64,000 nt of DNA from Maribacter stanieri. Its GTDB lineage: Bacteria; Bacteroidota; Bacteroidia; Flavobacteriales; Flavobacteriaceae. Within the stretch, counting starts at the first letter, position 1; each line of letters starts with the position of its first letter. Below the pieces are notes generated by a model, which was not told where the DNA came from, made no database searches, and was given only the letters and a program-made list of their open reading frames with translations. Positions 1-64,000 of this stretch are shown here, in pieces. A program made the position numbers and the translations under genes. The DNA is taken from contig NZ_FOYX01000001.1 in assembly GCF_900112245.1 (NCBI RefSeq), forward strand, positions 248,001 through 312,000. Reading direction: 5' to 3'.

Positions 1-1640
1 AATTTAGTGGCAACCTATTAATTACTATACCAAGAGACTCTACTTATCAAACCTTGAATGTTGATGATGAATTGTTAACCTATGCTGATATTCAATCTAT
101 TCCCAATCCTTTAAATCCACATCAATTTAATTACAAAAAATACTTAGAAAATCTTGGGATTTATCATCGTATGAACATTACCCCTGGTACATTTGTGAAA
201 ATAAAAAACTCGCGTGCAACCCTAATAGGCACTGCTGCCAAGGCACGTAATTATATTATTAAAAAACTTGATCAAGAAAATTTCGGAGCAGATGAATTAA
301 GTGTTATTCAGGCTTTGCTACTAGGTCAACGTTCAGACATCTCAGAAGAGACTTATACGAACTACCAAAAAGCCGGCGCCGTTCATATTTTAGCTGTATC
401 GGGCTTACATATCGGTATTCTACTATTACTAATTCAGTTTTTACTAAGTCCACTACAATATTTCCCTAAAGGCAGAACTATTACCCTAATCCTATCTGTT
501 CTTTTGTTGTGGACATTTGCATTTATTGCAGGACTGTCTGCAAGTATTATACGTGCTACTACAATGTTTACTTTCGTAGCCTATGCCCTCTATTTAAATA
601 GACCTAGCAATACATTTAACATTCTTGCACTTTCCATATTGTTCATTCTTCTATTCATTAATCCTAATTTGTTATTTCAAGTGGGATTTCAAATGAGCTA
701 CGCTGCCGTATTTGCCATTTTATGGATATTTCCTTTGCTAAAAAAATTATGGTTTCCGAAGAACAAAATCATAAGATACTTCTGGCAGTTGCTGTGTGTT
801 AGTGTTGCTGCTCAATTAGGTGTTTTACCTATTAGTTTATATTATTTTCATCAATTTCCGGGATTGTTCTTTATTTCGAACTTAGTAATCATACCTGCAT
901 TGGGAGTTATTCTAGGTATGGGCATTTTAGTAATATTCTTGACCTTGCTAAATTGGCTACCTTCTCAATTAGTATGGTTTTACAATGAAGTTATCGGTCT
1001 TATGAATAGCCTTATCGCATGGGTCGCTAAACAAGAAAACTTTATTTTCAGTGCAATCTCTTTTGATTTCATTCAGCTAGTTCTAGCTATTCTAGTTCTT
1101 GTTATGGGCATTGAACTTTGTACAAAATTCACCTATAAACGAATAATTTTCTTCTTAATAAGCATCTTGTGTTTTCAAGGCTGGACGGTGTATCGAAATT
1201 TTGAGTCTAATAAAAAGTCGGAAATATTAGTTCTACATCAAACAAGAAAAAGTATTATTATAAATAGAAATGGAAATAATTTATCCATCATCACCAACAA
1301 AAATAATACGCCAGATTATTTAATATCTGATTACAAAACTGCAGAACGAATAGATAATGTAAAATTTGATTCGTTAAACAATAGTTATACTTTTCTAGAC
1401 AAATCGCTATTGATTATTGATAGTACAGGAATTTATCGGAAATCAACATCTAACAGAATACTTCTAACACAATCCCCTAAAATTAATTTAGACAGACTTA
1501 TTGATAGTTTGATGCCAAATGAAATTATTGCAGATGGTAGTAATTACAAAAGCTATGTTAACCGTTGGAAAGCGACTTGTATAAAAAACAAAATCCCTTT
1601 TCACTATACTGGCGAAAAGGGATATTATAATTTTGAATAA
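1..1640 (+). CDS. ComEC/Rec2 family DNA-uptake channel protein (5' truncated by window edge)
   Basis: This is the inner-membrane channel for single-stranded DNA in natural transformation. The reading frame is open from base 3 without a start, so the gene begins before the window; the TTG at 54 is internal. The first ~75 visible residues look like the OB-fold-like DUF4131 region. The competence domain follows, with the conserved segment AVSGLHIGILLLLIQF, many hydrophobic helices and the FQVGFQMSYAAVFAI stretch. The ~140 C-terminal residues are soluble and carry no HxHxDH metallo-beta-lactamase motif, unlike Bacillus ComEC; I recall this shortened tail as common in Bacteroidota. The gene converges on the peptide transporter, 6 bases away. 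Confidence 0.9.
   Translation, partial: FSGNLLITIPRDSTYQTLNVDDELLTYADIQSIPNPLNPHQFNYKKYLENLGIYHRMNITPGTFVKIKNSRATLIGTAAKARNYIIKKLDQENFGADELSVIQALLLGQRSDISEETYTNYQKAGAVHILAVSGLHIGILLLLIQFLLSPLQYFPKGRTITLILSVLLLWTFAFIAGLSASIIRATTMFTFVAYALYLNRPSNTFNILALSILFILLFINPNLLFQVGFQMSYAAVFAILWIFPLLKKLWFPKNKIIRYFWQLLCVSVAAQLGVLPISLYYFHQFPGLFFISNLVIIPALGVILGMGILVIFLTLLNWLPSQLVWFYNEVIGLMNSLIAWVAKQENFIFSAISFDFIQLVLAILVLVMGIELCTKFTYKRIIFFLISILCFQGWTVYRNFESNKKSEILVLHQTRKSIIINRNGNNLSIITNKNNTPDYLISDYKTAERIDNVKFDSLNNSYTFLDKSLLIIDSTGIYRKSTSNRILLTQSPKINLDRLIDSLMPNEIIADGSNYKSYVNRWKATCIKNKIPFHYTGEKGYYNFE
1583..1623 (-). terminator. Intrinsic terminator of the DPP-POT operon, inside the 3' end of comEC
   Basis: A perfect 10-bp inverted repeat (ATCCCTTTTC at 1593-1602 with GAAAAGGGAT at 1614-1623) has an 11-base loop. 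Read on the minus strand, it is followed by a T-rich run (TTTTGTTTTTT). It lies about 25 bases past the minus-strand stop at 1647, where a terminator of the transporter gene is expected, and so overlaps comEC coding sequence. On the plus strand there is no T-run. Confidence 0.6.
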
Positions 1641-1646
1641 ATTAAA

Positions 1647-3179
1647 TTAATGAACTTTACCCATTAATCTTTTTATTAGAGGAGATGCCAAAAGAACAAT
1701 TGCTCCAGCACCTATAGCGTATTTAGCTATTAGCATAAACCCATCTGTATATACAGTTAGCGTTTCAAAACCACCTACGTTTTTATCTGTACTTTCAATT
1801 GCAAGTTGCTTACCAATAAAGCCTACTATCTGAAAAGCAAATGCTGATGATAAAAACCAAACACCCATTATAAAAGCAATTAAACGCAATGGTGCTAAAT
1901 CTGTCATTTTAGATAAGCCTACAGGAGACATAAACAACTCTCCTACAGACAATAAGAAATACATCAATAATAAATATGTGAATGGAACAAAGCCACTTTC
2001 GTTTGCACTACCACCACTTAAGGCAAGTACATAGAAACTTATACCCGCAAAAAGCAATCCTAATCCGAATTTATATGGTGTTCTAGGATTCCACTTTTTC
2101 TTACTTAACCATGTCCACATCATTGAAATTGGAATAGCCAATATAATAATGAACATAGAATTCAATGAATTTGTTTGGGCTGCAGACATAATACCATCTA
2201 AGTCAATGTTTCTAGCTGCAAACAGCGTAATAACACTACCTGACAACTCATGGAAACCCCAAAATATGGTCATAAAAAATGTAAGCAATACCGCGACAAA
2301 TAACTCTTTTCTCTCCTTTACATTAGCCTTAAACATTTCATACGCCAAGTAAGCAAGTACCGCAATACCTATTCCTGTAAAGATTACATTGACTATATTT
2401 TGATCTGCGAACATACCATCAGTAGCAATAGCTTTATAAGATGCCAATAACAAAGCAATTAATGGTGCAGAAAGCACAGCCAGCACTGGCACCAAAATTC
2501 CCTGCTTAACTCCAAGAACCTTTTTTTCTAATACATGCTCATTTGGTGGTAAACCCCTATCTCCAAATACATTGGTCTGGATACCTCTCCAAAATACGAT
2601 TAAGCCTGTTAACATACCAATACCTGCCAAGCCAAACCCATAATGCCAACCGTAGGTGGCAGCTAACCAACCACACAATAAAGGTGCTACCCAACCACCA
2701 ATATTAATACCCATATAAAATATAGTAAAACCAGAATCCTTCTTGGGATCTCCTTTTTCATATAAGGTACCTACGAATGTGGAAATATTAGGTTTAAAAA
2801 AGCCATTACCTACAATGATTAATGATAGGGCTAAGAAAAAAGCCATGTTATCTTCAATAGCCAAAACAAAGTGACCAATAGACATAAGTATTCCTCCCAA
2901 GAAAATTGAATTTCTCATTCCCAATATCTTATCCGATAATTTTCCGCCAATTACCGTAGAAGCATAAACTAACGAACCATAAGAAGAATATACCGCAGCG
3001 GTAGCGTAATCTCTTTCAGCCAAAGCTTGAAAGATTACATCTATCATGTAAAGTGTAAGTAGTGCACGCATACCATAGAAGCTAAAACGCTCCCATAACT
3101 CGGCAAAAAATAAGTAAAACAAACCTTGTGGGTGTCCAAAAATCTGTTTCTGGTCTGAAATTTCAGTACTTTCAGTCAT
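1647..3179 (-). CDS. Proton-dependent oligopeptide transporter (POT/PTR family)
   Basis: This 510-residue inner-membrane symporter would import di- and tripeptides with protons. It has 12 or more hydrophobic segments, an N-terminal GLFYLFFAELWERFSFYGMR segment carrying the family ExxERFxYY-type signature, and the second PTR2 signature around FTIFYMGINIGGWVAPLLCG. The length fits DtpT-type bacterial POTs. It follows the dipeptidyl peptidase gene by 15 bases on the same strand, so the two probably form an operon in which dipeptides cut outside the inner membrane are then imported. Exact substrate range cannot be read from the sequence. Confidence 0.9.
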   Translation of the reverse strand: MTESTEISDQKQIFGHPQGLFYLFFAELWERFSFYGMRALLTLYMIDVIFQALAERDYATAAVYSSYGSLVYASTVIGGKLSDKILGMRNSIFLGGILMSIGHFVLAIEDNMAFFLALSLIIVGNGFFKPNISTFVGTLYEKGDPKKDSGFTIFYMGINIGGWVAPLLCGWLAATYGWHYGFGLAGIGMLTGLIVFWRGIQTNVFGDRGLPPNEHVLEKKVLGVKQGILVPVLAVLSAPLIALLLASYKAIATDGMFADQNIVNVIFTGIGIAVLAYLAYEMFKANVKERKELFVAVLLTFFMTIFWGFHELSGSVITLFAARNIDLDGIMSAAQTNSLNSMFIIILAIPISMMWTWLSKKKWNPRTPYKFGLGLLFAGISFYVLALSGGSANESGFVPFTYLLLMYFLLSVGELFMSPVGLSKMTDLAPLRLIAFIMGVWFLSSAFAFQIVGFIGKQLAIESTDKNVGGFETLTVYTDGFMLIAKYAIGAGAIVLLASPLIKRLMGKVH

Positions 3180-3194
3180 AGTTCAATTTGTTAG

Positions 3195-5360
3195 TTATAA
3201 GTTCTCTTTTATAAAATTGGTCATTTTGTTATACAGGTGAATTCTTGTGTTTCCACCATAAATACCGTGATTTTTGTCTGGATAAATGCCCCAATCGAAC
3301 TGCTTGTCCGCTTGAATCAAAGCTTCTATCATACGCATAGAATTCTGTACATGAACATTATCATCACCAGTACCATGAATCAATAAATAATCTCCTTCCA
3401 ATAACTGTGGATAGTTAAATGGCGAGTTATCATCATATCCACTTGGGTTTTCCTGTGGCGTTTGCATATAGCGCTCCGTATAAATTGTATCATAAAATGC
3501 CCAGGACGTAACCGGTGCAACTGCAATTGCCATTTCAAAAGTATCATTACCCTTTAATATGCAATTGGTCGACATAAAGCCGCCATAACTCCAACCCCAG
3601 ATACCTGTTCTTTGTTCATCAACATATGCCAAATCACTTAATTTCTTTGCTGCAGCAATTTGATCTTCTACCTCGTACTTACCTAGTTCCTTTTGAGTGA
3701 CCTTCTTGAAATCTCTCCCTTTTAAACCTGTGCCACGACCATCTACACATGCAACAATATACCCCTCAGACACCAACATTTGATGCCAATAATCATTTGC
3801 ACCCATCCAGCTATTAGAAACATTCTGAGAACCAGGACCGCTATATTGGTACATAAATAAAGGATACTTCTTAGCTGGATCAAAATCTTTTGGCTTAATC
3901 ATATACATGTTAAGATCATTGCCATTAATAGAAATTGTAGAGAACTCTTTTGGACTAACAGCGTACCCATTCAATTTTTCCAATAACTGTTTATTGTCCT
4001 TTATATCTTTTACTTTCTTACCATTAATTGCTTGATGTAATGTATACATCGGAGGCATTTCTGCACTAGAGAACGTATTTATGAAATAGGTGAAATCTGC
4101 ACTAAACGAAGCATTGTTTGTGCCTTCTGTTACCGCCAATGCCTTCTTGTCATCACCACCGCTACTAATATTGTAAACGCCACGATTTATAGAACCATTT
4201 TCTGTAGATTGGTAGTAAATTTTATCTTCGTTTTGGTCATAACCATAATATTTGGTTACTTCCCAATCACCTTTTGTAATCTGATTCATTAAACTACCAT
4301 CTTCCCCATAAAGGTAAATATGGTTCCAACCATCTTTTTCGCTAGACCAAATAAAACTATCATCTTCTAAAAATGTTAGGTTATCAGTTATATCTACATA
4401 AGCATCGTCTTTTTCTTCTAACAAAACAGAAACATCACCTTTTTTGGCATCAATAGAATACATCGTTAAATGATTTTGATGTCTGTTCAAGGTTTGAACA
4501 CTCAACATATTTTTATGGTTTTTCCACTTGATACGTGGTATGTAATAAGCGTCATTTAAATCCACTGCAGTAATTGCACCACTGGCAACATCTAAAAGAT
4601 GTAAGGTGACAATCGAGTTATTCTCCCCTGCTTTTGGATATTTAAAAACGTGAGGCTGTTGATATAACCCCGTTCCATAAACATCCATAGAGAATTCTGG
4701 AACATTGGTTTCATCAAAACGAAGGAAAGCTATTTTAGAACCATCGGCATTCCATTCAAAAGCGCGAACAAATGCAAATTCTTCTTCATAAACCCAATCA
4801 GTTACTCCATTTATTATTTCATTTTTCACTCCGTCAACCGTAACCTGCTTGGTTTCACCTGTTGCTATATTGAATAGGTAAATATTATTATCTTTTACGT
4901 AGGCAACTTTCTTTCCATCTGGCGATAGTGTTGGCTCTTGTATTTTGGCATCGCTTATTCTAATTACTTCCTTAGCGTCTATATCATATACATAAAATAT
5001 ACCTAAAGTAGAGTGCCTAAATATTGGCTCTATCTCCGTTGATAATATCATCTTTCTTTCATCGTCACTAAAGCTGTATGCTGAAAAGGAAGAAATACCT
5101 TGTAAATCTGCTGATGATACTATTGTGGAAACCTTGTTTAATGTTTTATAATCATATTTATCAACCGTAGTTATTTGGTTAAATCTATTTCTGTTTAGAA
5201 CGGTATATTGAGTGCCATTCTTCATAGATCTTAGCGCATCCATCCCTTCAGTTCTAAAAGCGCCTTGATAAATCTCGGAAATTTCAATTTGTTTTTCCTG
5301 TGCCCAAGTAAATACGCTGAATGAAAGTAAAATCAACGCAAATAAGTGTGTTTTTCGCAT
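3195..5360 (-). CDS. S9 family dipeptidyl peptidase IV
   Basis: This 721-residue exported serine peptidase removes Xaa-Pro/Xaa-Ala dipeptides from peptide N-termini. An N-terminal signal peptide (about residues 1-20) precedes a beta-propeller. The propeller carries the substrate N-terminus binding motif DWVYEEEF near 188-195, typical of S9B enzymes. The C-terminal alpha/beta-hydrolase has the nucleophile GWSYGG (Ser about 591), HGTGDDNVH (Asp about 666) and KNHGIYGG (His about 698), so the triad is complete. It is the first gene of a likely operon with the POT transporter, suggesting proline-rich peptide use. Bacteroidota paralogues are common, so no gene symbol is assigned. Confidence 0.93.
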   Translation of the reverse strand: MRKTHLFALILLSFSVFTWAQEKQIEISEIYQGAFRTEGMDALRSMKNGTQYTVLNRNRFNQITTVDKYDYKTLNKVSTIVSSADLQGISSFSAYSFSDDERKMILSTEIEPIFRHSTLGIFYVYDIDAKEVIRISDAKIQEPTLSPDGKKVAYVKDNNIYLFNIATGETKQVTVDGVKNEIINGVTDWVYEEEFAFVRAFEWNADGSKIAFLRFDETNVPEFSMDVYGTGLYQQPHVFKYPKAGENNSIVTLHLLDVASGAITAVDLNDAYYIPRIKWKNHKNMLSVQTLNRHQNHLTMYSIDAKKGDVSVLLEEKDDAYVDITDNLTFLEDDSFIWSSEKDGWNHIYLYGEDGSLMNQITKGDWEVTKYYGYDQNEDKIYYQSTENGSINRGVYNISSGGDDKKALAVTEGTNNASFSADFTYFINTFSSAEMPPMYTLHQAINGKKVKDIKDNKQLLEKLNGYAVSPKEFSTISINGNDLNMYMIKPKDFDPAKKYPLFMYQYSGPGSQNVSNSWMGANDYWHQMLVSEGYIVACVDGRGTGLKGRDFKKVTQKELGKYEVEDQIAAAKKLSDLAYVDEQRTGIWGWSYGGFMSTNCILKGNDTFEMAIAVAPVTSWAFYDTIYTERYMQTPQENPSGYDDNSPFNYPQLLEGDYLLIHGTGDDNVHVQNSMRMIEALIQADKQFDWGIYPDKNHGIYGGNTRIHLYNKMTNFIKENL

Positions 5361-5570
5361 AAATTATTGAATTTTGTTAAATCTCTCAAGTTTACCACTA
5401 TTTCCTCAAAAAAACACGCTTTACCCCGAAAAAGAAACCGCATTTAACGCTTTGCCAAGTTAAAATAGATTCTTGTCAATATGCTTATCTTTACTACCGT
5501 AATAACATGTACGATTTTTGTAAATTTTGATCTTTACATAACATCAATCATAGAAGAAAGTTATACCTAA

Positions 5571-6884
5571 ATGACCAAGCCAATAAGTGGTTTCTCCAAA
5601 CTTACGAAAGAAGAAAAAATAGATTGGATCACCGCAAATTACACTCAAAATAAAGAACAATCAAAGAAAATTTTGCAAACGTATTGGAATGAAAACGAAA
5701 GCATTCAACAGCTGCATGATGAATTTATTGAAAATACACTCACCAACCTTTACGTACCTCAGGGCATTGCGCCAAACTTCTTAATTAATGATACGCTTTA
5801 TGCCATACCAATGGCCATTGAAGAAAGTTCTGTTATTGCCGCAGCAAGTAAAGCTGCTAAGTTCTGGTTAAAAAGAGGTGGGTTCAAAGCTGAAATTTTA
5901 GGTACTGAAAAGGTAGGTCAAGTTCATTTTATTTTCAAAGGTGATGCCACAAAACTGAATTCGTTTTTCACTTACTTAAAGCCCATATTATTTGCAGAAA
6001 GTGCTTCTTTAACCACCAGCATGGAAAAAAGAGGTGGCGGTATTTCTGATATTGTTTTAAGAGATAAAACCTTAGACTTAGATCATTACTTTCAACTTCA
6101 TGCAACCTTTCAAACGAAAGATGCCATGGGTGCCAATTTCATTAATAGTTGCTTAGAACAATTTGCCACTACCTTAAAAAAAGAGGCTGCAAATTTTGAC
6201 GGATTCTCCGCTCAGGAGAGAGACGTAGAAGTTGTTATGAGCATCTTATCCAACTACGTTCCTAATTGCACAGTACGCGCCATGGTTAGCTGCGCTGTAG
6301 AGGATTTAAAGTTGACTACTGAACTAACTCCGCAACATACAGCTGAAAAAATAATACAAGCCATAAAAATTGCCCAAGTAGAGCCTTACCGTGCCGTTAC
6401 GCATAACAAAGGAATTATGAACGGAATAGACGCTGTAGTTCTAGCCACTGGAAATGATTTTAGAGCTATAGAAGCCGGCGTACATGCTTATGCATGTAGA
6501 AACGGACAATACAGTAGTTTAACGCATGCCGAAATTGATAATGGAATTTTCAAATTTTGGATTGAGCTTCCACTTGCCTTAGGCACCGTTGGCGGACTTA
6601 CAAATTTACATCCGTTAGTAAAATTAAATCTTGAAATTCTTCAACGTCCATCTGCAGAAGAATTAATGCAAATTGTTGCGGTTGCCGGACTTGCCCAAAA
6701 TTTTGCAGCGGTGAGCTCTTTGGTAACTACAGGAATTCAAAAAGGGCATATGAAAATGCACCTTTTAAATATCTTAAATCAACTAGGTGCCAATGAAAAT
6801 GAAAAAGCTACATTGGTAGAATATTTTAAGACCAACCCTGTAACACATAACGGAGTTGAGCATCAACTTAAAAACCTCAGATAA
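5571..6884 (+). CDS. mvaA: Hydroxymethylglutaryl-CoA reductase, class II
   Basis: The enzyme converts HMG-CoA to mevalonate, the committed step of the mevalonate pathway. The 437-residue length matches class II bacterial enzymes such as that of Pseudomonas mevalonii. Expected catalytic residues are visible: Glu in MAIEESSVIAAAS (about 84), Lys in HNKGIMNGIDAV (about 280), Asp in ATGNDFRAIEAG (about 296) and His in KGHMKMH (about 393). The DAMGANF nucleotide-binding motif is near 184-190. The gene is followed after 14 bases by the GYDIA kinase, forming a two-gene operon ending in a strong terminator. Presence of mvk and mvaD near 62 kb argues for a biosynthetic role. Confidence 0.93.
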   Translation: MTKPISGFSKLTKEEKIDWITANYTQNKEQSKKILQTYWNENESIQQLHDEFIENTLTNLYVPQGIAPNFLINDTLYAIPMAIEESSVIAAASKAAKFWLKRGGFKAEILGTEKVGQVHFIFKGDATKLNSFFTYLKPILFAESASLTTSMEKRGGGISDIVLRDKTLDLDHYFQLHATFQTKDAMGANFINSCLEQFATTLKKEAANFDGFSAQERDVEVVMSILSNYVPNCTVRAMVSCAVEDLKLTTELTPQHTAEKIIQAIKIAQVEPYRAVTHNKGIMNGIDAVVLATGNDFRAIEAGVHAYACRNGQYSSLTHAEIDNGIFKFWIELPLALGTVGGLTNLHPLVKLNLEILQRPSAEELMQIVAVAGLAQNFAAVSSLVTTGIQKGHMKMHLLNILNQLGANENEKATLVEYFKTNPVTHNGVEHQLKNLR

Positions 6885-6898
6885 TAAGACGTTCATAA

Positions 6899-7810
6899 AT
6901 GACCAAAGAATTTTATAGTAACGGAAAATTATTGCTAACAGGTGAATATGCCATTCTTGACGGTGCTAAAGGCTTAGCCTTACCCACCAAATTTGGACAG
7001 TCATTAACATTATTAGGTTCAGATTCAGAAAATTTTGTCTGGAACAGTTTAGATGAAAGTGATAATATTTGGTTTAGTTCTGAATTTTCAAAGAAGGATT
7101 TAAAAACAATTCATACCTCTGACAGAGAAGTAGCATACCGGTTATCTCAAATTCTTATAGAAGCAAAAAAAATAAATCCTTCATTTTTACAACATTCAAC
7201 TGATTTTTATTCGGCAGAGGCCAAAGCTACTTTCCCAAGAGATTGGGGACTTGGTACATCTTCCACATTAATTGCCAATATTGCTACTTGGGCAGAAATT
7301 AACCCATATCAATTATTAGAAGCTACCTTTGGTGGTAGCGGTTATGATATTGCTTGCGCAACGCACAATACTGCAATCACCTACCGAAGAAATGGTTTTG
7401 AACCAATAGTAGAAAGAGTGGTTTTTGACCCTAACTTTAAGGACCAACTGTTTTTTGTATACCTCAATCAGAAGAAGAATAGCCGAGATGCTATTAATAG
7501 TTACAGAAATTTAGATTTCAATAAAGAAAAGCTGATATTAGAAATAGATGAGATAACCGATCAAATAATAATGTGTGAACATTTAAAGGACTTTGAACTT
7601 CTATTGAATGAACATGAGACTATATTATCTAAAACGCTACAAATACCTACTGTAAAGAATTCTCTTTTTTCAGATTACAATGGAACTATTAAAAGCCTGG
7701 GAGCTTGGGGCGGGGATTTCATTTTAGCCACAGGAACTGCAACTGACATGTCTTATTTCAATAACAAAGGCTACAATACTATTCTACCATTTCCAGAAAT
7801 GATTCTATAA
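6899..7810 (+). CDS. GYDIA family GHMP kinase, probable mevalonate-pathway kinase
   Basis: This is a 303-residue GHMP-superfamily kinase. It has the N-terminal GKLLLTGEYAIL motif, an ATP-binding loop around WGLGTSSTLIA (about 116-126), the family-naming GGSGYDIA motif (about 145-152) and a C-terminal GAWGGDFILA motif. Its place directly behind HMG-CoA reductase suggests action on mevalonate or phosphomevalonate. A separate mevalonate kinase and diphosphomevalonate decarboxylase lie at 61-63.5 kb and no classical phosphomevalonate kinase is seen, so phosphomevalonate is an attractive substrate. That last step is inference. Confidence 0.85.
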   Translation: MTKEFYSNGKLLLTGEYAILDGAKGLALPTKFGQSLTLLGSDSENFVWNSLDESDNIWFSSEFSKKDLKTIHTSDREVAYRLSQILIEAKKINPSFLQHSTDFYSAEAKATFPRDWGLGTSSTLIANIATWAEINPYQLLEATFGGSGYDIACATHNTAITYRRNGFEPIVERVVFDPNFKDQLFFVYLNQKKNSRDAINSYRNLDFNKEKLILEIDEITDQIIMCEHLKDFELLLNEHETILSKTLQIPTVKNSLFSDYNGTIKSLGAWGGDFILATGTATDMSYFNNKGYNTILPFPEMIL

Positions 7811-7840
7811 AAAAAGCATCCATTTTTGGATGCTTTTTTA
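7811..7840. terminator. Strong intrinsic terminator between convergent genes
   Basis: A perfect 12-bp stem (AAAAAGCATCCA with TGGATGCTTTTT) closes a four-base T loop and is flanked by A and T runs. It can therefore stop transcription from both sides. It begins at the stop codon of the GYDIA kinase gene and sits 20 bases from the stop of the minus-strand ppiD-like gene. Confidence 0.9.
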
Positions 7841-7858
7841 TAACTCTTAAAATTACTA

Positions 7859-9976
7859 CTAGTAAAAAGTAGCTCTTTTATCCTCAATTTCAGAACCGTC
7901 TTTTAACGCATTGTAAACTGCAGTGTTTACACGGCTAGCTGCTCCTGTTTTTAAAGCATTAGCATATACACTATAATTATCTAATTTAGGAGCTTCTGTT
8001 TTCTTTACAATTTCTATTTTAAAAACTCCTGTATTTCCTTGAATTAGACCGGAAGTTGATCCAGCTGCCATTCCGTAAGCAGTACCTACAACTACTGGCT
8101 CACTACCTGCTCCTGGAATAGTTGGAGATTTTACAGTAAGTGCAGAAGCATTAGAAATACTTACACCATTATCCGATGCAATTGCACTCATATCCTTGCC
8201 CTTGTTGTCAGCTATTATTTTTGCCGCCTTACGTTCTTTTCTAATAATCGGTAAAACAAGAACAGAAGCATCTTCAGCACTCATTACACCTTTAGCATAA
8301 CTACCTGTTAACTGAACTACCGCATAACCATTATTAATGTTGAATCTTTTGATATCACCAACTTCAGTATCAGCATTAAAAGCCCACTGAACAATATTTC
8401 TTTGATTAGATAATCCAGGAAGATTTTCGTCTAAAGCCTTAATTTTATTTACAGGACGAACTACATATTCTTCTTTTTTAGCTAAAGCAGAAAATGCACT
8501 TTCATCATCTGTAGTTTCCATTTCAAATTTAGTAGCATTTGTAAACAATGTATTAATTGTTTCTTCAGAAGCTACTATTTCTCTAGATATAGTAGCTATT
8601 TGAACTACATCCTCTTTATCGTCTATTTTAATAACATGAAATCCAAAATCAGTTTCAACCAATCCAATAGAACCTTCATTATTGTTAAAAGCAAAATCAT
8701 TGAATTTAGGAACCATAACTCCTTTTTGGAAATATCCTAAATCACCACCGTTCGGTGCAGACGGTCCGTCTGAGTTATCTCTTGCCAATTCAGCAAAAAC
8801 AACTCCAGATTTCTTAGCCTCTCTCAATAATTCCTTTGCCTTAGCTTCTGCTTCTTCTTTAGTTCTTGTAACTGCAGGGTTAGCTCTTGTAGCACCTGTA
8901 TAAGCTAAAAGAATATGACTTGCTTTTACAGAACCATTTGGCTTTCTAGCAATCATTTTAGAAATCTTGTATGAATTTCCATCTTTATAAGGACCGTAGA
9001 TTTGACCAATATTTAAGCTCATTAAAGTATCTGCTACGCTAGAAGGTAAATTTTTCTTTGCCTTGTATATTGTATCAAATTTAGTATCAGAATATCTATC
9101 TAAAAATGCAGTAACATCTTTTGTATTTCTGAATCCTTTAATAGTATCGTTACGGTCTGTTTGAGAATTATATTCAACAGTATCATCTAACAGTTTAGTG
9201 ATCTCTTCTTTAATAGCATTTTGATCTGCTTCAGATGGCTTCTCTTGAAAATACACATATTGTAAATCTCTAGCAGGATCTTGCTTGTACTCTTCTTTAT
9301 GCTTACTAACGTAATCCGCGATTTCGCTTTTAGTAACATTTATAGTACTATCTGGAATAGATGTGTAAGGTACTCTTACATACTTAATATCCATTTTTTC
9401 GTTAGCTAATTTATAATCTAACTCTCCTTCTTTCAAAGTAGCACCAACACCAGCCTTTACCATATTAAAGTACGTCTGTTCTTTTGCTAACTGAACGATT
9501 TCGTTTTCAGTTTGTAACCAAGCACTGTATTGTGCTGGATTGTTAACTTTCCAATCAGCTACCGTTTGCTTAAAGATGTTAGGATCAAACTGACCGTTTT
9601 GGTTTTGAAACTGAGGATTCTGTGCGTACCCAGTAGTTCTAAGAAAATCAACAATTTGATCTTGCTCTATACCAATACCTAAATCTTCAAATTGTTCTCC
9701 TAAAATTGTTTGTCTAACCTTGTTCTCCCAAACCTGATTTACAACTTGCATAGAAGATGTAGTTGGACCGACTCTATTTGAAGCTACTTCAACTTCTTGT
9801 CTGAATTCATCAATAGAAATATCTTCTCCATTAATTTCAGCTACAGACGAGCCTACTTTTTCTCCACCAAAATTACTACTGGTAAATACCCCAGAAATAA
9901 CAAATGCAAAAAGCGCTAAACCTATTATCAAGATCAACACTGTTGTACGTTTCCTAATATTTTCTAATACTGCCAT
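7859..9976 (-). CDS. PpiD/SurA-like membrane-anchored peptidyl-prolyl isomerase
   Basis: This 705-residue periplasmic folding factor is held in the inner membrane by a single N-terminal helix (about residues 12-32, VLILIIGLALFAFVISGVF). A SurA_N-type chaperone region follows. A parvulin (PpiC) domain spans roughly residues 349-455, with typical segments SVKASHILLAYTG, FAELARDNSDGPSAPNGGDL and FGFHVIKI. A C-terminal chaperone-like part makes up the remainder. The size and order are those of bacterial PpiD. It is the last gene of a conserved flavobacterial envelope cluster but has a 110-base gap and its own -7 element. Confidence 0.9.
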   Translation of the reverse strand: MAVLENIRKRTTVLILIIGLALFAFVISGVFTSSNFGGEKVGSSVAEINGEDISIDEFRQEVEVASNRVGPTTSSMQVVNQVWENKVRQTILGEQFEDLGIGIEQDQIVDFLRTTGYAQNPQFQNQNGQFDPNIFKQTVADWKVNNPAQYSAWLQTENEIVQLAKEQTYFNMVKAGVGATLKEGELDYKLANEKMDIKYVRVPYTSIPDSTINVTKSEIADYVSKHKEEYKQDPARDLQYVYFQEKPSEADQNAIKEEITKLLDDTVEYNSQTDRNDTIKGFRNTKDVTAFLDRYSDTKFDTIYKAKKNLPSSVADTLMSLNIGQIYGPYKDGNSYKISKMIARKPNGSVKASHILLAYTGATRANPAVTRTKEEAEAKAKELLREAKKSGVVFAELARDNSDGPSAPNGGDLGYFQKGVMVPKFNDFAFNNNEGSIGLVETDFGFHVIKIDDKEDVVQIATISREIVASEETINTLFTNATKFEMETTDDESAFSALAKKEEYVVRPVNKIKALDENLPGLSNQRNIVQWAFNADTEVGDIKRFNINNGYAVVQLTGSYAKGVMSAEDASVLVLPIIRKERKAAKIIADNKGKDMSAIASDNGVSISNASALTVKSPTIPGAGSEPVVVGTAYGMAAGSTSGLIQGNTGVFKIEIVKKTEAPKLDNYSVYANALKTGAASRVNTAVYNALKDGSEIEDKRATFY

Positions 9977-10018
9977 TCTTATTAACGTTTAAAATAATCG
10001 TTTGTGGTTATTGGGAGG

Positions 10019-10026
10019 CAAAACTA
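10019..10026 (-). promoter_or_regulatory. Candidate -7 element (TAGTTTTG) for the ppiD-like gene
   Basis: On the minus strand the sequence reads TAGTTTTG, a perfect match to the Bacteroidota TAnnTTTG consensus, 43 bases before the ppiD start. No convincing -33 TTTG is seen 17-21 bases further upstream, which lowers confidence. Confidence 0.45.
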
Positions 10027-10086
10027 CCATTTTTAATTGAAATAATAAAAACTAAAAAGACTCCTAATTTATTGATTGATGCACTG

Positions 10087-11373
10087 TTATTCCTGTTCCA
10101 AAACTTCTATCGAAATCAAATCTATTTTGGTATTGGAAACTTCTAATACCGTAAACTTATAAGTCTCTATTGTAAGCTCTACTTCTTTTTCAGGAATTTC
10201 ACCTAATGTATGTACTAAAAGCCCGCCAAGTGTCTCATATTCATCAGACACCGGTAGATTTAATTTATAATTTTCATTGATATCATCTACCTCTAAACGT
10301 GCAGAAAAAAGGAAATGACGGTCATCAACCCGCTCTTCCCTTAAGTCAGTCGTATCATGCTCATCTTCAATTTCTCCAAAAAGCTCCTCTACAATATCTT
10401 CTACCGTTACCAAACCAGAAGTACCACCATATTCATCTAACACTACTGCAATGCTTTTACGTTTCTTGATCAGCACATTAAGTATATCTTGAATTAGCAT
10501 AGTTTCTGGAACAAACTCTACTGGCAATAAAATGCTTTTTATAGTTTTTGGTTTTTTAAACAACTCATATGAGTGTATGTAACCAATAACATTGTCTACA
10601 GTATCATTATACACCAGTACTTTTGAATAACCGGTTTCGGTAAATATTTTAGCTAAATTTTTTGGCGTCTCATGTACTTCTACAGCAACGATTTCCGTTC
10701 TTGGAACCATAACTTCACGCGCTTTTACAGCTGCAAATTCTAATGCATTCTGAAAAATTTGAATTTCGGTATCTACCTCATCTTCTTCTTCTACGGCTTC
10801 CATCTGTTCGGTAATATAATCACCAAGTTCTAACTTACTAAAAGCCAACTGCACTTCATCACCAGATGTTCCAAATACATATTTTAATATAAAATCTGAT
10901 ATCCAAATAATGAAATCTGAAATAAACGAGAACAAAATGTAGAACAAAAAAGCTGGAATCGCCAATAACTTCAACAGGTTATTAGCATAAATCTGAAAAA
11001 GAACCTTAGGTAAAAATTCTGCAGTTATTAATATTATAAATGTAGATATTAAAGTTTGGGTCAGCAGACTAAAATCTGTAATCAATAACTGTAGAATAGC
11101 ATTATCAGGAACAATGCCCGTAAACCAATTCATGAGTAATTCTCCCATGAATAAGCCATAAATAACCAATGCTATATTGTTACCAATAAGCATAGTCGCT
11201 ATAAATTTTGATGGTTTTTTGGTTAGCCTGGTAAGTACCATAGCCAAAAATCCCTCTTGTTTTTTCTCTATTTCAATATGGATTTTATTCGCAGAAATAA
11301 AGGCAATTTCCATTCCTGAGAAAAATGCTGAAAATACTAAGGAAAGTATAATGATAATACCGGCTGTACCCAC
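10087..11373 (-). CDS. CNNM/CorC-type transporter (hemolysin family: DUF21, CBS pair, CorC_HlyC)
   Basis: This 428-residue inner-membrane protein begins with a DUF21 domain of about four hydrophobic segments (residues 1-170). A CBS-domain pair (about 205-335) contains VMVPRTEIVAVEV and VVLDEYGGTSGLVTVEDI. The CorC_HlyC transporter-associated domain is at the C-terminus. Such proteins are linked to Mg2+ or Co2+ efflux; the name hemolysin is historical. Flavobacterial GldE belongs to the same superfamily, but the position between lptC and ppiD points to the housekeeping paralogue. The start overlaps the preceding small gene by one base. Confidence 0.88.
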   Translation of the reverse strand: MGTAGIIIILSLVFSAFFSGMEIAFISANKIHIEIEKKQEGFLAMVLTRLTKKPSKFIATMLIGNNIALVIYGLFMGELLMNWFTGIVPDNAILQLLITDFSLLTQTLISTFIILITAEFLPKVLFQIYANNLLKLLAIPAFLFYILFSFISDFIIWISDFILKYVFGTSGDEVQLAFSKLELGDYITEQMEAVEEEDEVDTEIQIFQNALEFAAVKAREVMVPRTEIVAVEVHETPKNLAKIFTETGYSKVLVYNDTVDNVIGYIHSYELFKKPKTIKSILLPVEFVPETMLIQDILNVLIKKRKSIAVVLDEYGGTSGLVTVEDIVEELFGEIEDEHDTTDLREERVDDRHFLFSARLEVDDINENYKLNLPVSDEYETLGGLLVHTLGEIPEKEVELTIETYKFTVLEVSNTKIDLISIEVLEQE

Positions 11374-11579
11374 TATTTATTGTTATTATCCCGTTTACGT
11401 TGTTCAAATTTTTTCCGGTAGTTTCTTCTAAACAAGAACATTCCAATAGAGACTACTGCGAAAAATATGAAGAAATAAGCCATACTTCTATCAGTGTTCC
11501 AATCACTAAATATTCTATAAACCGAAAAACCTGCTACTAAAACATATAAGTACTCTGTATACCTTAAAATACTAATCAT
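11373..11579 (-). CDS. Small conserved two-helix membrane protein, unknown function
   Basis: The 68-residue protein has two predicted membrane helices (about 10-24 and 34-50) and a strongly basic C-terminal tail (FRRNYRKKFEQRKRDNNNK). I do not recognise a named domain. It overlaps lptC by 8 bases upstream and the CNNM gene by 1 base downstream, so it is translationally coupled within the envelope operon. That coupling is the main argument that it is a real gene. Confidence 0.75.
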   Translation of the reverse strand: MISILRYTEYLYVLVAGFSVYRIFSDWNTDRSMAYFFIFFAVVSIGMFLFRRNYRKKFEQRKRDNNNK

Positions 11580-12183
11580 TCTCTTGTTCTTTATCTTCTT
11601 TAATCAACATTAAACCATACGTTTTATGGGCATTTAAAAACTTAAGGTCTTTTTGAATATCCATTCCCTCACCATCCATTACCGTTCCATCATCAGGATT
11701 GGTAAACGTAAACTTTTCTTGGGTGAACGCCCACTCGTTACCGCGATCGTAATAAAGTTGTGATGTTGCCAATTTCTTACCATCATCACCTTTAATAAGT
11801 ACATTACCTCGCAAATCTACGATAGAAGTCTTAGAGTACAATACTCCGTAATCTGCTTCTATAGTAGTTTTCTCATTCTTCTCATTGAAAATTTCCACTA
11901 ACAAGCCTTCTGGGAAGGTTTGATACGGAAATGTAAGTTGTTCAAAATCGTTTCTAATAGGACCGGACAAAACTGCCAGCACCTTAGAAGAACCAACATC
12001 CTCAGATCCCAATTTTTCTGGAGATTCGGTATAGGTAAGCACAAAATCTTCAACTACACCTCTAGGGTATACTTTTTTTGCAGCTTCTTCACCAACTCTC
12101 TTGTAATTATCTTGACAAGATAAAAAAAGCATTGCCATGGTAGATACCACGGCAATGCCCTTAAAAATATAAATCTGTTTCAT
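11572..12183 (-). CDS. lptC: LPS-export periplasmic bridge protein LptC
   Basis: This 203-residue protein has an N-terminal helix ending in LFLSCQ, a likely lipobox, followed by a LptC/OstA-like beta-strand domain. Segments such as FNEKNEKTTIEADYGVLYS and the strand pattern up to TNPDDGTVMDGEGMDI are typical. LptC passes lipopolysaccharide from the LptBFG ATPase to the LptA bridge. It sits six bases after the TPR gene and overlaps the small membrane-protein gene by eight bases. Confidence 0.85.
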   Translation of the reverse strand: MKQIYIFKGIAVVSTMAMLFLSCQDNYKRVGEEAAKKVYPRGVVEDFVLTYTESPEKLGSEDVGSSKVLAVLSGPIRNDFEQLTFPYQTFPEGLLVEIFNEKNEKTTIEADYGVLYSKTSIVDLRGNVLIKGDDGKKLATSQLYYDRGNEWAFTQEKFTFTNPDDGTVMDGEGMDIQKDLKFLNAHKTYGLMLIKEDKEQEND

Positions 12184-12188
12184 TTTTT

Positions 12189-13562
12189 CTATAAAGAAGG
12201 TACTTTCACACTACCTCCAACCCAACAGCCGAAAGTAACAGTTTTACCAGCCATACCTGAACTAAAGATCATTTCTTTAGATGGCGCTTTTGCACTATAA
12301 CTGGTTGCTGCCTGACTAGAAGAACCACTTAATGATGGATCTACTCTACCAGCTTTTCTAGCCATATCTGCTGCTTTCCAATACATTGCTCTTTTCTCAA
12401 AAGCGCTAGCACCACAATCATTTGCACTAGTTGCATATAAGTTAGCTATTAATAAGTATGCTCGACCGTTAGACGCGTTAGCATCTATTGCCTTTTGTGC
12501 ATAGCTACGTGCTGTAGACTTACTTCCTTTTCTTTTATTAATTACCGCTACTTTGTAAGCAATCTTAGATTTTTTCTCATTATTCGTTTCTAAAGACAAT
12601 GCTTTATCGAAATCTGCAAGAGCTCCTTTAGTATCTCCATTCTTCATTTTCAAAGTACCACCGTATACATAAGCATCGGCAGATGGATCTAATCTTAACT
12701 GAGCTTCAAATAATTTCTGGAACATTGGATCATCTGTACATTCTTTGTTGAACATAAGACCAACAGCTCTTTTTACCCAAACAACATCGTTCTGTTTCTC
12801 TTCAAAACTCTTTTCGTAAAGAGGAATTAAGTTGCTACAATCAGCTAAAGGACCTAATTTAGAATCTATACTTCCTGCAATTTTACCGTAAACTTCAGAA
12901 TAAGAATTATAAGATTTTAAACGAGATTTTTCTTTAGAAGTTAATGTACCAGCTTCTTCTTTAGGTAAAAGCTTAGCAATTTTACCAGTAAGTTGTTCGT
13001 TTTCAACCTCAATTTTTTCAGTAACAGCATCGTACACATCAAATACTTCTTGCAAATCTTTTCTACCAGCCTTATGCTCATCTACCAAACTCGAGAAATA
13101 GATATATAATGCTTTAGGGCTTTTAAAATTCTCTTGATCCTTTGTAAAGGCATCACTTAACATACTGTACATTTTAGCATCGTCTGCCATTTTATTATCA
13201 TACATCACTAACGCTTTGTCAACTTCAGTTTCAGCTACGCTAGTTTTAGATGCAAAATACTTCATCTTATTGTCGTAAAGACCCATAAGATCATTTGCAA
13301 ATTTTTCTTTGTCGGCGCCCGTTGCCTTACCCATCTTATCTTTTAGTATACGCTCACCATATACATAGATAGCATTATTTAATTGAGGACAAGTTTCATA
13401 AACCATTTTCCATGGCTCATAAGCCGCATCATAATTTTTAACTTTCGAATGCTCAGAAAATATAGACAGGTTTGTCATACATTCAGGGTTTTGTGCCTGC
13501 GCATTGCTCACCCCCATCATTCCAAGGAACATTATTGCCGTGAAGTAAAGTTTCGATTTCAT
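12189..13562 (-). CDS. Exported tetratricopeptide-repeat protein
   Basis: The 457-residue protein has a signal peptide (about 1-23, ending SNAQAQ). A helical N-terminal region handles or mimics repeats, and TPR-like repeats are clearest near 300-385 (DAYVYGGTLKMKNGDTKGAL, ARSYAQKAIDANASNGRAYL). The C-terminus ends in a short Gly-rich strand segment. No enzyme motif is seen. It is encoded between an outer-membrane barrel gene and lptC, so a periplasmic scaffold or assembly role is plausible but unproven. It is a conserved member of this flavobacterial cluster, as I recall it. Confidence 0.75.
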   Translation of the reverse strand: MKSKLYFTAIMFLGMMGVSNAQAQNPECMTNLSIFSEHSKVKNYDAAYEPWKMVYETCPQLNNAIYVYGERILKDKMGKATGADKEKFANDLMGLYDNKMKYFASKTSVAETEVDKALVMYDNKMADDAKMYSMLSDAFTKDQENFKSPKALYIYFSSLVDEHKAGRKDLQEVFDVYDAVTEKIEVENEQLTGKIAKLLPKEEAGTLTSKEKSRLKSYNSYSEVYGKIAGSIDSKLGPLADCSNLIPLYEKSFEEKQNDVVWVKRAVGLMFNKECTDDPMFQKLFEAQLRLDPSADAYVYGGTLKMKNGDTKGALADFDKALSLETNNEKKSKIAYKVAVINKRKGSKSTARSYAQKAIDANASNGRAYLLIANLYATSANDCGASAFEKRAMYWKAADMARKAGRVDPSLSGSSSQAATSYSAKAPSKEMIFSSGMAGKTVTFGCWVGGSVKVPSL

Positions 13563-13600
13563 TTTTTCTCTTTTTAAATGGTTAATGTACTAATTTTTTA

Positions 13601-14887
13601 TTAATTGATTTTTCTTTTCTGGAACCAGCGATCGTTAAGTGAAAGACCTACATTAAACTTAAAATAGCTCTCTTCAATTAAATCTGCTCTAGTAGTTCCT
13701 CTTTTACCAAATTCAAAACCTAAGTTAAGATTAGAAAAACTTCTACCCAGTGGTAACCCTAATCCAAAAGTTATGCCAAAATTATTTATATCAACATCAT
13801 CCACCAACATACCTGTCTGATCTAAACGTAAACCTGCACGGTAAGTAACTCTCTTTAAGTAACTTGAAAAAGAATTATGGTCAGGTGTAATAAAAGCACC
13901 TAATGCAAACGAACTTGCATCCTCATAAGAAATATTATCCGCTCCTAGAAAAGAATTTTCAAAAGAACTCATCTCTTGAAAACTATATTCCGCACCTACA
14001 AACCATTTATAATCTTCACCGTAACCTATACCCAACGTAGTAGTTGTAGGTATTTTTAATTCTGTATTACTTAAATTCTGAGAAGCTAAGTTCACCTCTA
14101 ATTCTTCAATTGTACCGCCATTAGCTACAGAAAAAGAACCTATTTGTCTTTCATTCTTAGATACCAAATTACCCTGAGTATTTACACGAATAGAAGTATG
14201 AAGTCTTTGTCTTCCTTTTATAATAGGGGTATAATTTAAGGCATAATTAAAATCGAATCCATTAACTCTAGAACTACGTCTATCAAAAGTTCCAAATTGG
14301 ATATCCTCTACTTGTTGTAATCTTTCACTATCTAAAGTACCAAAATTGAAGTTTATGGTTGCTCCAATACTTAAATCCTCTATAATTTCATATCCTATTG
14401 AGTAAAAAGCACGCGTTAACCCACCTTCACCTGAATATACATTAACTAAAGAACCACTTGCAGTTGTTTGTTCTTCTGCCAAATTATAGCCTACAGAAGA
14501 ATAAGGCATAATACCAAAGCCCATACCCAAACCATTACCAACACTAAAGCCTAAAGCTAAATAGTCCAAGCTGGTAATTGAGCTTTTTTGTTCTTCCGTA
14601 AAACTTTTGAGGGTATACTGCTTGTTAGATACACCTGCAGTATAGGTAACCAAACCTTCCTTATCCATTACTTCCAAACCTAACTTACCATAAGCGGCAG
14701 GGTTTTTCAAATTTAAATGAATACTATCGGCATATACGCCAATGCCTCCCATCATTTGATTTTCTACCGTACTGGCGTTTTTCAAATCACCGATTCCAAA
14801 GAAGGAATAAGGAGAAATAGTACCATCTTGAGCGTACATACCCACGGTGGTTATGTATACAATTGCAATTACAATTTTTCTGATCAT
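13601..14887 (-). CDS. Outer-membrane beta-barrel protein (FadL/PorV-like fold)
   Basis: The 428-residue protein has a signal peptide (about 1-20). Its mature N-terminus contains SPYSFFGIGDL, GGIGVYADS and NLKNPAAYG, which resembles the hatch-proximal region of FadL/PorV-like barrels in Bacteroidota. The rest alternates short polar turns with amphipathic strands, and the barrel ends with an aromatic-rich strand. The substrate is unknown. The start lies directly against the coaX stop (14888), so it is in the same transcript. Confidence 0.7.
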   Translation of the reverse strand: MIRKIVIAIVYITTVGMYAQDGTISPYSFFGIGDLKNASTVENQMMGGIGVYADSIHLNLKNPAAYGKLGLEVMDKEGLVTYTAGVSNKQYTLKSFTEEQKSSITSLDYLALGFSVGNGLGMGFGIMPYSSVGYNLAEEQTTASGSLVNVYSGEGGLTRAFYSIGYEIIEDLSIGATINFNFGTLDSERLQQVEDIQFGTFDRRSSRVNGFDFNYALNYTPIIKGRQRLHTSIRVNTQGNLVSKNERQIGSFSVANGGTIEELEVNLASQNLSNTELKIPTTTTLGIGYGEDYKWFVGAEYSFQEMSSFENSFLGADNISYEDASSFALGAFITPDHNSFSSYLKRVTYRAGLRLDQTGMLVDDVDINNFGITFGLGLPLGRSFSNLNLGFEFGKRGTTRADLIEESYFKFNVGLSLNDRWFQKRKIN

Positions 14888-15616
14888 TTAGTGCTTGTTG
14901 TATTCCAGCAAATAATTAAGCCCTTTCAGGAGAAATTTGGAATCCGCAAATATGGTATTTTTTAATCGTTTAGACAAAAATAGTGTGTCTCCACCGGTTA
15001 AAATAACTGTTAAATTTTCAAATCTAGCCTTGTAGAGATCAATGACACCGTCTATTTCAAGAGTAATACCATTTATTACACCACTATGCAGACAATTTTC
15101 TGTAGTATTACCTATATAGTCCAACAGCTCTTTTTTTTCGAGTAAAGGCAATTTTGCCGTTTGTTGATGCATGGCATTATACCTCATTTGAACCCCCGGA
15201 GATATTGCCCCTCCTAAATATTCATCAAAATCATTAAGCATATCATAAGTAACACATGTACCTGCATCAATCACCAAATTATTTTGATGAGGATTGAAAT
15301 AATAAGCTGCCGTTGCCAAAGCTATACGATCAACACCTAAAGTCTGAGGCGAAGCATATGAGTTCTTAAATGGTACTTTTGATGCATTAGAAAGCTCATG
15401 TAGGTCACAAAAAACCGCCACAACCTTCATTTGCCCCTTAGAAAGCGACCCAACACTAGAAACTATGGAAGATTTTATATTTGGATAATCTTTAAATATT
15501 TTTTTTACCGATTCAACGAACAAATCGACAACAACAGTCTCTAAATGAATTAATTCCGACTTTTTAAATATTGCTAATTTGACGTTTGTATTACCTGCAT
15601 CAATTATTAAATTCAT
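14888..15616 (-). CDS. coaX: Type III pantothenate kinase
   Basis: The enzyme phosphorylates pantothenate in the first step of coenzyme A synthesis. The 242-residue protein shows the ASKHA-fold phosphate motif DAGNTNVKLAIF at residues 6-17, the pantothenate-site segment LGVDRIALATAAY, VIDAGTCVTYD (second Asp motif) and GGAISPGVQMRY. The length fits the family. It is the first gene of the minus-strand envelope run and is divergent from tRNA-Phe. Confidence 0.93.
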   Translation of the reverse strand: MNLIIDAGNTNVKLAIFKKSELIHLETVVVDLFVESVKKIFKDYPNIKSSIVSSVGSLSKGQMKVVAVFCDLHELSNASKVPFKNSYASPQTLGVDRIALATAAYYFNPHQNNLVIDAGTCVTYDMLNDFDEYLGGAISPGVQMRYNAMHQQTAKLPLLEKKELLDYIGNTTENCLHSGVINGITLEIDGVIDLYKARFENLTVILTGGDTLFLSKRLKNTIFADSKFLLKGLNYLLEYNKH

Positions 15617-15666
15617 GTTGCAAAGATTAAAAATTAAAAAAACATTTCTCTTTTTTCGCGATTTAG

Positions 15667-15697
15667 TTTGTAAATCCTAAAATAGAAATTATATTTG
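15667..15697 (+). promoter_or_regulatory. Promoter of tRNA-Phe (TTTG - 19 bases - TATATTTG)
   Basis: A -33 element TTTG (15667-15670) and a perfect -7 element TATATTTG (15690-15697) are separated by 19 bases, as expected for the Bacteroidota primary sigma factor. The mature tRNA begins 19 bases after the -7 element. This is the clearest promoter in the window. Confidence 0.8.
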
Positions 15698-15716
15698 CAG
15701 CCGCTTACAGCGACAT

Positions 15717-15789
15717 GGTGCCTTAGCTCAGTTGGTAGAGCAATGGACTGAAAATCCATGTGTCCCTGGTTCGATTCCTGGAGGCACCA
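15717..15789 (+). tRNA. tRNA-Phe (anticodon GAA)
   Basis: The 73-base cloverleaf has an acceptor stem GGTGCCT pairing with AGGCACC, a D arm GCTC/GAGC and an anticodon stem ATGGA/TCCAT around the loop CTGAAAA, giving anticodon GAA. The T arm is CCTGG TTCGATT CCTGG. The discriminator is A and the CCA end is not encoded. The gene has its own promoter and terminator, so it is a single-gene unit. Confidence 0.95.
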
Positions 15790-15793
15790 CAAT

Positions 15794-15823
15794 AAATCCT
15801 TACTTAACGGTAAGGATTTTTTT
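15794..15823 (+). terminator. Intrinsic terminator after tRNA-Phe
   Basis: A perfect 10-bp stem (AAATCCTTAC at 15794-15803 with GTAAGGATTT at 15810-15819) has a six-base loop and ends in a T run. It starts five bases after the tRNA. Confidence 0.9.
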
Positions 15824-15864
15824 GTTTTAATACCTATCTTTCAAATTACGAAAATATATAGGTT

Positions 15865-16836
15865 GTGTTACAAATAAACGAAGACAGTACATTTATTTCT
15901 CTTCAAGATTACTTAAAATCTAAAGGCTGGTTAAAAGATCAAGAGGAAATTACCCAAATATCTAAAGCAGGAGAAGGTAATATGAATGTAGTATTGCGTG
16001 TAACCACCAATCTACGCTCCATAATTGTAAAACAATCTAGACCCTTTGTTCAAAAATACCAGAACATTCCCGCCCCTATAGATAGAATTGCTGTAGAGCA
16101 TACTTTTTACAAGGCAGTCGCAAACAGCACAATTATCTCTCACATACCAACAATCATCGGTTTTGATGCCCATGCCCACATTCTAGCAATGGAAGACCTT
16201 GGTGATTGTGATGATATGACTTTTTTATATGAACAACGAAATATTAGCAATGGACAGTTTAACATTCTTATTGCAGTAATTCACCAAATTCATAATACTA
16301 AGCCGCCTGAAAATTTCCCTGATAATATTAAAATGCGAAAGCTTAATCATCAGCATATTTTCATTTTACCATTTTTATCTGATAACGGATTTTCATTGAA
16401 TGACATACAACCTGGTTTACAAGAATTATCAATACTTTACAAGGAAGATGAATTGCTAAAAGAAAAAGTAACGCTCATTGGAGAACGTTATTTATCTCAG
16501 GGAGATACGCTTTTACATGGCGATTACTACCCTGGCAGCTGGATGTCTAAAGACAATCAGCTTTTTATTATTGATCCAGAATTTGGCTTTTTAGGGTTTA
16601 AAGAATTTGACCTGGGTATAATGGCCGCCCATCTTATTATGGCTACTCATGACATATCCTATATCAAAAAAATAGAAAGTTCTTACCCTTCTGAAATTGA
16701 TATTGAACTACTACAAAACATAGCTGGCATAGAAATTATGCGAAGATTAATAGGTTTAGCCCAACTACCACTCAACAGAACCATATTAGAAAAAGCGGAA
16801 TTATTAACCATGGCAAAAAACTTAATTCTATCATGA
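15865..16836 (+). CDS. Phosphotransferase-fold small-molecule kinase, 5-methylthioribose-kinase-like
   Basis: The 323-residue protein has the aminoglycoside phosphotransferase/choline-kinase fold. The ATP loop is in AGEGNMNVVLRV, the Lys segment in SIIVKQSRPFV, the catalytic loop is HGDYYPGSW and the metal motif is IDPEFGFLGFKEFDLG. The variants GEGNMNVV, KQ and HGD..PGS/IDPEFGF are closest to MtnK (5-methylthioribose kinase), though the protein is shorter than MtnK (about 400). Substrate is therefore uncertain; another sugar or nucleoside is possible. The start is a GTG. The gene overlaps the following ADP-ribosylglycohydrolase gene by four bases, implying coupled expression. Confidence 0.7.
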   Translation: MLQINEDSTFISLQDYLKSKGWLKDQEEITQISKAGEGNMNVVLRVTTNLRSIIVKQSRPFVQKYQNIPAPIDRIAVEHTFYKAVANSTIISHIPTIIGFDAHAHILAMEDLGDCDDMTFLYEQRNISNGQFNILIAVIHQIHNTKPPENFPDNIKMRKLNHQHIFILPFLSDNGFSLNDIQPGLQELSILYKEDELLKEKVTLIGERYLSQGDTLLHGDYYPGSWMSKDNQLFIIDPEFGFLGFKEFDLGIMAAHLIMATHDISYIKKIESSYPSEIDIELLQNIAGIEIMRRLIGLAQLPLNRTILEKAELLTMAKNLILS

Positions 16837-18104
16837 AATATGTATTCTTCTTAATTATTATTTGTCTAGTAGGATGTAAAAATGATGCCGAAAAATTTGA
16901 TATTCCCTCTCCAACTTCGAGCAATTATACAAACAACGTAGCTCAGTTACCAGATTCTGTTTACTACGATAAAGTTCTGGGTGCTTTAGTAGGCTCTGCA
17001 ATTGGAGATGCTATGGGTGCATCTACCGAAATGTGGCACAGAAAGGACATTCAATTAACGTACGGATACATTACCGGACTAACACCTGCCGTACGTGAAC
17101 AATCACCAGAAGGCACTTGGGACCACAACCTTTTAGCTGGAGCTACAACTGATGACACCCGATGGAAAAGCTTGATGGTTCATTATTTTAAAGCCAATAA
17201 GAACAAAACGAATCCTGATAATTTCACTGAATTCATTATTGACTATTATAATACATTAACGACAACGTTAGGTAATAAAGAAATCCAAACTAGTACGGAT
17301 GCATTAGATACCCAAATTGAAAAAATAGATTGGATCAAAGAATGGGCACGCGTTGCATTAGATTATAAAAAAGATAAAGACAGCTATATAAAAGCCCAGA
17401 ATAGATTTTATGGCGGAGAAATGTCTTGTGCCGGACAATTGTACTCACCAATGATCGGTCTTATTTCTAAATCGCCATTAGAAGCATATGACAAAGCTTA
17501 TGATTTGAGTTTATTTGATATTGGCTATGCTAAAGATATTACTGCCTTGGTGTCTACAATGACCTATATGGCAACAAGAACCCAAGACCTGGACTCTATT
17601 ATGAATGCACCTAAGTTTATAGACCCAATAGGTTATGCAGATAGTAGATTAGTTGGGCGCATACCTACCGCCATCTTAAACAGCGCCCAGATAAATGTTC
17701 GTCGTATAAATGAAATAACTTTTGATTCTCTTTTACTACAAGACACACTTACTTACAAAGTACCTAAAGGATTTTTAGGTACTAAAAAGGACTGGATTCG
17801 TCAAGAAATGCTTTTCCGCTTATTAGAAAAAGATGAACGTGGTATTGCATTTCATTCTGCAGAAATTTGGCAAATACTTGTTACCGCCCTAGAATATGGT
17901 CGAGGAGATTTCGAAAAAACAATGCAATTTATTGTTAATTACGGTCGCGACAATGATACAGTGGCCGCCATTGCTGGCATGATACTCGGAGCCAAATTAG
18001 GCTACAAAGCTTTGCCACCGCAACTGAGTGAAACCATTATAAATGTAAATAGAGAAAACATGGGCATAGACCTTGAAGTTTTAGCCCGTGAAATGTCTCA
18101 ATAA
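16833..18104 (+). CDS. ADP-ribosylglycohydrolase-family lipoprotein
   Basis: The 423-residue protein starts with a lipoprotein signal (lipobox LVGC, about residues 12-15). It then shows ADP-ribosylglycohydrolase (DraG/ARH) motifs: LGALVGSAIGDAMGA, ATTDDTRWKSLM (metal-binding TDDT) and, near the end, GRDNDTVAAIAGMILGAKLG (second metal site). The fold removes ADP-ribose or related groups from proteins or small molecules using two Mg2+ ions. A periplasmic or surface-anchored position is unusual for true ADP-ribose removal, so the substrate may be a ribosyl compound. It overlaps the kinase gene by four bases, so the pair may act in sequence: hydrolysis, then sugar phosphorylation. Confidence 0.85.
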   Translation: MKYVFFLIIICLVGCKNDAEKFDIPSPTSSNYTNNVAQLPDSVYYDKVLGALVGSAIGDAMGASTEMWHRKDIQLTYGYITGLTPAVREQSPEGTWDHNLLAGATTDDTRWKSLMVHYFKANKNKTNPDNFTEFIIDYYNTLTTTLGNKEIQTSTDALDTQIEKIDWIKEWARVALDYKKDKDSYIKAQNRFYGGEMSCAGQLYSPMIGLISKSPLEAYDKAYDLSLFDIGYAKDITALVSTMTYMATRTQDLDSIMNAPKFIDPIGYADSRLVGRIPTAILNSAQINVRRINEITFDSLLLQDTLTYKVPKGFLGTKKDWIRQEMLFRLLEKDERGIAFHSAEIWQILVTALEYGRGDFEKTMQFIVNYGRDNDTVAAIAGMILGAKLGYKALPPQLSETIINVNRENMGIDLEVLAREMSQ

Positions 18105-18108
18105 AAGA

Positions 18109-19692
18109 CTAGTCCCAAACACGTTCAACTTTATGCTCTGCAAAATCATCAATTTCAAATTTTTCTTCTGATGTGTTTACAATAGATATTGACCTGTAAA
18201 ATTCATTAGGAAAAATTTGATTCGTCATCACATATTGCCCACCATTAATAAATAACTCTATTGAAGAATGATCTAATATAAAAACGATTTCAATAGGTCC
18301 ATCTGGAATATTAGGTATCGGCATTTGCTGAACTCCCGAAGAAAATTTATCACTAAAATCAACCTTGCCAGATTTTCTTCTATCAAAAGTGACTAGTTTT
18401 TTATCTCTATTAATATCAATACTTAAACTATCGCCATTTTCGCCCCTAAAATACACTTGCGTATTTGGCACTTTTAAAGTGAACTTTGTTTTACTTTGGT
18501 TACTGTATTTAAGTGGAATTATCCTTTTTCTTGTTGGTAATATTTGAAACACACTTTCAGGATACGCCAAGGCAACGTGCTTCTCAAAACTTTTAAGGGG
18601 ATAATTAAACAATGACACCTCATCTCCCACTTTACGCAAAGTTAGTTCTCTTGGTATGGTCATAGCACTACGCCATTTTTCCGTTGGTGTGTCACGTGCA
18701 TAATCCCAATTACTCATCCATCCTATAAAAACACGTTCATCGTTTGGTGCGTCATTATAAGTTACACCAGCATAATTGTCCCTACCTAAATCTACCCACT
18801 TATTCTCTTTTTGATCTGTGGTAAACGTTGTTCCATCAAAATCACCAATAAAATATTGAGTACCACTGCCTCCATTTGGGGCACCAGGATTAATACTAAT
18901 TAGAAGTACCCATTTCACTTCTTCTGTACCTTCTATTTTCAATGGAAACAAATCTGGACATTCCCAAACACCTCCATGTGCACCTTTATTCTTGCCAAAT
19001 TCACTTACTTTTTTCCATTCTTTTAAATCAGGAGAATTCCATATTTGCAAATGATCTCCCGCCACTAAAAGCATGGTCCAGTTTTCTTCAATTTCATTCC
19101 AAAATACTTTAGGATCCCTAAAATCTTTGATTCCCGTATTTCCTATTACTGGATTTCCCTCATACTTCGTCCAACTATCGCCGTTATCTAAACTATAAGC
19201 AATACCTTGAGTTTGAAAATCTTTTTTCCCTGCCTGCTCGCCTTCCATGTCATGATAGGTGAAAATAGCTACCATTGCCGTTTTATCTTCTGTGCCAAAT
19301 CCAGAAGTATTATTATGATCCATGACCGCACTCCCAGAAAAAATTAATCCGTTTTCATCAGGGAATAATGCAATAGGCTTATGTTTCCACTTCATCATAT
19401 CTTCACTAACGGCATGTCCCCAATGCATAGGACCCCAAACCGTACTATCAGGGTAATATTGGTAAAACAAATGGTATACTCCATCATTATAAACGAGTCC
19501 ATTAGGATCGTTCATCCAACTCTCTTCGGGTGTAAAATGAAACTGAGACCTATACGGTTCCACATAGTGCCCCGTAACTTCTATTTCGTCTGTAACGACC
19601 TCATTTTTTGCTTCTTCCTTACAACTAAAATTGCACAGAACACATAGTAGTACAACTAGCTCTAAACCTCTATTTCGTATAGTTTTAACCAT
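18109..19692 (-). CDS. Glycoside hydrolase family 32 lipoprotein (levanase/exo-beta-fructosidase type)
   Basis: The 527-residue protein has a lipoprotein signal (CNFSC, Cys about 24). A five-bladed propeller follows with the GH32 signatures WMNDPNGLVY (nucleophile Asp), FRDPKVFW (transition-state Asp) and WECPDLF (acid/base Glu). The C-terminal beta-sandwich is present (about 370-520). It hydrolyses fructose from fructans or sucrose at the cell surface or periplasm. The gene converges on the ADP-ribosylglycohydrolase gene and is divergent from the rhodanese gene. No SusC/SusD pair lies nearby, so it is not in a recognisable polysaccharide utilisation locus here. Confidence 0.9.
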   Translation of the reverse strand: MVKTIRNRGLELVVLLCVLCNFSCKEEAKNEVVTDEIEVTGHYVEPYRSQFHFTPEESWMNDPNGLVYNDGVYHLFYQYYPDSTVWGPMHWGHAVSEDMMKWKHKPIALFPDENGLIFSGSAVMDHNNTSGFGTEDKTAMVAIFTYHDMEGEQAGKKDFQTQGIAYSLDNGDSWTKYEGNPVIGNTGIKDFRDPKVFWNEIEENWTMLLVAGDHLQIWNSPDLKEWKKVSEFGKNKGAHGGVWECPDLFPLKIEGTEEVKWVLLISINPGAPNGGSGTQYFIGDFDGTTFTTDQKENKWVDLGRDNYAGVTYNDAPNDERVFIGWMSNWDYARDTPTEKWRSAMTIPRELTLRKVGDEVSLFNYPLKSFEKHVALAYPESVFQILPTRKRIIPLKYSNQSKTKFTLKVPNTQVYFRGENGDSLSIDINRDKKLVTFDRRKSGKVDFSDKFSSGVQQMPIPNIPDGPIEIVFILDHSSIELFINGGQYVMTNQIFPNEFYRSISIVNTSEEKFEIDDFAEHKVERVWD

Positions 19693-19734
19693 AAATTCAC
19701 TTTTATACAGATACTCCTTATATCTTAATTATAG

Positions 19735-19742
19735 TACCTTTG
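19735..19742 (+). promoter_or_regulatory. Candidate -7 element TACCTTTG for the rhodanese gene; transcript may be leaderless
   Basis: TACCTTTG is a perfect TAnnTTTG match that ends only five bases before the ATG at 19748. Transcription would then begin at or next to the start codon. No clear -33 TTTG is present, so the element is a candidate only. Confidence 0.4.
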
Positions 19743-19747
19743 CGACC

Positions 19748-20254
19748 ATGAATTTAATCAATTATAAATTAACATTCTGCTTACTCATCTTCCTTTCTAT
19801 TTCCAAAATAGGTTTAGGACAAGATGAAATATCAAAAGTTTTGGATACTTGGAACAAAGGCTCCATACCCTACGCGTATTTCAACAATATACCTGAAGCC
19901 GATTCCATCGTATTTTTAGACACCAGAGAAAAAGAAGAATTTGATGTTAGCCACCTAAAAAATGCCGTTTGGGTTGGGTATAAAAATTTTGATAAAGAAA
20001 AAGTACGCCAAACTGTACCTGAAAAATCACAACCAATTATCGTTTATTGTTCTATTGGGGTTAGGTCAGAAAATATTGGTGAAAAATTAAAAAAACTAGG
20101 ATACACTAAAATTCTCAACCTTCATGGTGGTATTTTTGATTGGAAGAATAAAGGAGGAGCCGTTTTTAACGACAAAGAAATAGTAACCGATAGTGTTCAT
20201 GCTTTTAACAAACACTGGGGAAAGCTATTGCATGAAGGAATTAAAGTTTACTAG
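19748..20254 (+). CDS. Exported rhodanese-domain protein
   Basis: The protein is about 168 residues when started at the ATG 19748, chosen because it places a signal peptide (NYKLTFCLLIFLSISKIGLG) at the N-terminus. The longer open frame upstream runs through the divergent GH32 promoter region. The rhodanese domain has LDTREKEEFDVSHLKNA and the active loop YCSIGVRSE with the catalytic Cys. Such domains carry persulfide sulfur or bind thiolates. It begins a plus-strand run with the TIGR04282 glycosyltransferase, purine nucleoside phosphorylase and TIGR04283 glycosyltransferase, a set associated with arsenosugar synthesis. Confidence 0.8.
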   Translation: MNLINYKLTFCLLIFLSISKIGLGQDEISKVLDTWNKGSIPYAYFNNIPEADSIVFLDTREKEEFDVSHLKNAVWVGYKNFDKEKVRQTVPEKSQPIIVYCSIGVRSENIGEKLKKLGYTKILNLHGGIFDWKNKGGAVFNDKEIVTDSVHAFNKHWGKLLHEGIKVY

Positions 20255-20276
20255 TTAGTATAATTAAAATAATACT

Positions 20277-20954
20277 TTGGGAATATTACAGAATAACAAA
20301 GCGGAGCGAGACGACAAGGTCATAGATTTTACACTCGCAAACTCAAATAATTTATTACTTATTTTCACCCGAAATCCTGAACTTGGAAAGGGAAAAAGGC
20401 GTTTGGCTGCTACTGTTGGAGATGAAGCAGCATTAGACATATATAAATTTTTATTAGACCATACCGTAGCGATTACCAAAAATTTATATGCCGAAAAAGA
20501 AGTGTATTATTCTGAAGAAATTTGGGAAAATGATATTTGGGACAATCAAAAATTCGGTAAAAAAATACAAGTAGGCGAAGATTTAGGTATTCGTATGGCA
20601 AATGCCTTTCAAGAAGGTTTTCAAAACGAATATCAAAAAATCATTATCATTGGCAGCGACATGCTAGACCTTTCTCAAGAAGATTTAGAAAATGCTTTTA
20701 AATCTTTAGAAAAAAATGATTTTGTAGTTGGCCCTGCTGAAGATGGTGGTTATTATTTACTTGGCATGAAGAAGTTTATGCCTGCACTTTTCAAAAACAA
20801 AACATGGGGAACAGAAACCGTTTTAAAGGATACGTTAGCTGATCTCGAAAATGAAAATACTGCCCTATTAGAAACAAAAAACGATGTAGATTATTACGAG
20901 GACATAAAGGATATTAAAGCCTTTGAGCCCTTTTTAAAACATATAAAGTTATGA
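20277..20954 (+). CDS. TIGR04282-type glycosyltransferase/nucleotidyltransferase (DUF2064)
   Basis: The 225-residue protein is a DUF2064 family GT-A-like transferase. It shows LLIFTRNPELGKGKRRLAAT near residues 26-45, IIIGSDMLDLSQEDLENAF and VVGPAEDGGYYLLGM, the classic family motif. The start is a TTG at 20277, since no in-frame ATG precedes the conserved domain. The basic motif reads KRRL where KTRL is usual. In databases TIGR04282 is linked to arsenosugar (formerly rSAM/selenodomain) clusters. It overlaps the next gene, purine nucleoside phosphorylase, by four bases. Confidence 0.85.
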   Translation: MGILQNNKAERDDKVIDFTLANSNNLLLIFTRNPELGKGKRRLAATVGDEAALDIYKFLLDHTVAITKNLYAEKEVYYSEEIWENDIWDNQKFGKKIQVGEDLGIRMANAFQEGFQNEYQKIIIIGSDMLDLSQEDLENAFKSLEKNDFVVGPAEDGGYYLLGMKKFMPALFKNKTWGTETVLKDTLADLENENTALLETKNDVDYYEDIKDIKAFEPFLKHIKL

Positions 20955-21766
20955 TGAAAGAAGAACTTTTAGAATCTGTAGCATACCTTAAAAACAAAGG
21001 TTTTGATCAACCAGAAATTGGGATTGTATTAGGTACCGGATTAGGGAAATTAGTAAATAGTGTTGAAGATCCTATTGAAGCACATTACAATCATATTCCA
21101 TTTTTTCCTTTAGCAACTGTAGAGTTCCATACTGGAAAATTAGTATATGGAACAATTAGTGGTAAAAAAGTTGTAGTGATGCAAGGCCGTTTTCATTTAT
21201 ATGAAGGGTACGACTTTTTAGATATTACATACCCTATTCGCGTTATGCACATGTTAGGTATTTCTAAACTGTTTATATCTAATGCTGCTGGTGCCGTAAA
21301 CCTTGATTTTAAAAAAGGTGACATGATGTTAATTGAAGATCATATTAATCTACAAGGAGGTTCACCCTTGGCATTTAAAGGTGTTAGTGAATTTGGTGAG
21401 CGTTTTGCAGACATGTCAGAACCTTACGACCTAGATATGCGCAACAAGTTAATGTCCATTGCTAAAGAGCATAACATTTCATTAAAAACTGGTGTATATG
21501 CTTCTGTAGTTGGACCACAGTTAGAGACTAAGGCAGAATATAGAATGATTAAATTAATAGGCGCAGATGCTGTTGGTATGAGTACGGTGCCAGAGGTTAT
21601 TGTTGCCAATCATTTATCGCTACCTATTGTTGCAGTTTCTGTTTTAACCGATGAATGCGACCCAGACAATCTTAAACCGGTCGATATCAGTGAAATTATC
21701 GCAATTGCCGAAAAAACCGAACCTAAAATGGTAAAGTTATTTCAAGAATTGATCAAACAATTGTAA
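20951..21766 (+). CDS. punA: Purine-nucleoside phosphorylase (trimeric type)
   Basis: The 271-residue enzyme splits purine nucleosides with phosphate to give the free base and ribose-1-phosphate. Visible motifs are IGIVLGTGLGKLV (phosphate loop), EFHTGKLVYG, MQGRFHLYEGY, SNAAGAVN and MSTVPEVIVANH. It overlaps the TIGR04282 gene by four bases, with a second ATG immediately after the first. In an arsenosugar context it could remove adenine from a 5'-deoxy-5'-arsinoyl adenosine intermediate, otherwise it is a salvage enzyme. Both readings are compatible with the sequence. Confidence 0.92.
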   Translation: MMKEELLESVAYLKNKGFDQPEIGIVLGTGLGKLVNSVEDPIEAHYNHIPFFPLATVEFHTGKLVYGTISGKKVVVMQGRFHLYEGYDFLDITYPIRVMHMLGISKLFISNAAGAVNLDFKKGDMMLIEDHINLQGGSPLAFKGVSEFGERFADMSEPYDLDMRNKLMSIAKEHNISLKTGVYASVVGPQLETKAEYRMIKLIGADAVGMSTVPEVIVANHLSLPIVAVSVLTDECDPDNLKPVDISEIIAIAEKTEPKMVKLFQELIKQL

Positions 21767-21809
21767 GGAATTCTATCAATTGGCTACCATAAAAAGCAAA
21801 CATTGAGTT

Positions 21810-22514
21810 ATGAATGCTAAGCAGCCAACTATAAGTATTATTATTCCGGTGTTGAATGAAGAAAAGTACATCAAAGATGTACTTTTCTCTATTTCTACTA
21901 ATGCGAGTACAGACCGTATTAAAGAAATACTTGTAGTAGATGGTGGCAGCACAGACCTTACTATTAAAAATGCTCAAGAATTTGGTGCATCTGTAATTAA
22001 GAGCAAAAAAGGACGTGCAACCCAAATGAATATTGGTGCAAACAGAGCTACTGGTGATATTCTTTACTTTCTACATGTAGACTCCTTACCTCCTAAAGAT
22101 TTTGACCAAGCTATTTTAAATGAAATTGAAAGCGGTTTTGAAGTAGGCTGTTTTCAAATGCGTTTTAATAGTAATAGTCGTTTTCTAAAATTCTTTGCGT
22201 GGTGCACCCGAATTAACCATCAAGTTTGTCGTGGTGGTGATCAATCACTTTTTATTACTCACAAACTGTTTCATCATATTAACGGTTTCAATGAAAATTT
22301 TGTCATTTATGAAGACAATGAATTTATTCAACGGGTATGTAAATTAAGATCTTTTAAAATTATTTCATCTGCCGTTACAACATCTGCCAGACGCTATGAA
22401 GAATGCGGAATGGTTAGATTACAATGGCATTTCGGAATGATTCATCTAAAATATTACTTAGGTGCAAAACCAACAGAGCTGCATCAGTATTATTTAAAAC
22501 ACATTGCAACATAA
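21810..22514 (+). CDS. TIGR04283-type family 2 glycosyltransferase
   Basis: The 234-residue GT2 has the N-terminal nucleotide-binding region ISIIIPVLNEEKYI, VVDGGSTDLT, the GRATQMNIGANRATGD motif and the metal-binding YFLHVDSLPP. The C-terminal RYEECGMVRLQWHF segment is characteristic of the TIGR04283 set. It follows purine nucleoside phosphorylase by 43 bases. The family is annotated as arsenosugar-biosynthesis glycosyltransferase. The radical SAM ArsS and methyltransferase ArsM expected with it are not in this window. Confidence 0.88.
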   Translation: MNAKQPTISIIIPVLNEEKYIKDVLFSISTNASTDRIKEILVVDGGSTDLTIKNAQEFGASVIKSKKGRATQMNIGANRATGDILYFLHVDSLPPKDFDQAILNEIESGFEVGCFQMRFNSNSRFLKFFAWCTRINHQVCRGGDQSLFITHKLFHHINGFNENFVIYEDNEFIQRVCKLRSFKIISSAVTTSARRYEECGMVRLQWHFGMIHLKYYLGAKPTELHQYYLKHIAT

Positions 22515-22517
22515 CCT

Positions 22518-23552
22518 TTACTTTTCTTCAAAATCAAGCAAAATACCTTCACTAATCCATTTAGCAAGTGCTTGACGATTATCAGGGTCTACAATTCTTA
22601 CTTGATCCTTGGCATTTCTAATATTTCCAATTTCAATAAAAGTCATGGCAGGGTGTGTTTTCTTTACTAAATAAAGAGATGTTCTATCTTCAAAAGTACC
22701 TGCATAACTTCTATTTGGCTGGTATTTCTTGTACTTTGCTTCAAAGGTTTTATGAATACTCTCCGCCAGCTTTTTACCGTTCTTACTATGCTCATGATGG
22801 TAAAAGAAGACATCTATATTCTGACCTTCACTTCTACTATCTACGTGGGTAACAATTAGTCTTTGATACTTGCCCTTGTTAGATTTATACAGATTATTTA
22901 CTATCTCTACACGTTGTTTTAGGCGTGCTACTTGGTTTAAAGGAATTGTTTTATCTGGGTAAGCAACCTCATCATGGTCTATTTCTAAAACAAAATCATC
23001 CCTAATTCCGTCATTTTCATCTTGTATAATAATATAAACCTTTGCACCATGAGCCATTAATTCCTTTGCCAACCGCAGGGTAATATCATAAGCATATTCA
23101 TCTTCAGCAATTGCCTTACCCGCATATACACCCATTGCACCAGGATCAGGACCTCCGTGACCGCTTACCAAATAGTAAATATTACCTTTTAAACGTTCAC
23201 TTTTAGATATTACGTTCTTATGCTTATCTCCAAAAATATCATAAGCAACACTCTCTAATTTTTTAATTTCCTTTGCTTGTTGTTGTAAAGAATCTACAAT
23301 GGCAACGGTATCTAATTTCACATGCGGAATTACATAAATTTTGCCTGCTATTAAATGTACACTATCACGTAAATCGTGATTATTCAAGGTTACAAATTCA
23401 TCATAAACATCATATGGATTAACGCCATGCTTTCTCAATAGAGACAAAATTCCGTCACCGGGTTCTGCCACTACCGTTTTCAACGAATCTTGCGCAACGC
23501 AAAAGACGCTCAAAAACAATAAAAACAAAATTGTAAAACTGTTGTGTTTCAT
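22518..23552 (-). CDS. Exported N-acetylmuramoyl-L-alanine amidase (Amidase_3) with LysM-like N-terminus
   Basis: The 344-residue protein has a signal peptide (about 1-20). A LysM-like region follows (PGDGILSLLRKHGVNPYDVYD, then KIYVIPHV), which probably binds peptidoglycan. The amidase domain carries a zinc His in VSGHGGPDPGAMG, Glu in AIAEDEYAYDI, His in IVTHVDSRSE and a final catalytic Glu in TFIEIGNIRN. It cleaves the amide bond between muramic acid and the stem peptide. The gene converges on TIGR04283, three bases apart. Confidence 0.85.
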   Translation of the reverse strand: MKHNSFTILFLLFLSVFCVAQDSLKTVVAEPGDGILSLLRKHGVNPYDVYDEFVTLNNHDLRDSVHLIAGKIYVIPHVKLDTVAIVDSLQQQAKEIKKLESVAYDIFGDKHKNVISKSERLKGNIYYLVSGHGGPDPGAMGVYAGKAIAEDEYAYDITLRLAKELMAHGAKVYIIIQDENDGIRDDFVLEIDHDEVAYPDKTIPLNQVARLKQRVEIVNNLYKSNKGKYQRLIVTHVDSRSEGQNIDVFFYHHEHSKNGKKLAESIHKTFEAKYKKYQPNRSYAGTFEDRTSLYLVKKTHPAMTFIEIGNIRNAKDQVRIVDPDNRQALAKWISEGILLDFEEK

Positions 23553-23618
23553 GCTATTATTAACCGCAAGGTCTATGCCATAGTTTATTTATGACTATCT
23601 AGTGAAGTACAAAGATTG

Positions 23619-24884
23619 CTAAAAATATTGACCAATACCAAAGACAATTCCGTTGTCTCCGTCTTTTGTGATTCCGTAGCCGTAATCTATCCTAAAAATG
23701 GCATTGAAAATTCGCTTGTGCATAAATCGGAGTCCTACACCCGGGTAAATTCTAAGATTCTCACTCTTTAGCAAATCATCAAATCCGCCTGCGGGATTTC
23801 TCCATGTACCTCCATCTATAAATACGTTTCCTTGCAGTACAAACTTATTTTTGTCAATTAAGGTTTGTCGGTATTCGGTATTCAAAACAATCATACCTGT
23901 ACCTCTATCAATAGTATTTCCTACACCGCGTATATTTAAATTATTATCTACGGTAAATGGTGCAAACGGACTATCTACATTACTTGCCAAACCTAAACGT
24001 AACCTGTTTGCCCAATTGCCTCTATCTCCAATTCTTTTGAAATAAGTAAAATCATTAAACCCAATTAAAAATTCTGGCAAGTTTTCATCTGTACTACCCA
24101 CATATTGTAAATTAAGCTGGCTTCTAAAACCGTCTAAATAATGATAGAAGTAATTCAACCTATTATAATCATAAATGAATTTGAATAAATGTTTATCTAC
24201 ATTTAAAGCTAAAGGAACCGCGTCATTTGTTGCTCCGGAAATATAAGTATAGTCTTCAGTAAAAAAACTAAAACCTAGCTCTAAACGGTTTTCAAAATTT
24301 AGCTCATACAACCCCAACAGCTCAACCCCTGTATTACTATACTTATAATCAGCAGTATTATCCTGAAAAAAAACAGGCTCTAGTGTAGTAAAGTTATTAT
24401 AGTTCAATGCTAGCCCAAACTTATTGGACAATAGGTAAGGAGCTCTAACACTTACCCCGTAAGAACTATAGTTATCGTATTGATAAAATGCACCTAACGT
24501 AATATTACGTCCAAGAAAATTAAACTCTTGAAGTCCAATTCTAAAAGCAAAATCATCGTTCGATGAGCTGAAGAGATTAGCAAACGGAATTAAAGTAAAA
24601 TTCTCTTCAATAATATATTGTATCTCACAGCTATTTTCATTCAATAAATTTACCCGATAAAAAGCATGAGATATAGCAGGTAACCTTTTAAGACGTTGAA
24701 CATCTCTTTCCATTAATAAGGTATCTAATAGCATACCTTCCCTAGCTTCCACCAGATTATTTAAAAATGATATTTTTGTATTATTTGCACCTAGAATCTC
24801 TAATGTTTCAACCCTTATACCTTGCCCATTTGCTGATAAATACGCGAATAATAGAATTAATAACGGTAGAAATTTTACGTTCAT
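23619..24884 (-). CDS. BamA/TamA-family outer-membrane protein with one POTRA domain
   Basis: The 421-residue protein has a signal peptide (about 1-20), one POTRA-like domain (about 22-95, with IRVETLEILGANNTKISF and DVQRLKRLPAIS) and a 16-strand-type Omp85 barrel. The barrel includes RGVGNTIDRGTGM and a C-terminal aromatic residue. This is shorter than BamA (about 800 residues), so it is a minor Omp85-family member with unknown client, possibly a lipid or small-protein translocator. A -7 element lies 52 bases upstream. Confidence 0.75.
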   Translation of the reverse strand: MNVKFLPLLILLFAYLSANGQGIRVETLEILGANNTKISFLNNLVEAREGMLLDTLLMERDVQRLKRLPAISHAFYRVNLLNENSCEIQYIIEENFTLIPFANLFSSSNDDFAFRIGLQEFNFLGRNITLGAFYQYDNYSSYGVSVRAPYLLSNKFGLALNYNNFTTLEPVFFQDNTADYKYSNTGVELLGLYELNFENRLELGFSFFTEDYTYISGATNDAVPLALNVDKHLFKFIYDYNRLNYFYHYLDGFRSQLNLQYVGSTDENLPEFLIGFNDFTYFKRIGDRGNWANRLRLGLASNVDSPFAPFTVDNNLNIRGVGNTIDRGTGMIVLNTEYRQTLIDKNKFVLQGNVFIDGGTWRNPAGGFDDLLKSENLRIYPGVGLRFMHKRIFNAIFRIDYGYGITKDGDNGIVFGIGQYF

Positions 24885-24935
24885 TTATAGAATGCTCATA
24901 TTATATTATTCGTTATATAGATTTTCAATATAGAA

Positions 24936-24943
24936 CAAAATTA
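24936..24943 (-). promoter_or_regulatory. Candidate -7 element TAATTTTG for the Omp85-family gene
   Basis: On the minus strand TAATTTTG matches TAnnTTTG exactly, 52 bases before the start codon. No well-spaced -33 element is visible. Confidence 0.35.
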
Positions 24944-24984
24944 GTGCTCCGTCAATTTTCATTTAAAATCCGCAAACTATTAAA

Positions 24985-25026
24985 ACCAAAAAAGAGCTTG
25001 GTTGCACTACACAACCAAAGCTCTTT
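24985..25026 (-). terminator. Intrinsic terminator after the barrel gene at 25047
   Basis: The arms AAAGAGCTTGGTTG (24991-25004) and CAACCAAAGCTCTTT (25012-25026) form a 14-bp stem with one bulged base. On the minus strand the stem is followed by a six-T run. It lies 20 bases past the stop of the DUF547/barrel transcript. Confidence 0.85.
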
Positions 25027-25046
25027 TAAGGAACACTCAAATTCTA

Positions 25047-25922
25047 TTAAAAAATACCTCTTAATCCTAAATTAAAAGTTTGCCCAAGACCAGTATTATT
25101 ACCACGAACAAAATTGGTATAAAGTACTTCTAGGTTTAAGGCATCTGTAAGCTGATATTTTGCACCACCGCCCAAAGCTGTGAAATCTTGCGTAAAATTA
25201 TTACCTAAATCTAGACGTTGAGAATGCTGTGCCAATGCCAAAACGGTAAATTTATTAGTTGGAAAATAGCTAAGAAATAAACCCGGGCTAAGATTTAAAC
25301 TGTTGTTTGCAAAACTCTCTTCTTTATCTCCAAAACTTAATTCTGAGTTAAGCTCACTAAAAAGCTGCCATTTATCTCCTGGAAATGTATAGTCATAAAA
25401 GAATCTGTTTTGCCAGATATACCCTTTTTGATCCAAAAAGACTCCGTTTTCAGATTCGTTATCTACTAACGGAATAAAAAATGAACTTTGAATAGAAAAA
25501 TTACTGACTGAAGCAATAGGTACAAATTTTACCGATGGAGCTATCGATGTTAGCCCCGATCTAGCTGTATTATTATCCCCATCAAATTTAAAGACATCTA
25601 AAGCATCTCTATCACCTACCACGTTTGATCTGAATTCTAAAATGGCACCTACATTCCATCTATTATTTTTACCAACACCTGTATACCCTTCTAATGTAGA
25701 AGTAAAAAAAGTTTGCCTTGGCTCTTTACCTTCTGTAAATGTGCTTTCGGTTTGTGTATATAAATTATTAAACCACTTAACATCATACTGACCTTTGCCC
25801 ACCAATTTAGATGGCGTATACTGCTGTATATTGCTTTTCTGTTGCAAACTATCTTGGCTATACCCCTTAAATAAGGCACAAAAAGCCACTGCAAGAAATA
25901 CATTTCTAGTTAAAATATTCAT
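25047..25922 (-). CDS. Outer-membrane beta-barrel protein, function unknown
   Basis: The 291-residue protein has a signal peptide (about 1-22, ending KGYSQ). It then contains regularly spaced amphipathic strands (WNVGAILEFRSNVVGD, FSIQSSFFIPLVDNE, WQLFSELNSELSFGD, NLGLRGIF at the C-terminus), indicating a porin-like barrel of 10-12 strands. No named domain is recognised. It lies 27 bases after the DUF547 gene on the same strand and is followed by a terminator, so the two form an operon. Confidence 0.65.
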   Translation of the reverse strand: MNILTRNVFLAVAFCALFKGYSQDSLQQKSNIQQYTPSKLVGKGQYDVKWFNNLYTQTESTFTEGKEPRQTFFTSTLEGYTGVGKNNRWNVGAILEFRSNVVGDRDALDVFKFDGDNNTARSGLTSIAPSVKFVPIASVSNFSIQSSFFIPLVDNESENGVFLDQKGYIWQNRFFYDYTFPGDKWQLFSELNSELSFGDKEESFANNSLNLSPGLFLSYFPTNKFTVLALAQHSQRLDLGNNFTQDFTALGGGAKYQLTDALNLEVLYTNFVRGNNTGLGQTFNLGLRGIF

Positions 25923-25949
25923 TTTTAGGTTTTTAAAATTCTTAGTTGA

Positions 25950-26666
25950 TTATTTAGCTTCGTTCAAAGACCAGTCATACGGGTAATAAGAAAGTTTTGC
26001 GTTTTCTGGCAACTTCACTTTTCTATACTTATTGATAAAATCTACCGTACTTCCTTTTTGTTCAAAATCGCTTTTGTACCACTCAAACAATTGTGAAATC
26101 TGAGCTTTATTCTTATTTACTTTTATAAAAGTAGGATTGTTCAATGCCATTACGGTCTGCTTTTGCAACTGATTTTCTAATGTTTTAGGTGTGTAAGCAG
26201 TGTTTATTATTGGTGGACATCCTAAACCTGCGCATACCAATACAAAATGAAACCTTGCTTCTGTTGGGAATTTTGCTCTCAGCAAATCATTTTCTATTCC
26301 GTTTAAGGTTAAGGACTTACCTCCTATTTCATGCTTTTTTTTATCAAAAAAACCAGCAACATCTAAGGGAGATTTTAATGGATAATTTTTTACGATACCA
26401 TCAATTACAAGTAGGTTATATGCATTGATCCAAAAGGCTTTGTATGTACTGGCATCAGTTTCTGATACAGAAATGCCTTTTGCAGATTCTAAAATAGCAT
26501 TCAACGTTTTTGGATTATTTTTGATATCAGCATACTTCACTTTACCATCCATAACGTTAGTTTCAAAAAAACTATCGGCACTATTAAAAAACTCGTCTAA
26601 ATCTTGTGCGGATATACTGGTTACCGTTAGAAATAAAAACAATGTCTGTATAAAAATTCTTTTCAT
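25950..26666 (-). CDS. Exported DUF547 domain protein
   Basis: The 238-residue protein has a signal peptide (about 1-20) and the DUF547 core. Recognisable parts are FWINAYNLLVIDGIVKNYP, KSLTLNGIENDLLRAKFP (the typical sltLddIE...lR segment) and RFHFVLVCAGLGCPPI with the conserved His and CxxxxCP. The molecular function of DUF547 is not established. It stands divergent from the FAD oxidoreductase and 4Fe-4S membrane protein genes and heads an operon with a barrel protein. Confidence 0.85.
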   Translation of the reverse strand: MKRIFIQTLFLFLTVTSISAQDLDEFFNSADSFFETNVMDGKVKYADIKNNPKTLNAILESAKGISVSETDASTYKAFWINAYNLLVIDGIVKNYPLKSPLDVAGFFDKKKHEIGGKSLTLNGIENDLLRAKFPTEARFHFVLVCAGLGCPPIINTAYTPKTLENQLQKQTVMALNNPTFIKVNKNKAQISQLFEWYKSDFEQKGSTVDFINKYRKVKLPENAKLSYYPYDWSLNEAK

Positions 26667-26943
26667 AGTATTTGAAATTTAATATCGCTTTTGAGTTTGT
26701 ATAGGTCGGTGTTGTTATGAAAACCATACAATCAAAAAAAATTATTATTAATATTCTTTATAAATTTTCAACCAACTATTACCTGATTTTCTGTGTATTA
26801 CGAATCCGTTTTAAGTCGATTAAAACGCAAACTACGTTTAAAAGTATCACAGAATCATAACAAGTTTATAATCTTTCTAAATAAAAAGGGAGCTGTTAAG
26901 TTATTACCTTTAATACCGACACACCCATCAACAAATGTATTTT

Positions 26944-28290
26944 ATGGATCATATTGTAATTATTGGTAATGGTATTTCTGGCGTCACTTTAGCGAGACAT
27001 ATTCGAAAACTATCAGACAAAAAAATAACTATAATTTCTGCTGAAAGCGACTATTTTTTCTCACGTACCGCATTAATGTATGTTTATATGGGGCACATGA
27101 AGTTTGAACACACACAACCTTATGAGAACTGGTTCTGGAAGAAAAACAGAATAGATTTAGTTAACGGTTTTGTAGAAAAAGTAGAGACTGACGCTAAAAA
27201 GCTTGTTTTAAAAGATGGCTCCTCTATTTCATATGATAAACTAGTTATCGCTACAGGTTCTAAACCAAATAAATTTGGCTGGCCAGGGCAAGACTTAAAT
27301 GGCGTACAAGGTCTGTATTCTAAGCAAGATCTAGAACTGTTAGAGAAAAATGCACCTAACAATAAGGTCTGCAATCGTGCTGTTATAGTAGGTGGCGGAC
27401 TAATTGGTATTGAAATGGCAGAAATGCTACGTTCTCGCGAAATACCAGTAACCTTTCTTGTTCGCGAAAAGAGTTTTTGGAACGGGGTTCTACCTGCTGG
27501 GGAATCTGCTATGATCAATGAGCATATTCTAGAACATCATATCGATTTACAATTAGACACCAATCTTGAGAAAATTATTTCTGATGATAATGGGCGTGCA
27601 AAAGCGGTTGTAACCGATAAAGGCGAAACTATTGAATGCAACGTGGTCGGCTTAACAGCCGGCGTAACTCCAAACATAGATTTCCTTAAAGATTCTGGTA
27701 TTGAATTGGGCAGAGGTGTTAAGGTCAATCGATTTTTAGAGACCAACGTAAAAGATGTGTTTGCCATAGGGGATTGTGCAGAACAACATGAAGGTATTGG
27801 TAGTAGAAGGCCTATTGAAGCGGTTTGGTATACGGGTAGAATGATGGGCGAAGCTCTTGCGCAAACCTTATGTGACAAACCCAGAAAATATACACCAGGA
27901 CATTGGTTTAACTCCGCTAAATTTTTAGATGTTGAATACCAAACCTACGGATGGGTATTTAGCGAACGTAGCAAAAAAGATAATGAACAACATTTTCATT
28001 GGCGCCACCTTTCTGAAAAGATATGTATTACAGTTGCATTTGATAAAGACAGTCATCAGTTCTTAGGACTAAATACTTTTGGCATTCGCATGCGACATGA
28101 AATATTTGACCAATGGTTAACAGAGAATAGAGACATTGATCATGTAATGACATATTTAAGAGATGCTAATTTTGACCCTGAGTTCTATAAACTCTACGAA
28201 GAAGAAATTGTAGCCAAATACAATGCTGATTTCAATAAGAATATCAGTCCTAAGAAAAAAAGCTGGAAACGTATCTTCAGTATCGCCTAA
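26944..28290 (+). CDS. NAD(P)/FAD-dependent oxidoreductase
   Basis: The protein is 448 residues when started at ATG 26944, which puts the Rossmann strand HIVIIGNGISG next to the N-terminus; ATG 26935 is possible. It has the FAD-binding GxGxxG motif, ATGSKPN, the NAD(P) motif VIVGGGLIGIEMAEML and the late FAD motif DVFAIGDCAE. The fold is that of NADH oxidase/nitrite-reductase-like flavoproteins. The downstream gene (29-base gap) encodes a membrane 4Fe-4S protein, so the pair could move electrons from NAD(P)H into a membrane Fe-S carrier. Confidence 0.85.
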   Translation: MDHIVIIGNGISGVTLARHIRKLSDKKITIISAESDYFFSRTALMYVYMGHMKFEHTQPYENWFWKKNRIDLVNGFVEKVETDAKKLVLKDGSSISYDKLVIATGSKPNKFGWPGQDLNGVQGLYSKQDLELLEKNAPNNKVCNRAVIVGGGLIGIEMAEMLRSREIPVTFLVREKSFWNGVLPAGESAMINEHILEHHIDLQLDTNLEKIISDDNGRAKAVVTDKGETIECNVVGLTAGVTPNIDFLKDSGIELGRGVKVNRFLETNVKDVFAIGDCAEQHEGIGSRRPIEAVWYTGRMMGEALAQTLCDKPRKYTPGHWFNSAKFLDVEYQTYGWVFSERSKKDNEQHFHWRHLSEKICITVAFDKDSHQFLGLNTFGIRMRHEIFDQWLTENRDIDHVMTYLRDANFDPEFYKLYEEEIVAKYNADFNKNISPKKKSWKRIFSIA

Positions 28291-28319
28291 CTAAATAACA
28301 AACACAAACAACACCTACT

Positions 28320-29903
28320 ATGGGTAATTTTGACAGAAGTATGTCACTTGCGGGAGAGCCGCCAAAAGCACTAAACACAGGCCAGAAATTGGCTGTTTTA
28401 ATGGGAATGACCGGTATGGGCATTCTTATATTACAATTGTTCAATTTAAACTTAGGCAATACAGCATTATGGCTTTCGGTTGCTATTCTTGCAATTTTCA
28501 CCGGTATAATTTGGTTTTCTCAAGCTGCATATGCACATAAGCAAAAAGGGATTAAAAATGATGGAGTTTGGTTTAAATCAATATCTAGCCGTGGTGTACT
28601 AGCTTGGATGGCAGGTATTGCGTTAACCGGGTTTTACATTGTATTATATTTCTACCCTGAGTATTTAGGCTTGGTAAAAGACGGTGATAACACTGGCTTA
28701 ATTGCACTTTTTGATCCATTGAGTAAAGGTTTAAGCGGTAACCCTGCCAGCCAATGGTTTGTATATGGTACCATGTACACCGTAGCTATTTTAGCTTTTG
28801 GAGTTAAATTCATATGGAAATATCGTCATAATAAATATGAGCAATTGAGAACGGTAAGTGTTATGTTTTTTCAAACTGCCTTTGCCTTCTTTATTCCAGA
28901 AATTATGGCAAGATTAAATGGAGACCTACCGTATTATGACCTTAAGAACATGTGGCCTTTAAACTATTACAATTTTGAGCGTTACCGTATCAATGGCTTT
29001 ATAGATTCTGGTAGTGTTGGTATGACAATGTTGTTCTTCGGTATCATATCCATCTTTGTAATCTCACCATTTCTAACATATAAATACGGTAAACGTTGGT
29101 ATTGTTCTTGGGTATGTGGTTGTGGCGGATTGGCTGAAACTGCAGGAGATTCTTTTCGCCAGTTAAGCGACAAATCTAAATTTGCCTGGAAAGTAGAACG
29201 TTGGGTGGTACATAGTGTTGTGGTATTCGTAACCTTAATGACTACTGCTGTAATTTATTCTTATTTAGGTAATGATACTAGTAAATACTGGCTTACAAAA
29301 ACGGTATTTATTTCTGGAGTAGCATTTATTCTAACCGCGGTTTTCGCTTGGGTAATGATTTATAAAAGAGAAGAACTAGCAAAAGATGCCAAATATGGGG
29401 CTATAGGCTACTTTACCATTATCGTTGTACTAATAGGAATGCACTTTTTTAGTGACTCAGGTAACATATTCATTTTTAAAGCAGAGACTTTGCGTTCTAC
29501 CTACAGCTTTTTAATAGGCAGTATTTTCTCTGGTGTTATTGGAACCGGATTTTACCCAATTTTAGGTAATAGGGTATGGTGTAGATTTGGCTGCCCAATG
29601 GCTGCAGTTTTAGGTTTTCAGCAACGTATGTTCTCTAAATTTAGAATTACTACCAATGGTGGTCAATGTATTTCTTGTGGTAACTGTTCTACCTATTGTG
29701 AAATGGGTATAGATGTACGTGCATATGCTCAAAAAGGAGAAAATATTGTACGTTCTAGTTGTGTGGGCTGTGGTATTTGTTCTGCGGTTTGCCCAAGAGG
29801 AGTTTTAAAATTAGAAAACGGACCTGAAAAAGGACGTATCAATTCTAAAGATGTCTTACTAGGTAATGATGTTGATTTAATGGACCTAGTAAATAACAAA
29901 TAG
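28320..29903 (+). CDS. Polytopic membrane 4Fe-4S protein (NapH/NosR/CcoG-like)
   Basis: The 527-residue protein has about nine hydrophobic segments. Cysteine motifs are CSWVCGCGGLAE near 262, then WCRFGCPMAAVLGF, and two ferredoxin-type clusters, CISCGNCSTYCEMG and CVGCGICSAVCPRG, near the C-terminus. The paired CxxCxxCxxxC/CP motifs bind two [4Fe-4S] clusters. Relatives pass electrons across or along the membrane to periplasmic reductases. It is transcribed with the FAD oxidoreductase. The terminal acceptor is not identified in this window. Confidence 0.85.
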   Translation: MGNFDRSMSLAGEPPKALNTGQKLAVLMGMTGMGILILQLFNLNLGNTALWLSVAILAIFTGIIWFSQAAYAHKQKGIKNDGVWFKSISSRGVLAWMAGIALTGFYIVLYFYPEYLGLVKDGDNTGLIALFDPLSKGLSGNPASQWFVYGTMYTVAILAFGVKFIWKYRHNKYEQLRTVSVMFFQTAFAFFIPEIMARLNGDLPYYDLKNMWPLNYYNFERYRINGFIDSGSVGMTMLFFGIISIFVISPFLTYKYGKRWYCSWVCGCGGLAETAGDSFRQLSDKSKFAWKVERWVVHSVVVFVTLMTTAVIYSYLGNDTSKYWLTKTVFISGVAFILTAVFAWVMIYKREELAKDAKYGAIGYFTIIVVLIGMHFFSDSGNIFIFKAETLRSTYSFLIGSIFSGVIGTGFYPILGNRVWCRFGCPMAAVLGFQQRMFSKFRITTNGGQCISCGNCSTYCEMGIDVRAYAQKGENIVRSSCVGCGICSAVCPRGVLKLENGPEKGRINSKDVLLGNDVDLMDLVNNK

Positions 29904-30055
29904 AATTTATTTATAAACGGCACTATATATAGCAGCAAAAGGATCTTTTTTGTCATGTTAGCCTAAATTATATATCAGGAAAAAGTTCATGGAAGGCTGG
30001 TTTTTGCCAATCTTTCATGACCTTTACATCCTATCAACACCAACTTATAACATTA

Positions 30056-32461
30056 ATGAATCGCTTATTTATTTTCATCTTTATAGTTTCCCTGCATGTT
30101 CAAGCACAGAAGGAAGTTAATTATCCTGAGGTTGTTTATGGTAAAGAAAACATACGCGCCGCTTGGGTAAGCCACCCAGATATTAAAGGTGGTGAAGATG
30201 TTGCCGTATTGTTTCGCAATACATTTAATGTTGATGATTTAAGAGAAGATTTCATCATTAATATTTCTGCTGACAATCATTACTTTTTATATGTAAATGG
30301 TCAATTTATTACTCACGGACCTCAATTGAGCGATATTCAGCACTACAAATACGAAACCTTAAACCTTAAAGATTACCTGAACCAAGGGAAAAATGTTATT
30401 GCGGTTAAGGTGATTAATTTTGGTAAAAGAAGGTTTTTAGGTATGCAGTCCATTTTTACCAGTTTAATGGTAAATGGCGTTTCTGAAAATGCCAAAATTA
30501 TTAATACAACCGGATTCAACGATACTTGGATAAGCACCATTGATAAGTCTTATAAAGCGAATGAAGTGGTGTGGCGCGGAGATAAAGAAAAAGCTATTGT
30601 TGGCGGATTTTATGCCAACAACCCTACCGATATTGTAGACATGAACAACTACCCTACTCATTGGGAAACATTAAATTTTGATGATTCTGATTGGAAAAAA
30701 GTTGAGTTTTTTGAAAATGCCAGTAGTATGGGCGGATCAATTGCCTATTTGCTAGAGCCACGTAATCTGCCGTTACTTTCTTGGGATGAGGAAAGAATAG
30801 GAAGTATTGTAAGATCATCTAAACCTATTGCTACAGAATTTCCGGTATTGGGCGAGTTAAAAATTGCTCCAAACTCTAAAACTACCTTTCTTTTGGATCA
30901 ACAATATGTTACCAACGGATTCCCAGAATTAATCTTCCGTAAAGGAAAATCGGCTAAAATCAGCATCAAATATGCCGAGAATCTTTTTGGTCCCAATAAT
31001 GAAAAGGGGGATCGTAATGATTTAGAAAACAAACAGCTTTTAGGCTACTACGATGAAATCATTTCTAACGGAGAAGATGCGCAGAAATTTATTCCAAACT
31101 GGATGCGTACTTTCAGGTTCATTGAATTTGAAATTGAAACGAAAGACCAAGAACTTGTTTTACAGAAATTTGTAAACCATAGATCAAGAACTACCATTCC
31201 TTCCATTGCAGAATTTACATCAGATGATGAAACATACAATGAGATTTTTGATATATGTAAACGTACTATTGATATATGTACACAAGATTACTTTTTAAGT
31301 GATGCTTATTACGAGACCATGCAGTATGTTGGCGACACTAAAATACAGGGGTTAATTTGGCAAGCTATGAGCGGTAATGCCGAGCATACTAAAAATGCCA
31401 TTAGACAATTTGATCATTCTAGAGATTCTGAAGGTAATATCTTAGGTGCCTATCCGCTTCGTTCTACATTTATTTATCCTACTTACTCCCTAGTTTGGGT
31501 AGATATGATCGCCGACTATTACAACACCTCTAGCAATAAAGAATTTATTCACACTTATAAAGACGGAATCGTAAATACTTTGGCTGGTTTTGAAAAAAAC
31601 ATGAACGAGCTAAACTTGGTCAACAAAACCCCCTACCGCTATTTTGTAGATTGGTATACAGGACCAAATAACGGTAGTGGTACGGCAACAAAAAATGACG
31701 GTCTCAACTCTGCAGTAGTAAGTTTACACTATGTGCGTGCTTTACAGAATGCATCTCGCCTATTTCAAGAAGTTGGAGAGGAACAAACTTCGGTAACATT
31801 TAAAAATCGTGCTGAGGAAATAAAAAAATCAGTTTACAATCTGTGTTACGATACCGAACGAAATCTTTTTGCCGAAAGACCGGACAAGACCATATATGAC
31901 CAGCACACCAATATCATGGCCATATTGACAGATGCTATTCCTGAGAATGAGCAAAGAGCACTTTTAGATAAAATCTTAAATGAAGAAGATTTATTACAAG
32001 CTACCTATTACTATCGCTTTTATCTTTTTGAGGCAATTAAAAAAGTAGATGCTCCAGAGTTGTTCGATGCTGTACAAAAACCGTGGGAGAAAATGATTGA
32101 TGACAACATGACCACAACCCTAGAACGTTTTGAAAGTGCAGAAAAACCAACACGATCAGAGGTTCACCCATGGAGTGCGTCACCTGCATATTTCTATTTT
32201 AATTACTTAGCAGGTATCCAATCTGTAAAAAATAACTTTGGCGAGGTGCGTATTGCCCCTGTATTTGGCAAATTACATGCTATGGAAGGCATACTGCCTA
32301 CAGCGAACGGGAATATAATATTCAACCTGAAAAGAACTAAGAATAAGCTAACCGCAGAAATAAAGATTCCCGAGACAATGACTGGCACATTAGTATGGCA
32401 GGGAACTGAAATTGCGCTCAGCAAAGGAAATAAAACCTATAAACTTAAGGGCTCAAAATAA
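30056..32461 (+). CDS. Exported alpha-L-rhamnosidase-like glycosidase (GH78-like, six-hairpin fold)
   Basis: The protein is 801 residues when started at ATG 30056, which yields a proper signal peptide (NRLFIFIFIVSLHVQA). The N-terminal half contains a jelly-roll domain (FIINISADNHYFLYVNG). The catalytic (alpha/alpha)6 part begins near 400, with IDICTQDYFLSDAYYETM, GDTKIQG and RYFVDWYTGP. The C-terminal beta-sandwich includes HPWSASPAYFYFNYLAG and FGEVRIAPVFG, as in bacterial rhamnosidases. Exact sugar specificity is uncertain, since the acid/base motif differs from classical GH78. It is probably periplasmic. Confidence 0.75.
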   Translation: MNRLFIFIFIVSLHVQAQKEVNYPEVVYGKENIRAAWVSHPDIKGGEDVAVLFRNTFNVDDLREDFIINISADNHYFLYVNGQFITHGPQLSDIQHYKYETLNLKDYLNQGKNVIAVKVINFGKRRFLGMQSIFTSLMVNGVSENAKIINTTGFNDTWISTIDKSYKANEVVWRGDKEKAIVGGFYANNPTDIVDMNNYPTHWETLNFDDSDWKKVEFFENASSMGGSIAYLLEPRNLPLLSWDEERIGSIVRSSKPIATEFPVLGELKIAPNSKTTFLLDQQYVTNGFPELIFRKGKSAKISIKYAENLFGPNNEKGDRNDLENKQLLGYYDEIISNGEDAQKFIPNWMRTFRFIEFEIETKDQELVLQKFVNHRSRTTIPSIAEFTSDDETYNEIFDICKRTIDICTQDYFLSDAYYETMQYVGDTKIQGLIWQAMSGNAEHTKNAIRQFDHSRDSEGNILGAYPLRSTFIYPTYSLVWVDMIADYYNTSSNKEFIHTYKDGIVNTLAGFEKNMNELNLVNKTPYRYFVDWYTGPNNGSGTATKNDGLNSAVVSLHYVRALQNASRLFQEVGEEQTSVTFKNRAEEIKKSVYNLCYDTERNLFAERPDKTIYDQHTNIMAILTDAIPENEQRALLDKILNEEDLLQATYYYRFYLFEAIKKVDAPELFDAVQKPWEKMIDDNMTTTLERFESAEKPTRSEVHPWSASPAYFYFNYLAGIQSVKNNFGEVRIAPVFGKLHAMEGILPTANGNIIFNLKRTKNKLTAEIKIPETMTGTLVWQGTEIALSKGNKTYKLKGSK

Positions 32462-32518
32462 TATATTGATTTCTGGTGTTTAAACGATGATGAAGCTCTT
32501 AACCTGAAATAATTAGAT

Positions 32519-33010
32519 ATGAAACTATTAAAACCAGTATACGCCGTACTTATTTGTTTTGGATTGTTAGCTTTTATAAATCCTGAAGACAAACGTTACG
32601 AACGCACCTATTATGATGACGGCTCTTTGGCTAGCGAAGGATGGATGCGATATAATACGAAAACAGATTATTGGACTTTCTATCATAAAAACGGTCATAA
32701 GTCTGAACAGGGGTTTTTCGCTTATGGCAAAAGAGAAAAATATTGGTTCTTTTACGATGAAAACCGCATTAGAACAAAAGAAGGCAGATTCGCTGAACAT
32801 GAAGAAATAGGCTGGTGGTTGTTCTATGACAAAAAAGGTCGTATAAACCATAAATGTCAATTGACAAAAGGCATTAAAGATGGTTACTGTTTAAAATACG
32901 AAGACGCTAAATTGATATCTGCCGAGAAATATAGCAAGGGTGAAAAAATAAAAGAATGGAAATCTTTTCGTGCTTTTACCCATGAAAATAGTTTATCTGA
33001 TTTAAAATAA
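32519..33010 (+). CDS. YwqK-type MORN-repeat protein
   Basis: The 163-residue protein has an N-terminal hydrophobic segment (signal or anchor). Short repeats of the YwqK/MORN_2 type follow, for example YYDDGSLASEGWMRYN, FYHKNGHKSEQGFFAYG and FYDENRIRTKEGRFAEH. Database names call these toxin-antitoxin YwqK antitoxins, but no toxin gene lies next to it. Its stop shares a base with the start of the following GT2 gene (TAATG), so it is translationally coupled to glycosyltransferases. Confidence 0.8.
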   Translation: MKLLKPVYAVLICFGLLAFINPEDKRYERTYYDDGSLASEGWMRYNTKTDYWTFYHKNGHKSEQGFFAYGKREKYWFFYDENRIRTKEGRFAEHEEIGWWLFYDKKGRINHKCQLTKGIKDGYCLKYEDAKLISAEKYSKGEKIKEWKSFRAFTHENSLSDLK

Positions 33011-33699
33011 TGACAGACATTAAAGTAATTATACCAGCTTTTAACGAAGCAGATTCCATTGCCCATGTCATCAATGAAATACCAAAAACGGTTTCTGAGG
33101 TTATTGTGGTGAATAATAATTCTACAGACGACACTGTAAAAAATGCAGAAAAAGCAGGTGCCACTGTGCTTAGCGAAACTAGAAAAGGTTATGGGTACGC
33201 CTGTCTTAAAGGACTAGATTACATTGCCGCGAAATCTAAACAACCAGACATTATCGTATTTATTGATGGGGACTATTCAGATTATCCCGAGGAACTGGAC
33301 AAGATAGTTGCTCCTATTTTGGAAAATAATATGGATTTTGTGGTAGGTGCTAGAACAAAAAGCTTGCGAGAAGAAGGTTCCATGACCCCACAACAAGTAT
33401 TTGGTAACTGGTTGGCAACATTTTTAATGAGTTTATTTTTTGGTGCAAAATTTACGGATTTAGGTCCTTTTAGGGCAATTAAATACGAAAAGCTCAAAGA
33501 ATTGAACATGGAAGACAAAACTTATGGATGGACGGTTGAAATGCAATTGAAAGTTCTTAAGAAAAAAATGACATATACCGAAGTACCAGTACGTTACAAA
33601 CGAAGAATTGGCATATCAAAAGTGTCAGGAACCGTAAAAGGTAGTATATTTGCGGGCATAAAAATATTGGGGTGGATCTTCAAATACAGTATAAAATAA
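33010..33699 (+). CDS. Family 2 glycosyltransferase, polyprenyl-phosphate mannose synthase-like
   Basis: The 229-residue GT2 has IKVIIPAFNEADSI, VIVVNNNSTDDT and the metal site VFIDGDYSDYPEELD. The rest (GPFRAIKYEKL, GWTVEMQLKVLK, VPVRYKRRIGISKVSGT) resembles DPM1-type enzymes that load a sugar onto polyprenyl phosphate. It has no long membrane region of its own. It lies between the YwqK gene (one-base overlap) and a processive-type membrane GT2 (one-base gap). A mannosyltransferase-like membrane protein at 43.8 kb could use its product. Confidence 0.85.
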   Translation: MTDIKVIIPAFNEADSIAHVINEIPKTVSEVIVVNNNSTDDTVKNAEKAGATVLSETRKGYGYACLKGLDYIAAKSKQPDIIVFIDGDYSDYPEELDKIVAPILENNMDFVVGARTKSLREEGSMTPQQVFGNWLATFLMSLFFGAKFTDLGPFRAIKYEKLKELNMEDKTYGWTVEMQLKVLKKKMTYTEVPVRYKRRIGISKVSGTVKGSIFAGIKILGWIFKYSIK

Positions 33700-33700
33700 T

Positions 33701-35185
33701 ATGGCATTAGCTCTTGCGTATCTTATCATCGTAATTTATAGTATCTCTTTACTATTAATTTTCTTTTATAGCTTGGCGCAGCTGAATCTATTGATCAATT
33801 ATTTATCACAAAAAAGAGAGAACACTACCGCGCCTAAATTTAATCTACTAGATCCAAAAGAAATTCCATTCGTAACTATTCAGCTTCCAGTTTTTAACGA
33901 GGAGTATGTGATGGATAGATTATTGGAAAATATTGCCAAAATAGAATACCCAAAAAGTAAGCTAGAGATTCAGGTATTAGATGATTCTACAGATGATACC
34001 GTAATTACTACCGCCGCTAGCGTTGCAAAACTACAAGAGACCGGTTTAGATATTCAGCACATTACAAGAACTGATAGATCTGGTTTTAAAGCAGGAGCTT
34101 TAAAAGAAGGACTTAAAGTAGCAAAGGGTGAATTCATCGCTATTTTTGATGCCGATTTCTTACCGGCCTCAGATTGGTTGAAGAAAACGGTCATTTATTT
34201 TAAAGATGAAGAAATTGGTGTGGTACAAACCCGTTGGGGACATTTGAACAGGGACTACTCTACATTAACAAAAATACAGGCATTTGCCTTAGATGCGCAT
34301 TTTACTTTAGAACAAGTTGGGCGTAACAGCAAAGGACATTTTATCAACTTTAACGGTACAGCAGGTATTTGGCGTAAAGAATGTATTATAGACGCTGGTA
34401 ACTGGGAAGGCGATACACTTACAGAAGATCTTGACCTTAGCTACCGTGCACAATTAAAAGATTGGAAATTCAAGTATTTAGAAGATGTTGAAACTCCTGC
34501 AGAACTTCCGGTTGTAATTAGTGCCGCACGTTCTCAACAATTTCGTTGGAACAAAGGTGGTGCAGAGAACTTTAGAAAAACAGTTTGGAGCGTTGTTACA
34601 GCTAAAAACATACCTTTTAAAACCAAGTTTCACGGTGTAATGCATTTACTGAACAGTTCAATGTTCTTATGTGTTTTCTTAGTTGCATTATTAAGTATCC
34701 CATCACTTTATATCAAGAACACTTACGGTCATTTAGACTGGGTATTCTCTCTATTAAGCTTATTTACCGTAAGTACAATCATATTATTCGTTTGCTATTG
34801 GTTTACGTATAAGAGTATACAAGGTAGCGGCTTTAACAACTTTGTAGATTACATACGTATTTTCTTTACGTTCTTCTCTGTAGCCTTAGGCTTTTCTTTG
34901 CACAATACCATTGCGGTTATTGAAGGTCATATGGGTAAAAGAAGTGAATTTGTACGTACGCCTAAATTCAACATCAGTACCATAAAACAAAGCTGGAAAG
35001 GCAATAAGTATTTAGCTAAAAAATTATCGCCTAACATGATTTTAGAATTTGCTCTAATGATTTACTTTATGTTTGGTATGTACAGCGCTATACCATTGAA
35101 TGATTTCGGGTTGTTTCCGTTTCACTTTATGTTGTTCTTAGGCTTTGGGTTTGTATTTTTTAAATCATTGACCTCAAGAGCTTAA
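33701..35185 (+). CDS. Membrane family 2 glycosyltransferase, cellulose-synthase-like
   Basis: The 494-residue protein has N-terminal helices (about 1-30) and a GT2 domain with VTIQLPVFNEEYVMDRLL, VLDDSTDDT, AIFDADFLPASDWL, the TEDLDLSYRA acceptor motif and QQFRWNKGG (the QxxRW signature). Four to five C-terminal membrane helices follow. This architecture indicates a processive or lipid-linked sugar transferase facing the cytoplasm. The sugar and product are not determined. It ends the operon, with a strong terminator 21 bases on. Confidence 0.87.
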   Translation: MALALAYLIIVIYSISLLLIFFYSLAQLNLLINYLSQKRENTTAPKFNLLDPKEIPFVTIQLPVFNEEYVMDRLLENIAKIEYPKSKLEIQVLDDSTDDTVITTAASVAKLQETGLDIQHITRTDRSGFKAGALKEGLKVAKGEFIAIFDADFLPASDWLKKTVIYFKDEEIGVVQTRWGHLNRDYSTLTKIQAFALDAHFTLEQVGRNSKGHFINFNGTAGIWRKECIIDAGNWEGDTLTEDLDLSYRAQLKDWKFKYLEDVETPAELPVVISAARSQQFRWNKGGAENFRKTVWSVVTAKNIPFKTKFHGVMHLLNSSMFLCVFLVALLSIPSLYIKNTYGHLDWVFSLLSLFTVSTIILFVCYWFTYKSIQGSGFNNFVDYIRIFFTFFSVALGFSLHNTIAVIEGHMGKRSEFVRTPKFNISTIKQSWKGNKYLAKKLSPNMILEFALMIYFMFGMYSAIPLNDFGLFPFHFMLFLGFGFVFFKSLTSRA

Positions 35186-35206
35186 AACAGCTTTAAATAA
35201 GATATT

Positions 35207-35240
35207 AAAAAGGGATAGCCATTTGGCTGTCCCTTTTTTT
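35207..35240 (+). terminator. Intrinsic terminator of the YwqK-GT2-GT2 operon
   Basis: The arms AAAAAGGGATAGCC (35207-35220) and GGCTGTCCCTTTTTTT (35225-35240) form a long stem with one G-T pair and a four-base loop, ending in a seven-T run. Confidence 0.9.
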
Positions 35241-35319
35241 ACTTTAATTCTTCTCATTTGTTTAACTTACACATAAAACAGGAATAAAATTACTAGTGAT
35301 CTTATTCGTCTTAAATAGC

Positions 35320-35345
35320 GTATAAAGTAACTTGTTACCTTATAC
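35320..35345. repeat. 26-base palindrome upstream of the TIR-like gene, possible operator
   Basis: GTATAA-A-GTAAC, a TT centre, and GTTAC-C-TTATAC form an inverted repeat of 11 of 12 paired positions. It ends 32 bases before the TTG start of the TIR-like gene. The size and symmetry suit a dimeric repressor operator. It lacks a T run, so it is not a terminator. No adjacent regulator gene is present. Confidence 0.5.
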
Positions 35346-35377
35346 AATTGTTGTGCATAATTTGAGAAAACTATAAA

Positions 35378-36565
35378 TTGAAAAGAACAATATTTTATTC
35401 ATGGCAGTCTGACCTCCCTAGCAATTCAAACAGAGGTTTTATCGAATCTTGTTTAAAAAAAGTAATTAAACAGGTTGATAAGGACATGCCATTCCAACTA
35501 GAGTTTAATATTGATCGAGATACAAAATCAGAAATTGGTACGCCTAATATCTTGGAATCTATTTTTAAGAAGATTGATCGATCAAAAATTTTTATAGCTG
35601 ATATATCAATCATAAACTCTGAAAGTACTGGTAGAAAGTGTCCTAACCCCAATGTTCTAGTCGAATTGGGATATGCGGCAAGAGTGTTAGGATGGGAAAG
35701 AGTCTTCTGCTTCTACAATACTGATTATGGAAGCATTGAAGAATTGCCTTTTGATTTGAGACAAAGAAGACCTATTCAATACAGTTTGGATGGATTAAAT
35801 AAATCAGAAGTTAGAAATTCGGTTGTTCAAATTCTTTCCGATTCAATCATAAAACTTCATGAAAATGGAGGACTATTTGACAAAGTAGATGACTATATAA
35901 AACAGAAAGTTGATACCGAAATATTAACAATTGCTGGGCATTTAGGGAAATTGTTATTTGGTTACGAAGGAAAATCAGCTCCTGAAATGCTACAACGCGT
36001 TTCGAACTTGACTGACAAAGAAATTGAGGAAACAATAAAATCTCAGAAACCAATTGGATTTCAGATTTTTAAAAACCTTCAAGTTCAAGAAAAGAAATTA
36101 AGAGAAATTGCCGATAGTGCAATCTCTTCAGTTCATCAAAATAGAGAAATGGCAAGACCAATTATTGAATTGGTAAGTTGGGTAGGAAGATTTGATGCTT
36201 TAAACTCCCCTCGAAATGAAGATACATGGTTTAAAGAACTTGATTCTGTAGACACGAATTACAAAATTATTCCCCCTTCTCAAACTGGACAAAATGATGA
36301 CTTGCCAAATCGTTTTATCCTATTGAAAAAGATTGACAAAGAAAAGGGAGTTATTAGTGATTTTGGAGATTTTATCTATAAGCCAAGAATTGAAAAACTA
36401 ACAACCTTTTATGAGTTAGATGACAATAACCTAACCACATTTATATCTATAATAAGACATTTCATCACGGCTGTAGACGACTGGTTAGATTTGACGAATG
36501 GCGAAATAATCATTGACTTATACCACAATTTTGAATTAAGAAAAACTAAGCACAACAATGTGTAA
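35378..36565 (+). CDS. TIR-like (nucleotide-binding/SEFIR-like) protein with C-terminal uncharacterised domain
   Basis: The 395-residue protein begins MKRTIFYSWQSDLP, the opening strand of a TIR-like fold. It continues with IDRDTKSEIGTPNILESIFKKI, FIADISIIN and PNPNVLVELGYAARVLGWERV, the typical TIR-like (TIR_2/CAP12-like) conserved block. Residues about 170-395 are mixed helical with no domain I recognise. The start is TTG at 35378, because a stop lies just upstream and the N-terminal strand is needed for the fold. Such proteins occur as NAD-degrading or nucleotide-binding effectors in immunity. It stands alone after a terminator and a palindrome, next to decaying genes, suggesting accessory DNA. 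Confidence 0.7.
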   Translation: MKRTIFYSWQSDLPSNSNRGFIESCLKKVIKQVDKDMPFQLEFNIDRDTKSEIGTPNILESIFKKIDRSKIFIADISIINSESTGRKCPNPNVLVELGYAARVLGWERVFCFYNTDYGSIEELPFDLRQRRPIQYSLDGLNKSEVRNSVVQILSDSIIKLHENGGLFDKVDDYIKQKVDTEILTIAGHLGKLLFGYEGKSAPEMLQRVSNLTDKEIEETIKSQKPIGFQIFKNLQVQEKKLREIADSAISSVHQNREMARPIIELVSWVGRFDALNSPRNEDTWFKELDSVDTNYKIIPPSQTGQNDDLPNRFILLKKIDKEKGVISDFGDFIYKPRIEKLTTFYELDDNNLTTFISIIRHFITAVDDWLDLTNGEIIIDLYHNFELRKTKHNNV

Positions 36566-36615
36566 AAATGCATTAAAACGCATTTTACACTAAACGTTAA
36601 ACTCAATATAACTAG

Positions 36616-37137
36616 ATGTCAGATATTAGTACTTTTAATTTTACATGTTCTTGTTGTGATGAAATTCACAGGGGAGTTCCTAATTTAGGTAGCAATGCTC
36701 CAAATTACTATTTCTCAATTCCTGATGAAGAAATTAAAAAAAGAACCTTTTTAACTTCTGATACCTGTGTAATTGATGATGTACATTTTTTTGTTAGAGG
36801 ATGCTTAGAGATACCATTAATTGGAAATGAAGAAGTTTTTAGCTTTGGAGCCTGGGTTTCATTAAGTAAAGAAAATTTTGAGAAATTTGAATCTTTATAT
36901 GACGTGAAAAAACGTTGAGATAACGAACCAATGTTTGGATGGTTTTCTTCTTGGGTCTGGCCTTTTTATACAGACACAGAAAATATCAAATCCATAATTC
37001 ATTTAAGAAATGATGGAATCAGACCTTATATAGAACTTGAACCAACAGAACACCCGCTAGCTTTAATACAATCTGAAGGTATTACTTCTGAACAAGTAAT
37101 TAAGATGTATGAATACTATGTACACGGGAAAAAATAA
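36616..37137 (+). pseudogene. DUF2199 family gene interrupted by an in-frame TGA
   Basis: The first 100 codons encode the N-terminal part of DUF2199 (FTCSCCDEIHRGVPNLG, CVIDDVHFFVRGCLEIPLIG, FGAWVSLSKENFEKFESL). After a TGA at 36916-36918 the same frame continues with DNEPMFGWFSSWVWPFYTDT and IRPYIELEPTEHPLALIQ, exactly the C-terminal part of the family. The whole would be 173 residues plus stop. Only one base separates it from a full gene, so the change is recent or is a base-call error. ATG 36931 could restart the C-terminal half. DUF2199 function is unknown; the N-terminal CxxC may bind zinc. Confidence 0.85.
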
Positions 37138-37241
37138 TCATTAAGAAAGCTATAATGAATACGGAGTTTTGTTTTTTTCATACTTCGGTGACGATTGAAA
37201 AGTTCGCCAAGACTAATTAGAAAAATAAAGAGATATACAGC

Positions 37242-37964
37242 TTGCAAACAGAAATTAAAAATTCAAGAATTAAATGTTATAAATGCATGAGACCTTCAAG
37301 CACATGCATTTGCAAACACATTAGTCCTTTTAAAACAAAGGCACGTTTTATTATTCTTATGCACCCTAAAGAGTACAAAAAAGAAAAAAATGGAACGGGA
37401 CATATGACTAAGCTTCAACTTAAAAATTCAGAAATTATAGTGGGTGTAGATTTCACCAATAATAATCGTGTAAATGAAATACTGACTAGAGAGAAAAATT
37501 CTTTTTTACTTTATCCAGGAAAAGATAATTTCAACTTGTCTATAAGAGAAAGTTCAGAAATAGATTCATTTATAGGTACTAACCCACACATTTTCATTCT
37601 AGATGGTACATGGCCCTGCGCCCGTAAAATGCTTAAACTTAGTAAGAACTTGCAGAACTTAAAAAGAGTGAGTTTCGATAATAAAATAAAATCAAAATTC
37701 ATCATTAAACAGCAACCAAATTCTCTCTGCCTTAGTACTATTGAATCTGTTTATACGGTCTTAAATTTACTTAAGGAAGGTGATTTAGAACAATGCGAGA
37801 CAAAGGATTTTCTTATTCCTTTTGAAAAAATGATTGAACATCAACTAGAATATTTGCTAAACCCAAATAGCAAAAACTATTCTTCAACTGCAAAAAAGAC
37901 CATAATAACTAAGGACATGTATAAGAAAAGTACGGAAAGAAATATAATTTTTGAACTAGAGTAA
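37242..37964 (+). CDS. DTW-domain tRNA-uridine aminocarboxypropyltransferase
   Basis: The 240-residue protein has an N-terminal cysteine cluster (CYKCMRPSSTCICKH), the family-naming DGTW at about residue 125 (IFILDGTWPCARKMLK) and QPNSLCLSTIESVYTVL. Homologues (TapT/TuaA) transfer the 3-amino-3-carboxypropyl group from SAM to uridine 47 of tRNA. A TTG start at 37242 is used, since a stop lies upstream and the next ATG would cut into the cysteine cluster. Neighbours are a broken DUF2199 gene and a 730-base decayed stretch. Confidence 0.85.
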   Translation: MQTEIKNSRIKCYKCMRPSSTCICKHISPFKTKARFIILMHPKEYKKEKNGTGHMTKLQLKNSEIIVGVDFTNNNRVNEILTREKNSFLLYPGKDNFNLSIRESSEIDSFIGTNPHIFILDGTWPCARKMLKLSKNLQNLKRVSFDNKIKSKFIIKQQPNSLCLSTIESVYTVLNLLKEGDLEQCETKDFLIPFEKMIEHQLEYLLNPNSKNYSSTAKKTIITKDMYKKSTERNIIFELE

Positions 37965-38228
37965 GTTTGAAAATGCAAGTAAAATCATAGTTACTACTTC
38001 GCAATTGGCTTATAAGTTTTTTTTTGGAAATTTGGTTTTACTACCACAGAAAAAGAATATTGGGGATAATGACTTGATCTTTTTGAAGTGGAGCTGGTAA
38101 ATAATAAATCAATTTAATAATATCTACATCAATTGCTTTAGCATACTTAGGCTTCTATTTACTGTATCGTGTGATTAAAAAGCATACAAATTGCCATTAT
38201 AATTCAACATTAATTTAAAGTTAGAAAT

Positions 38229-38411
38229 ATGCAAAAGATAATTTATTATGTAGCAAGTTCTCTTGTTAAATATATTGATGATTCTGATGATGACATAAGT
38301 AAATTTACACCTAGAGTTAAAGGCGTAGAAAAGTATCTATAAGATTTACAATAGTTTAACACCATTAGAATAGGTAAAAGAACCTATGAATTCGGGTATT
38401 AATATGGATTG
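38229..38411 (+). pseudogene. Remnant of a RibD-C/dihydrofolate-reductase-like gene with three in-frame stops
   Basis: From ATG 38229 one frame reads MQKIIYYVASSLVKYIDDSD, DDISKFTPRVKGVEKYL, then after TAA (38340) DLQ, after TAG (38352) FNTIRIGKRTYEFGY, and after TAA (38400) YGL. This is the N-terminal half of the small dihydrofolate-reductase-like (RibD C-domain) family in unbroken register, with three stops. The normal SLDGY motif reads SLVKY and GRKTYEFGY reads GKRTYEFGY. The C-terminal half is missing. The 260 bases before it (37965-38228) hold no gene I can support. Confidence 0.75.
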
Positions 38412-38422
38412 ATTATCAAAGT

Positions 38423-38572
38423 GTCGTCTTATTTACAAAAAACAACTACAAGGTATATGCAACCATGCGCAACCTTAAGAAAGGCGTTGAATTAAAAAAA
38501 GCGATTGAGTTGAAATACACCAAACAGTACGGCAATGAAGTAGAAAAATTGATAAATGAAAATTGTAAGTAA
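38423..38572 (+). pseudogene. Short orphan coding remnant (about 49 codons)
   Basis: The frame from 38423 to the stop at 38570 encodes VVLFTKNNYKVYATMRNLKK, then GVELKKAIELKYTKQYGNEV and EKLINENCK, which looks like real protein of mixed charge. The first in-frame ATG (38464) would give only 35 residues. It is not the C-terminus of the reductase family just upstream, so a deletion may have joined two broken genes. No family is recognised. Confidence 0.35.
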
Positions 38573-38670
38573 AAAAAGGATAGCAAAAAAGACTTGTGAC
38601 CTAAACAACAATCTATTTGGTTAGTTTGATTTAAAATACCACCTGAAATCAAGCAAACCACTAGCTATCC
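38571..38670 (-). terminator. Long imperfect hairpin ending in a seven-T run (minus strand): extended terminator or small structured RNA
   Basis: On the minus strand GGATAGC (38670-38664) pairs with GCTATCC (38584-38578), followed directly by TTTTTTT. Inside, TGGTT and TTGATTT (38618-38632 on plus) pair with AAATCAA and AACCA (38646-38660 on plus). About 33 bases on one side stay unpaired. It begins 27 bases after the stop of the minus-strand gene at 38698, so it can act as that gene's terminator. Confidence 0.5.
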
Positions 38671-38697
38671 TCTCTTTTTAAAATTTTATACTGTATT

Positions 38698-39114
38698 CTA
38701 TTTGAATAAATGCACAGAAGATTCCTTAAGATTTAACTTTGCAGCTTCTGGAAATTCTGCGTGAACTATTAACACATTTTCATGATGTTGCTCTAATTCG
38801 CTTAACACATTTCTGTTTAATAATAATATGGTAGAATGACCATGATGGTCTAATTTATCTAAAATTGTTTTTCCGTTGAACTCACATATCCAATGGGTTT
38901 CAGACATTTTTTCTTCGTAAAACACCTCAATAGTAGGTACTTGATAATAATCATGCTCACCAATTCCCTCAAGATCAAAAACTAAACGAAGCAATCCGCT
39001 TTCTAACTCTGCGACTTCACTAGAAATTCCTAATTCTTCAAAAGATACTTTACCAGAAGTTGGCTCATTGAATTTCACTTTAATCTCTCCTTGATTAATC
39101 TCTACCTTGTTCAT
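38698..39114 (-). CDS. Conserved-looking cytosolic protein of unknown function
   Basis: This 138-residue acidic protein has no signal peptide or membrane helix. It alternates short strands (EIKVKFNEPTSGKVSFEEL, ETHWICEFNGKTILDKL) with a His-rich turn (LDHHGHSTILLLN). I recognise no domain. A -7 element matching the Bacteroidota consensus lies 25 bases upstream and a hairpin with a T run follows, so it appears to be a complete single-gene unit. It borders the decayed region. Confidence 0.6.
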   Translation of the reverse strand: MNKVEINQGEIKVKFNEPTSGKVSFEELGISSEVAELESGLLRLVFDLEGIGEHDYYQVPTIEVFYEEKMSETHWICEFNGKTILDKLDHHGHSTILLLNRNVLSELEQHHENVLIVHAEFPEAAKLNLKESSVHLFK

Positions 39115-39139
39115 CTACGTTTGTTTTTATGATACCACC

Positions 39140-39147
39140 AAAGCTAG
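39140..39147 (-). promoter_or_regulatory. Candidate -7 element TAGCTTTG for the gene at 38698
   Basis: The minus strand reads TAGCTTTG, an exact TAnnTTTG match, 25 bases before the ATG. A -33 TTTG at the expected distance is not visible. Confidence 0.4.
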
Positions 39148-39178
39148 ATAACAACGCTAATTTATAATATGATATTTA

Positions 39179-39856
39179 TCAGGATTGGTCAATCTTATAC
39201 ATCGTAGTTATAATAACTCCCTTTCCATCCCTTACCTTCAATAATTGTTTTTCTTTAACTATTTTTAAATTAAAAGGTGCAACTAAAAGATCAATTCCAC
39301 TCTTTTTTTTTAATCGGGTTCCTTGTCCCGATATAATATCGATATTGGGCACAAAATCACCTTCAGGCACATGTTCCGTAACTATTAGATATTTATAATC
39401 ATATAACTTATCTATAACTTTTTTCACCTCTGCATTTGATATATGTTGCAGCACTTGACGAACAATAGCACAATCTGCAATTGGCAACTCATCTACGGCA
39501 ATATCTAAACATTGAAATTCTAGATTTCCCAATTCAAACGCCTGCTTGTTTCGCTCAATTAGCTCAGGTACAATATCAACGGCAATGTAGTTCTCAGTAT
39601 ACATCACCAACTCCTTGCCAACGTTAAAATCTCCGCACCCTAAATCGCACACCGAAACCGGACTTTCAAACGCATTTAAGAATTTGACCAGAGCTTCTAC
39701 ATAAGGCGCTACAATTTCTGAACGATGTGATCCATCACCAGAGTAAAAATCTGAAGTACTGCTACCCCACAGGTTCTTTTCATAGACCTGTTGCATGGCA
39801 TCTTTCGTAGGCCATGGTTTTTTATTTCGTTTCGCTTTATTTTCTTTTTTATTCAC
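39179..39856 (-). CDS. SAM-dependent class I methyltransferase
   Basis: The 225-residue protein has a very basic N-terminus (NKKENKAKRNKKPWP) and a Rossmann methyltransferase fold. Motif I is SVCDLGCGDFNVGKEL (about 69-84), the acidic end of strand 2 is YIAVDIVPELIERN, and motif IV is ADCAIVRQVLQHIS. The substrate is unknown. The fold suggests a small-molecule methyltransferase of the type-11/25 group rather than an RNA enzyme. It precedes the 38698 gene on the same strand with a 64-base gap. Confidence 0.8.
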   Translation of the reverse strand: MNKKENKAKRNKKPWPTKDAMQQVYEKNLWGSSTSDFYSGDGSHRSEIVAPYVEALVKFLNAFESPVSVCDLGCGDFNVGKELVMYTENYIAVDIVPELIERNKQAFELGNLEFQCLDIAVDELPIADCAIVRQVLQHISNAEVKKVIDKLYDYKYLIVTEHVPEGDFVPNIDIISGQGTRLKKKSGIDLLVAPFNLKIVKEKQLLKVRDGKGVIITTMYKIDQS

Positions 39857-39869
39857 CGTACTCTATATT

Positions 39870-39907
39870 AAAAAAAACAAGCCATAAACTTTCGTTTATG
39901 GCTTGTT
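39870..39907 (-). terminator. Intrinsic terminator after the DUF885 gene
   Basis: A perfect 14-bp stem (AACAAGCCATAAAC at 39876-39889 with GTTTATGGCTTGTT at 39894-39907) has a four-base loop. On the minus strand it runs into seven Ts, 28 bases after the DUF885 stop. Confidence 0.9.
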
Positions 39908-39935
39908 AATATACTTTAAAATAGATGAATTCTAA

Positions 39936-41738
39936 TTATTTCTGAGTTGCTATCCAAGTCTTTACTCTACGTTCTAACAATTCTAAAGGCAAAGCACCTC
40001 CGCCAAGAATAGTATCGTGAAATCCTTTGATATCAAATTTATCACCTAACTCGGTTTCTGCCATTTTACGCAATTCTTGAATTTTAAGCATCCCAATTTT
40101 ATAAGAAGTCGCCTGCCCTGGCATTACCATATACCGCTGAACTTCTGCAACAATAGCACCTTGAGAAATTGATGAATTCTCTGTAAAATATTTTACAGCA
40201 TCTGCTTCTGTCCATCCTTTTGCATGTATCCCTGTGTCTACCACCAAACGTATTGCTCTCCAAATTTCATTTACCAAGCGACCGAAATCATAATATGGAT
40301 TCTGGTAACCGCCCATTTCTTTTGCCAATGCTTCTGAGTATAATCCCCAACCTTCACTATAGACACTAAAACCAGCCTGAGTTCTAAACTTAGGTACAGA
40401 TTCTAATTCTTGTGCTATAGAAATCTGCATATGGTGCCCTGGGTTACCTTCATGATACGCAACACCCTCCATAGTAGATTTAGGCATAGCGTTCATTTCT
40501 GATAAATGCACATAATAGGTACCTTTTCTAGAACCGTCGGGTGTACCTGCAGAATAGTGCTGTGGCGCACCATCTTGTTCACGAAAAGCCTCAACCCTTT
40601 TTACCTGCAACTTAGCTTTTGGCAAAATACCAAAGTAGTCTGGTAACTTCTTCGTTAAATCATCTAAATATTTTGTGGACTCATCTAAATACCCCTGTCT
40701 ACCTTCGTCTGTATTTGGGAAAAAGAATTGCGAGTCTGTATTTACAAATTTGAAAAAAGAATTTAAATCGCCATCAAAACCAACTTTTTCTTTAATCGCC
40801 ATCATCTCTCCCTTTATCCTTGCTACCTCAGCAAGCCCTATTTCATGAATTTCGTCTGCTGTTAAATCTGTGGTAGTAAAAACTTTTAAACGATAATTAT
40901 AAAAATCTTTACCATGCTCATGACGACTTACGCCCGTTGGTGTTTCTTCCGCATTATCAACCTCACTTTCTAACCAAGCCAACAATTTATCATATGATGG
41001 TGAAAAATACTCATCAAGAACCTTTACCGATTCTTCTTTTAGTGAAGTAGCCTCTTCTGCCGTAATTTCTTCTGATGCTAAAAGCGCATCAATTTTACCG
41101 TTCATATCAATCAGCAATGGTGTACCATCTTTCAATGATTTTGTTTGAGCAATAACCGTGGTAAATGCAAATTTTGGAGGTAAATTTCCTGCTGTGGCTT
41201 GTTCTTTTGCTCGCTCAACCAATTGATCAATTCCTCTTGAGACCTCTTTAACCCTAGAGATATAAGCGTTCATATCAGAAAGACTATCTACCTTATGAAA
41301 ATTGATTAAATAACTTGGTAAACGCGTATGCATACCACGCATTTGATCAAAAACGTAATCTAAGTTCTCAAAAGTGGCACCTTCTTTTAATGTTTCATAT
41401 TGGTAAACCCATAAATCGTAAGACGTTTTGTCAGCATCATTTAAACTGTCATAGTCAAATTTTTCTTTTAGTTCATTGGTAGTCTTAGTATACCATTCCA
41501 GTTCCTTTTTCTCTGCAGCTTTGCTTAAATCATCAATTTTGTCATACTGATCTTTTCTGCCCTGAGCGGTCAACGCTAACGGACTCATTTGTAACTGCTC
41601 TTCATATTTATCGTCGAACCATTTATTCAAGGCTACCGTTTGGTCTACCTCAACCTTTGGTTCTTCTTTACAAGAAGAAAGTAGCAGAAAAGCTATGGAA
41701 AAGCTTGTTGCAATGCTCGTAGAAATAATTCTTTTCAT
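39936..41738 (-). CDS. DUF885 family lipoprotein, probable metallopeptidase
   Basis: The protein is 600 residues from ATG 41738, chosen because it opens a lipoprotein signal (KRIISTSIATSFSIAFLLLS followed by SC); the longer frame adds 41 residues with no signal. DUF885 spans most of the length. The zinc-peptidase-like motif GVAYHEGNPGHHMQ (HEGxPGHH) lies near 440, with a distal Glu in YSEGWGLYSEALA. Related proteins are annotated as X-Pro dipeptidases or carboxypeptidases. It is followed by a strong terminator and divergent from the next gene. Confidence 0.85.
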   Translation of the reverse strand: MKRIISTSIATSFSIAFLLLSSCKEEPKVEVDQTVALNKWFDDKYEEQLQMSPLALTAQGRKDQYDKIDDLSKAAEKKELEWYTKTTNELKEKFDYDSLNDADKTSYDLWVYQYETLKEGATFENLDYVFDQMRGMHTRLPSYLINFHKVDSLSDMNAYISRVKEVSRGIDQLVERAKEQATAGNLPPKFAFTTVIAQTKSLKDGTPLLIDMNGKIDALLASEEITAEEATSLKEESVKVLDEYFSPSYDKLLAWLESEVDNAEETPTGVSRHEHGKDFYNYRLKVFTTTDLTADEIHEIGLAEVARIKGEMMAIKEKVGFDGDLNSFFKFVNTDSQFFFPNTDEGRQGYLDESTKYLDDLTKKLPDYFGILPKAKLQVKRVEAFREQDGAPQHYSAGTPDGSRKGTYYVHLSEMNAMPKSTMEGVAYHEGNPGHHMQISIAQELESVPKFRTQAGFSVYSEGWGLYSEALAKEMGGYQNPYYDFGRLVNEIWRAIRLVVDTGIHAKGWTEADAVKYFTENSSISQGAIVAEVQRYMVMPGQATSYKIGMLKIQELRKMAETELGDKFDIKGFHDTILGGGALPLELLERRVKTWIATQK

Positions 41739-42011
41739 GATAATTGAATTTGGATTTAGTTTGTTATAATTCTGCTTCTCGTTATTATTCTGAATAGCAG
41801 GTGGGGAAGATTTAAAGATACTGATTTTGATTATATACACTCCTCTTTTTATATTCAACACTTAAGGCTTTATCACATCAAAGAATTAAACTATTTTTCT
41901 AGACTTATTTAAACTAATCACAAGAATATCCGCATTAAACCATAAAAATATTTATTCACTAACTTAAGATAAATATTAATGCTTAAAATTCTTAACCCTA
42001 TAGTCTTATCA

Positions 42012-42557
42012 ATGGAACAAATTAAAATCATTTTCTTTCTATTAGCTTCATTCTTTGGTATTGAAGAGAGCAAAATTGCGGCAGACAAAAACACCGTAAC
42101 TATTTATCCAGAAGACCATAAAATTGAGATTGTACAAGAACATCTTTTTACCATTATACAAACAGAAAAAGATACCGCACTGACCCTAGCACAATGGGAA
42201 CAATTAGCAAAATGGAAAGAAAATAAACTGTCATGGGCTAAAGAGTTAGAAAATTTTACCAATAAAGATGTGACTATTGAAAATAATGAAGGAACTATAG
42301 CACCACTCATTTCTTTCAACTACACTGACGAAAATGATTTGCGCGCTTTGGGTATTTGGTATAACAAAGAGAAAAATCAATATTCAATTAATAATGTTCC
42401 AAGAGAAAATACCTCTAGCGAAAACGGTAAATTAGAAGGTAATTATTGGACTTTTGACGGAGGCAGTACATTTAGCTTTACTAATGAAGCTTTTGCTGAC
42501 CTGCCTAATGAATATAAAAGATTAAAACTTCCAATCACTGAAATCCTTAAGGACTAA
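42012..42557 (+). CDS. Conserved protein with N-terminal hydrophobic segment, unknown function
   Basis: The protein is 181 residues from ATG 42012, chosen because the hydrophobic stretch (IIFFLLASFFGI) then follows a short charged start; ATG 41979 adds 11 residues. The remainder mixes strands and helices with many Asn/Glu residues (WEQLAKWKENKLSWAKELEN, YWTFDGGSTFSFT). No domain is recognised. The next gene starts 10 bases after its stop, so it is in a run with the SnoaL-like and agmatinase genes. Confidence 0.6.
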   Translation: MEQIKIIFFLLASFFGIEESKIAADKNTVTIYPEDHKIEIVQEHLFTIIQTEKDTALTLAQWEQLAKWKENKLSWAKELENFTNKDVTIENNEGTIAPLISFNYTDENDLRALGIWYNKEKNQYSINNVPRENTSSENGKLEGNYWTFDGGSTFSFTNEAFADLPNEYKRLKLPITEILKD

Positions 42558-42567
42558 ATTTCAAATT

Positions 42568-42945
42568 ATGGACTTGCAGAAAAATAAAGAAAATGCCATC
42601 GCATTCTACAAAACAGCTTATTTAGGGCAACCAAAACTGGCTATAGAGAAATATGTGGGTAATAAATATATTCAACATAACCCAGATGTAGCTAACGGCA
42701 CACAAGGTTTCATTGATTATTTTGAACGCATGAAGACAGAATACCCAGAAAAGTCTATTGAATTTGTACGTTGTATTGCCGAAGGTGATTTAGTGGCATT
42801 ACATACGCACCAAATATGGCCAGGAAATGACCAATACATTACCATGGATTTTTTTAGATTTGATACCAACGGTAATATTTGTGAACATTGGGATTCTATT
42901 CAACAAATACCCGAAAAATCTAAGAACCCAAATACAATGTACTAA
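42568..42945 (+). CDS. SnoaL-like/NTF2-fold protein
   Basis: The 125-residue protein has the NTF2-like sequence pattern of the SnoaL polyketide cyclase group: AIAFYKTAYLGQPKLAIEKY, YIQHNPDVANGTQGFIDYF, and FFRFDTNGNICEHWDSIQQIP near the C-terminus. Typical members bind small hydrophobic ligands or isomerise them, but the role here cannot be inferred. It lies between an unknown protein gene and agmatinase. Confidence 0.8.
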   Translation: MDLQKNKENAIAFYKTAYLGQPKLAIEKYVGNKYIQHNPDVANGTQGFIDYFERMKTEYPEKSIEFVRCIAEGDLVALHTHQIWPGNDQYITMDFFRFDTNGNICEHWDSIQQIPEKSKNPNTMY

Positions 42946-42974
42946 TACCGCAACGGACAAAAGAACTCAACTTT

Positions 42975-43757
42975 ATGAAAAATATTAATATTCAAGGTCT
43001 TAATTGGGATGCCAAATCATCGTTTCAACAAGGTCCTGCGAAAGCTCCTAACTTAATTAGAAAAGCATTGTACAGCGATTCAATGAATCTATGTACTGAA
43101 TTCGGGGTGTCAATTGAAAATGATGCCATAACCGATAAAGGTGATTTTACCATAAATGAGTATTTTGATATTACAGACATTACCAGAAAAAATATTGAAT
43201 CAGGCGTTAAACTACTTTCATTAGGCGGTGATCATTCGGTTACCTTCCCAATAATAAAAGCGTTTCATGAGCATTACCCAAAACTAGACATTCTACATAT
43301 TGATGCCCATGCAGATCTGTACCATGACTATGAAGGCGACCCGTATTCTCACGCATGCCCTTTTGCAAGAATTATGGAAAATGGATTTGCCGTAAAATTG
43401 GTTCAAGTAGGTATTAGAACTTTGAATCCGCATCAGGCTGCACAAGCAAAAAAGTACAATGTAGACGTTCATGAAATGCGAAACCTTGACCTAAATAACA
43501 TTCCGAAATTTGAGAATCCGTTGTATATAACTTTAGACATGGACGGTTTTGACCCTGCCTTTGCACCAGGAGTTTCTCATCATGAGCCCGGCGGACTCTC
43601 ATCGCGCCAAGTTTTAGATTTAATTCATAGCATTGATACCGAAGTGGTGGGTGCTGATATTGTCGAATATAATCCTGATCGAGATTTTCATGACATGACC
43701 GCATATTTGGCTGCAAAAATGATGAAAGAACTTATTGGTAAAATGATGGAACGTTAA
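42975..43757 (+). CDS. speB: Agmatinase/arginase-family ureohydrolase
   Basis: This 260-residue manganese enzyme of the ureohydrolase family would convert agmatine to putrescine and urea. Metal ligands are all present: GGDHSVTFP, HIDAHADLYHDYEG and TLDMDGFDPAFAPG, with the family segment PGGLSSRQVLDLI. The His after DxDxD-type motifs supports a working binuclear site. Arginase or formimidoglutamase cannot be fully excluded. It lies 2.4 kb before the arginine operon but is separated from it by a membrane glycosyltransferase. Confidence 0.85.
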   Translation: MKNINIQGLNWDAKSSFQQGPAKAPNLIRKALYSDSMNLCTEFGVSIENDAITDKGDFTINEYFDITDITRKNIESGVKLLSLGGDHSVTFPIIKAFHEHYPKLDILHIDAHADLYHDYEGDPYSHACPFARIMENGFAVKLVQVGIRTLNPHQAAQAKKYNVDVHEMRNLDLNNIPKFENPLYITLDMDGFDPAFAPGVSHHEPGGLSSRQVLDLIHSIDTEVVGADIVEYNPDRDFHDMTAYLAAKMMKELIGKMMER

Positions 43758-43811
43758 AACATATTTCAATAAAAACCATTAAATTGACCTTTTACTAAAC
43801 CCAAACTCCTA

Positions 43812-45155
43812 ATGCCGTTTTCTTTTAAAAATTTTATGAAACTCCATAAGGTTTCCTTAATCTTAGCGGTATTGAGTTTTGTATTCTATTACACCTTTGC
43901 ATATCACTTACAGAGAACAGATTTCATAAAGCTGCTTACGCTCTTTGTTGCGCTTTTCTTTTTCTGTTTTAAACTTATACAGTTCGAGAAATTGAACTTT
44001 AGATTTCTACTGGGCATAGGAGTGATTTTTAGACTTATTTTTCTTTGTATAGAACCTAATTTATCTCAAGATTTTTATCGTTTTATTTGGGACGGACATT
44101 TGGTTTCTAGTGGTGCCAACCCCTATTTGCACACCCCAGATCAGTTAATGACAAACATGGTATCTATGATACCAAATGCCAATATACTTTATGAAGGTAT
44201 GGGCAGTTTAAGTGCACGCCACTATAGCAATTACCCACCTTTGAACCAGCTTATTTTTGCAATTGCAGCATTTGTAGGTGGTAAGAGTATTTTTGCGTCA
44301 CTGCTGACCCTACGGGCAATTATTATACTTGCCGATATTGGTATATTCTATTTTGGCAGAAAGCTGCTAAAAAATCTGAACAGATCTCCGCATTTAATAT
44401 TCTGGTATTTTTTAAATCCGCTTGTAATTGTAGAGCTTACCGGCAATCTTCATTTTGAAGGTGTTATGCTGTTTTTCTTTATTCTAGCTATGTTTTTATT
44501 ATCAATAGATAAATGGAAAACTGCAGGTATAGTTATGGCTTGTTCTATTTCAATAAAACTAGTACCCCTATTATTTTTACCACTTTTCTTTAAGTACCTA
44601 GGATGGAAAAAAAGTATCATTTTCTATATGATCATTGGTATCACTTCAATCGTTCTTTTTCTACCATTTAATACCCCAGAGTTTATAGACAACTATTCTA
44701 AAACTCTGAAGCTATGGTTCTCAAATTTTGAATTCAATGCTAGCATCTATAATATCGCTAAAAAAACTGCCATACATTTTGATGCAAAGCCGTGGGAGTT
44801 CATTAAAGAATATGGCAAAATTACTCCGTTACTTACCATAGCCACCGTAGGTCTATTTACATTTTTACCAAAAAGATATGACTTAAACAGAGTGCTTTGG
44901 TCTATGATGTGGGTTTTGACCATCTATTACTTTATGTCTACTACGGTACACCCGTGGTATGCCATTTTTCTGGTGTTACTTTCTATTTTTACAACGTATA
45001 GATATGCTATCATTTGGTCTGCCGCTATTGTATTAAGCTACTTGGCTTATTCTCAGGCAGATTTCAAAGAAAACCTCTGGCTTCTTGCCATTGAGTATAT
45101 TTCAGTGTACGGCTTCATTATTTATGAAATTGTTGCACATAATAACAAAAAGTGA
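43812..45155 (+). CDS. Polytopic mannosyltransferase-like membrane glycosyltransferase (GT-C/GT87-like)
   Basis: This 447-residue membrane protein has about 10-12 helices. The first periplasmic loop has the GT-C type motif NLSQDFYRFIWDGHLVSSGA and NPYLHTP, followed by HYSNYPPLNQLIFA. Such enzymes use polyprenyl-phosphate sugars, often mannose. The DPM1-like GT2 at 33.0 kb could supply the donor. ATG 43836 (MKLHKVSL) is an alternative start. The acceptor is unknown. Confidence 0.75.
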   Translation: MPFSFKNFMKLHKVSLILAVLSFVFYYTFAYHLQRTDFIKLLTLFVALFFFCFKLIQFEKLNFRFLLGIGVIFRLIFLCIEPNLSQDFYRFIWDGHLVSSGANPYLHTPDQLMTNMVSMIPNANILYEGMGSLSARHYSNYPPLNQLIFAIAAFVGGKSIFASLLTLRAIIILADIGIFYFGRKLLKNLNRSPHLIFWYFLNPLVIVELTGNLHFEGVMLFFFILAMFLLSIDKWKTAGIVMACSISIKLVPLLFLPLFFKYLGWKKSIIFYMIIGITSIVLFLPFNTPEFIDNYSKTLKLWFSNFEFNASIYNIAKKTAIHFDAKPWEFIKEYGKITPLLTIATVGLFTFLPKRYDLNRVLWSMMWVLTIYYFMSTTVHPWYAIFLVLLSIFTTYRYAIIWSAAIVLSYLAYSQADFKENLWLLAIEYISVYGFIIYEIVAHNNKK

Positions 45156-45219
45156 AGTTTTTGTAAAAATTATACGATGAGTGATGTCAAATAAATATAA
45201 TTTGTACATTTACCCTGTA

Positions 45220-45306
45220 ATGAACGAAAAAAACTACTTTCTATATAGTACCGTGAGCCCAGTTGCTCTTGCGCGTCCGTTCACATCTCGCCGTCGTCGC
45301 CCGTAA
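45220..45306 (+). CDS. Arginine-rich leader peptide ahead of the arginine/proline operon
   Basis: A 28-codon ORF (ATG 45220, TAA 45304) ends ALARPFTSRRRRP-stop. It has five Arg codons, four consecutive, all CGT/CGC rather than the AGA preferred in this AT-rich genome. It lies 85 bases before the first operon gene. A run of the end-product amino acid near the end of a short ORF is the hallmark of attenuation leaders such as those of trp and his. The following GTAA-loop mini-hairpin (CCCGTAAGGG) overlaps its stop; a T run is at 45363-45369, but no classic terminator stem was found. A second short ORF (45322-45411) overlaps the GNAT start. Confidence 0.7.
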   Translation: MNEKNYFLYSTVSPVALARPFTSRRRRP

Positions 45307-45391
45307 GGGTAAGATATAATTATGGAATTAGGTGAGTCCATTTCCGCACAGAAAATCAAAACTTTTTTTACACTTTTAAATCTAACTGGCA

Positions 45392-46024
45392 ATGAACTTA
45401 ATTGTTGCTAACGAATCACATTTTAAATACGCTCAGGATATCTGCGATACCATAGCAGATTCGGCTAAGGTTCGCGGAACAGGTATTGCGAAACGTACAC
45501 CAGAATACATCCAGAGAAAACTATCTAACGGCAATGCTATTTTAGCGTTGGACGGAGAGAAATTTGCAGGCTTTTGCTATATAGAGGTTTGGGGACATGA
45601 GAAATTTGTTGCCAATTCCGGACTAATAGTACACCCTGATTATAGGGGTCAAGGACTTGCAAAAAGTATAAAAGCTAGAATTTTTGAACTCAGCAGAGAA
45701 AAATTTCCTGATGCCAAAATATTTGGGATCACCACTGGTTTAGCCGTTATGAAAATTAACTACGAGCTTGGCTACAAACCTGTTACCTTTTCTGAGCTTA
45801 CAGATGATCCAGAGTTTTGGAAAGGTTGCCAAACTTGCAAAAATTTCGATATCCTTACCAGAACAGAACAAAAAATGTGCTTATGCACAGGTATGCTCTA
45901 TGATGGTAATGTTAAGAAAAAAACTGAGGAAGTAAAGCATGTGAACAGTAAGGCTTTTACAAGATTAAAAAGTATTAAAGAGAGTTTGTTCCTTAAAAAG
46001 AAAGTCGAAAAAAGTAAATCATAA
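45392..46024 (+). CDS. GNAT-family acetyltransferase, probable N-acetylglutamate synthase-type enzyme
   Basis: The 210-residue GNAT has its acetyl-CoA binding motif at VHPDYRGQGLAKSIKARIFE (about 88-107). Its C-terminal part carries CQTCKNFDI and CLCTGMLYD, a CxxC and CxC arrangement that may bind a metal and is absent from classical ArgA. It is the first gene of the arginine operon, and no canonical argA or argJ is seen in the operon. A role in acylating glutamate for arginine synthesis is therefore likely by position. This is inference; the acyl group could be acetyl or succinyl. Confidence 0.7.
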   Translation: MNLIVANESHFKYAQDICDTIADSAKVRGTGIAKRTPEYIQRKLSNGNAILALDGEKFAGFCYIEVWGHEKFVANSGLIVHPDYRGQGLAKSIKARIFELSREKFPDAKIFGITTGLAVMKINYELGYKPVTFSELTDDPEFWKGCQTCKNFDILTRTEQKMCLCTGMLYDGNVKKKTEEVKHVNSKAFTRLKSIKESLFLKKKVEKSKS

Positions 46025-46128
46025 TTCTGAAAAGAGACAAGAACGAGCTTCTATTTTAAAATATAGCTATTCTCTATTCAAATTGAATCATATAATTACC
46101 CGGATATACTGGGATTGAAAATATTAAA

Positions 46129-47316
46129 ATGAAAAAATTAGTACTAGCATACAGCGGCGGATTAGATACATCTTATTGCGCAAAACATTTATCAAAAGAC
46201 AAAGGCTTTGAAGTTCATGCAGTAAGTGTAAACACAGGTGGTTTTTCATCAGATGAAATAAAGGAAATAGAAAAAAAGGCTATTCAGTTAGGTGCTACTT
46301 CTTACACCTCTATTGATGCCGTACAAACGTTTTATGACAAGGTAGTTAAGTACCTTATTTTCGGAAACGTTCTAAAAAACAATACATACCCTCTTTCTGT
46401 TAGTGCAGAGAGAATAGTACAGGCTATTGAAATTGTAAACTACGCCAAAAAAGTAGGTGCTAAATATATCGCACATGGTAGTACAGGGGCAGGAAACGAT
46501 CAAGTTCGTTTCGATATGATTTTCCAAATCATTGCTCCTGAAATAGAAATTATCACCCCTATTAGAGATAACAAATTGGCAAGGGAAGAAGAGATTGCTT
46601 ATTTAAAAGAAAATGGGGTAGATTATCCTTGGGAAAAGGCCAAATACTCTATCAATAGAGGTTTATGGGGAACATCGGTAGGTGGCGAAGAAACTTTGAC
46701 TTCAGACAAAGCATTACCAGATAGTGCTTACCCAAGCCAGCTACAAGAAAAAAATCCGACAGATATTACTTTAACTTTTGAAAAAGGAGAATTAGTAGCG
46801 GTTAATGGAGAAAAAGATACGCCGGTAAACAACATTGAAAAAATTGAAGCTCTTGCATCTAAATATGCAATTGGTAGAGATATTCATGTTGGCGATACTA
46901 TTATTGGTACTAAAGGAAGAGTTGGTTTTGAAGCTCCCGCCTCATTAATTATCATAAAGGCGCACCATCTTTTAGAGAAGCATACGCTTACTAAATGGCA
47001 ACAATACCAAAAAGAGCAACAAGGTAATTTCTACGGTATGTTATTGCATGAAGGTAATTACCTAGATGCGGTAATGAGAAATATAGAGATCTTTTTGACC
47101 GACACTCAAAAAACCGTTTCAGGTGATGTATATGTTGGCTTATATCCTTTTCAGTTTAGGCTGCACGGTATTTCATCTAAACATGATTTAATGACAGATG
47201 CTTTCGGTAAATATGGCGAAGTAAATAAAGGCTGGACAGCAGATGATGCTAAAGGCTTTATAAAAATTCTATCTAATTCTGGAAAGATTTACAACCATGT
47301 GAATGGGGATCAATAA
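46129..47316 (+). CDS. argG: Argininosuccinate synthase
   Basis: The 395-residue enzyme joins citrulline and aspartate using ATP. The PP-loop LVLAYSGGLDTSYCAKHL is at residues 3-20. The citrulline/aspartate segments are GSTGAGNDQVRFDMIF, ITPIRDNKLAREEE and YSINRGLWGTSVGGEE. The length is that of the family. It follows the GNAT gene by 104 bases within the operon. Confidence 0.95.
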   Translation: MKKLVLAYSGGLDTSYCAKHLSKDKGFEVHAVSVNTGGFSSDEIKEIEKKAIQLGATSYTSIDAVQTFYDKVVKYLIFGNVLKNNTYPLSVSAERIVQAIEIVNYAKKVGAKYIAHGSTGAGNDQVRFDMIFQIIAPEIEIITPIRDNKLAREEEIAYLKENGVDYPWEKAKYSINRGLWGTSVGGEETLTSDKALPDSAYPSQLQEKNPTDITLTFEKGELVAVNGEKDTPVNNIEKIEALASKYAIGRDIHVGDTIIGTKGRVGFEAPASLIIIKAHHLLEKHTLTKWQQYQKEQQGNFYGMLLHEGNYLDAVMRNIEIFLTDTQKTVSGDVYVGLYPFQFRLHGISSKHDLMTDAFGKYGEVNKGWTADDAKGFIKILSNSGKIYNHVNGDQ

Positions 47317-47353
47317 GAGTAAAGATTTAGGAAAAAGTAGTATTAAGTAATGA

Positions 47354-47417
47354 GTACAAAGTATTAAGTAAAAAATTAAAAGTATCAACAAAGTACTTCG
47401 TACTTAATACTTTGTAC
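47354..47417. repeat. 17-bp perfect inverted repeat between argG and argC
   Basis: GTACAAAGTATTAAGTA (47354-47370) is the exact reverse complement of 47401-47417, with a 30-base interior. The interior contains a competing smaller palindrome (AAGTACTTCGTACTT at 47391-47405). The left arm also repeats AGTATTAAGTA found at 47339-47349. There is no T run, so it is not a simple terminator. It could cap or stabilise an RNA end or be a dispersed genomic repeat. Confidence 0.75.
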
Positions 47418-47450
47418 TTGATACTGATTTCTCATTCACAAAATAAAATT

Positions 47451-48425
47451 ATGATTAAAGCAGGAATTATTGGTGGATCTGGTTACACGGGTGGCGAACT
47501 TATTCGAATTCTATTGAATCACCCCGCCGCGGAAATAGATTTTGTCTACAGTACCACCAGAGCAGGTAAAAAGGTTACTACAGCACATCCAGACTTATTA
47601 GGAATAACAGATCTAGAATTTACAGGAAATGTAAACCTGAATGTCAATGTTGTTTTTCTGTGCCTAGGCCACGGTAACTCTACGGCTTTTTTAAAGGAAC
47701 ACAGCTTTTCTACAGATACTATTATTATCGATTTAAGTAACGATTTTAGACTAGTTGCAGATGCTAATTTTGATGGTAAACAGTTTGTATACGGATTACC
47801 GGAATTAAATAAAAGCGAAATAGAAAATGCCAAATACATAGCCAACCCTGGTTGTTTTGCAACAGCCATTCAATTGGCATTGCTTCCATTGGCAAAAGCA
47901 AAGCTCTTAGAAAATGAAGTGCATATAAATGCCGTAACAGGTAGTACAGGTGCAGGCGTTAGTCCGTCAGCCACTTCTCATTTTTCATGGCGAAACAATA
48001 ACGTAAGCTGGTACAAACCTTTTACGCATCAGCATTTGGGAGAAATCAATGAGAGTTTACATTCGCTTCAAGAAAATACTGGGAACTTATTTTTTATGCC
48101 CAATAGAGGAAATTTCACTCGTGGAATTTTAGCGACTTCGTATACCAAATTCGATGGGGATTTATCGGAAGCTAAAGTATTGTATCAAGATTTTTATAAG
48201 GATGCGGTCTTTACCCAAATTTCTGATGAGCCTATCAACTTAAAACAAGTGGTGAATACGAATCAGTGCCATATTCATTTGCATAAACACGATGATTTAT
48301 TACTGGTGACCTCAGCAATTGATAATCTATTAAAAGGTGCATCTGGGCAAGCCGTTCAAAATATGAATTTGATTTTAGGACTAGAAGAAAATTTAGGACT
48401 GAATTTAAAGGCAGGGGTATTTTAA
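47451..48425 (+). CDS. argC: N-acetyl-gamma-glutamyl-phosphate reductase
   Basis: The protein is 324 residues from ATG 47451, which puts the Rossmann motif KAGIIGGSGYTGGELIRIL at the N-terminus; the TTG-started longer frame lies in repeat DNA. The catalytic Cys is in NPGCFATAIQLALLPL (about 134). The enzyme reduces N-acylglutamyl phosphate to the semialdehyde with NADPH. It follows the inverted repeat and precedes proC. Confidence 0.93.
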   Translation: MIKAGIIGGSGYTGGELIRILLNHPAAEIDFVYSTTRAGKKVTTAHPDLLGITDLEFTGNVNLNVNVVFLCLGHGNSTAFLKEHSFSTDTIIIDLSNDFRLVADANFDGKQFVYGLPELNKSEIENAKYIANPGCFATAIQLALLPLAKAKLLENEVHINAVTGSTGAGVSPSATSHFSWRNNNVSWYKPFTHQHLGEINESLHSLQENTGNLFFMPNRGNFTRGILATSYTKFDGDLSEAKVLYQDFYKDAVFTQISDEPINLKQVVNTNQCHIHLHKHDDLLLVTSAIDNLLKGASGQAVQNMNLILGLEENLGLNLKAGVF

Positions 48426-48473
48426 CTTCCGCTACACTCAGTACTTTACTCATTACTAAATACTAATTACAAC

Positions 48474-49268
48474 ATGAAAATAGCTATTATAGGTACCGGT
48501 AATTTAGGACTTTCCATTGCAAACGGAATTCTAAAAAGTAATGGTGCCACTAGTATGTACCTTACTAAAAGGGATACTACATCTATTGCTGATTTTGAAA
48601 AATTTGATAAGGTTACGGTTACCAACGACAATCGTTTGGCTGTACAAAATTCAGACATCTTAATATTTGCCGTGCAACCTGTTCACTTTGCCGAAATTTT
48701 AGAAAGCATAAAAGACCTGTTAACTGAAAACCATGTAATTATTTCTACCATTACCGGTTTCGGAATCGAAAAAATAGAGGCAGTTATCGGTAAAGATAAT
48801 TATATTGTTAGAAGTATGCCTAATACCGCTATTTCTGTAGGCAAATCAATGACCTGTATTTGTAGTAATGAAAAAGGTAAAAAACGTATTGACTTAACAA
48901 AGGCTATTTTTAATAGAATGGGTCATTCTATGGAAATACCTGAAAACCAAATGCAGGCCGCAACGGTTATTTGTGCAAGTGGTATTGCTTTCTGGATGCG
49001 TTTAATACGTGCAACTACCCAAGGTGCCATACAATTAGGGTTTGATGCAAAAGAAGCACAAGAACTTGCCATGCACACCTGTAATGGCGCCGCAAGTTTA
49101 CTTATAGACTCTGGCAATCACCCAGAAGAAGAAATAGACCGTGTTACTACGCCAATGGGCTGTACAATAACCGGATTAAACGAAATGGAACACCAAGGTT
49201 TAAGTGCGTCTTTAATACGTGGCATTATTGCTTCTTATGATAAGATTACCGAATTTAAAACCAAGTAA
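48474..49268 (+). CDS. proC: Pyrroline-5-carboxylate reductase
   Basis: This 264-residue enzyme makes proline from pyrroline-5-carboxylate with NAD(P)H. It has the dinucleotide motif IAIIGTGNLGLSIANGIL, VRSMPNTAISVG and the C-terminal family signature DRVTTPMGCTITGLNEME. It is embedded in the arginine operon, so proline and arginine synthesis are co-expressed. The pathways share glutamate and glutamate-semialdehyde-type intermediates. Confidence 0.93.
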   Translation: MKIAIIGTGNLGLSIANGILKSNGATSMYLTKRDTTSIADFEKFDKVTVTNDNRLAVQNSDILIFAVQPVHFAEILESIKDLLTENHVIISTITGFGIEKIEAVIGKDNYIVRSMPNTAISVGKSMTCICSNEKGKKRIDLTKAIFNRMGHSMEIPENQMQAATVICASGIAFWMRLIRATTQGAIQLGFDAKEAQELAMHTCNGAASLLIDSGNHPEEEIDRVTTPMGCTITGLNEMEHQGLSASLIRGIIASYDKITEFKTK

Positions 49269-49315
49269 AACAGCAATAAAATGAGTTCTTTTTTGAACTT
49301 GAATCTTTTTGAATT

Positions 49316-50440
49316 ATGAAATTATTCGACGTTTACCCATTATATAATGTTACCCCTATTTCCGCTAAAGGAATTGTAGTGACCGACGATAAAGGTCAAG
49401 ACTACTTAGATTTCTACGGCGGGCATGCCGTAATATCCATTGGTCATACGCACCCACATTATGTGCAACGTTTAAAAGACCAGTTAGATAAAATAGGGTT
49501 TTATAGTAATGCTGTTCAAAATCCGCTACAAGAGGAACTAGCAGAAAAACTTGGTGTAATTTCTAAGTGTGAAGATTATAACCTTTTTATGTGTAACTCT
49601 GGCGCCGAGGCAAATGAAAACGCACTTAAAATGGCATCTTTTGCAACAGGGAAATCTAAAATTATAGCTTTTAACAACGGATTTCACGGGCGTACTTCTG
49701 CTGCCGTGGCGGTTACGGATAATCCTTCTATAAATGCTGAAATTAACCAACAGCATGAAGTAGTTTTTCTTGACCTGAATGACATAAAAGGTTTTGAACG
49801 AGAAATTTCCAAGAATGTCTGCGCCGTAATTATAGAATCTATACAAGGAGTAGGTGGACTAGATGAACCTACCACAGAATTTTTACAGAAAGTAGCAGCA
49901 CTATGTAAAGAAAATGATGCTTTATTAATTGCTGATGAAGTACAATCGGGATTTGGTAGAAGTGGTAAGTTTTTTGGATTTCAGCATCATAATATACAAC
50001 CTGATATCATTAGTATCGCTAAAGGTATGGGTAACGGCTTCCCTGTTGGCGGCGTTCTTATTCATGAGAATATTAAGGCAAAATACGGAATGCTAGGTAC
50101 CACTTTTGGTGGTAATCATTTGGCTTGTGTAGCTACATTAGCTGTTTTAGATGTCATTGAAGGAGAAAACTTAATTGCAAATGCTGAAGAACTCGGGATT
50201 TATTTCAATGAAAAGGCAAAAGAAATTCCGCAAGTAAAACGAGTAAAAGGAAAAGGTTTAATGCTAGGATTAGAATTTGATTTTCAAGTAGCTGATCTAC
50301 GTAAAAAATTGATTCACGAGCATCACCTTTTCACCGGTGGTGCAAAAGATAAAACGGTACTTAGAGTATTACCGGCATTGAATATTACCAAACAAGATTT
50401 AGACGTGTTTTTCACCGCTCTTAAGACTGCTTTATCATGA
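49316..50440 (+). CDS. argD: Acetylornithine/succinylornithine aminotransferase
   Basis: This 374-residue PLP enzyme is in class III aminotransferases. Motifs are YLDFYGGHAVISIGHTHP, NSGAEANENALKMA, HGRTSAAVAVT, LLIADEVQSGFGRSGKF (Asp for PLP nitrogen) and ISIAKGMGNGFPVGG, whose Lys forms the Schiff base. The enzyme converts N-acylglutamate semialdehyde to N-acylornithine. It overlaps proA by four bases. Confidence 0.93.
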   Translation: MKLFDVYPLYNVTPISAKGIVVTDDKGQDYLDFYGGHAVISIGHTHPHYVQRLKDQLDKIGFYSNAVQNPLQEELAEKLGVISKCEDYNLFMCNSGAEANENALKMASFATGKSKIIAFNNGFHGRTSAAVAVTDNPSINAEINQQHEVVFLDLNDIKGFEREISKNVCAVIIESIQGVGGLDEPTTEFLQKVAALCKENDALLIADEVQSGFGRSGKFFGFQHHNIQPDIISIAKGMGNGFPVGGVLIHENIKAKYGMLGTTFGGNHLACVATLAVLDVIEGENLIANAEELGIYFNEKAKEIPQVKRVKGKGLMLGLEFDFQVADLRKKLIHEHHLFTGGAKDKTVLRVLPALNITKQDLDVFFTALKTALS

Positions 50441-51633
50441 TAAAAACGCTCAGCTTAGCAAAAAGGAATGCCGTTCTAAAACGCATGGCAGAATTGGTTC
50501 AACAAGAAGAATCTATTTTAATATCTGCAAATGAGAAAGATTTAAATTCTTTCGAATCTGCTGACATTGCAATGATCGACCGTTTAAAGGTGGATAAAGA
50601 TAAGGTTAGAGAAATGGTTTCTTCCTTAAAAAAATTAGCTGCACTAGCTGATCCTTTACATGTAGAACGTTTTCAATTTACGCATGACAATGGTTTAGAA
50701 ATTAGTAATAAAACAGCCCCGTTCGGCACTATCATGATCATTTATGAATCTAGACCAGATGTCACTATTGAAGCTGCCGGTATTGCTTTTAAATCTGGAA
50801 ACAAGATTTTATTAAAAGGTGGGAAAGAATCGTTGAACTCGAACTTGGTTTTAGTCAATTTGTGGCATAAAGCTTTAGAATCTTGTGACTGTTCTGAGGA
50901 TTGGATTACGTACTTGAATTATTCAAGAACAGAAACGCAGCAGTTTCTAGAAAAACCAGCTCAAAAACTAGATTTAATTGTACCGCGTGGTGGTGAAAGA
51001 TTGATTGCTTTTGTAAAGCAACATGCGCAATGCCCTGTAATTGTTAGCGGCCGTGGAAACAACTTTGTATATGTTTCTCATGAAGCAGATTTGCAAATGG
51101 CTTTAGATGTAATCATCAATGCCAAGACCACAAAAATATCGGCATGTAACGCGGTTGACAAAGTAATTATCTCTAGAGATTTACCCCGTAAAATGGAGTT
51201 TTTAAATCACTTGGTTAAAACGCTTAAAAAATATGATGTGTCCATTTTGACCGATGCTAAACTAGCTGGGTTAGATGGTACTTCTCAAATGGAAAATGAG
51301 TCCGTGTGGTATGAAGAATTTCTAGATTATAAAATTGTTATTGGACAAGTGCCCGATGTCGATGAGGCCATACAACTTATCAACACCTACGGTGGCGGGC
51401 ATTCAGCTGCCATTATCACAAAAGACGAAGAAGAGGCAGATACTTTTATGCAATCTGTAGATACTGCGGCTGTATATCATAATGCATCTACCCGTTTTAC
51501 TGATGGCGGACAATTTGGATTAGGTGGCGAACTGGCAATCAGCACCGATAAATTACACCAACGCGGACCAATTGGCTTACAGCACTTAGTTACCAATAAA
51601 TGGTACGTCAAAGGAAATGGTCAAGTTAGATAG
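50437..51633 (+). CDS. proA: Glutamate-5-semialdehyde dehydrogenase (gamma-glutamyl phosphate reductase)
   Basis: The 398-residue aldehyde-dehydrogenase-fold enzyme has the segments PFGTIMIIYESRPDVTIEAA, LKGGKESLNSN, LIVPRGGERLI, the catalytic Cys region KISACNAVDKVII and TRFTDGGQFGLGGELAISTD. It makes glutamate semialdehyde for proline. Its start overlaps the argD stop by four bases. proB follows, separated by a 46-base spacer with tandem GTTAG-like words. Confidence 0.93.
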   Translation: MIKTLSLAKRNAVLKRMAELVQQEESILISANEKDLNSFESADIAMIDRLKVDKDKVREMVSSLKKLAALADPLHVERFQFTHDNGLEISNKTAPFGTIMIIYESRPDVTIEAAGIAFKSGNKILLKGGKESLNSNLVLVNLWHKALESCDCSEDWITYLNYSRTETQQFLEKPAQKLDLIVPRGGERLIAFVKQHAQCPVIVSGRGNNFVYVSHEADLQMALDVIINAKTTKISACNAVDKVIISRDLPRKMEFLNHLVKTLKKYDVSILTDAKLAGLDGTSQMENESVWYEEFLDYKIVIGQVPDVDEAIQLINTYGGGHSAAIITKDEEEADTFMQSVDTAAVYHNASTRFTDGGQFGLGGELAISTDKLHQRGPIGLQHLVTNKWYVKGNGQVR

Positions 51634-51679
51634 TTAGGAGTTAGGTAGAAATAATTACCCTGACGAAAACGAAACAAGC

Positions 51680-52447
51680 ATGTTGAAAAAGAGAATTTTA
51701 TTGAAATTGGGTTCCAATACCTTAACGAAAGACACTGATCATATCTCCCGTGGTAAAATCGAAGATATTGGTAGGCAAATAGCAGCCTTAAAAGATCAAT
51801 ATGAATTCATTATTGTGAGTTCTGGGGCTATTGCCGCAGCAAAACAATTTGTGAAACTGGAGCATAATGGTGAAGAAATCAATGTAAAACAGGCATTGGC
51901 TTCTATTGGACAGCCACACCTTATGCGTATTTTTCAAGAGAATTTTAGGGAGCTTGGGCTTTTTACATCTCAATGTTTGTTGTCATATTCAGATTTTGAA
52001 AAAGAGCAAACTAGAGTGAATATTAAAAATACAATCAACGTTCTTGTCGCTAATAATTTCATCCCTATCATTAATGAAAATGACACGGTAGCAACAGATG
52101 AAATTAAGTTTGGAGACAACGATAAATTAGCAGGACTAACAGCCTCTCTTTTATCCGCAGACATTCTAATTATCGCCACCAATACTGACGGTATATATAC
52201 GAAATCATCACTATCTACTTCCAAACCAAAAACAATTGAATCCGTATCAGATTTAAGCATTTTATTAAAAGAAATAGGGGAATCTAAATCTACCCATGGC
52301 ACTGGCGGAATGCAATCTAAAATAGATGCAGCAACCATCGCTCAAAAAGCAGGTATTGAAACTTGGATTACAAATGGTTTAAAAGATCACTTCATTACCG
52401 ACGCCATTGATAACAAAAGCATATTTACAAAAATTAAAGCATCATGA
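51680..52447 (+). CDS. proB: Glutamate 5-kinase (short form without PUA domain)
   Basis: The 255-residue amino-acid kinase has KKRILLKLGSNTLTKD, FIIVSSGAIAAAKQ, PIINENDTVATDEIKFGDND and GTGGMQSKIDAATIAQKAGI. It is shorter than the E. coli enzyme (367) because the C-terminal PUA domain is absent, a form common in several phyla. It makes gamma-glutamyl phosphate from glutamate, the regulated first step of proline synthesis. It overlaps the carbamoyltransferase gene by four bases. Confidence 0.93.
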   Translation: MLKKRILLKLGSNTLTKDTDHISRGKIEDIGRQIAALKDQYEFIIVSSGAIAAAKQFVKLEHNGEEINVKQALASIGQPHLMRIFQENFRELGLFTSQCLLSYSDFEKEQTRVNIKNTINVLVANNFIPIINENDTVATDEIKFGDNDKLAGLTASLLSADILIIATNTDGIYTKSSLSTSKPKTIESVSDLSILLKEIGESKSTHGTGGMQSKIDAATIAQKAGIETWITNGLKDHFITDAIDNKSIFTKIKAS

Positions 52448-53382
52448 ATTACCTTTCTATAAATGATATTGACTCTTTATCTACTTGGGTAAAAGAAGCT
52501 ATATCGCTTAAAAAACAACCAAAGAAACATAAAGCTTTGGGAAGTGATAAAACTATCGGACTCCTATTTTTCAATAACTCGCTACGTACTCGTTTAAGCA
52601 CTCAAAAAGCGGCTATGAATCTGGGTATGGAAGTTATTGTTATGAACTTTGGCAGTGAAGGTTGGGCTTTAGAATATGCCGACGGTACTGTTATGGACCA
52701 AGGTACATCTGAACATATAAAGGAAGCTGCGCAGGTAATTTCTCAATATTGCGACATCATTGCAATACGTGCTTTTGCAGGCTTAAAAGACAAAGAATTA
52801 GATGAAACAGAAGAAGTACTGAACGGCTTTAAAACATATGCATCTGTGCCTATCGTAAATATGGAGAGCTCTGTTGGTCACCCTTTACAGGCACTTACAG
52901 ATGCCATTACTTTAGAAGAGCACAACTTTAAGAACAACCCAAAAGTAGTTTTGTCATGGGCACCACACCCACGAGCATTACCACACGCAGTTGCCAATTC
53001 ATTTATTCAAATGATGCAGAAGCAAAATGCAGAATTTGTTATTACACATCCTGAAGGATATGATCTTGACCCTAACATAACCAAAGATTCTAAAATAGAA
53101 TATGATCAAGAGAAAGCATTGGAAAATGCTGATTTTGTTTATGTAAAAAACTGGAGCAGTTATACTGATTATGGCCAGATAAAATCTCAAGATAAGAATT
53201 GGGAAATGACCTTAAAAAAACTGGGCAAGGCAAAATTTATGCACTGTTTACCAGTACGTAGAAATGTTGTAGTTGCAGATGAAGTTTTAGATAGTGAGCA
53301 ATCTTTGGTCATAGAGCAGGCCAATAACAGAACGTATGCCGCACAATTAGTTTTAAAGAAAATACTAGAAGATTTAAAATAA
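52444..53382 (+). CDS. argF': N-acylornithine carbamoyltransferase (ArgF' type)
   Basis: This 312-residue carbamoyltransferase has the carbamoyl-phosphate motif FFNNSLRTRLSTQKAA and the family-typical MEVIVMNFGSEGWALEY and MHCLPVRRNVVVADEVLD. The sequence belongs to the N-acetyl/N-succinylornithine carbamoyltransferase branch, not classical ornithine carbamoyltransferase: the usual SMRT(R) and HCLP contexts differ and argE lies downstream. At the position I align with Pro90 (succinyl, Bacteroides fragilis) or Glu92 (acetyl, Xanthomonas), it has Ser in GTSEHIKEAAQ. The acyl group cannot be called with certainty. Confidence 0.9.
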   Translation: MNYLSINDIDSLSTWVKEAISLKKQPKKHKALGSDKTIGLLFFNNSLRTRLSTQKAAMNLGMEVIVMNFGSEGWALEYADGTVMDQGTSEHIKEAAQVISQYCDIIAIRAFAGLKDKELDETEEVLNGFKTYASVPIVNMESSVGHPLQALTDAITLEEHNFKNNPKVVLSWAPHPRALPHAVANSFIQMMQKQNAEFVITHPEGYDLDPNITKDSKIEYDQEKALENADFVYVKNWSSYTDYGQIKSQDKNWEMTLKKLGKAKFMHCLPVRRNVVVADEVLDSEQSLVIEQANNRTYAAQLVLKKILEDLK

Positions 53383-53387
53383 AAACA

Positions 53388-54140
53388 GTGTACAAACTCG
53401 AGAACAAAGTAGCAATTATTACAGGAGCAACCAGTGGAATGGGTAAAGCCATAGCCAATTCATTTGTCGCAAATGGTGCCCAAGTAATTTTATCTGGTCG
53501 CGATGAAACTCGAGGTAATTCCTTATCTGCTGAACTAGGTGAAAATACTGTTTTTGTAGCTGGCGATATCAGAATTCCTGAATACAACGAGCAATTGGTC
53601 AAAGCAGCTATTCATCATTTTGGCAAACTGGATATAGTTTCCATGAATGCAGGAATACTTGGTATAGGCAGTGTAACCGATTTACCAGATGAGTTATGGA
53701 AGAACACCATGGATACCAACTTGTCTTCCATCTTCTATCTATCAAAATATGCAATACCTGAACTCCGAAAAAACGAGGGTTCTTCTATTTTAATAAATGC
53801 CTCTATAGCCGCTTATAAAAGTTTTCCAAACCACCCTGCGTATTGTGCTTCCAAAGCCGGAGCACTAGCACTAATGCGCCAAATGGCCGTCGAGTATGGT
53901 CCTGAAATCAGGGTAAATGCAATATGCCCCGGACCAGTAGATACTCCGCTACTTTGGAATTCGGCAAAGGCTTTTGACAACCCCAAAAAAGCTGTAGAGA
54001 ATGCAGCGAACAAAACATTATTAAAACGACTGGGCAAACCAAATGAAATCGCTAATCTTGCTTTATTTCTAGTATCAGATGATGCTTCTTGGATTACAGG
54101 CACGGCAATGACTATAGATGGCGGAATTTTAAATGCTTAA
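53388..54140 (+). CDS. Short-chain dehydrogenase/reductase inside the arginine operon
   Basis: The 250-residue SDR starts with GTG 53388, five bases after argF'. It has the cofactor motif IITGATSGMGKAIANSF, the NAG motif in VSMNAGILGIG, a catalytic Ser in LINASIAAYKSF and YCASK. The C-terminus is WITGTAMTIDGGILNA, as in classical 3-ketoacyl/glucose-dehydrogenase-like SDRs. It is not a known arginine or proline step. The substrate is unknown; an aldehyde or keto side product of the pathway is possible. Confidence 0.88.
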   Translation: MYKLENKVAIITGATSGMGKAIANSFVANGAQVILSGRDETRGNSLSAELGENTVFVAGDIRIPEYNEQLVKAAIHHFGKLDIVSMNAGILGIGSVTDLPDELWKNTMDTNLSSIFYLSKYAIPELRKNEGSSILINASIAAYKSFPNHPAYCASKAGALALMRQMAVEYGPEIRVNAICPGPVDTPLLWNSAKAFDNPKKAVENAANKTLLKRLGKPNEIANLALFLVSDDASWITGTAMTIDGGILNA

Positions 54141-54141
54141 C

Positions 54142-54921
54142 ATGAAAGAAAAACTATCCGTAGTAAAAATTGGAGGAAACGTCATAGAAGATGAAAAAGC
54201 ATTAGATAATTTTCTCTCTGCATTTTCTCGACTAGAGGGACTTAAAATATTAGTACATGGCGGTGGAAAATTAGCTACTCAATTAGCTACCAAATTGGGA
54301 ATTGAATCTAAAATGATTGATGGCAGACGTATTACCGATGCCGAAACGGTAGATATTATTACCATGGTTTATGGGGGATTAGCCAATAAGAAAATTGTAG
54401 CTCAACTACAATCTAAAAATATCAATGCCATTGGCTTAAGTGGTGCGGACGGTAACAGCATACAAGCTCATAAACGTCCTGTAAAACAAATTGACTACGG
54501 CTTTGTTGGAGATATTGACGGTGTTAGTTCTGAATTATTAAAAAACCTGCTATCTATAAACCTTACTCCTATTTTCTGTGCGCTTTCTCATGACGGTGCC
54601 GGACAATTACTAAACACCAATGCCGACACTATTGCCTCTGAAATTGCAATTGGAATGGCTTCTGTTTTTGAGACCACCCTCTATTATTGCTTTGAGAAAA
54701 AAGGTGTTTTACTAGATATTACAGATGAAAATAGCGTGGTTAAAAACATTGATACAAGCAAATACAAGGAATTATTGTCTAAAGGTGTTATAGCCGATGG
54801 TATGCTACCTAAACTTCATAATTGCTTTCATGCATTAGATAACAATGTTGAAAAAGTTTGCTTAGGTGATGTTAGTATGCTAGATAAAAATACAAAACTG
54901 TTCACTACCTTAAAATTATAA
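54142..54921 (+). CDS. argB: N-acetylglutamate kinase
   Basis: The protein is 259 residues from ATG 54142; ATG 54133 would overlap the SDR stop by eight bases and adds three residues. The amino-acid kinase fold shows KEKLSVVKIGGNVIED, KILVHGGGKLATQLATKLGI, GRRITDAETVDIITMVYGG and ISNTNAD-like LLNTNADTIASEIAI. It phosphorylates N-acylglutamate. Argentine-type feedback regulation cannot be judged from the sequence. It precedes argE by one base. Confidence 0.92.
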   Translation: MKEKLSVVKIGGNVIEDEKALDNFLSAFSRLEGLKILVHGGGKLATQLATKLGIESKMIDGRRITDAETVDIITMVYGGLANKKIVAQLQSKNINAIGLSGADGNSIQAHKRPVKQIDYGFVGDIDGVSSELLKNLLSINLTPIFCALSHDGAGQLLNTNADTIASEIAIGMASVFETTLYYCFEKKGVLLDITDENSVVKNIDTSKYKELLSKGVIADGMLPKLHNCFHALDNNVEKVCLGDVSMLDKNTKLFTTLKL

Positions 54922-54922
54922 G

Positions 54923-55987
54923 ATGAACCAAACAGAACTTACAGAAAGTGCAATAGCATTATTGAAAGAATTGATTTCAATTGAATCTTTTTCCAAAGAG
55001 GAAGATAAAACCGCAGATGCTATACAGGCTTGGTTGGGAAAATACAATATCCCAACAGATAGGGACCTCAACAATATCATCGCCAAGAATAAATATTGGG
55101 ACGAATCAAAACCCACATTACTTTTAAACTCTCATCACGATACTGTAAAACCAAATACTGCATATACCAAAGACCCATTTCTACCACATATTGAAGATGG
55201 CAAACTATTTGGGTTAGGTAGTAATGATGCTGGTGGACCTTTAGTTTCCCTATTGGCGACTTTCGTTACATATTACAACTCTGAAAATCTCAACCATAAT
55301 ATTTTAATGGTAGCTTCTGCAGAAGAAGAAAATGCTGGGGAAAATAGCCTACGTGGATTATTGCCAAAATTGCCTCATATTGATGTTGCAATTGTTGGTG
55401 AACCTACCTTAATGCAACTTGCCATAGCCGAAAAGGGCCTTGTAGTTTTTGATGCCGTAATAAAAGGCACACCATCACATGCAGCGCACCCCAACGAGGA
55501 CAATGCTATTTATAAGTCAATCAAAGTATTAGATTGGTTCAAAAATTATAAATTCGAGAAAAGCTCTGAAGCTTTGGGCGATGTAAAAATGACCGTTACC
55601 CAAATAAATGCTGGAACGCAGCATAACGTAGTACCTGCACAGGTTGATTTAGTAGTTGATGTAAGGGTCAACGATGCCTATAGCAATAAAGAAATTGCAG
55701 ATTTGCTAAAGAAGGATGCTCCATGCGAATTAAAGGAACGATCTTTGCGTCTAAATTCATCGAAAATAAATAAAGACCATCCGTTAGTGCAGTCTGGCAT
55801 TGCGTTAGGTAGAACAACTTATGGCTCACCTACTCTTTCTGATCAGGCAGCGTTAAGTTGTCAATCTTTAAAATTAGGCCCAGGAGATAGCACACGTTCT
55901 CATTCTGCCAATGAATTTATCTATGTTGATGAAATTGTAGAAGGTATTGATTTGTATATTAAAATATTAAAAGGATTTTTGCACTAA
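54923..55987 (+). CDS. argE: Acetylornithine/succinyl-type deacylase, M20 family
   Basis: This 354-residue zinc hydrolase of family M20 removes the acyl group after carbamoylation, giving citrulline or ornithine. Metal ligands are LLLNSHHDTVKP, GSNDAGGPLVSLLATF, ASAEEENAGENSLRG (the EE pair), VGEPTLMQLAIAEKG and the terminal His in TRSHSANEF. Because the carbamoyltransferase acts on N-acylornithine, the natural substrate would be N-acylcitrulline. It is followed by a 91-base spacer with short iterated words before argH. Confidence 0.9.
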   Translation: MNQTELTESAIALLKELISIESFSKEEDKTADAIQAWLGKYNIPTDRDLNNIIAKNKYWDESKPTLLLNSHHDTVKPNTAYTKDPFLPHIEDGKLFGLGSNDAGGPLVSLLATFVTYYNSENLNHNILMVASAEEENAGENSLRGLLPKLPHIDVAIVGEPTLMQLAIAEKGLVVFDAVIKGTPSHAAHPNEDNAIYKSIKVLDWFKNYKFEKSSEALGDVKMTVTQINAGTQHNVVPAQVDLVVDVRVNDAYSNKEIADLLKKDAPCELKERSLRLNSSKINKDHPLVQSGIALGRTTYGSPTLSDQAALSCQSLKLGPGDSTRSHSANEFIYVDEIVEGIDLYIKILKGFLH

Positions 55988-56078
55988 GCTTTCAGCTAGC
56001 AATTAATAAATTATAAAGAGCTAACAGTATCTTCAATTTAATGAAATTGATATTTGCTCTTGAACTTGAACTTGACTT

Positions 56079-57356
56079 ATGAAACTCTGGGATAAAGGAT
56101 TTAGCACCGATAAGAAAATAGACCATTTTACGGTAGGAAATGATAGAGAACTTGATTTGCATTTAGCAAAGTATGATGTAATTGCATCTAAAGCCCACGC
56201 TAAAATGCTAGGTGAAATTGGTTTAATAACTCCCAAAGAAACCAAAGAACTTGTAAATGAGCTAAATCATATTGCAGCTAGAATTGAAAAGGGTACATTT
56301 TCTATAGAGAAATCTTTTGAGGACATGCATTCAAAAATTGAATACATGCTTACCCTTAGTTTAGGCGATACAGGTAAAAAAATACATACGGCAAGATCTA
56401 GAAACGATCAAGTTTTAGTGGCAATGCATCTTTATCTAAAAGATGAACTAGATGAAATAAAATCAATGACCAAATCGCTTTTTAACCTTCTTCTGGTAAA
56501 AGCGCAAGAACATAAAGATGTAATGTTGCCGGGTTATACCCACTTACAAATTGCTATGCCATCTTCTTTTGGACTTTGGTTTTCTGCTTATGCAGAAAGT
56601 TTAATAGATGATCTTTATTTTATTGAAGCAGCATATAAAGTTGCCGATCAAAACCCTTTAGGAAGTGCTGCAGGTTACGGTAGTTCATTTGCTATTGACC
56701 GCAGATTCACTACCAAAGAAATGGGCTTTAGTACCTTAAAATATAACGTAGTTGCCGCTCAAATGAGTAGAGGAAAAGCTGAAAAGGCTACCGCTTTCGG
56801 TATTGCCAACATTGCCGCTACCCTATCTAAAATGGCAATGGACATCTGCCTCTACATGAGTCAGAACTTCGATTTTATTTCATTCCCAGATGAATTGACT
56901 ACAGGTTCTAGCATTATGCCACATAAGAAGAACCCAGATGTATTTGAATTAGTTCGTGGTAAATGTAATAAGCTACAATCTATACCCAATCAATTAACCT
57001 TAATCATCAATAACCTTCCGAGTGGTTACCATAGAGATTTGCAATTGGTGAAAGAAATAATTGTTCCGGCTATTCAAGATATGAAAGCTTGTTTAGAGAT
57101 TTTGACGTTTAGTCTAAAAGAAATTAGAGTGAATAAAAACATTCTGGACGACCCAAAATACGACTACTTATTTAGTGTAGATACCTTAAATGAATTGGTA
57201 CAGAACGGCATGCCATTTAGAGATGCTTACAAGAAAATGGGGCAAGAAATAAATGATGGTACGTTTACACCTAAAAGAGATATTCATCACACCCATGAAG
57301 GTAGTTTAGGTAATTTATGTTTAAAGGAAATTCATGATAAGATGAAAAAGGTTTAA
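56079..57356 (+). CDS. argH: Argininosuccinate lyase
   Basis: The last arginine step, splitting argininosuccinate into arginine and fumarate, is carried out by this 425-residue enzyme. It has the fumarase/aspartase superfamily signature TGSSIMPHKKNPDVFELVRG (about 280-299) and the upstream motifs TARSRNDQVLVAM and GYTHLQIAMPSSFG. It is slightly shorter than the E. coli enzyme. Its stop overlaps the convergent BrkB-family gene stop by four bases, so it ends the operon. Confidence 0.95.
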   Translation: MKLWDKGFSTDKKIDHFTVGNDRELDLHLAKYDVIASKAHAKMLGEIGLITPKETKELVNELNHIAARIEKGTFSIEKSFEDMHSKIEYMLTLSLGDTGKKIHTARSRNDQVLVAMHLYLKDELDEIKSMTKSLFNLLLVKAQEHKDVMLPGYTHLQIAMPSSFGLWFSAYAESLIDDLYFIEAAYKVADQNPLGSAAGYGSSFAIDRRFTTKEMGFSTLKYNVVAAQMSRGKAEKATAFGIANIAATLSKMAMDICLYMSQNFDFISFPDELTTGSSIMPHKKNPDVFELVRGKCNKLQSIPNQLTLIINNLPSGYHRDLQLVKEIIVPAIQDMKACLEILTFSLKEIRVNKNILDDPKYDYLFSVDTLNELVQNGMPFRDAYKKMGQEINDGTFTPKRDIHHTHEGSLGNLCLKEIHDKMKKV

Positions 57357-58237
57357 CTCACTTTTACATACTTATCTGAATATATTTTGGTAAACTGTGC
57401 TCCAAATGTTACTATTAAACTAGAATAGGACACCCATAGCATTACCAAAATTATACTGCCAGCTGCACCATATGTTGAACCTGGTTCTGCTTTACCAAAG
57501 TAAAATGCCAGTGCATATTTACCCACTAAAAATAAAAATGCAGTAAGTGCGGCACCAACTTTAACCGCTTTCCACCGCACATGGGTACTTGGCAAGTATT
57601 TAAACATTGCACCAAATAATAGGTAGATAAAGGTTAAGGAAATAACAATATCCAACACAAAACCTAGCTCCAACATTCCATCTGGCAAAAGTCTAGATAG
57701 TTCAGCAGAAAATGCCGACAAAAATGAGGTTAGCACAAAACTGATCAGAAGCAGAAATCCGAAAATAAGGATAAACCCAAATCCTTTTAAACGCATAAAT
57801 AGCGTAGATAAAATTTCATTAGTGTACTTTGGTTTCGCTTTCCAAATATCGTTCAATGCGTTTTGTAATTGATAAAAAACACCAGTAGCACCATAAATTA
57901 ATACTCCTACCCCCAAAATTGTAGCTACTATAGATGTATTCTCACTACCTCTATCCGCAATCATTTCTTGTATAGACTGGGCAGTTTCAGGTCCCATTGC
58001 AGACGAAATTTCAGCAAATAATTCTCCACGCACAATTTCCTTTCCCCAAATACCACCAACCAGTTCCAATATTAAAATAAGTAGACCTGGTAAAGATAAA
58101 ATTGCATAATAAGCTATAACCGCACTTATTTGAAAAGGTTCTTTTTCCATCCAAGAATTATAGGTGTTAACCAATAATTTGGGTAGGTGTTGTAACCTGA
58201 ACTTTAAAATTTGATTTTGACCATTTTTTCGCTTCAT
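57353..58237 (-). CDS. YihY/BrkB-family inner-membrane protein
   Basis: This 294-residue protein with about six hydrophobic segments matches the YihY/virulence-factor BrkB family: FQISAVIAYYAILSLPGLLI, GVLIYGATGVFYQLQNALND and YGAAGSIILVMLWVSYSSLI. Family members are annotated variously as envelope biogenesis or transport proteins, and no mechanism is settled. The start has a textbook AAGGAGGA ribosome-binding sequence, unlike most genes here. The stop overlaps argH. Confidence 0.88.
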   Translation of the reverse strand: MKRKNGQNQILKFRLQHLPKLLVNTYNSWMEKEPFQISAVIAYYAILSLPGLLILILELVGGIWGKEIVRGELFAEISSAMGPETAQSIQEMIADRGSENTSIVATILGVGVLIYGATGVFYQLQNALNDIWKAKPKYTNEILSTLFMRLKGFGFILIFGFLLLISFVLTSFLSAFSAELSRLLPDGMLELGFVLDIVISLTFIYLLFGAMFKYLPSTHVRWKAVKVGAALTAFLFLVGKYALAFYFGKAEPGSTYGAAGSIILVMLWVSYSSLIVTFGAQFTKIYSDKYVKVS

Positions 58238-58242
58238 AAATA

Positions 58243-58250
58243 TCCTCCTT
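58243..58250 (-). promoter_or_regulatory. Strong Shine-Dalgarno sequence before the BrkB-family gene
   Basis: The minus strand reads AAGGAGGA five bases before ATG 58237, an exact anti-16S match. Bacteroidota genes rarely use such sequences, so its presence is notable and fixes the start. Confidence 0.6.
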
Positions 58251-58453
58251 TTATGGCATTAATAAAACTACGCTATGTTGTTTTTTGCCATTAATGTTAT
58301 CGGACAAAATACTACCTCAACTGCTTATATGAGAAGACTATTTTCTATAGAACTGTTATTACTATTTGGAAAATAATGAAATTAGCATCCCCACTAATTT
58401 TAGCAAACTATGTCTAAGTGAAAGATTAATTTTGGCGAAGGCTTTAGTAAAGA

Positions 58454-59515
58454 CTAATTACTTTTCAATAAATTATGAATGAATTCTAATTTATTCTTTA
58501 CTGAATCAGATATAATAAAGGGATAAAGATCATCTTCACCCATTGACCTGTTCATACTATTCAATGCAAATAATAATGGAATACCGGTGTCCATTACCTT
58601 CTCAAAGCTAGTTTCTCTATACGGATCGAAACTGGCGTTTATTTTTAGATTTTTCTTAGCCGTTATCTTCGGATTAGTTTTGAGTCCGAAATTATATGCA
58701 GTCTCTAAAACATCTGTCAAATGCAAGTAGTGAGACCAGGTTTCAGCCCAATCTTCCCAAGGGTGAGAAGACGCATATTTGCTTATAAACCTTTGCTGCC
58801 AATTCGCTTGTGGACCGTTGTTGTAATAATTGTTCAAGGCATCACCATACGATATAGATTCATTACCGAATATATTTCTAAATTCTGCTAAAGTATCTGG
58901 TTTATCACGAACAAGTCTTTCCCAAAAATAATGACCTATTTCATGCCTAAAATGACCAAGAAGTGTTCTATAACGCTCAGACATTTGCTTTTTAATCTGC
59001 TCACGAACAACCGGATCCGCTTCTGATATCAACAAGGTTATTACACCATTGGCATGACCTGTCTTTATGTCCTTAGACGCTTCTGGTAAATCTTCTTTCG
59101 CCAAGAAATCAAAACAAAAGCCTTTTATCTCATCTGTTGTTTTACTGACCACAGGTAATTTAAAACGTAATAATTGATAGACTAATCTGTGTTTAGCAAT
59201 TTCAATATGCTTCCACTTAATTAAATTATCATCTTCTAAAATATGGGGAATTGTTCTATTTAAGGAACATGCCAGACAGTATTCATTACCCCTAGAAACA
59301 TCTACTAGCCAATTACAGACATTATGATTGTAATTTTTACAGTACCTATAGGTCTTGTCCTCCAACTCTGGAACATTCCATTGAGATGCTTTCGAATCTA
59401 AGGAAACTGTCTTATTATAATACGAAGAATATCCTAAAAGATAACCACAGTTTACACATGTGTTATTTTCAAAAACAACCGTATTCTTACAATTTGTACA
59501 CTGAAATAATTTCAT
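58454..59515 (-). CDS. Zinc-ribbon metallopeptidase (putative zinc-binding peptidase family)
   Basis: The 353-residue protein has an N-terminal zinc ribbon (CTNCKNTVVFENNTCVNCG, about 5-23) and a second Cys set (YCKNYNHNVCNW, CLACSLN). The peptidase motif HEIGHYFWERL (HExxH) is near 190, with a distal acidic segment EDWAETWSHYLHLTD. The order matches the uncharacterised zinc-ribbon/metallopeptidase family widely distributed in bacteria. No signal peptide is present, so it is cytosolic. The 216-base gap after it up to the BrkB start contains no gene. Confidence 0.8.
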   Translation of the reverse strand: MKLFQCTNCKNTVVFENNTCVNCGYLLGYSSYYNKTVSLDSKASQWNVPELEDKTYRYCKNYNHNVCNWLVDVSRGNEYCLACSLNRTIPHILEDDNLIKWKHIEIAKHRLVYQLLRFKLPVVSKTTDEIKGFCFDFLAKEDLPEASKDIKTGHANGVITLLISEADPVVREQIKKQMSERYRTLLGHFRHEIGHYFWERLVRDKPDTLAEFRNIFGNESISYGDALNNYYNNGPQANWQQRFISKYASSHPWEDWAETWSHYLHLTDVLETAYNFGLKTNPKITAKKNLKINASFDPYRETSFEKVMDTGIPLLFALNSMNRSMGEDDLYPFIISDSVKNKLEFIHNLLKSN

Positions 59516-59552
59516 ATATCCTGAAGTCTTATAACCAGACGAGAACCAGGTG

Positions 59553-60395
59553 TTATTTAATCATCTTAAGGTTTATAACCTCTTGATCCGTTAAATACCT
59601 CCAGTGTCCTCTTGGTAAGTCTTTTTTAGTAAGACCACCATAAACAACCCTGTCAAGCTTTTGAACCTTATACCCTAAGGTTTCGAACAAACGCTCAACA
59701 ATTTTATTTCTAGAACTAAATATTTCTATTCCTACTTCTCGTTTAGGAGCATCGGCAATAAAACTAACATCTTGCACTCTCACTACTTTTTCGTCAACTA
59801 TGACTCCTTCTTGAATTTTCTTTAGATCGGCGCTTCTTAATTCTTGCTCCAATACTAAATGATAAATTTTACGCATACCATTTATAGGGCTCTTAAGCAC
59901 CTTCGTCATGTTACCGTCATTGGTAAATAAAAGTAACCCAGTATGTTCTTTCTCCAATTTATCTATTGGTAGCAATTTTGATTTGGACGCACTAGATATC
60001 AATCCAGATACATGTCTTTTTCCTTTTTCGTCACGTATAGTTGTAACAAAATCTTTTGGCTTATTAAGCAACACGTATTCTTTCTTAACAGGATTTAATA
60101 ATTGACCGTCGAATTTTACTTCATCGCTCAACTTCACCTTATACCCCATTTCTGTGATAGGCTTCCCATTAACAGTTACATTACCTGCAGAAATATAAAT
60201 ATCCGCATCTCTTCTAGAACATACTCCAGAATTTGCTACATATTTATTAAGTCTAATAGAATTTGGATCCATTGGCTTACTCGGCGTCACATTTTTCTTA
60301 ATGGGCGCATTACCTCGAGCATAGCTCTTTTTTTTGAAATTACCTCCTTGTCTGCCTGAAGCATTCTTTCCCCTATTAGAATCATCCCTACTCAT
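59553..60395 (-). CDS. RluB/RsuA-family pseudouridine synthase with altered catalytic motif
   Basis: The protein is 280 residues from ATG 60395; the longer frame is excluded because its first codons overlap a consensus promoter. A basic low-complexity N-terminus leads to an S4 RNA-binding domain (IRLNKYVANSGVCSRRDAD, about 46-65) and the RsuA catalytic domain (YVLLNKPKDFVTT, LLLFTNDGNMTKVL, LPRGHWRYLT). The catalytic segment, normally GRLDxxTxGLLL, reads DKLEKEHTGLLL: the essential Asp is Glu and Arg is Lys. Activity is therefore doubtful. The neighbouring gene is the metallopeptidase. Confidence 0.85.
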   Translation of the reverse strand: MSRDDSNRGKNASGRQGGNFKKKSYARGNAPIKKNVTPSKPMDPNSIRLNKYVANSGVCSRRDADIYISAGNVTVNGKPITEMGYKVKLSDEVKFDGQLLNPVKKEYVLLNKPKDFVTTIRDEKGKRHVSGLISSASKSKLLPIDKLEKEHTGLLLFTNDGNMTKVLKSPINGMRKIYHLVLEQELRSADLKKIQEGVIVDEKVVRVQDVSFIADAPKREVGIEIFSSRNKIVERLFETLGYKVQKLDRVVYGGLTKKDLPRGHWRYLTDQEVINLKMIK

Positions 60396-60413
60396 AACTG
60401 TACTAATTTTGTA

Positions 60414-60443
60414 CAAAGGTAGGAAATTGCATTGCCGTTCAAA
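60414..60443 (-). promoter_or_regulatory. Promoter of the pseudouridine synthase gene (TTTG - 18 bases - TACCTTTG)
   Basis: On the minus strand a -33 TTTG (60443-60440) and a perfect -7 TACCTTTG (60421-60414) are 18 bases apart. The start ATG is 18 bases further on, the same distance seen for mvaD and for tRNA-Phe. Confidence 0.75.
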
Positions 60444-60470
60444 TAGTTATATGTAACATATTACGAACAA

Positions 60471-61376
60471 CTATAGTATTCTGTTTAAAACCAGGTCTAC
60501 ATCTATTAAAAGAATACTAAAGACACCCATTACAATAATAAGTTTAAGAATATTATGTAGCCATACATAGTCTTTTCGTACTTGGGCTTTAAAAAGCAGA
60601 AATATAAACAATACCATTAGTATCACACAAAGCACAAAATAGAAGTTCATATATCCCACATCAAACTTAAATATTAGAAGTAAAGCTGGTACAAGGGTCA
60701 ATAATATTAAAAAAGTTATTAGCAATTTAGATGTTCGCGCTCCGTATATAATGGGAATAGTTTTATAATTCTGAGCTAGATCTCCAGAAATGTTCTCCAA
60801 ATCTTTTATCATCTCTCGTGCAAGAATCAATAAAAAGAGAAATACAGCATGTACAAATATGACTGGTTGCAAATTCTTATAATACACAAAGATTACAAAG
60901 AAAGGGGTAATCGCCAGGGTAGCTGAAATGAAATTACCTAGAAAAGGTATTTTTTTCAACTTATGAGAATAAATCCAAATGCCAAAAATATAAGATGAGA
61001 AAAAGAAAACAGCTCTAAAAGAAACATAACTAGCCGCTATGACTGCCATGAAATTTAATACAAAATATGTTGTTAGCTTAAATCGTTGACTCACCAAACG
61101 ATCCAACATACTTTTACGAGGTTTGTTGATTAGGTCTTTTTCGGCGTCGTAAAAATTATTTATAATATACCCGCCCGCAATTACCATGGCTGAAGCCAAG
61201 ACAATTACAAAAAGGTTAAGATCTAAAACCACTTTACGTACTGGCAATTCTGGTGCCAAAATATAAATAGACGCCAAATATTGAGCTAAAGCTATAACAA
61301 GTATGTTATACCCTCTAACTACTGAAAACAGACTCAGTACTTTTAAAAGTAAGAGCTTATTTTTTCTATTAAGCAT
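60471..61376 (-). CDS. UbiA-family prenyltransferase, (geranylgeranyl)glycerol-phosphate type
   Basis: This 301-residue inner-membrane protein has about eight helices. The first Asp-rich motif is NNFYDAEKDLINKPRKSMLD (about 88-107), a variant of NDxxDxxxD. The second is less canonical (REMIKDLENISGDLAQNYK). In Bacteroidota this enzyme is usually annotated geranylgeranylglycerol-phosphate geranylgeranyltransferase. It starts 12 bases after mevalonate kinase, so it uses a product of the same operon's pathway. Another prenyl acceptor, such as a quinone or haem, cannot be excluded. Confidence 0.78.
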   Translation of the reverse strand: MLNRKNKLLLLKVLSLFSVVRGYNILVIALAQYLASIYILAPELPVRKVVLDLNLFVIVLASAMVIAGGYIINNFYDAEKDLINKPRKSMLDRLVSQRFKLTTYFVLNFMAVIAASYVSFRAVFFFSSYIFGIWIYSHKLKKIPFLGNFISATLAITPFFVIFVYYKNLQPVIFVHAVFLFLLILAREMIKDLENISGDLAQNYKTIPIIYGARTSKLLITFLILLTLVPALLLIFKFDVGYMNFYFVLCVILMVLFIFLLFKAQVRKDYVWLHNILKLIIVMGVFSILLIDVDLVLNRIL

Positions 61377-61388
61377 TTTGGAAATTAC

Positions 61389-62327
61389 CTAAAAATTATA
61401 AACTACTTCCAGTTTATAATCTTTTAACGCAGTTTTAGCTTTTTCTAAATCTTCTGTAAAACCTAGAATATAACCACCACCACCTGAGCCGCAAAGTTTT
61501 AAATAGTAATCATTAGTATCTATACCATTTTTCCATAAGTCATGAAACTTTGCTGGTATCATAGGTTTGAAATTATCTAAAACAACATGTGACAATTGTT
61601 TTAGATTACCGAACAGTGATTGAATATTGCCGTTTACAAAATCTTCTACACAAGCATCTGTGTGCTTTATAAACTGATTTTTTAGCATTTTTCTAAATCC
61701 ATCATTTTTCATTTGTTCCATGAAAATCTGAACCATTGGGGCTGTTTCACCAATAATACCACTATCTAATAAAAATACCGCTCCTTTACCTTCTGCATTC
61801 TGAGAAGGTATGCTGGTAGACTCAATATTATCTTTAGAATTTATTAAAATAGGAAGACTTAAATAACTGTTTAATGGATCAAGACCAGAAGATTTACCAT
61901 GAAAGAACGACTCCATTTTACCGAATATCGTTTTAAGCTTCAATAATTTTTCTCTAGTTAAATTCTCTAAAACCGTTATTTTATCTTGAGCGTATTTATC
62001 ATAAATAGCTGCTACAAGAGCACCACTACTACCTACGCCATAGCCCTGTGGTATAGAACTATCAAAATACATACCTTCGGCAACATCTCTATTTAAAAGA
62101 TCTAAATCAAAAGAAACCAAACTAGGCTCTTCAATTGTAAGATTTTTTAAATATTGAGCAAATGCTTCTAAGCTTTTATTAGATTTTGTTGCCTCTTTAG
62201 ACACACTAGAATCAGATTTCAAAGCTCCTTTATAGAAATTATAAGGTATTGATAATCCTTTGGAATCTTTAATGATACCATACTCCCCGAAGAGAAGAAT
62301 TTTTGAATAAAAAAGAGGTCCTTTCAT
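61389..62327 (-). CDS. mvk: Mevalonate kinase (GHMP superfamily)
   Basis: The 312-residue kinase has an N-terminal YSKILLFGEYGIIKD segment, the ATP loop GYGVGSSGALVAAIYDKY (about 95-112) and the C-terminal GHMP motif KLCGSGGGGYILGFT. Length and order fit mevalonate kinase. It phosphorylates mevalonate made by the HMG-CoA reductase at 5.6 kb. It lies 148 bases after mvaD and 12 bases before the UbiA-type gene. Confidence 0.87.
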   Translation of the reverse strand: MKGPLFYSKILLFGEYGIIKDSKGLSIPYNFYKGALKSDSSVSKEATKSNKSLEAFAQYLKNLTIEEPSLVSFDLDLLNRDVAEGMYFDSSIPQGYGVGSSGALVAAIYDKYAQDKITVLENLTREKLLKLKTIFGKMESFFHGKSSGLDPLNSYLSLPILINSKDNIESTSIPSQNAEGKGAVFLLDSGIIGETAPMVQIFMEQMKNDGFRKMLKNQFIKHTDACVEDFVNGNIQSLFGNLKQLSHVVLDNFKPMIPAKFHDLWKNGIDTNDYYLKLCGSGGGGYILGFTEDLEKAKTALKDYKLEVVYNF

Positions 62328-62475
62328 TTTTAAAAACTAAACAGATATTGAAACTTAAGTATAAATATAATCAAAGATTCATATAAAGTTGAACGTTTTA
62401 CCTTAAATGGTTAAACAAAATAGACGAATCATTTATCTACCAACGTTTTTTACCAAATAATAGTACTATAAACAC

Positions 62476-63558
62476 CTACAACTTCTTAGCACCCAGACCA
62501 ATTCGATCACAAATATACTGTCCATTTTGGCAAAAAGGAACTAACTTCTCTTTAATAAACGGAAAAACGACATCTTTTTCATTTTCCGGATAAAGTACGT
62601 GCACATTGGCACCCGCATCTAAAGTAAAACAAACATGAGTATTAGATTCCTCTCTAAACTTCCAAATTTCATTAATAATGGAGAGTGTATTTGGCTTCAT
62701 TAATATAAAATAAGGATTACTAGTCATCATCATTGCATGTAATGTTAGCGCCTCACTTTCAACTATACTTATAAAATCAATTAAATTACCATCTGCCAAA
62801 ACCTTACCAAGTTTTTCCAAATTTGTATGCGCCTGATCAAACCTTTGCGTCGCAAATGGGTGTCCATGCATGAGTTCATGACCCACCGTACTACTCACTT
62901 GCTTCTCTCCTTTATCAACCAATAAAATGGTATCATGAAAATTATTGAATATTTCATGTACCTCATAAGGATATTTTATTCCATATAAGTTTGAGCTCCC
63001 CTTAATTGAAGATGTTTCACCCCATTGTACCAACGGACCTTCAATGCTACGGCATGCACTACCCGAACCTAAACGAGATAAAAATGATACTTTTCTATTA
63101 AAATCATTAGTTGTAATATTAGGTAAGAACGTTTTTTCCATCTCCATAAAGCACAATGCCAAAGCAGACATACCACTTGCAGATGATGCTATACCACTAC
63201 TATGTGGAAAAGAATTAGATGTATTTATTATAAAATGATAGTCTTTCAAAAATGGCAAATACGCCACTATTCTTTTTAAGAACGTATTTATTTTTGGTTT
63301 AAATTCTTCTTTTGCCTCTCCTTCAAACAATAGGTCGAACGAAAATTCATCACTATGCTGTGCCTTCTTTTTATAATGTACACAAGTTTTTGTTACACAT
63401 GCAGCCAACGTAAAACTAATAGATGGATTTGCAGGAATTTGATTTTCTCTTTTTCCCCAATACTTTACTAAAGCAATATTACTTGGAGAAGAATAGGTTA
63501 CAGAACCTTCTTCTTTCAATGTGGTATATGGAGCTGGAATAAAATCTTTTTCTGACAT
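62476..63558 (-). CDS. mvaD: Diphosphomevalonate decarboxylase
   Basis: The protein is 360 residues from ATG 63558; the longer frame contains a consensus -7 element upstream and is not used. The N-terminal segment SPSNIALVKYWGKRENQIPA is the family signature. The ATP loop is SSGIASSASGMSALALC, and CRSIEGPLVQWG and CFTLDAGANVHVLY with the catalytic Asp are present. It makes isopentenyl diphosphate. It heads the mevalonate kinase/UbiA run and is divergent from the TspO gene. Confidence 0.93.
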   Translation of the reverse strand: MSEKDFIPAPYTTLKEEGSVTYSSPSNIALVKYWGKRENQIPANPSISFTLAACVTKTCVHYKKKAQHSDEFSFDLLFEGEAKEEFKPKINTFLKRIVAYLPFLKDYHFIINTSNSFPHSSGIASSASGMSALALCFMEMEKTFLPNITTNDFNRKVSFLSRLGSGSACRSIEGPLVQWGETSSIKGSSNLYGIKYPYEVHEIFNNFHDTILLVDKGEKQVSSTVGHELMHGHPFATQRFDQAHTNLEKLGKVLADGNLIDFISIVESEALTLHAMMMTSNPYFILMKPNTLSIINEIWKFREESNTHVCFTLDAGANVHVLYPENEKDVVFPFIKEKLVPFCQNGQYICDRIGLGAKKL

Positions 63559-63575
63559 TGAATATTCAATTTGTG

Positions 63576-63583
63576 CAAATATA
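63576..63583 (-). promoter_or_regulatory. Candidate -7 element TATATTTG for mvaD
   Basis: The minus strand reads TATATTTG, an exact consensus, 18 bases before ATG 63558. The only TTG upstream is at 14 bases, closer than usual. Confidence 0.5.
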
Positions 63584-63639
63584 GTTTTTAGGGCTATCAA
63601 TTGAAATAAATCCTTATTTTAGAGGTAAACACCGACCTA

Positions 63640-64000
63640 TTGAAAAGAAAGCTTACTTACGTTTTTATTGGTATTTTATTATGTACCACCATTGGATTTC
63701 TCAGCAGCGTTGTTACGCAAAGCTCTGTAAACGATTGGTATATGACGTTGAACAAGCCAAGCTTTAGTCCCCCAAATTGGATCTTTGCTCCTGTTTGGAG
63801 TGTATTATATATTATGATGGGAATTTCTGCAGGTTGGGTTTGGGCGAAAGGCTTTCATCATAAGTATGTAAAAACCGGACTCTATCATTTTGGTTTTCAA
63901 CTTCTTTTAAATGGTTTATGGAGTATTGTTTTCTTTGGACTAAAGCAGCCCCTTTTAGCGCTTCTGATAATAATTACATTATTAATTATTCTTGGGTTAA
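63640..64000 (+). CDS. tspO: TspO/MBR family membrane protein (3' truncated by window edge)
   Basis: From the TTG at 63640 the frame encodes MKRKLTYVFIGILLCTTIGF, then NKPSFSPPNWIFAPVWSVLY with the family's conserved KPxFxPPxWxFxPVW motif, and LNGLWSIVFFGLKQP in the last visible helices. About 120 codons are seen; the normal total is about 155-160. TspO is a five-helix membrane protein that binds porphyrins and cholesterol. A stop lies 31 bases before the TTG and no ATG is available nearer. The gene is divergent from mvaD. Confidence 0.9.
   Translation, partial: MKRKLTYVFIGILLCTTIGFLSSVVTQSSVNDWYMTLNKPSFSPPNWIFAPVWSVLYIMMGISAGWVWAKGFHHKYVKTGLYHFGFQLLLNGLWSIVFFGLKQPLLALLIIITLLIILGL

What the first reader, a model, noticed from the sequence alone, without database searches (positions are those of the whole stretch)
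45220..45306. Leader peptide with Arg-Arg-Arg-Arg ahead of the arginine/proline operon
A 28-codon ORF ending ALARPFTSRRRRP-stop lies just upstream of a complete arginine operon. Four consecutive Arg codons near the stop are what an attenuation leader needs to sense charged tRNA-Arg. All Arg codons are CGT or CGC, whereas neighbouring genes mostly use AGA, so a specific tRNA may be sensed. Known ribosome-stall attenuators are best described in Proteobacteria and Firmicutes; I am not aware of a described arginine leader in Bacteroidota. No classic terminator stem was found, so the mechanism could be translational coupling instead.
Basis: partly seen in the sequence, partly recalled or inferred. 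Interest (0 to 1): 0.8.

Follow-up and report, generated by a model that had tools for sequence, protein, structure and literature searches.

The report
Arginine-sensing leader RNA in Flavobacteriaceae
Many Flavobacteriaceae start their arginine-making operon with a tiny gene that ends in a run of arginine codons, followed by two conserved RNA hairpins, probably to sense arginine supply in place of a missing repressor protein.

Summary
The ORF is real. It is conserved ahead of the arginine operon in the genus (Maribacter) and widely in Flavobacteriaceae. Of 137 upstream regions read, 127 end Arg-Pro-stop; the other 10 keep in-frame Arg codons and stop slightly later. In 69 of 69 single-leader loci a TAnnTTT(G/A) promoter box lies 6-9 nt before the leader ATG, so the mRNA probably begins at its start codon.

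Hairpin II contains the last Arg codon, Pro and stop. Hairpin III follows about 20 nt after the stop's first base: a covarying stem with a tip (bulged A, GG/CC, pentaloop UGNGU) present in 134 of 137. Stop-to-tip spacing is 26-30 nt in 124 of 124 that have both. No Rfam family matches. A covariance model hits 157 of 249 family genomes (155 with the operon's acetyltransferase gene); a 296-genome phylum sample gave no strong match outside the family. ArgR was found in 0 of 120 family genomes.

Best reading: ribosome-mediated arginine sensing. How stalling changes expression is not shown: no general intrinsic terminator and no conserved competing fold were found. New variant of a known kind.

The parts
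45205..45212 (+). promoter -7 box TACATTTA (TAnnTTTG type), 7 nt before the leader ATG
   Evidence: TAnnTTT(G/A) within 22 nt of the leader ATG in 69 of 69 single-leader loci (6-9 nt away), against 4 of 69 before the acetyltransferase ATG; the strict TAnnTTTG in 36 of 69. The consensus is from PMC9723704 (passage). The start site is inferred.
45220..45306 (+). leader ORF, 28 codons, ending SRRRRP-stop
45255..45268 (+). hairpin I (GAGC..GCTC) inside the leader ORF; absent by eye in some relatives (L038, L047)
   Evidence: 2 pairs with double changes in 29 genus sequences; 63 of 69 windows fold below the shuffled mean, mean z -1.4; this window itself z -0.16
45289..45300 (+). four Arg codons CGC CGT CGT CGC
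45298..45311 (+). hairpin II (CGCCC-GUAA-GGGUG in the consensus): last Arg codon, Pro codon and stop
   Evidence: 91.6% of cells paired; a CG-to-AU change at one pair in 3 sequences; the outer pair fails in 32 of 102 sequences, this window among them
45324..45345 (+). hairpin III: stem, bulged A, GG/CC, pentaloop UGAGU
   Evidence: stem covaries; GGTGNGTCC in 134 of 137. In this genome AGGTGNGTCC occurs at 8 places; the other 7 lie in open frames of 115-467 codons, though some of them can also fold
45392..46024 (+). GNAT-family acetyltransferase, first gene of the operon
   Evidence: PF00583, PF13508
46129..47316 (+). argG, argininosuccinate synthase
47451..57356 (+). rest of the operon: argC, proC, argD-like, proA, proB, OTC-like, SDR gene, argB-like, argE-like, argH
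   Evidence: proA, proB, the SDR gene, argE and argH named from sequence, not scanned

Best explanation
A cis-acting, ribosome-mediated arginine sensor. SHOWN BY COMPARISON: transcription very probably starts a few nt before the leader ATG; the leader is very probably translated; it carries Arg codons exactly where hairpin II begins; it ends before hairpin III, in most loci at a nearly fixed distance. INFERRED: when charged tRNA-Arg is scarce, the ribosome waits on the Arg codons, inside hairpin II, and the operon is expressed. When arginine is plentiful it runs to the stop, leaves, hairpin II re-forms and expression falls. The covarying hairpin III, placed just beyond the expected front edge of a ribosome at the stop, passes this on to RNA polymerase, Rho, an RNase or a bound protein. 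Among these I favour factor-dependent early termination or RNA decay over an intrinsic terminator or blocked translation start, with low confidence. The element would do the job that ArgR does in other bacteria.
For: Conservation: leader ORF in 30 of 30 genus loci and 27 of 27 further family loci. R-P-stop in 127 of 137 loci; the other 10 have 1-5 Arg in the last ten codons of a frame that stops 10-19 nt before the tip.

Coding: 20 disjoint pairs give 47 synonymous / 62 other single changes in frame, against 34/84 and 12/96 in the other two frames.

Arg identity: other codons in L287 and L288; AGA in L022 and L026.

RNA: 103 sequences, 92.7% of cells paired (shuffles 86.5); 91 cells with double changes against 25.8 (0 of 500 reach it); 7 pairs with double changes against 4.6 (7 of 500 reach it); sliding the partners breaks it.

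Geometry: stop-to-tip spacing 26-30 nt in 124 of 124; promoter box in 69 of 69.

Association: 157 model-positive of 249 genomes, 155 with the acetyltransferase gene; the other two have the motif before another GNAT-like gene plus argG and argC.

ArgR: 0 of 120, control positive.
Against: No expression or ribosome data. No general intrinsic terminator (8 of 137). No conserved alternative pairing: Arg-region/loop pairing averages about 0.33 in the 30 genus loci, 0.17 in all 69 single-leader loci and 0.03 in the 55 other-type loci. The window leader does not fold better than shuffles (z 0.59). A ribosome on the Arg codons and one at the stop both open hairpin II, so the two states differ less than in classical attenuators. 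The coding signal is moderate. Of the 127 R-P-stop frames, 18 show no ATG within 45 codons, and several of the ten others offer only GTG or TTG. Of 10 model-negative loci read, 5 have no short ORF with an Arg pair (L289, L291, L292, L293, L295).
Confidence: 0.6

Rival explanations
1. Arrest peptide: the nascent chain F-x-P-x-RRRP-stop stalls the ribosome at Pro-stop when free arginine is high, like TnaC with tryptophan.
For: Pro-stop in 127 of 137. Phe at -8 in 50 of 69 single-leader peptides, with both TTC and TTT; Pro or Ser at -6 in 54 of 69.
Against: Ten loci do not end Pro-stop, and in four of them (L082, L087, L097, L098) the residue after the Arg pair is Thr or Leu, while a stem is kept there. 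Pro-stop can be explained by hairpin II pairing. Peptides of the tandem type differ upstream.
Confidence: 0.15
2. Protein-bound or ligand-bound RNA element: hairpin III is the receptor of an arg-specific RNA-binding protein or of arginine, and the leader ORF is secondary.
For: Tip fixed in sequence on a covarying stem. AGGTGNGTCC occurs at 8 places in the genome; the other 7 lie in open frames of 115-467 codons.
Against: Does not explain the Arg codons, kept with other codons in L287 and L288 where the motif is absent, or the fixed spacing to the stop codon. Some of the other 7 sites can also fold (L279, L281, L285).
Confidence: 0.15
3. The short ORF is only a by-product of a structured RNA; its frame is open because hairpin sequence is conserved.
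For: CGC and CCG of the last two codons are invariant in the 69 single-leader peptides and lie in hairpin II. No ATG within 45 codons in 18 of 127.
Against: Frame-specific synonymous excess; 3-nt gaps; stop kept as TAA, TAG or TGA; start codon at the promoter; other Arg codons in L287 and L288.
Confidence: 0.07

Closest known systems
Salmonella speF leader orf34 (PMC6386406; abstract and passages seen)
   Same: Short upstream ORF with consecutive Arg codons senses arginine; a hairpin downstream of the stop; no Rho-independent terminator found by its authors; Rho and RNase G act
   Different: Controls ornithine decarboxylase, not arginine synthesis; 34 aa with the Arg pair at codons 12-13; long 5' UTR. 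Not compared by sequence here
Classical amino acid attenuators (his, trp, thr of enterobacteria; recalled)
   Same: Leader peptide rich in codons for the operon's product
   Different: No terminator/antiterminator pair found here; a conserved hairpin tip instead
S. aureus rbfL (PMC13009471; abstract and passages seen)
   Same: Leader ORF with Arg codons senses arginine limitation
   Different: Paused ribosome blocks the downstream ribosome-binding site; controls a biofilm regulator; opposite sign
Flavobacterium psychrophilum leader-peptide candidates (PMC9723704; passages seen)
   Same: Same family; 'strong clues' for leader-peptide attenuation ahead of amino acid operons
   Different: The passages seen name no arginine leader; its supplements could not be read
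ArgR/AhrC repressor (PF01316)
   Same: Would serve the same purpose
   Different: Protein repressor; not found in 120 family genomes

Membership tests
Ribosome-mediated transcription attenuator | translated short ORF between promoter and operon | tested here: met
   (by comparison, not by experiment)
Ribosome-mediated transcription attenuator | codons of the pathway's product near the ORF end | tested here: met
Ribosome-mediated transcription attenuator | intrinsic terminator before the first gene | tested here: not met
   8 of 137 loci, shuffled control 1 of 137
Ribosome-mediated transcription attenuator | mutually exclusive antiterminator fold, conserved | tested here: not met
   only a genus-level candidate pairing
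Ribosome-mediated transcription attenuator | expression falls with the amino acid | not testable with these tools
   needs bench work
Known Rfam family | match to a curated model | tested here: not met
   gathering: only a tRNA in the window; none to E 10; 20 relatives: one chance hit far below its cut-off
TnaC-like arrest peptide | invariant C-terminal peptide with Pro-stop (feature recalled) | tested here: not met
   127 of 137 Pro-stop; 10 exceptions
ArgR regulon | ArgR in the genome | tested here: not met
   0 of 120, this genome among them

The most novel reading that the evidence does not exclude
A two-input arginine control element: leader ribosome position reports tRNA-Arg charging, and hairpin III, an arg-specific receptor with a bulged A and a UGNGU pentaloop, binds an unknown protein or arginine itself. 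Together they replace ArgR across most Flavobacteriaceae that have the operon, working without an intrinsic terminator and from a nearly leaderless mRNA.
Probability: 0.2. Interest if true: 0.85.

Novelty: new variant of a known kind. Interest (0 to 1): 0.62.

Why it matters
If right, it explains how a large bacterial family controls arginine synthesis without ArgR. It gives a clean, family-wide case of leader-peptide control in Bacteroidota, where initiation mostly works without Shine-Dalgarno sites (recalled). Hairpin III offers a fixed RNA structure whose partner can be fished for directly, and the tandem-leader and codon-swapped relatives are natural experiments on how such sensors evolve.

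Tried and rejected
Anti-SD idea: the tip AGGUGA-UCC resembles the complement of the 16S 3' end (recalled). Rejected because the sixth base varies (A, U, C) and L128 swaps G-C for A-U, which makes GG/CC a pair.

Second ORF MELGESISA over hairpin III: start codon and frame are not conserved by eye, dropped.

Arg-codon/loop pairing as the switch: strong only in the genus.

Blocked acetyltransferase start: no change of predicted accessibility.

Motif as a general attenuation part: AGGTGNGTCC is at 8 places in this genome and the other 7 are in open frames of 115-467 codons; three of those (L279, L281, L285) can fold with GG/CC under a pentaloop, and I did not identify their genes. A search for five-His runs gave nine places; I read the local frames, recognised no his leader, and did not check what lies downstream.

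Motif outside the family: in 296 genomes across the phylum, 13 have a match at E 1e-7 or better, all in the family; 46 more genomes have weak ones (24.5 bits or less). I listed ORFs around two of these (G601, G440) and saw no arg gene; stretches from G433 and G370 were fetched but not read.

Errors and choices of mine: one search did not reverse-complement minus-strand loci (mended); one search mixed the two ORFs of tandem loci (superseded). The 69 'single-leader' loci were chosen by eye. The weak-hit cut (six genomes dropped: G090, G104, G124, G215, G236, G239) was set by hand after seeing the E-values. Of 13 acetyltransferase-positive genomes outside the 157, I read 10. For alignment A2 I dropped 31 of the 134 tip-bearing loci as near copies, and the three without the tip.

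Full report
OBSERVATION. The 28-codon ORF at 45220-45306 is exactly as described, ending ALARPFTSRRRRP-stop, 85 nt before a GNAT-family acetyltransferase gene and a full arg/pro operon that runs to argH. The genus is Maribacter, judged from the record titles of near relatives.

CONSERVATION. The acetyltransferase was found in 35 of 36 genus genomes and 197 of 299 family genomes. I read 137 upstream regions: 30 from the genus, 27 more that came as loci, and 80 fetched by hand from the listed places; the list was cut, so the most distant relatives are under-sampled, and some loci are near copies. All 30 genus loci and all 27 next loci have the leader ORF. Of 137, 127 end R-P-stop. The ten others (L082, L087, L097, L098, L130, L137, L140, L145, L149, L151) have 1-5 Arg in the last ten codons of a frame that stops 10-19 nt before the tip of hairpin III. 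Against the reading: 18 of the 127 show no ATG within 45 codons, and several of the ten offer only GTG or TTG.

CODING. In 20 disjoint pairs of single-leader ORFs, first and last four codons left out, synonymous/other single changes are 47/62 in frame against 34/84 and 12/96 in the shifted frames. The stop is TAA, TAG or TGA. In two genera where the RNA motif is missing (L287, L288) the leader has RRRR or RRR in quite different codons. That argues for the amino acid, not the RNA, being kept. Arg codons of the 69 leaders are CGC 152 and CGT 140 of 311, against CGC 7 and CGT 31 of 104 in 13 neighbouring genes; hairpin II explains part of this, since the last Arg is CGC in 69 of 69.

START. In 69 of 69 single-leader loci a TAnnTTT(G/A) box lies 6-9 nt before the leader ATG, against 4 of 69 before the acetyltransferase. 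The strict form TAnnTTTG is in 36 of 69; this window has TACATTTA. The box is the flavobacterial -7 consensus (PMC9723704, passage). The leader mRNA is thus probably leaderless or nearly so; the start site itself is inferred.

RNA MOTIF. Hairpin II holds the last Arg codon, Pro and stop. Hairpin III has a stem that changes in step (GGAAAU/AUUUCC, GGAACU/AGUUCC, GGGAAU/AUUCCC, GGAGUU/AACUCC) under a tip GGTGNGTCC found in 134 of 137. L128, one of the three exceptions, has G-to-A with C-to-U, so GG/CC is a pair and the loop is the pentaloop UGNGU, below which an A bulges. On 103 sequences aligned without structure, 92.7% of cells pair (shuffles 86.5), 91 cells carry double changes (shuffles 25.8, none of 500 as high), 7 pairs do (shuffles 4.6, 7 of 500 as high), and sliding the partners destroys the signal. 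The outer pair of hairpin II fails in 32 of 102. From stop to tip the distance is 26-30 nt in 124 of 124 loci that have both R-P-stop and tip. Hairpin I, inside the ORF, folds below its shuffled mean in 63 of 69 but is absent in some relatives. No Rfam family matches.

DISTRIBUTION. The covariance model R1 hits 163 of 249 family genomes at E 0.05; without six weak ones, 157, of which 155 are among the 168 with the acetyltransferase. The two others, G118 and G186, carry it before a different GNAT-like gene followed by argG and argC. Among 80 named loci fetched by the acetyltransferase, 80 have it; several are the same genomes as above. In 296 genomes across the phylum, strong matches (E 1e-7 or better) are in 13, all of the family; 46 more have weak ones, which I take for chance after looking at two. 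Over 40 genomes the search uses stricter filters, so weak members may be missed. ArgR (PF01316) is in 0 of 120 family genomes, while the control rings in Bacteroides, E. coli and others.

MECHANISM. The Arg run at the point where hairpin II begins, and the fixed distance from stop to hairpin III, tie ribosome position to the RNA. I therefore favour ribosome-mediated sensing of charged tRNA-Arg. What the stalled ribosome changes is open. Intrinsic terminators are rare (8 of 137). Predicted folding with a ribosome on the Arg codons or at the stop raises hairpin III from 0.46 to 0.61 and 0.70 and leaves the acetyltransferase start unchanged; a competing Arg-region/loop pairing is strong only in the genus. 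The stretch after hairpin III is G-poor (C 16%, G 6.5%), which would suit Rho but is weak evidence. The best-known comparable case, Salmonella speF, also lacks an intrinsic terminator and involves Rho and RNase G (PMC6386406, abstract and passages).

LITERATURE. Eight searches of the held open-access library listed no paper that I recognised as describing an arginine leader in Bacteroidota. The nearest is a statement that leader-peptide attenuation is likely before amino acid operons in F. psychrophilum (PMC9723704, passages), whose tables I could not read. A survey of Actinobacteria reports no arginine attenuator there and T-boxes for arginine elsewhere (PMC1262725, passage). Passages of PMC8632094 and PMC2965389 gave no arginine operon leader of this kind. 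Subscription papers are not covered.

VERDICT. A real, conserved cis-regulatory element; sensing well supported by comparison, output step unknown; a new variant of a known kind.

Noticed in passing
L096, L101, L111, L112, L114, L117, L121, L124, L131, L143 and others: 30 of 137 loci carry an earlier second leader ORF near -300, such as MKNLKNKIRCTIPGLPVRSRRRF-stop, also ending in Arg: tandem arginine leaders (one search lists 31; I left out L052, which looks like a gene end).
   Followed up: partly
L287, L288: A different arginine leader (FRRRRCRE-stop; PRRRIRE-stop) with AGA, AGG and CGA codons and, by eye, a hairpin over or near the stop, in genomes without the motif.
   Followed up: partly
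L290, L291, L294: Diverged relatives keep a hairpin II-like stem but lose the UGNGU tip (by eye).
   Followed up: no
window 47330-47440: Inverted-repeat-rich AGTATTAAGT/ACTTAATACT stretch between argG and argC (by eye).
   Followed up: no
L007, L016, L018, stretch on the argG side of the acetyltransferase: Tandem arrays of TCTATAC in some Maribacter loci.
   Followed up: no
window 53388-54140: A short-chain dehydrogenase-like gene sits inside the arg/pro operon between the OTC-like gene and the argB-like gene (named from sequence).
   Followed up: no
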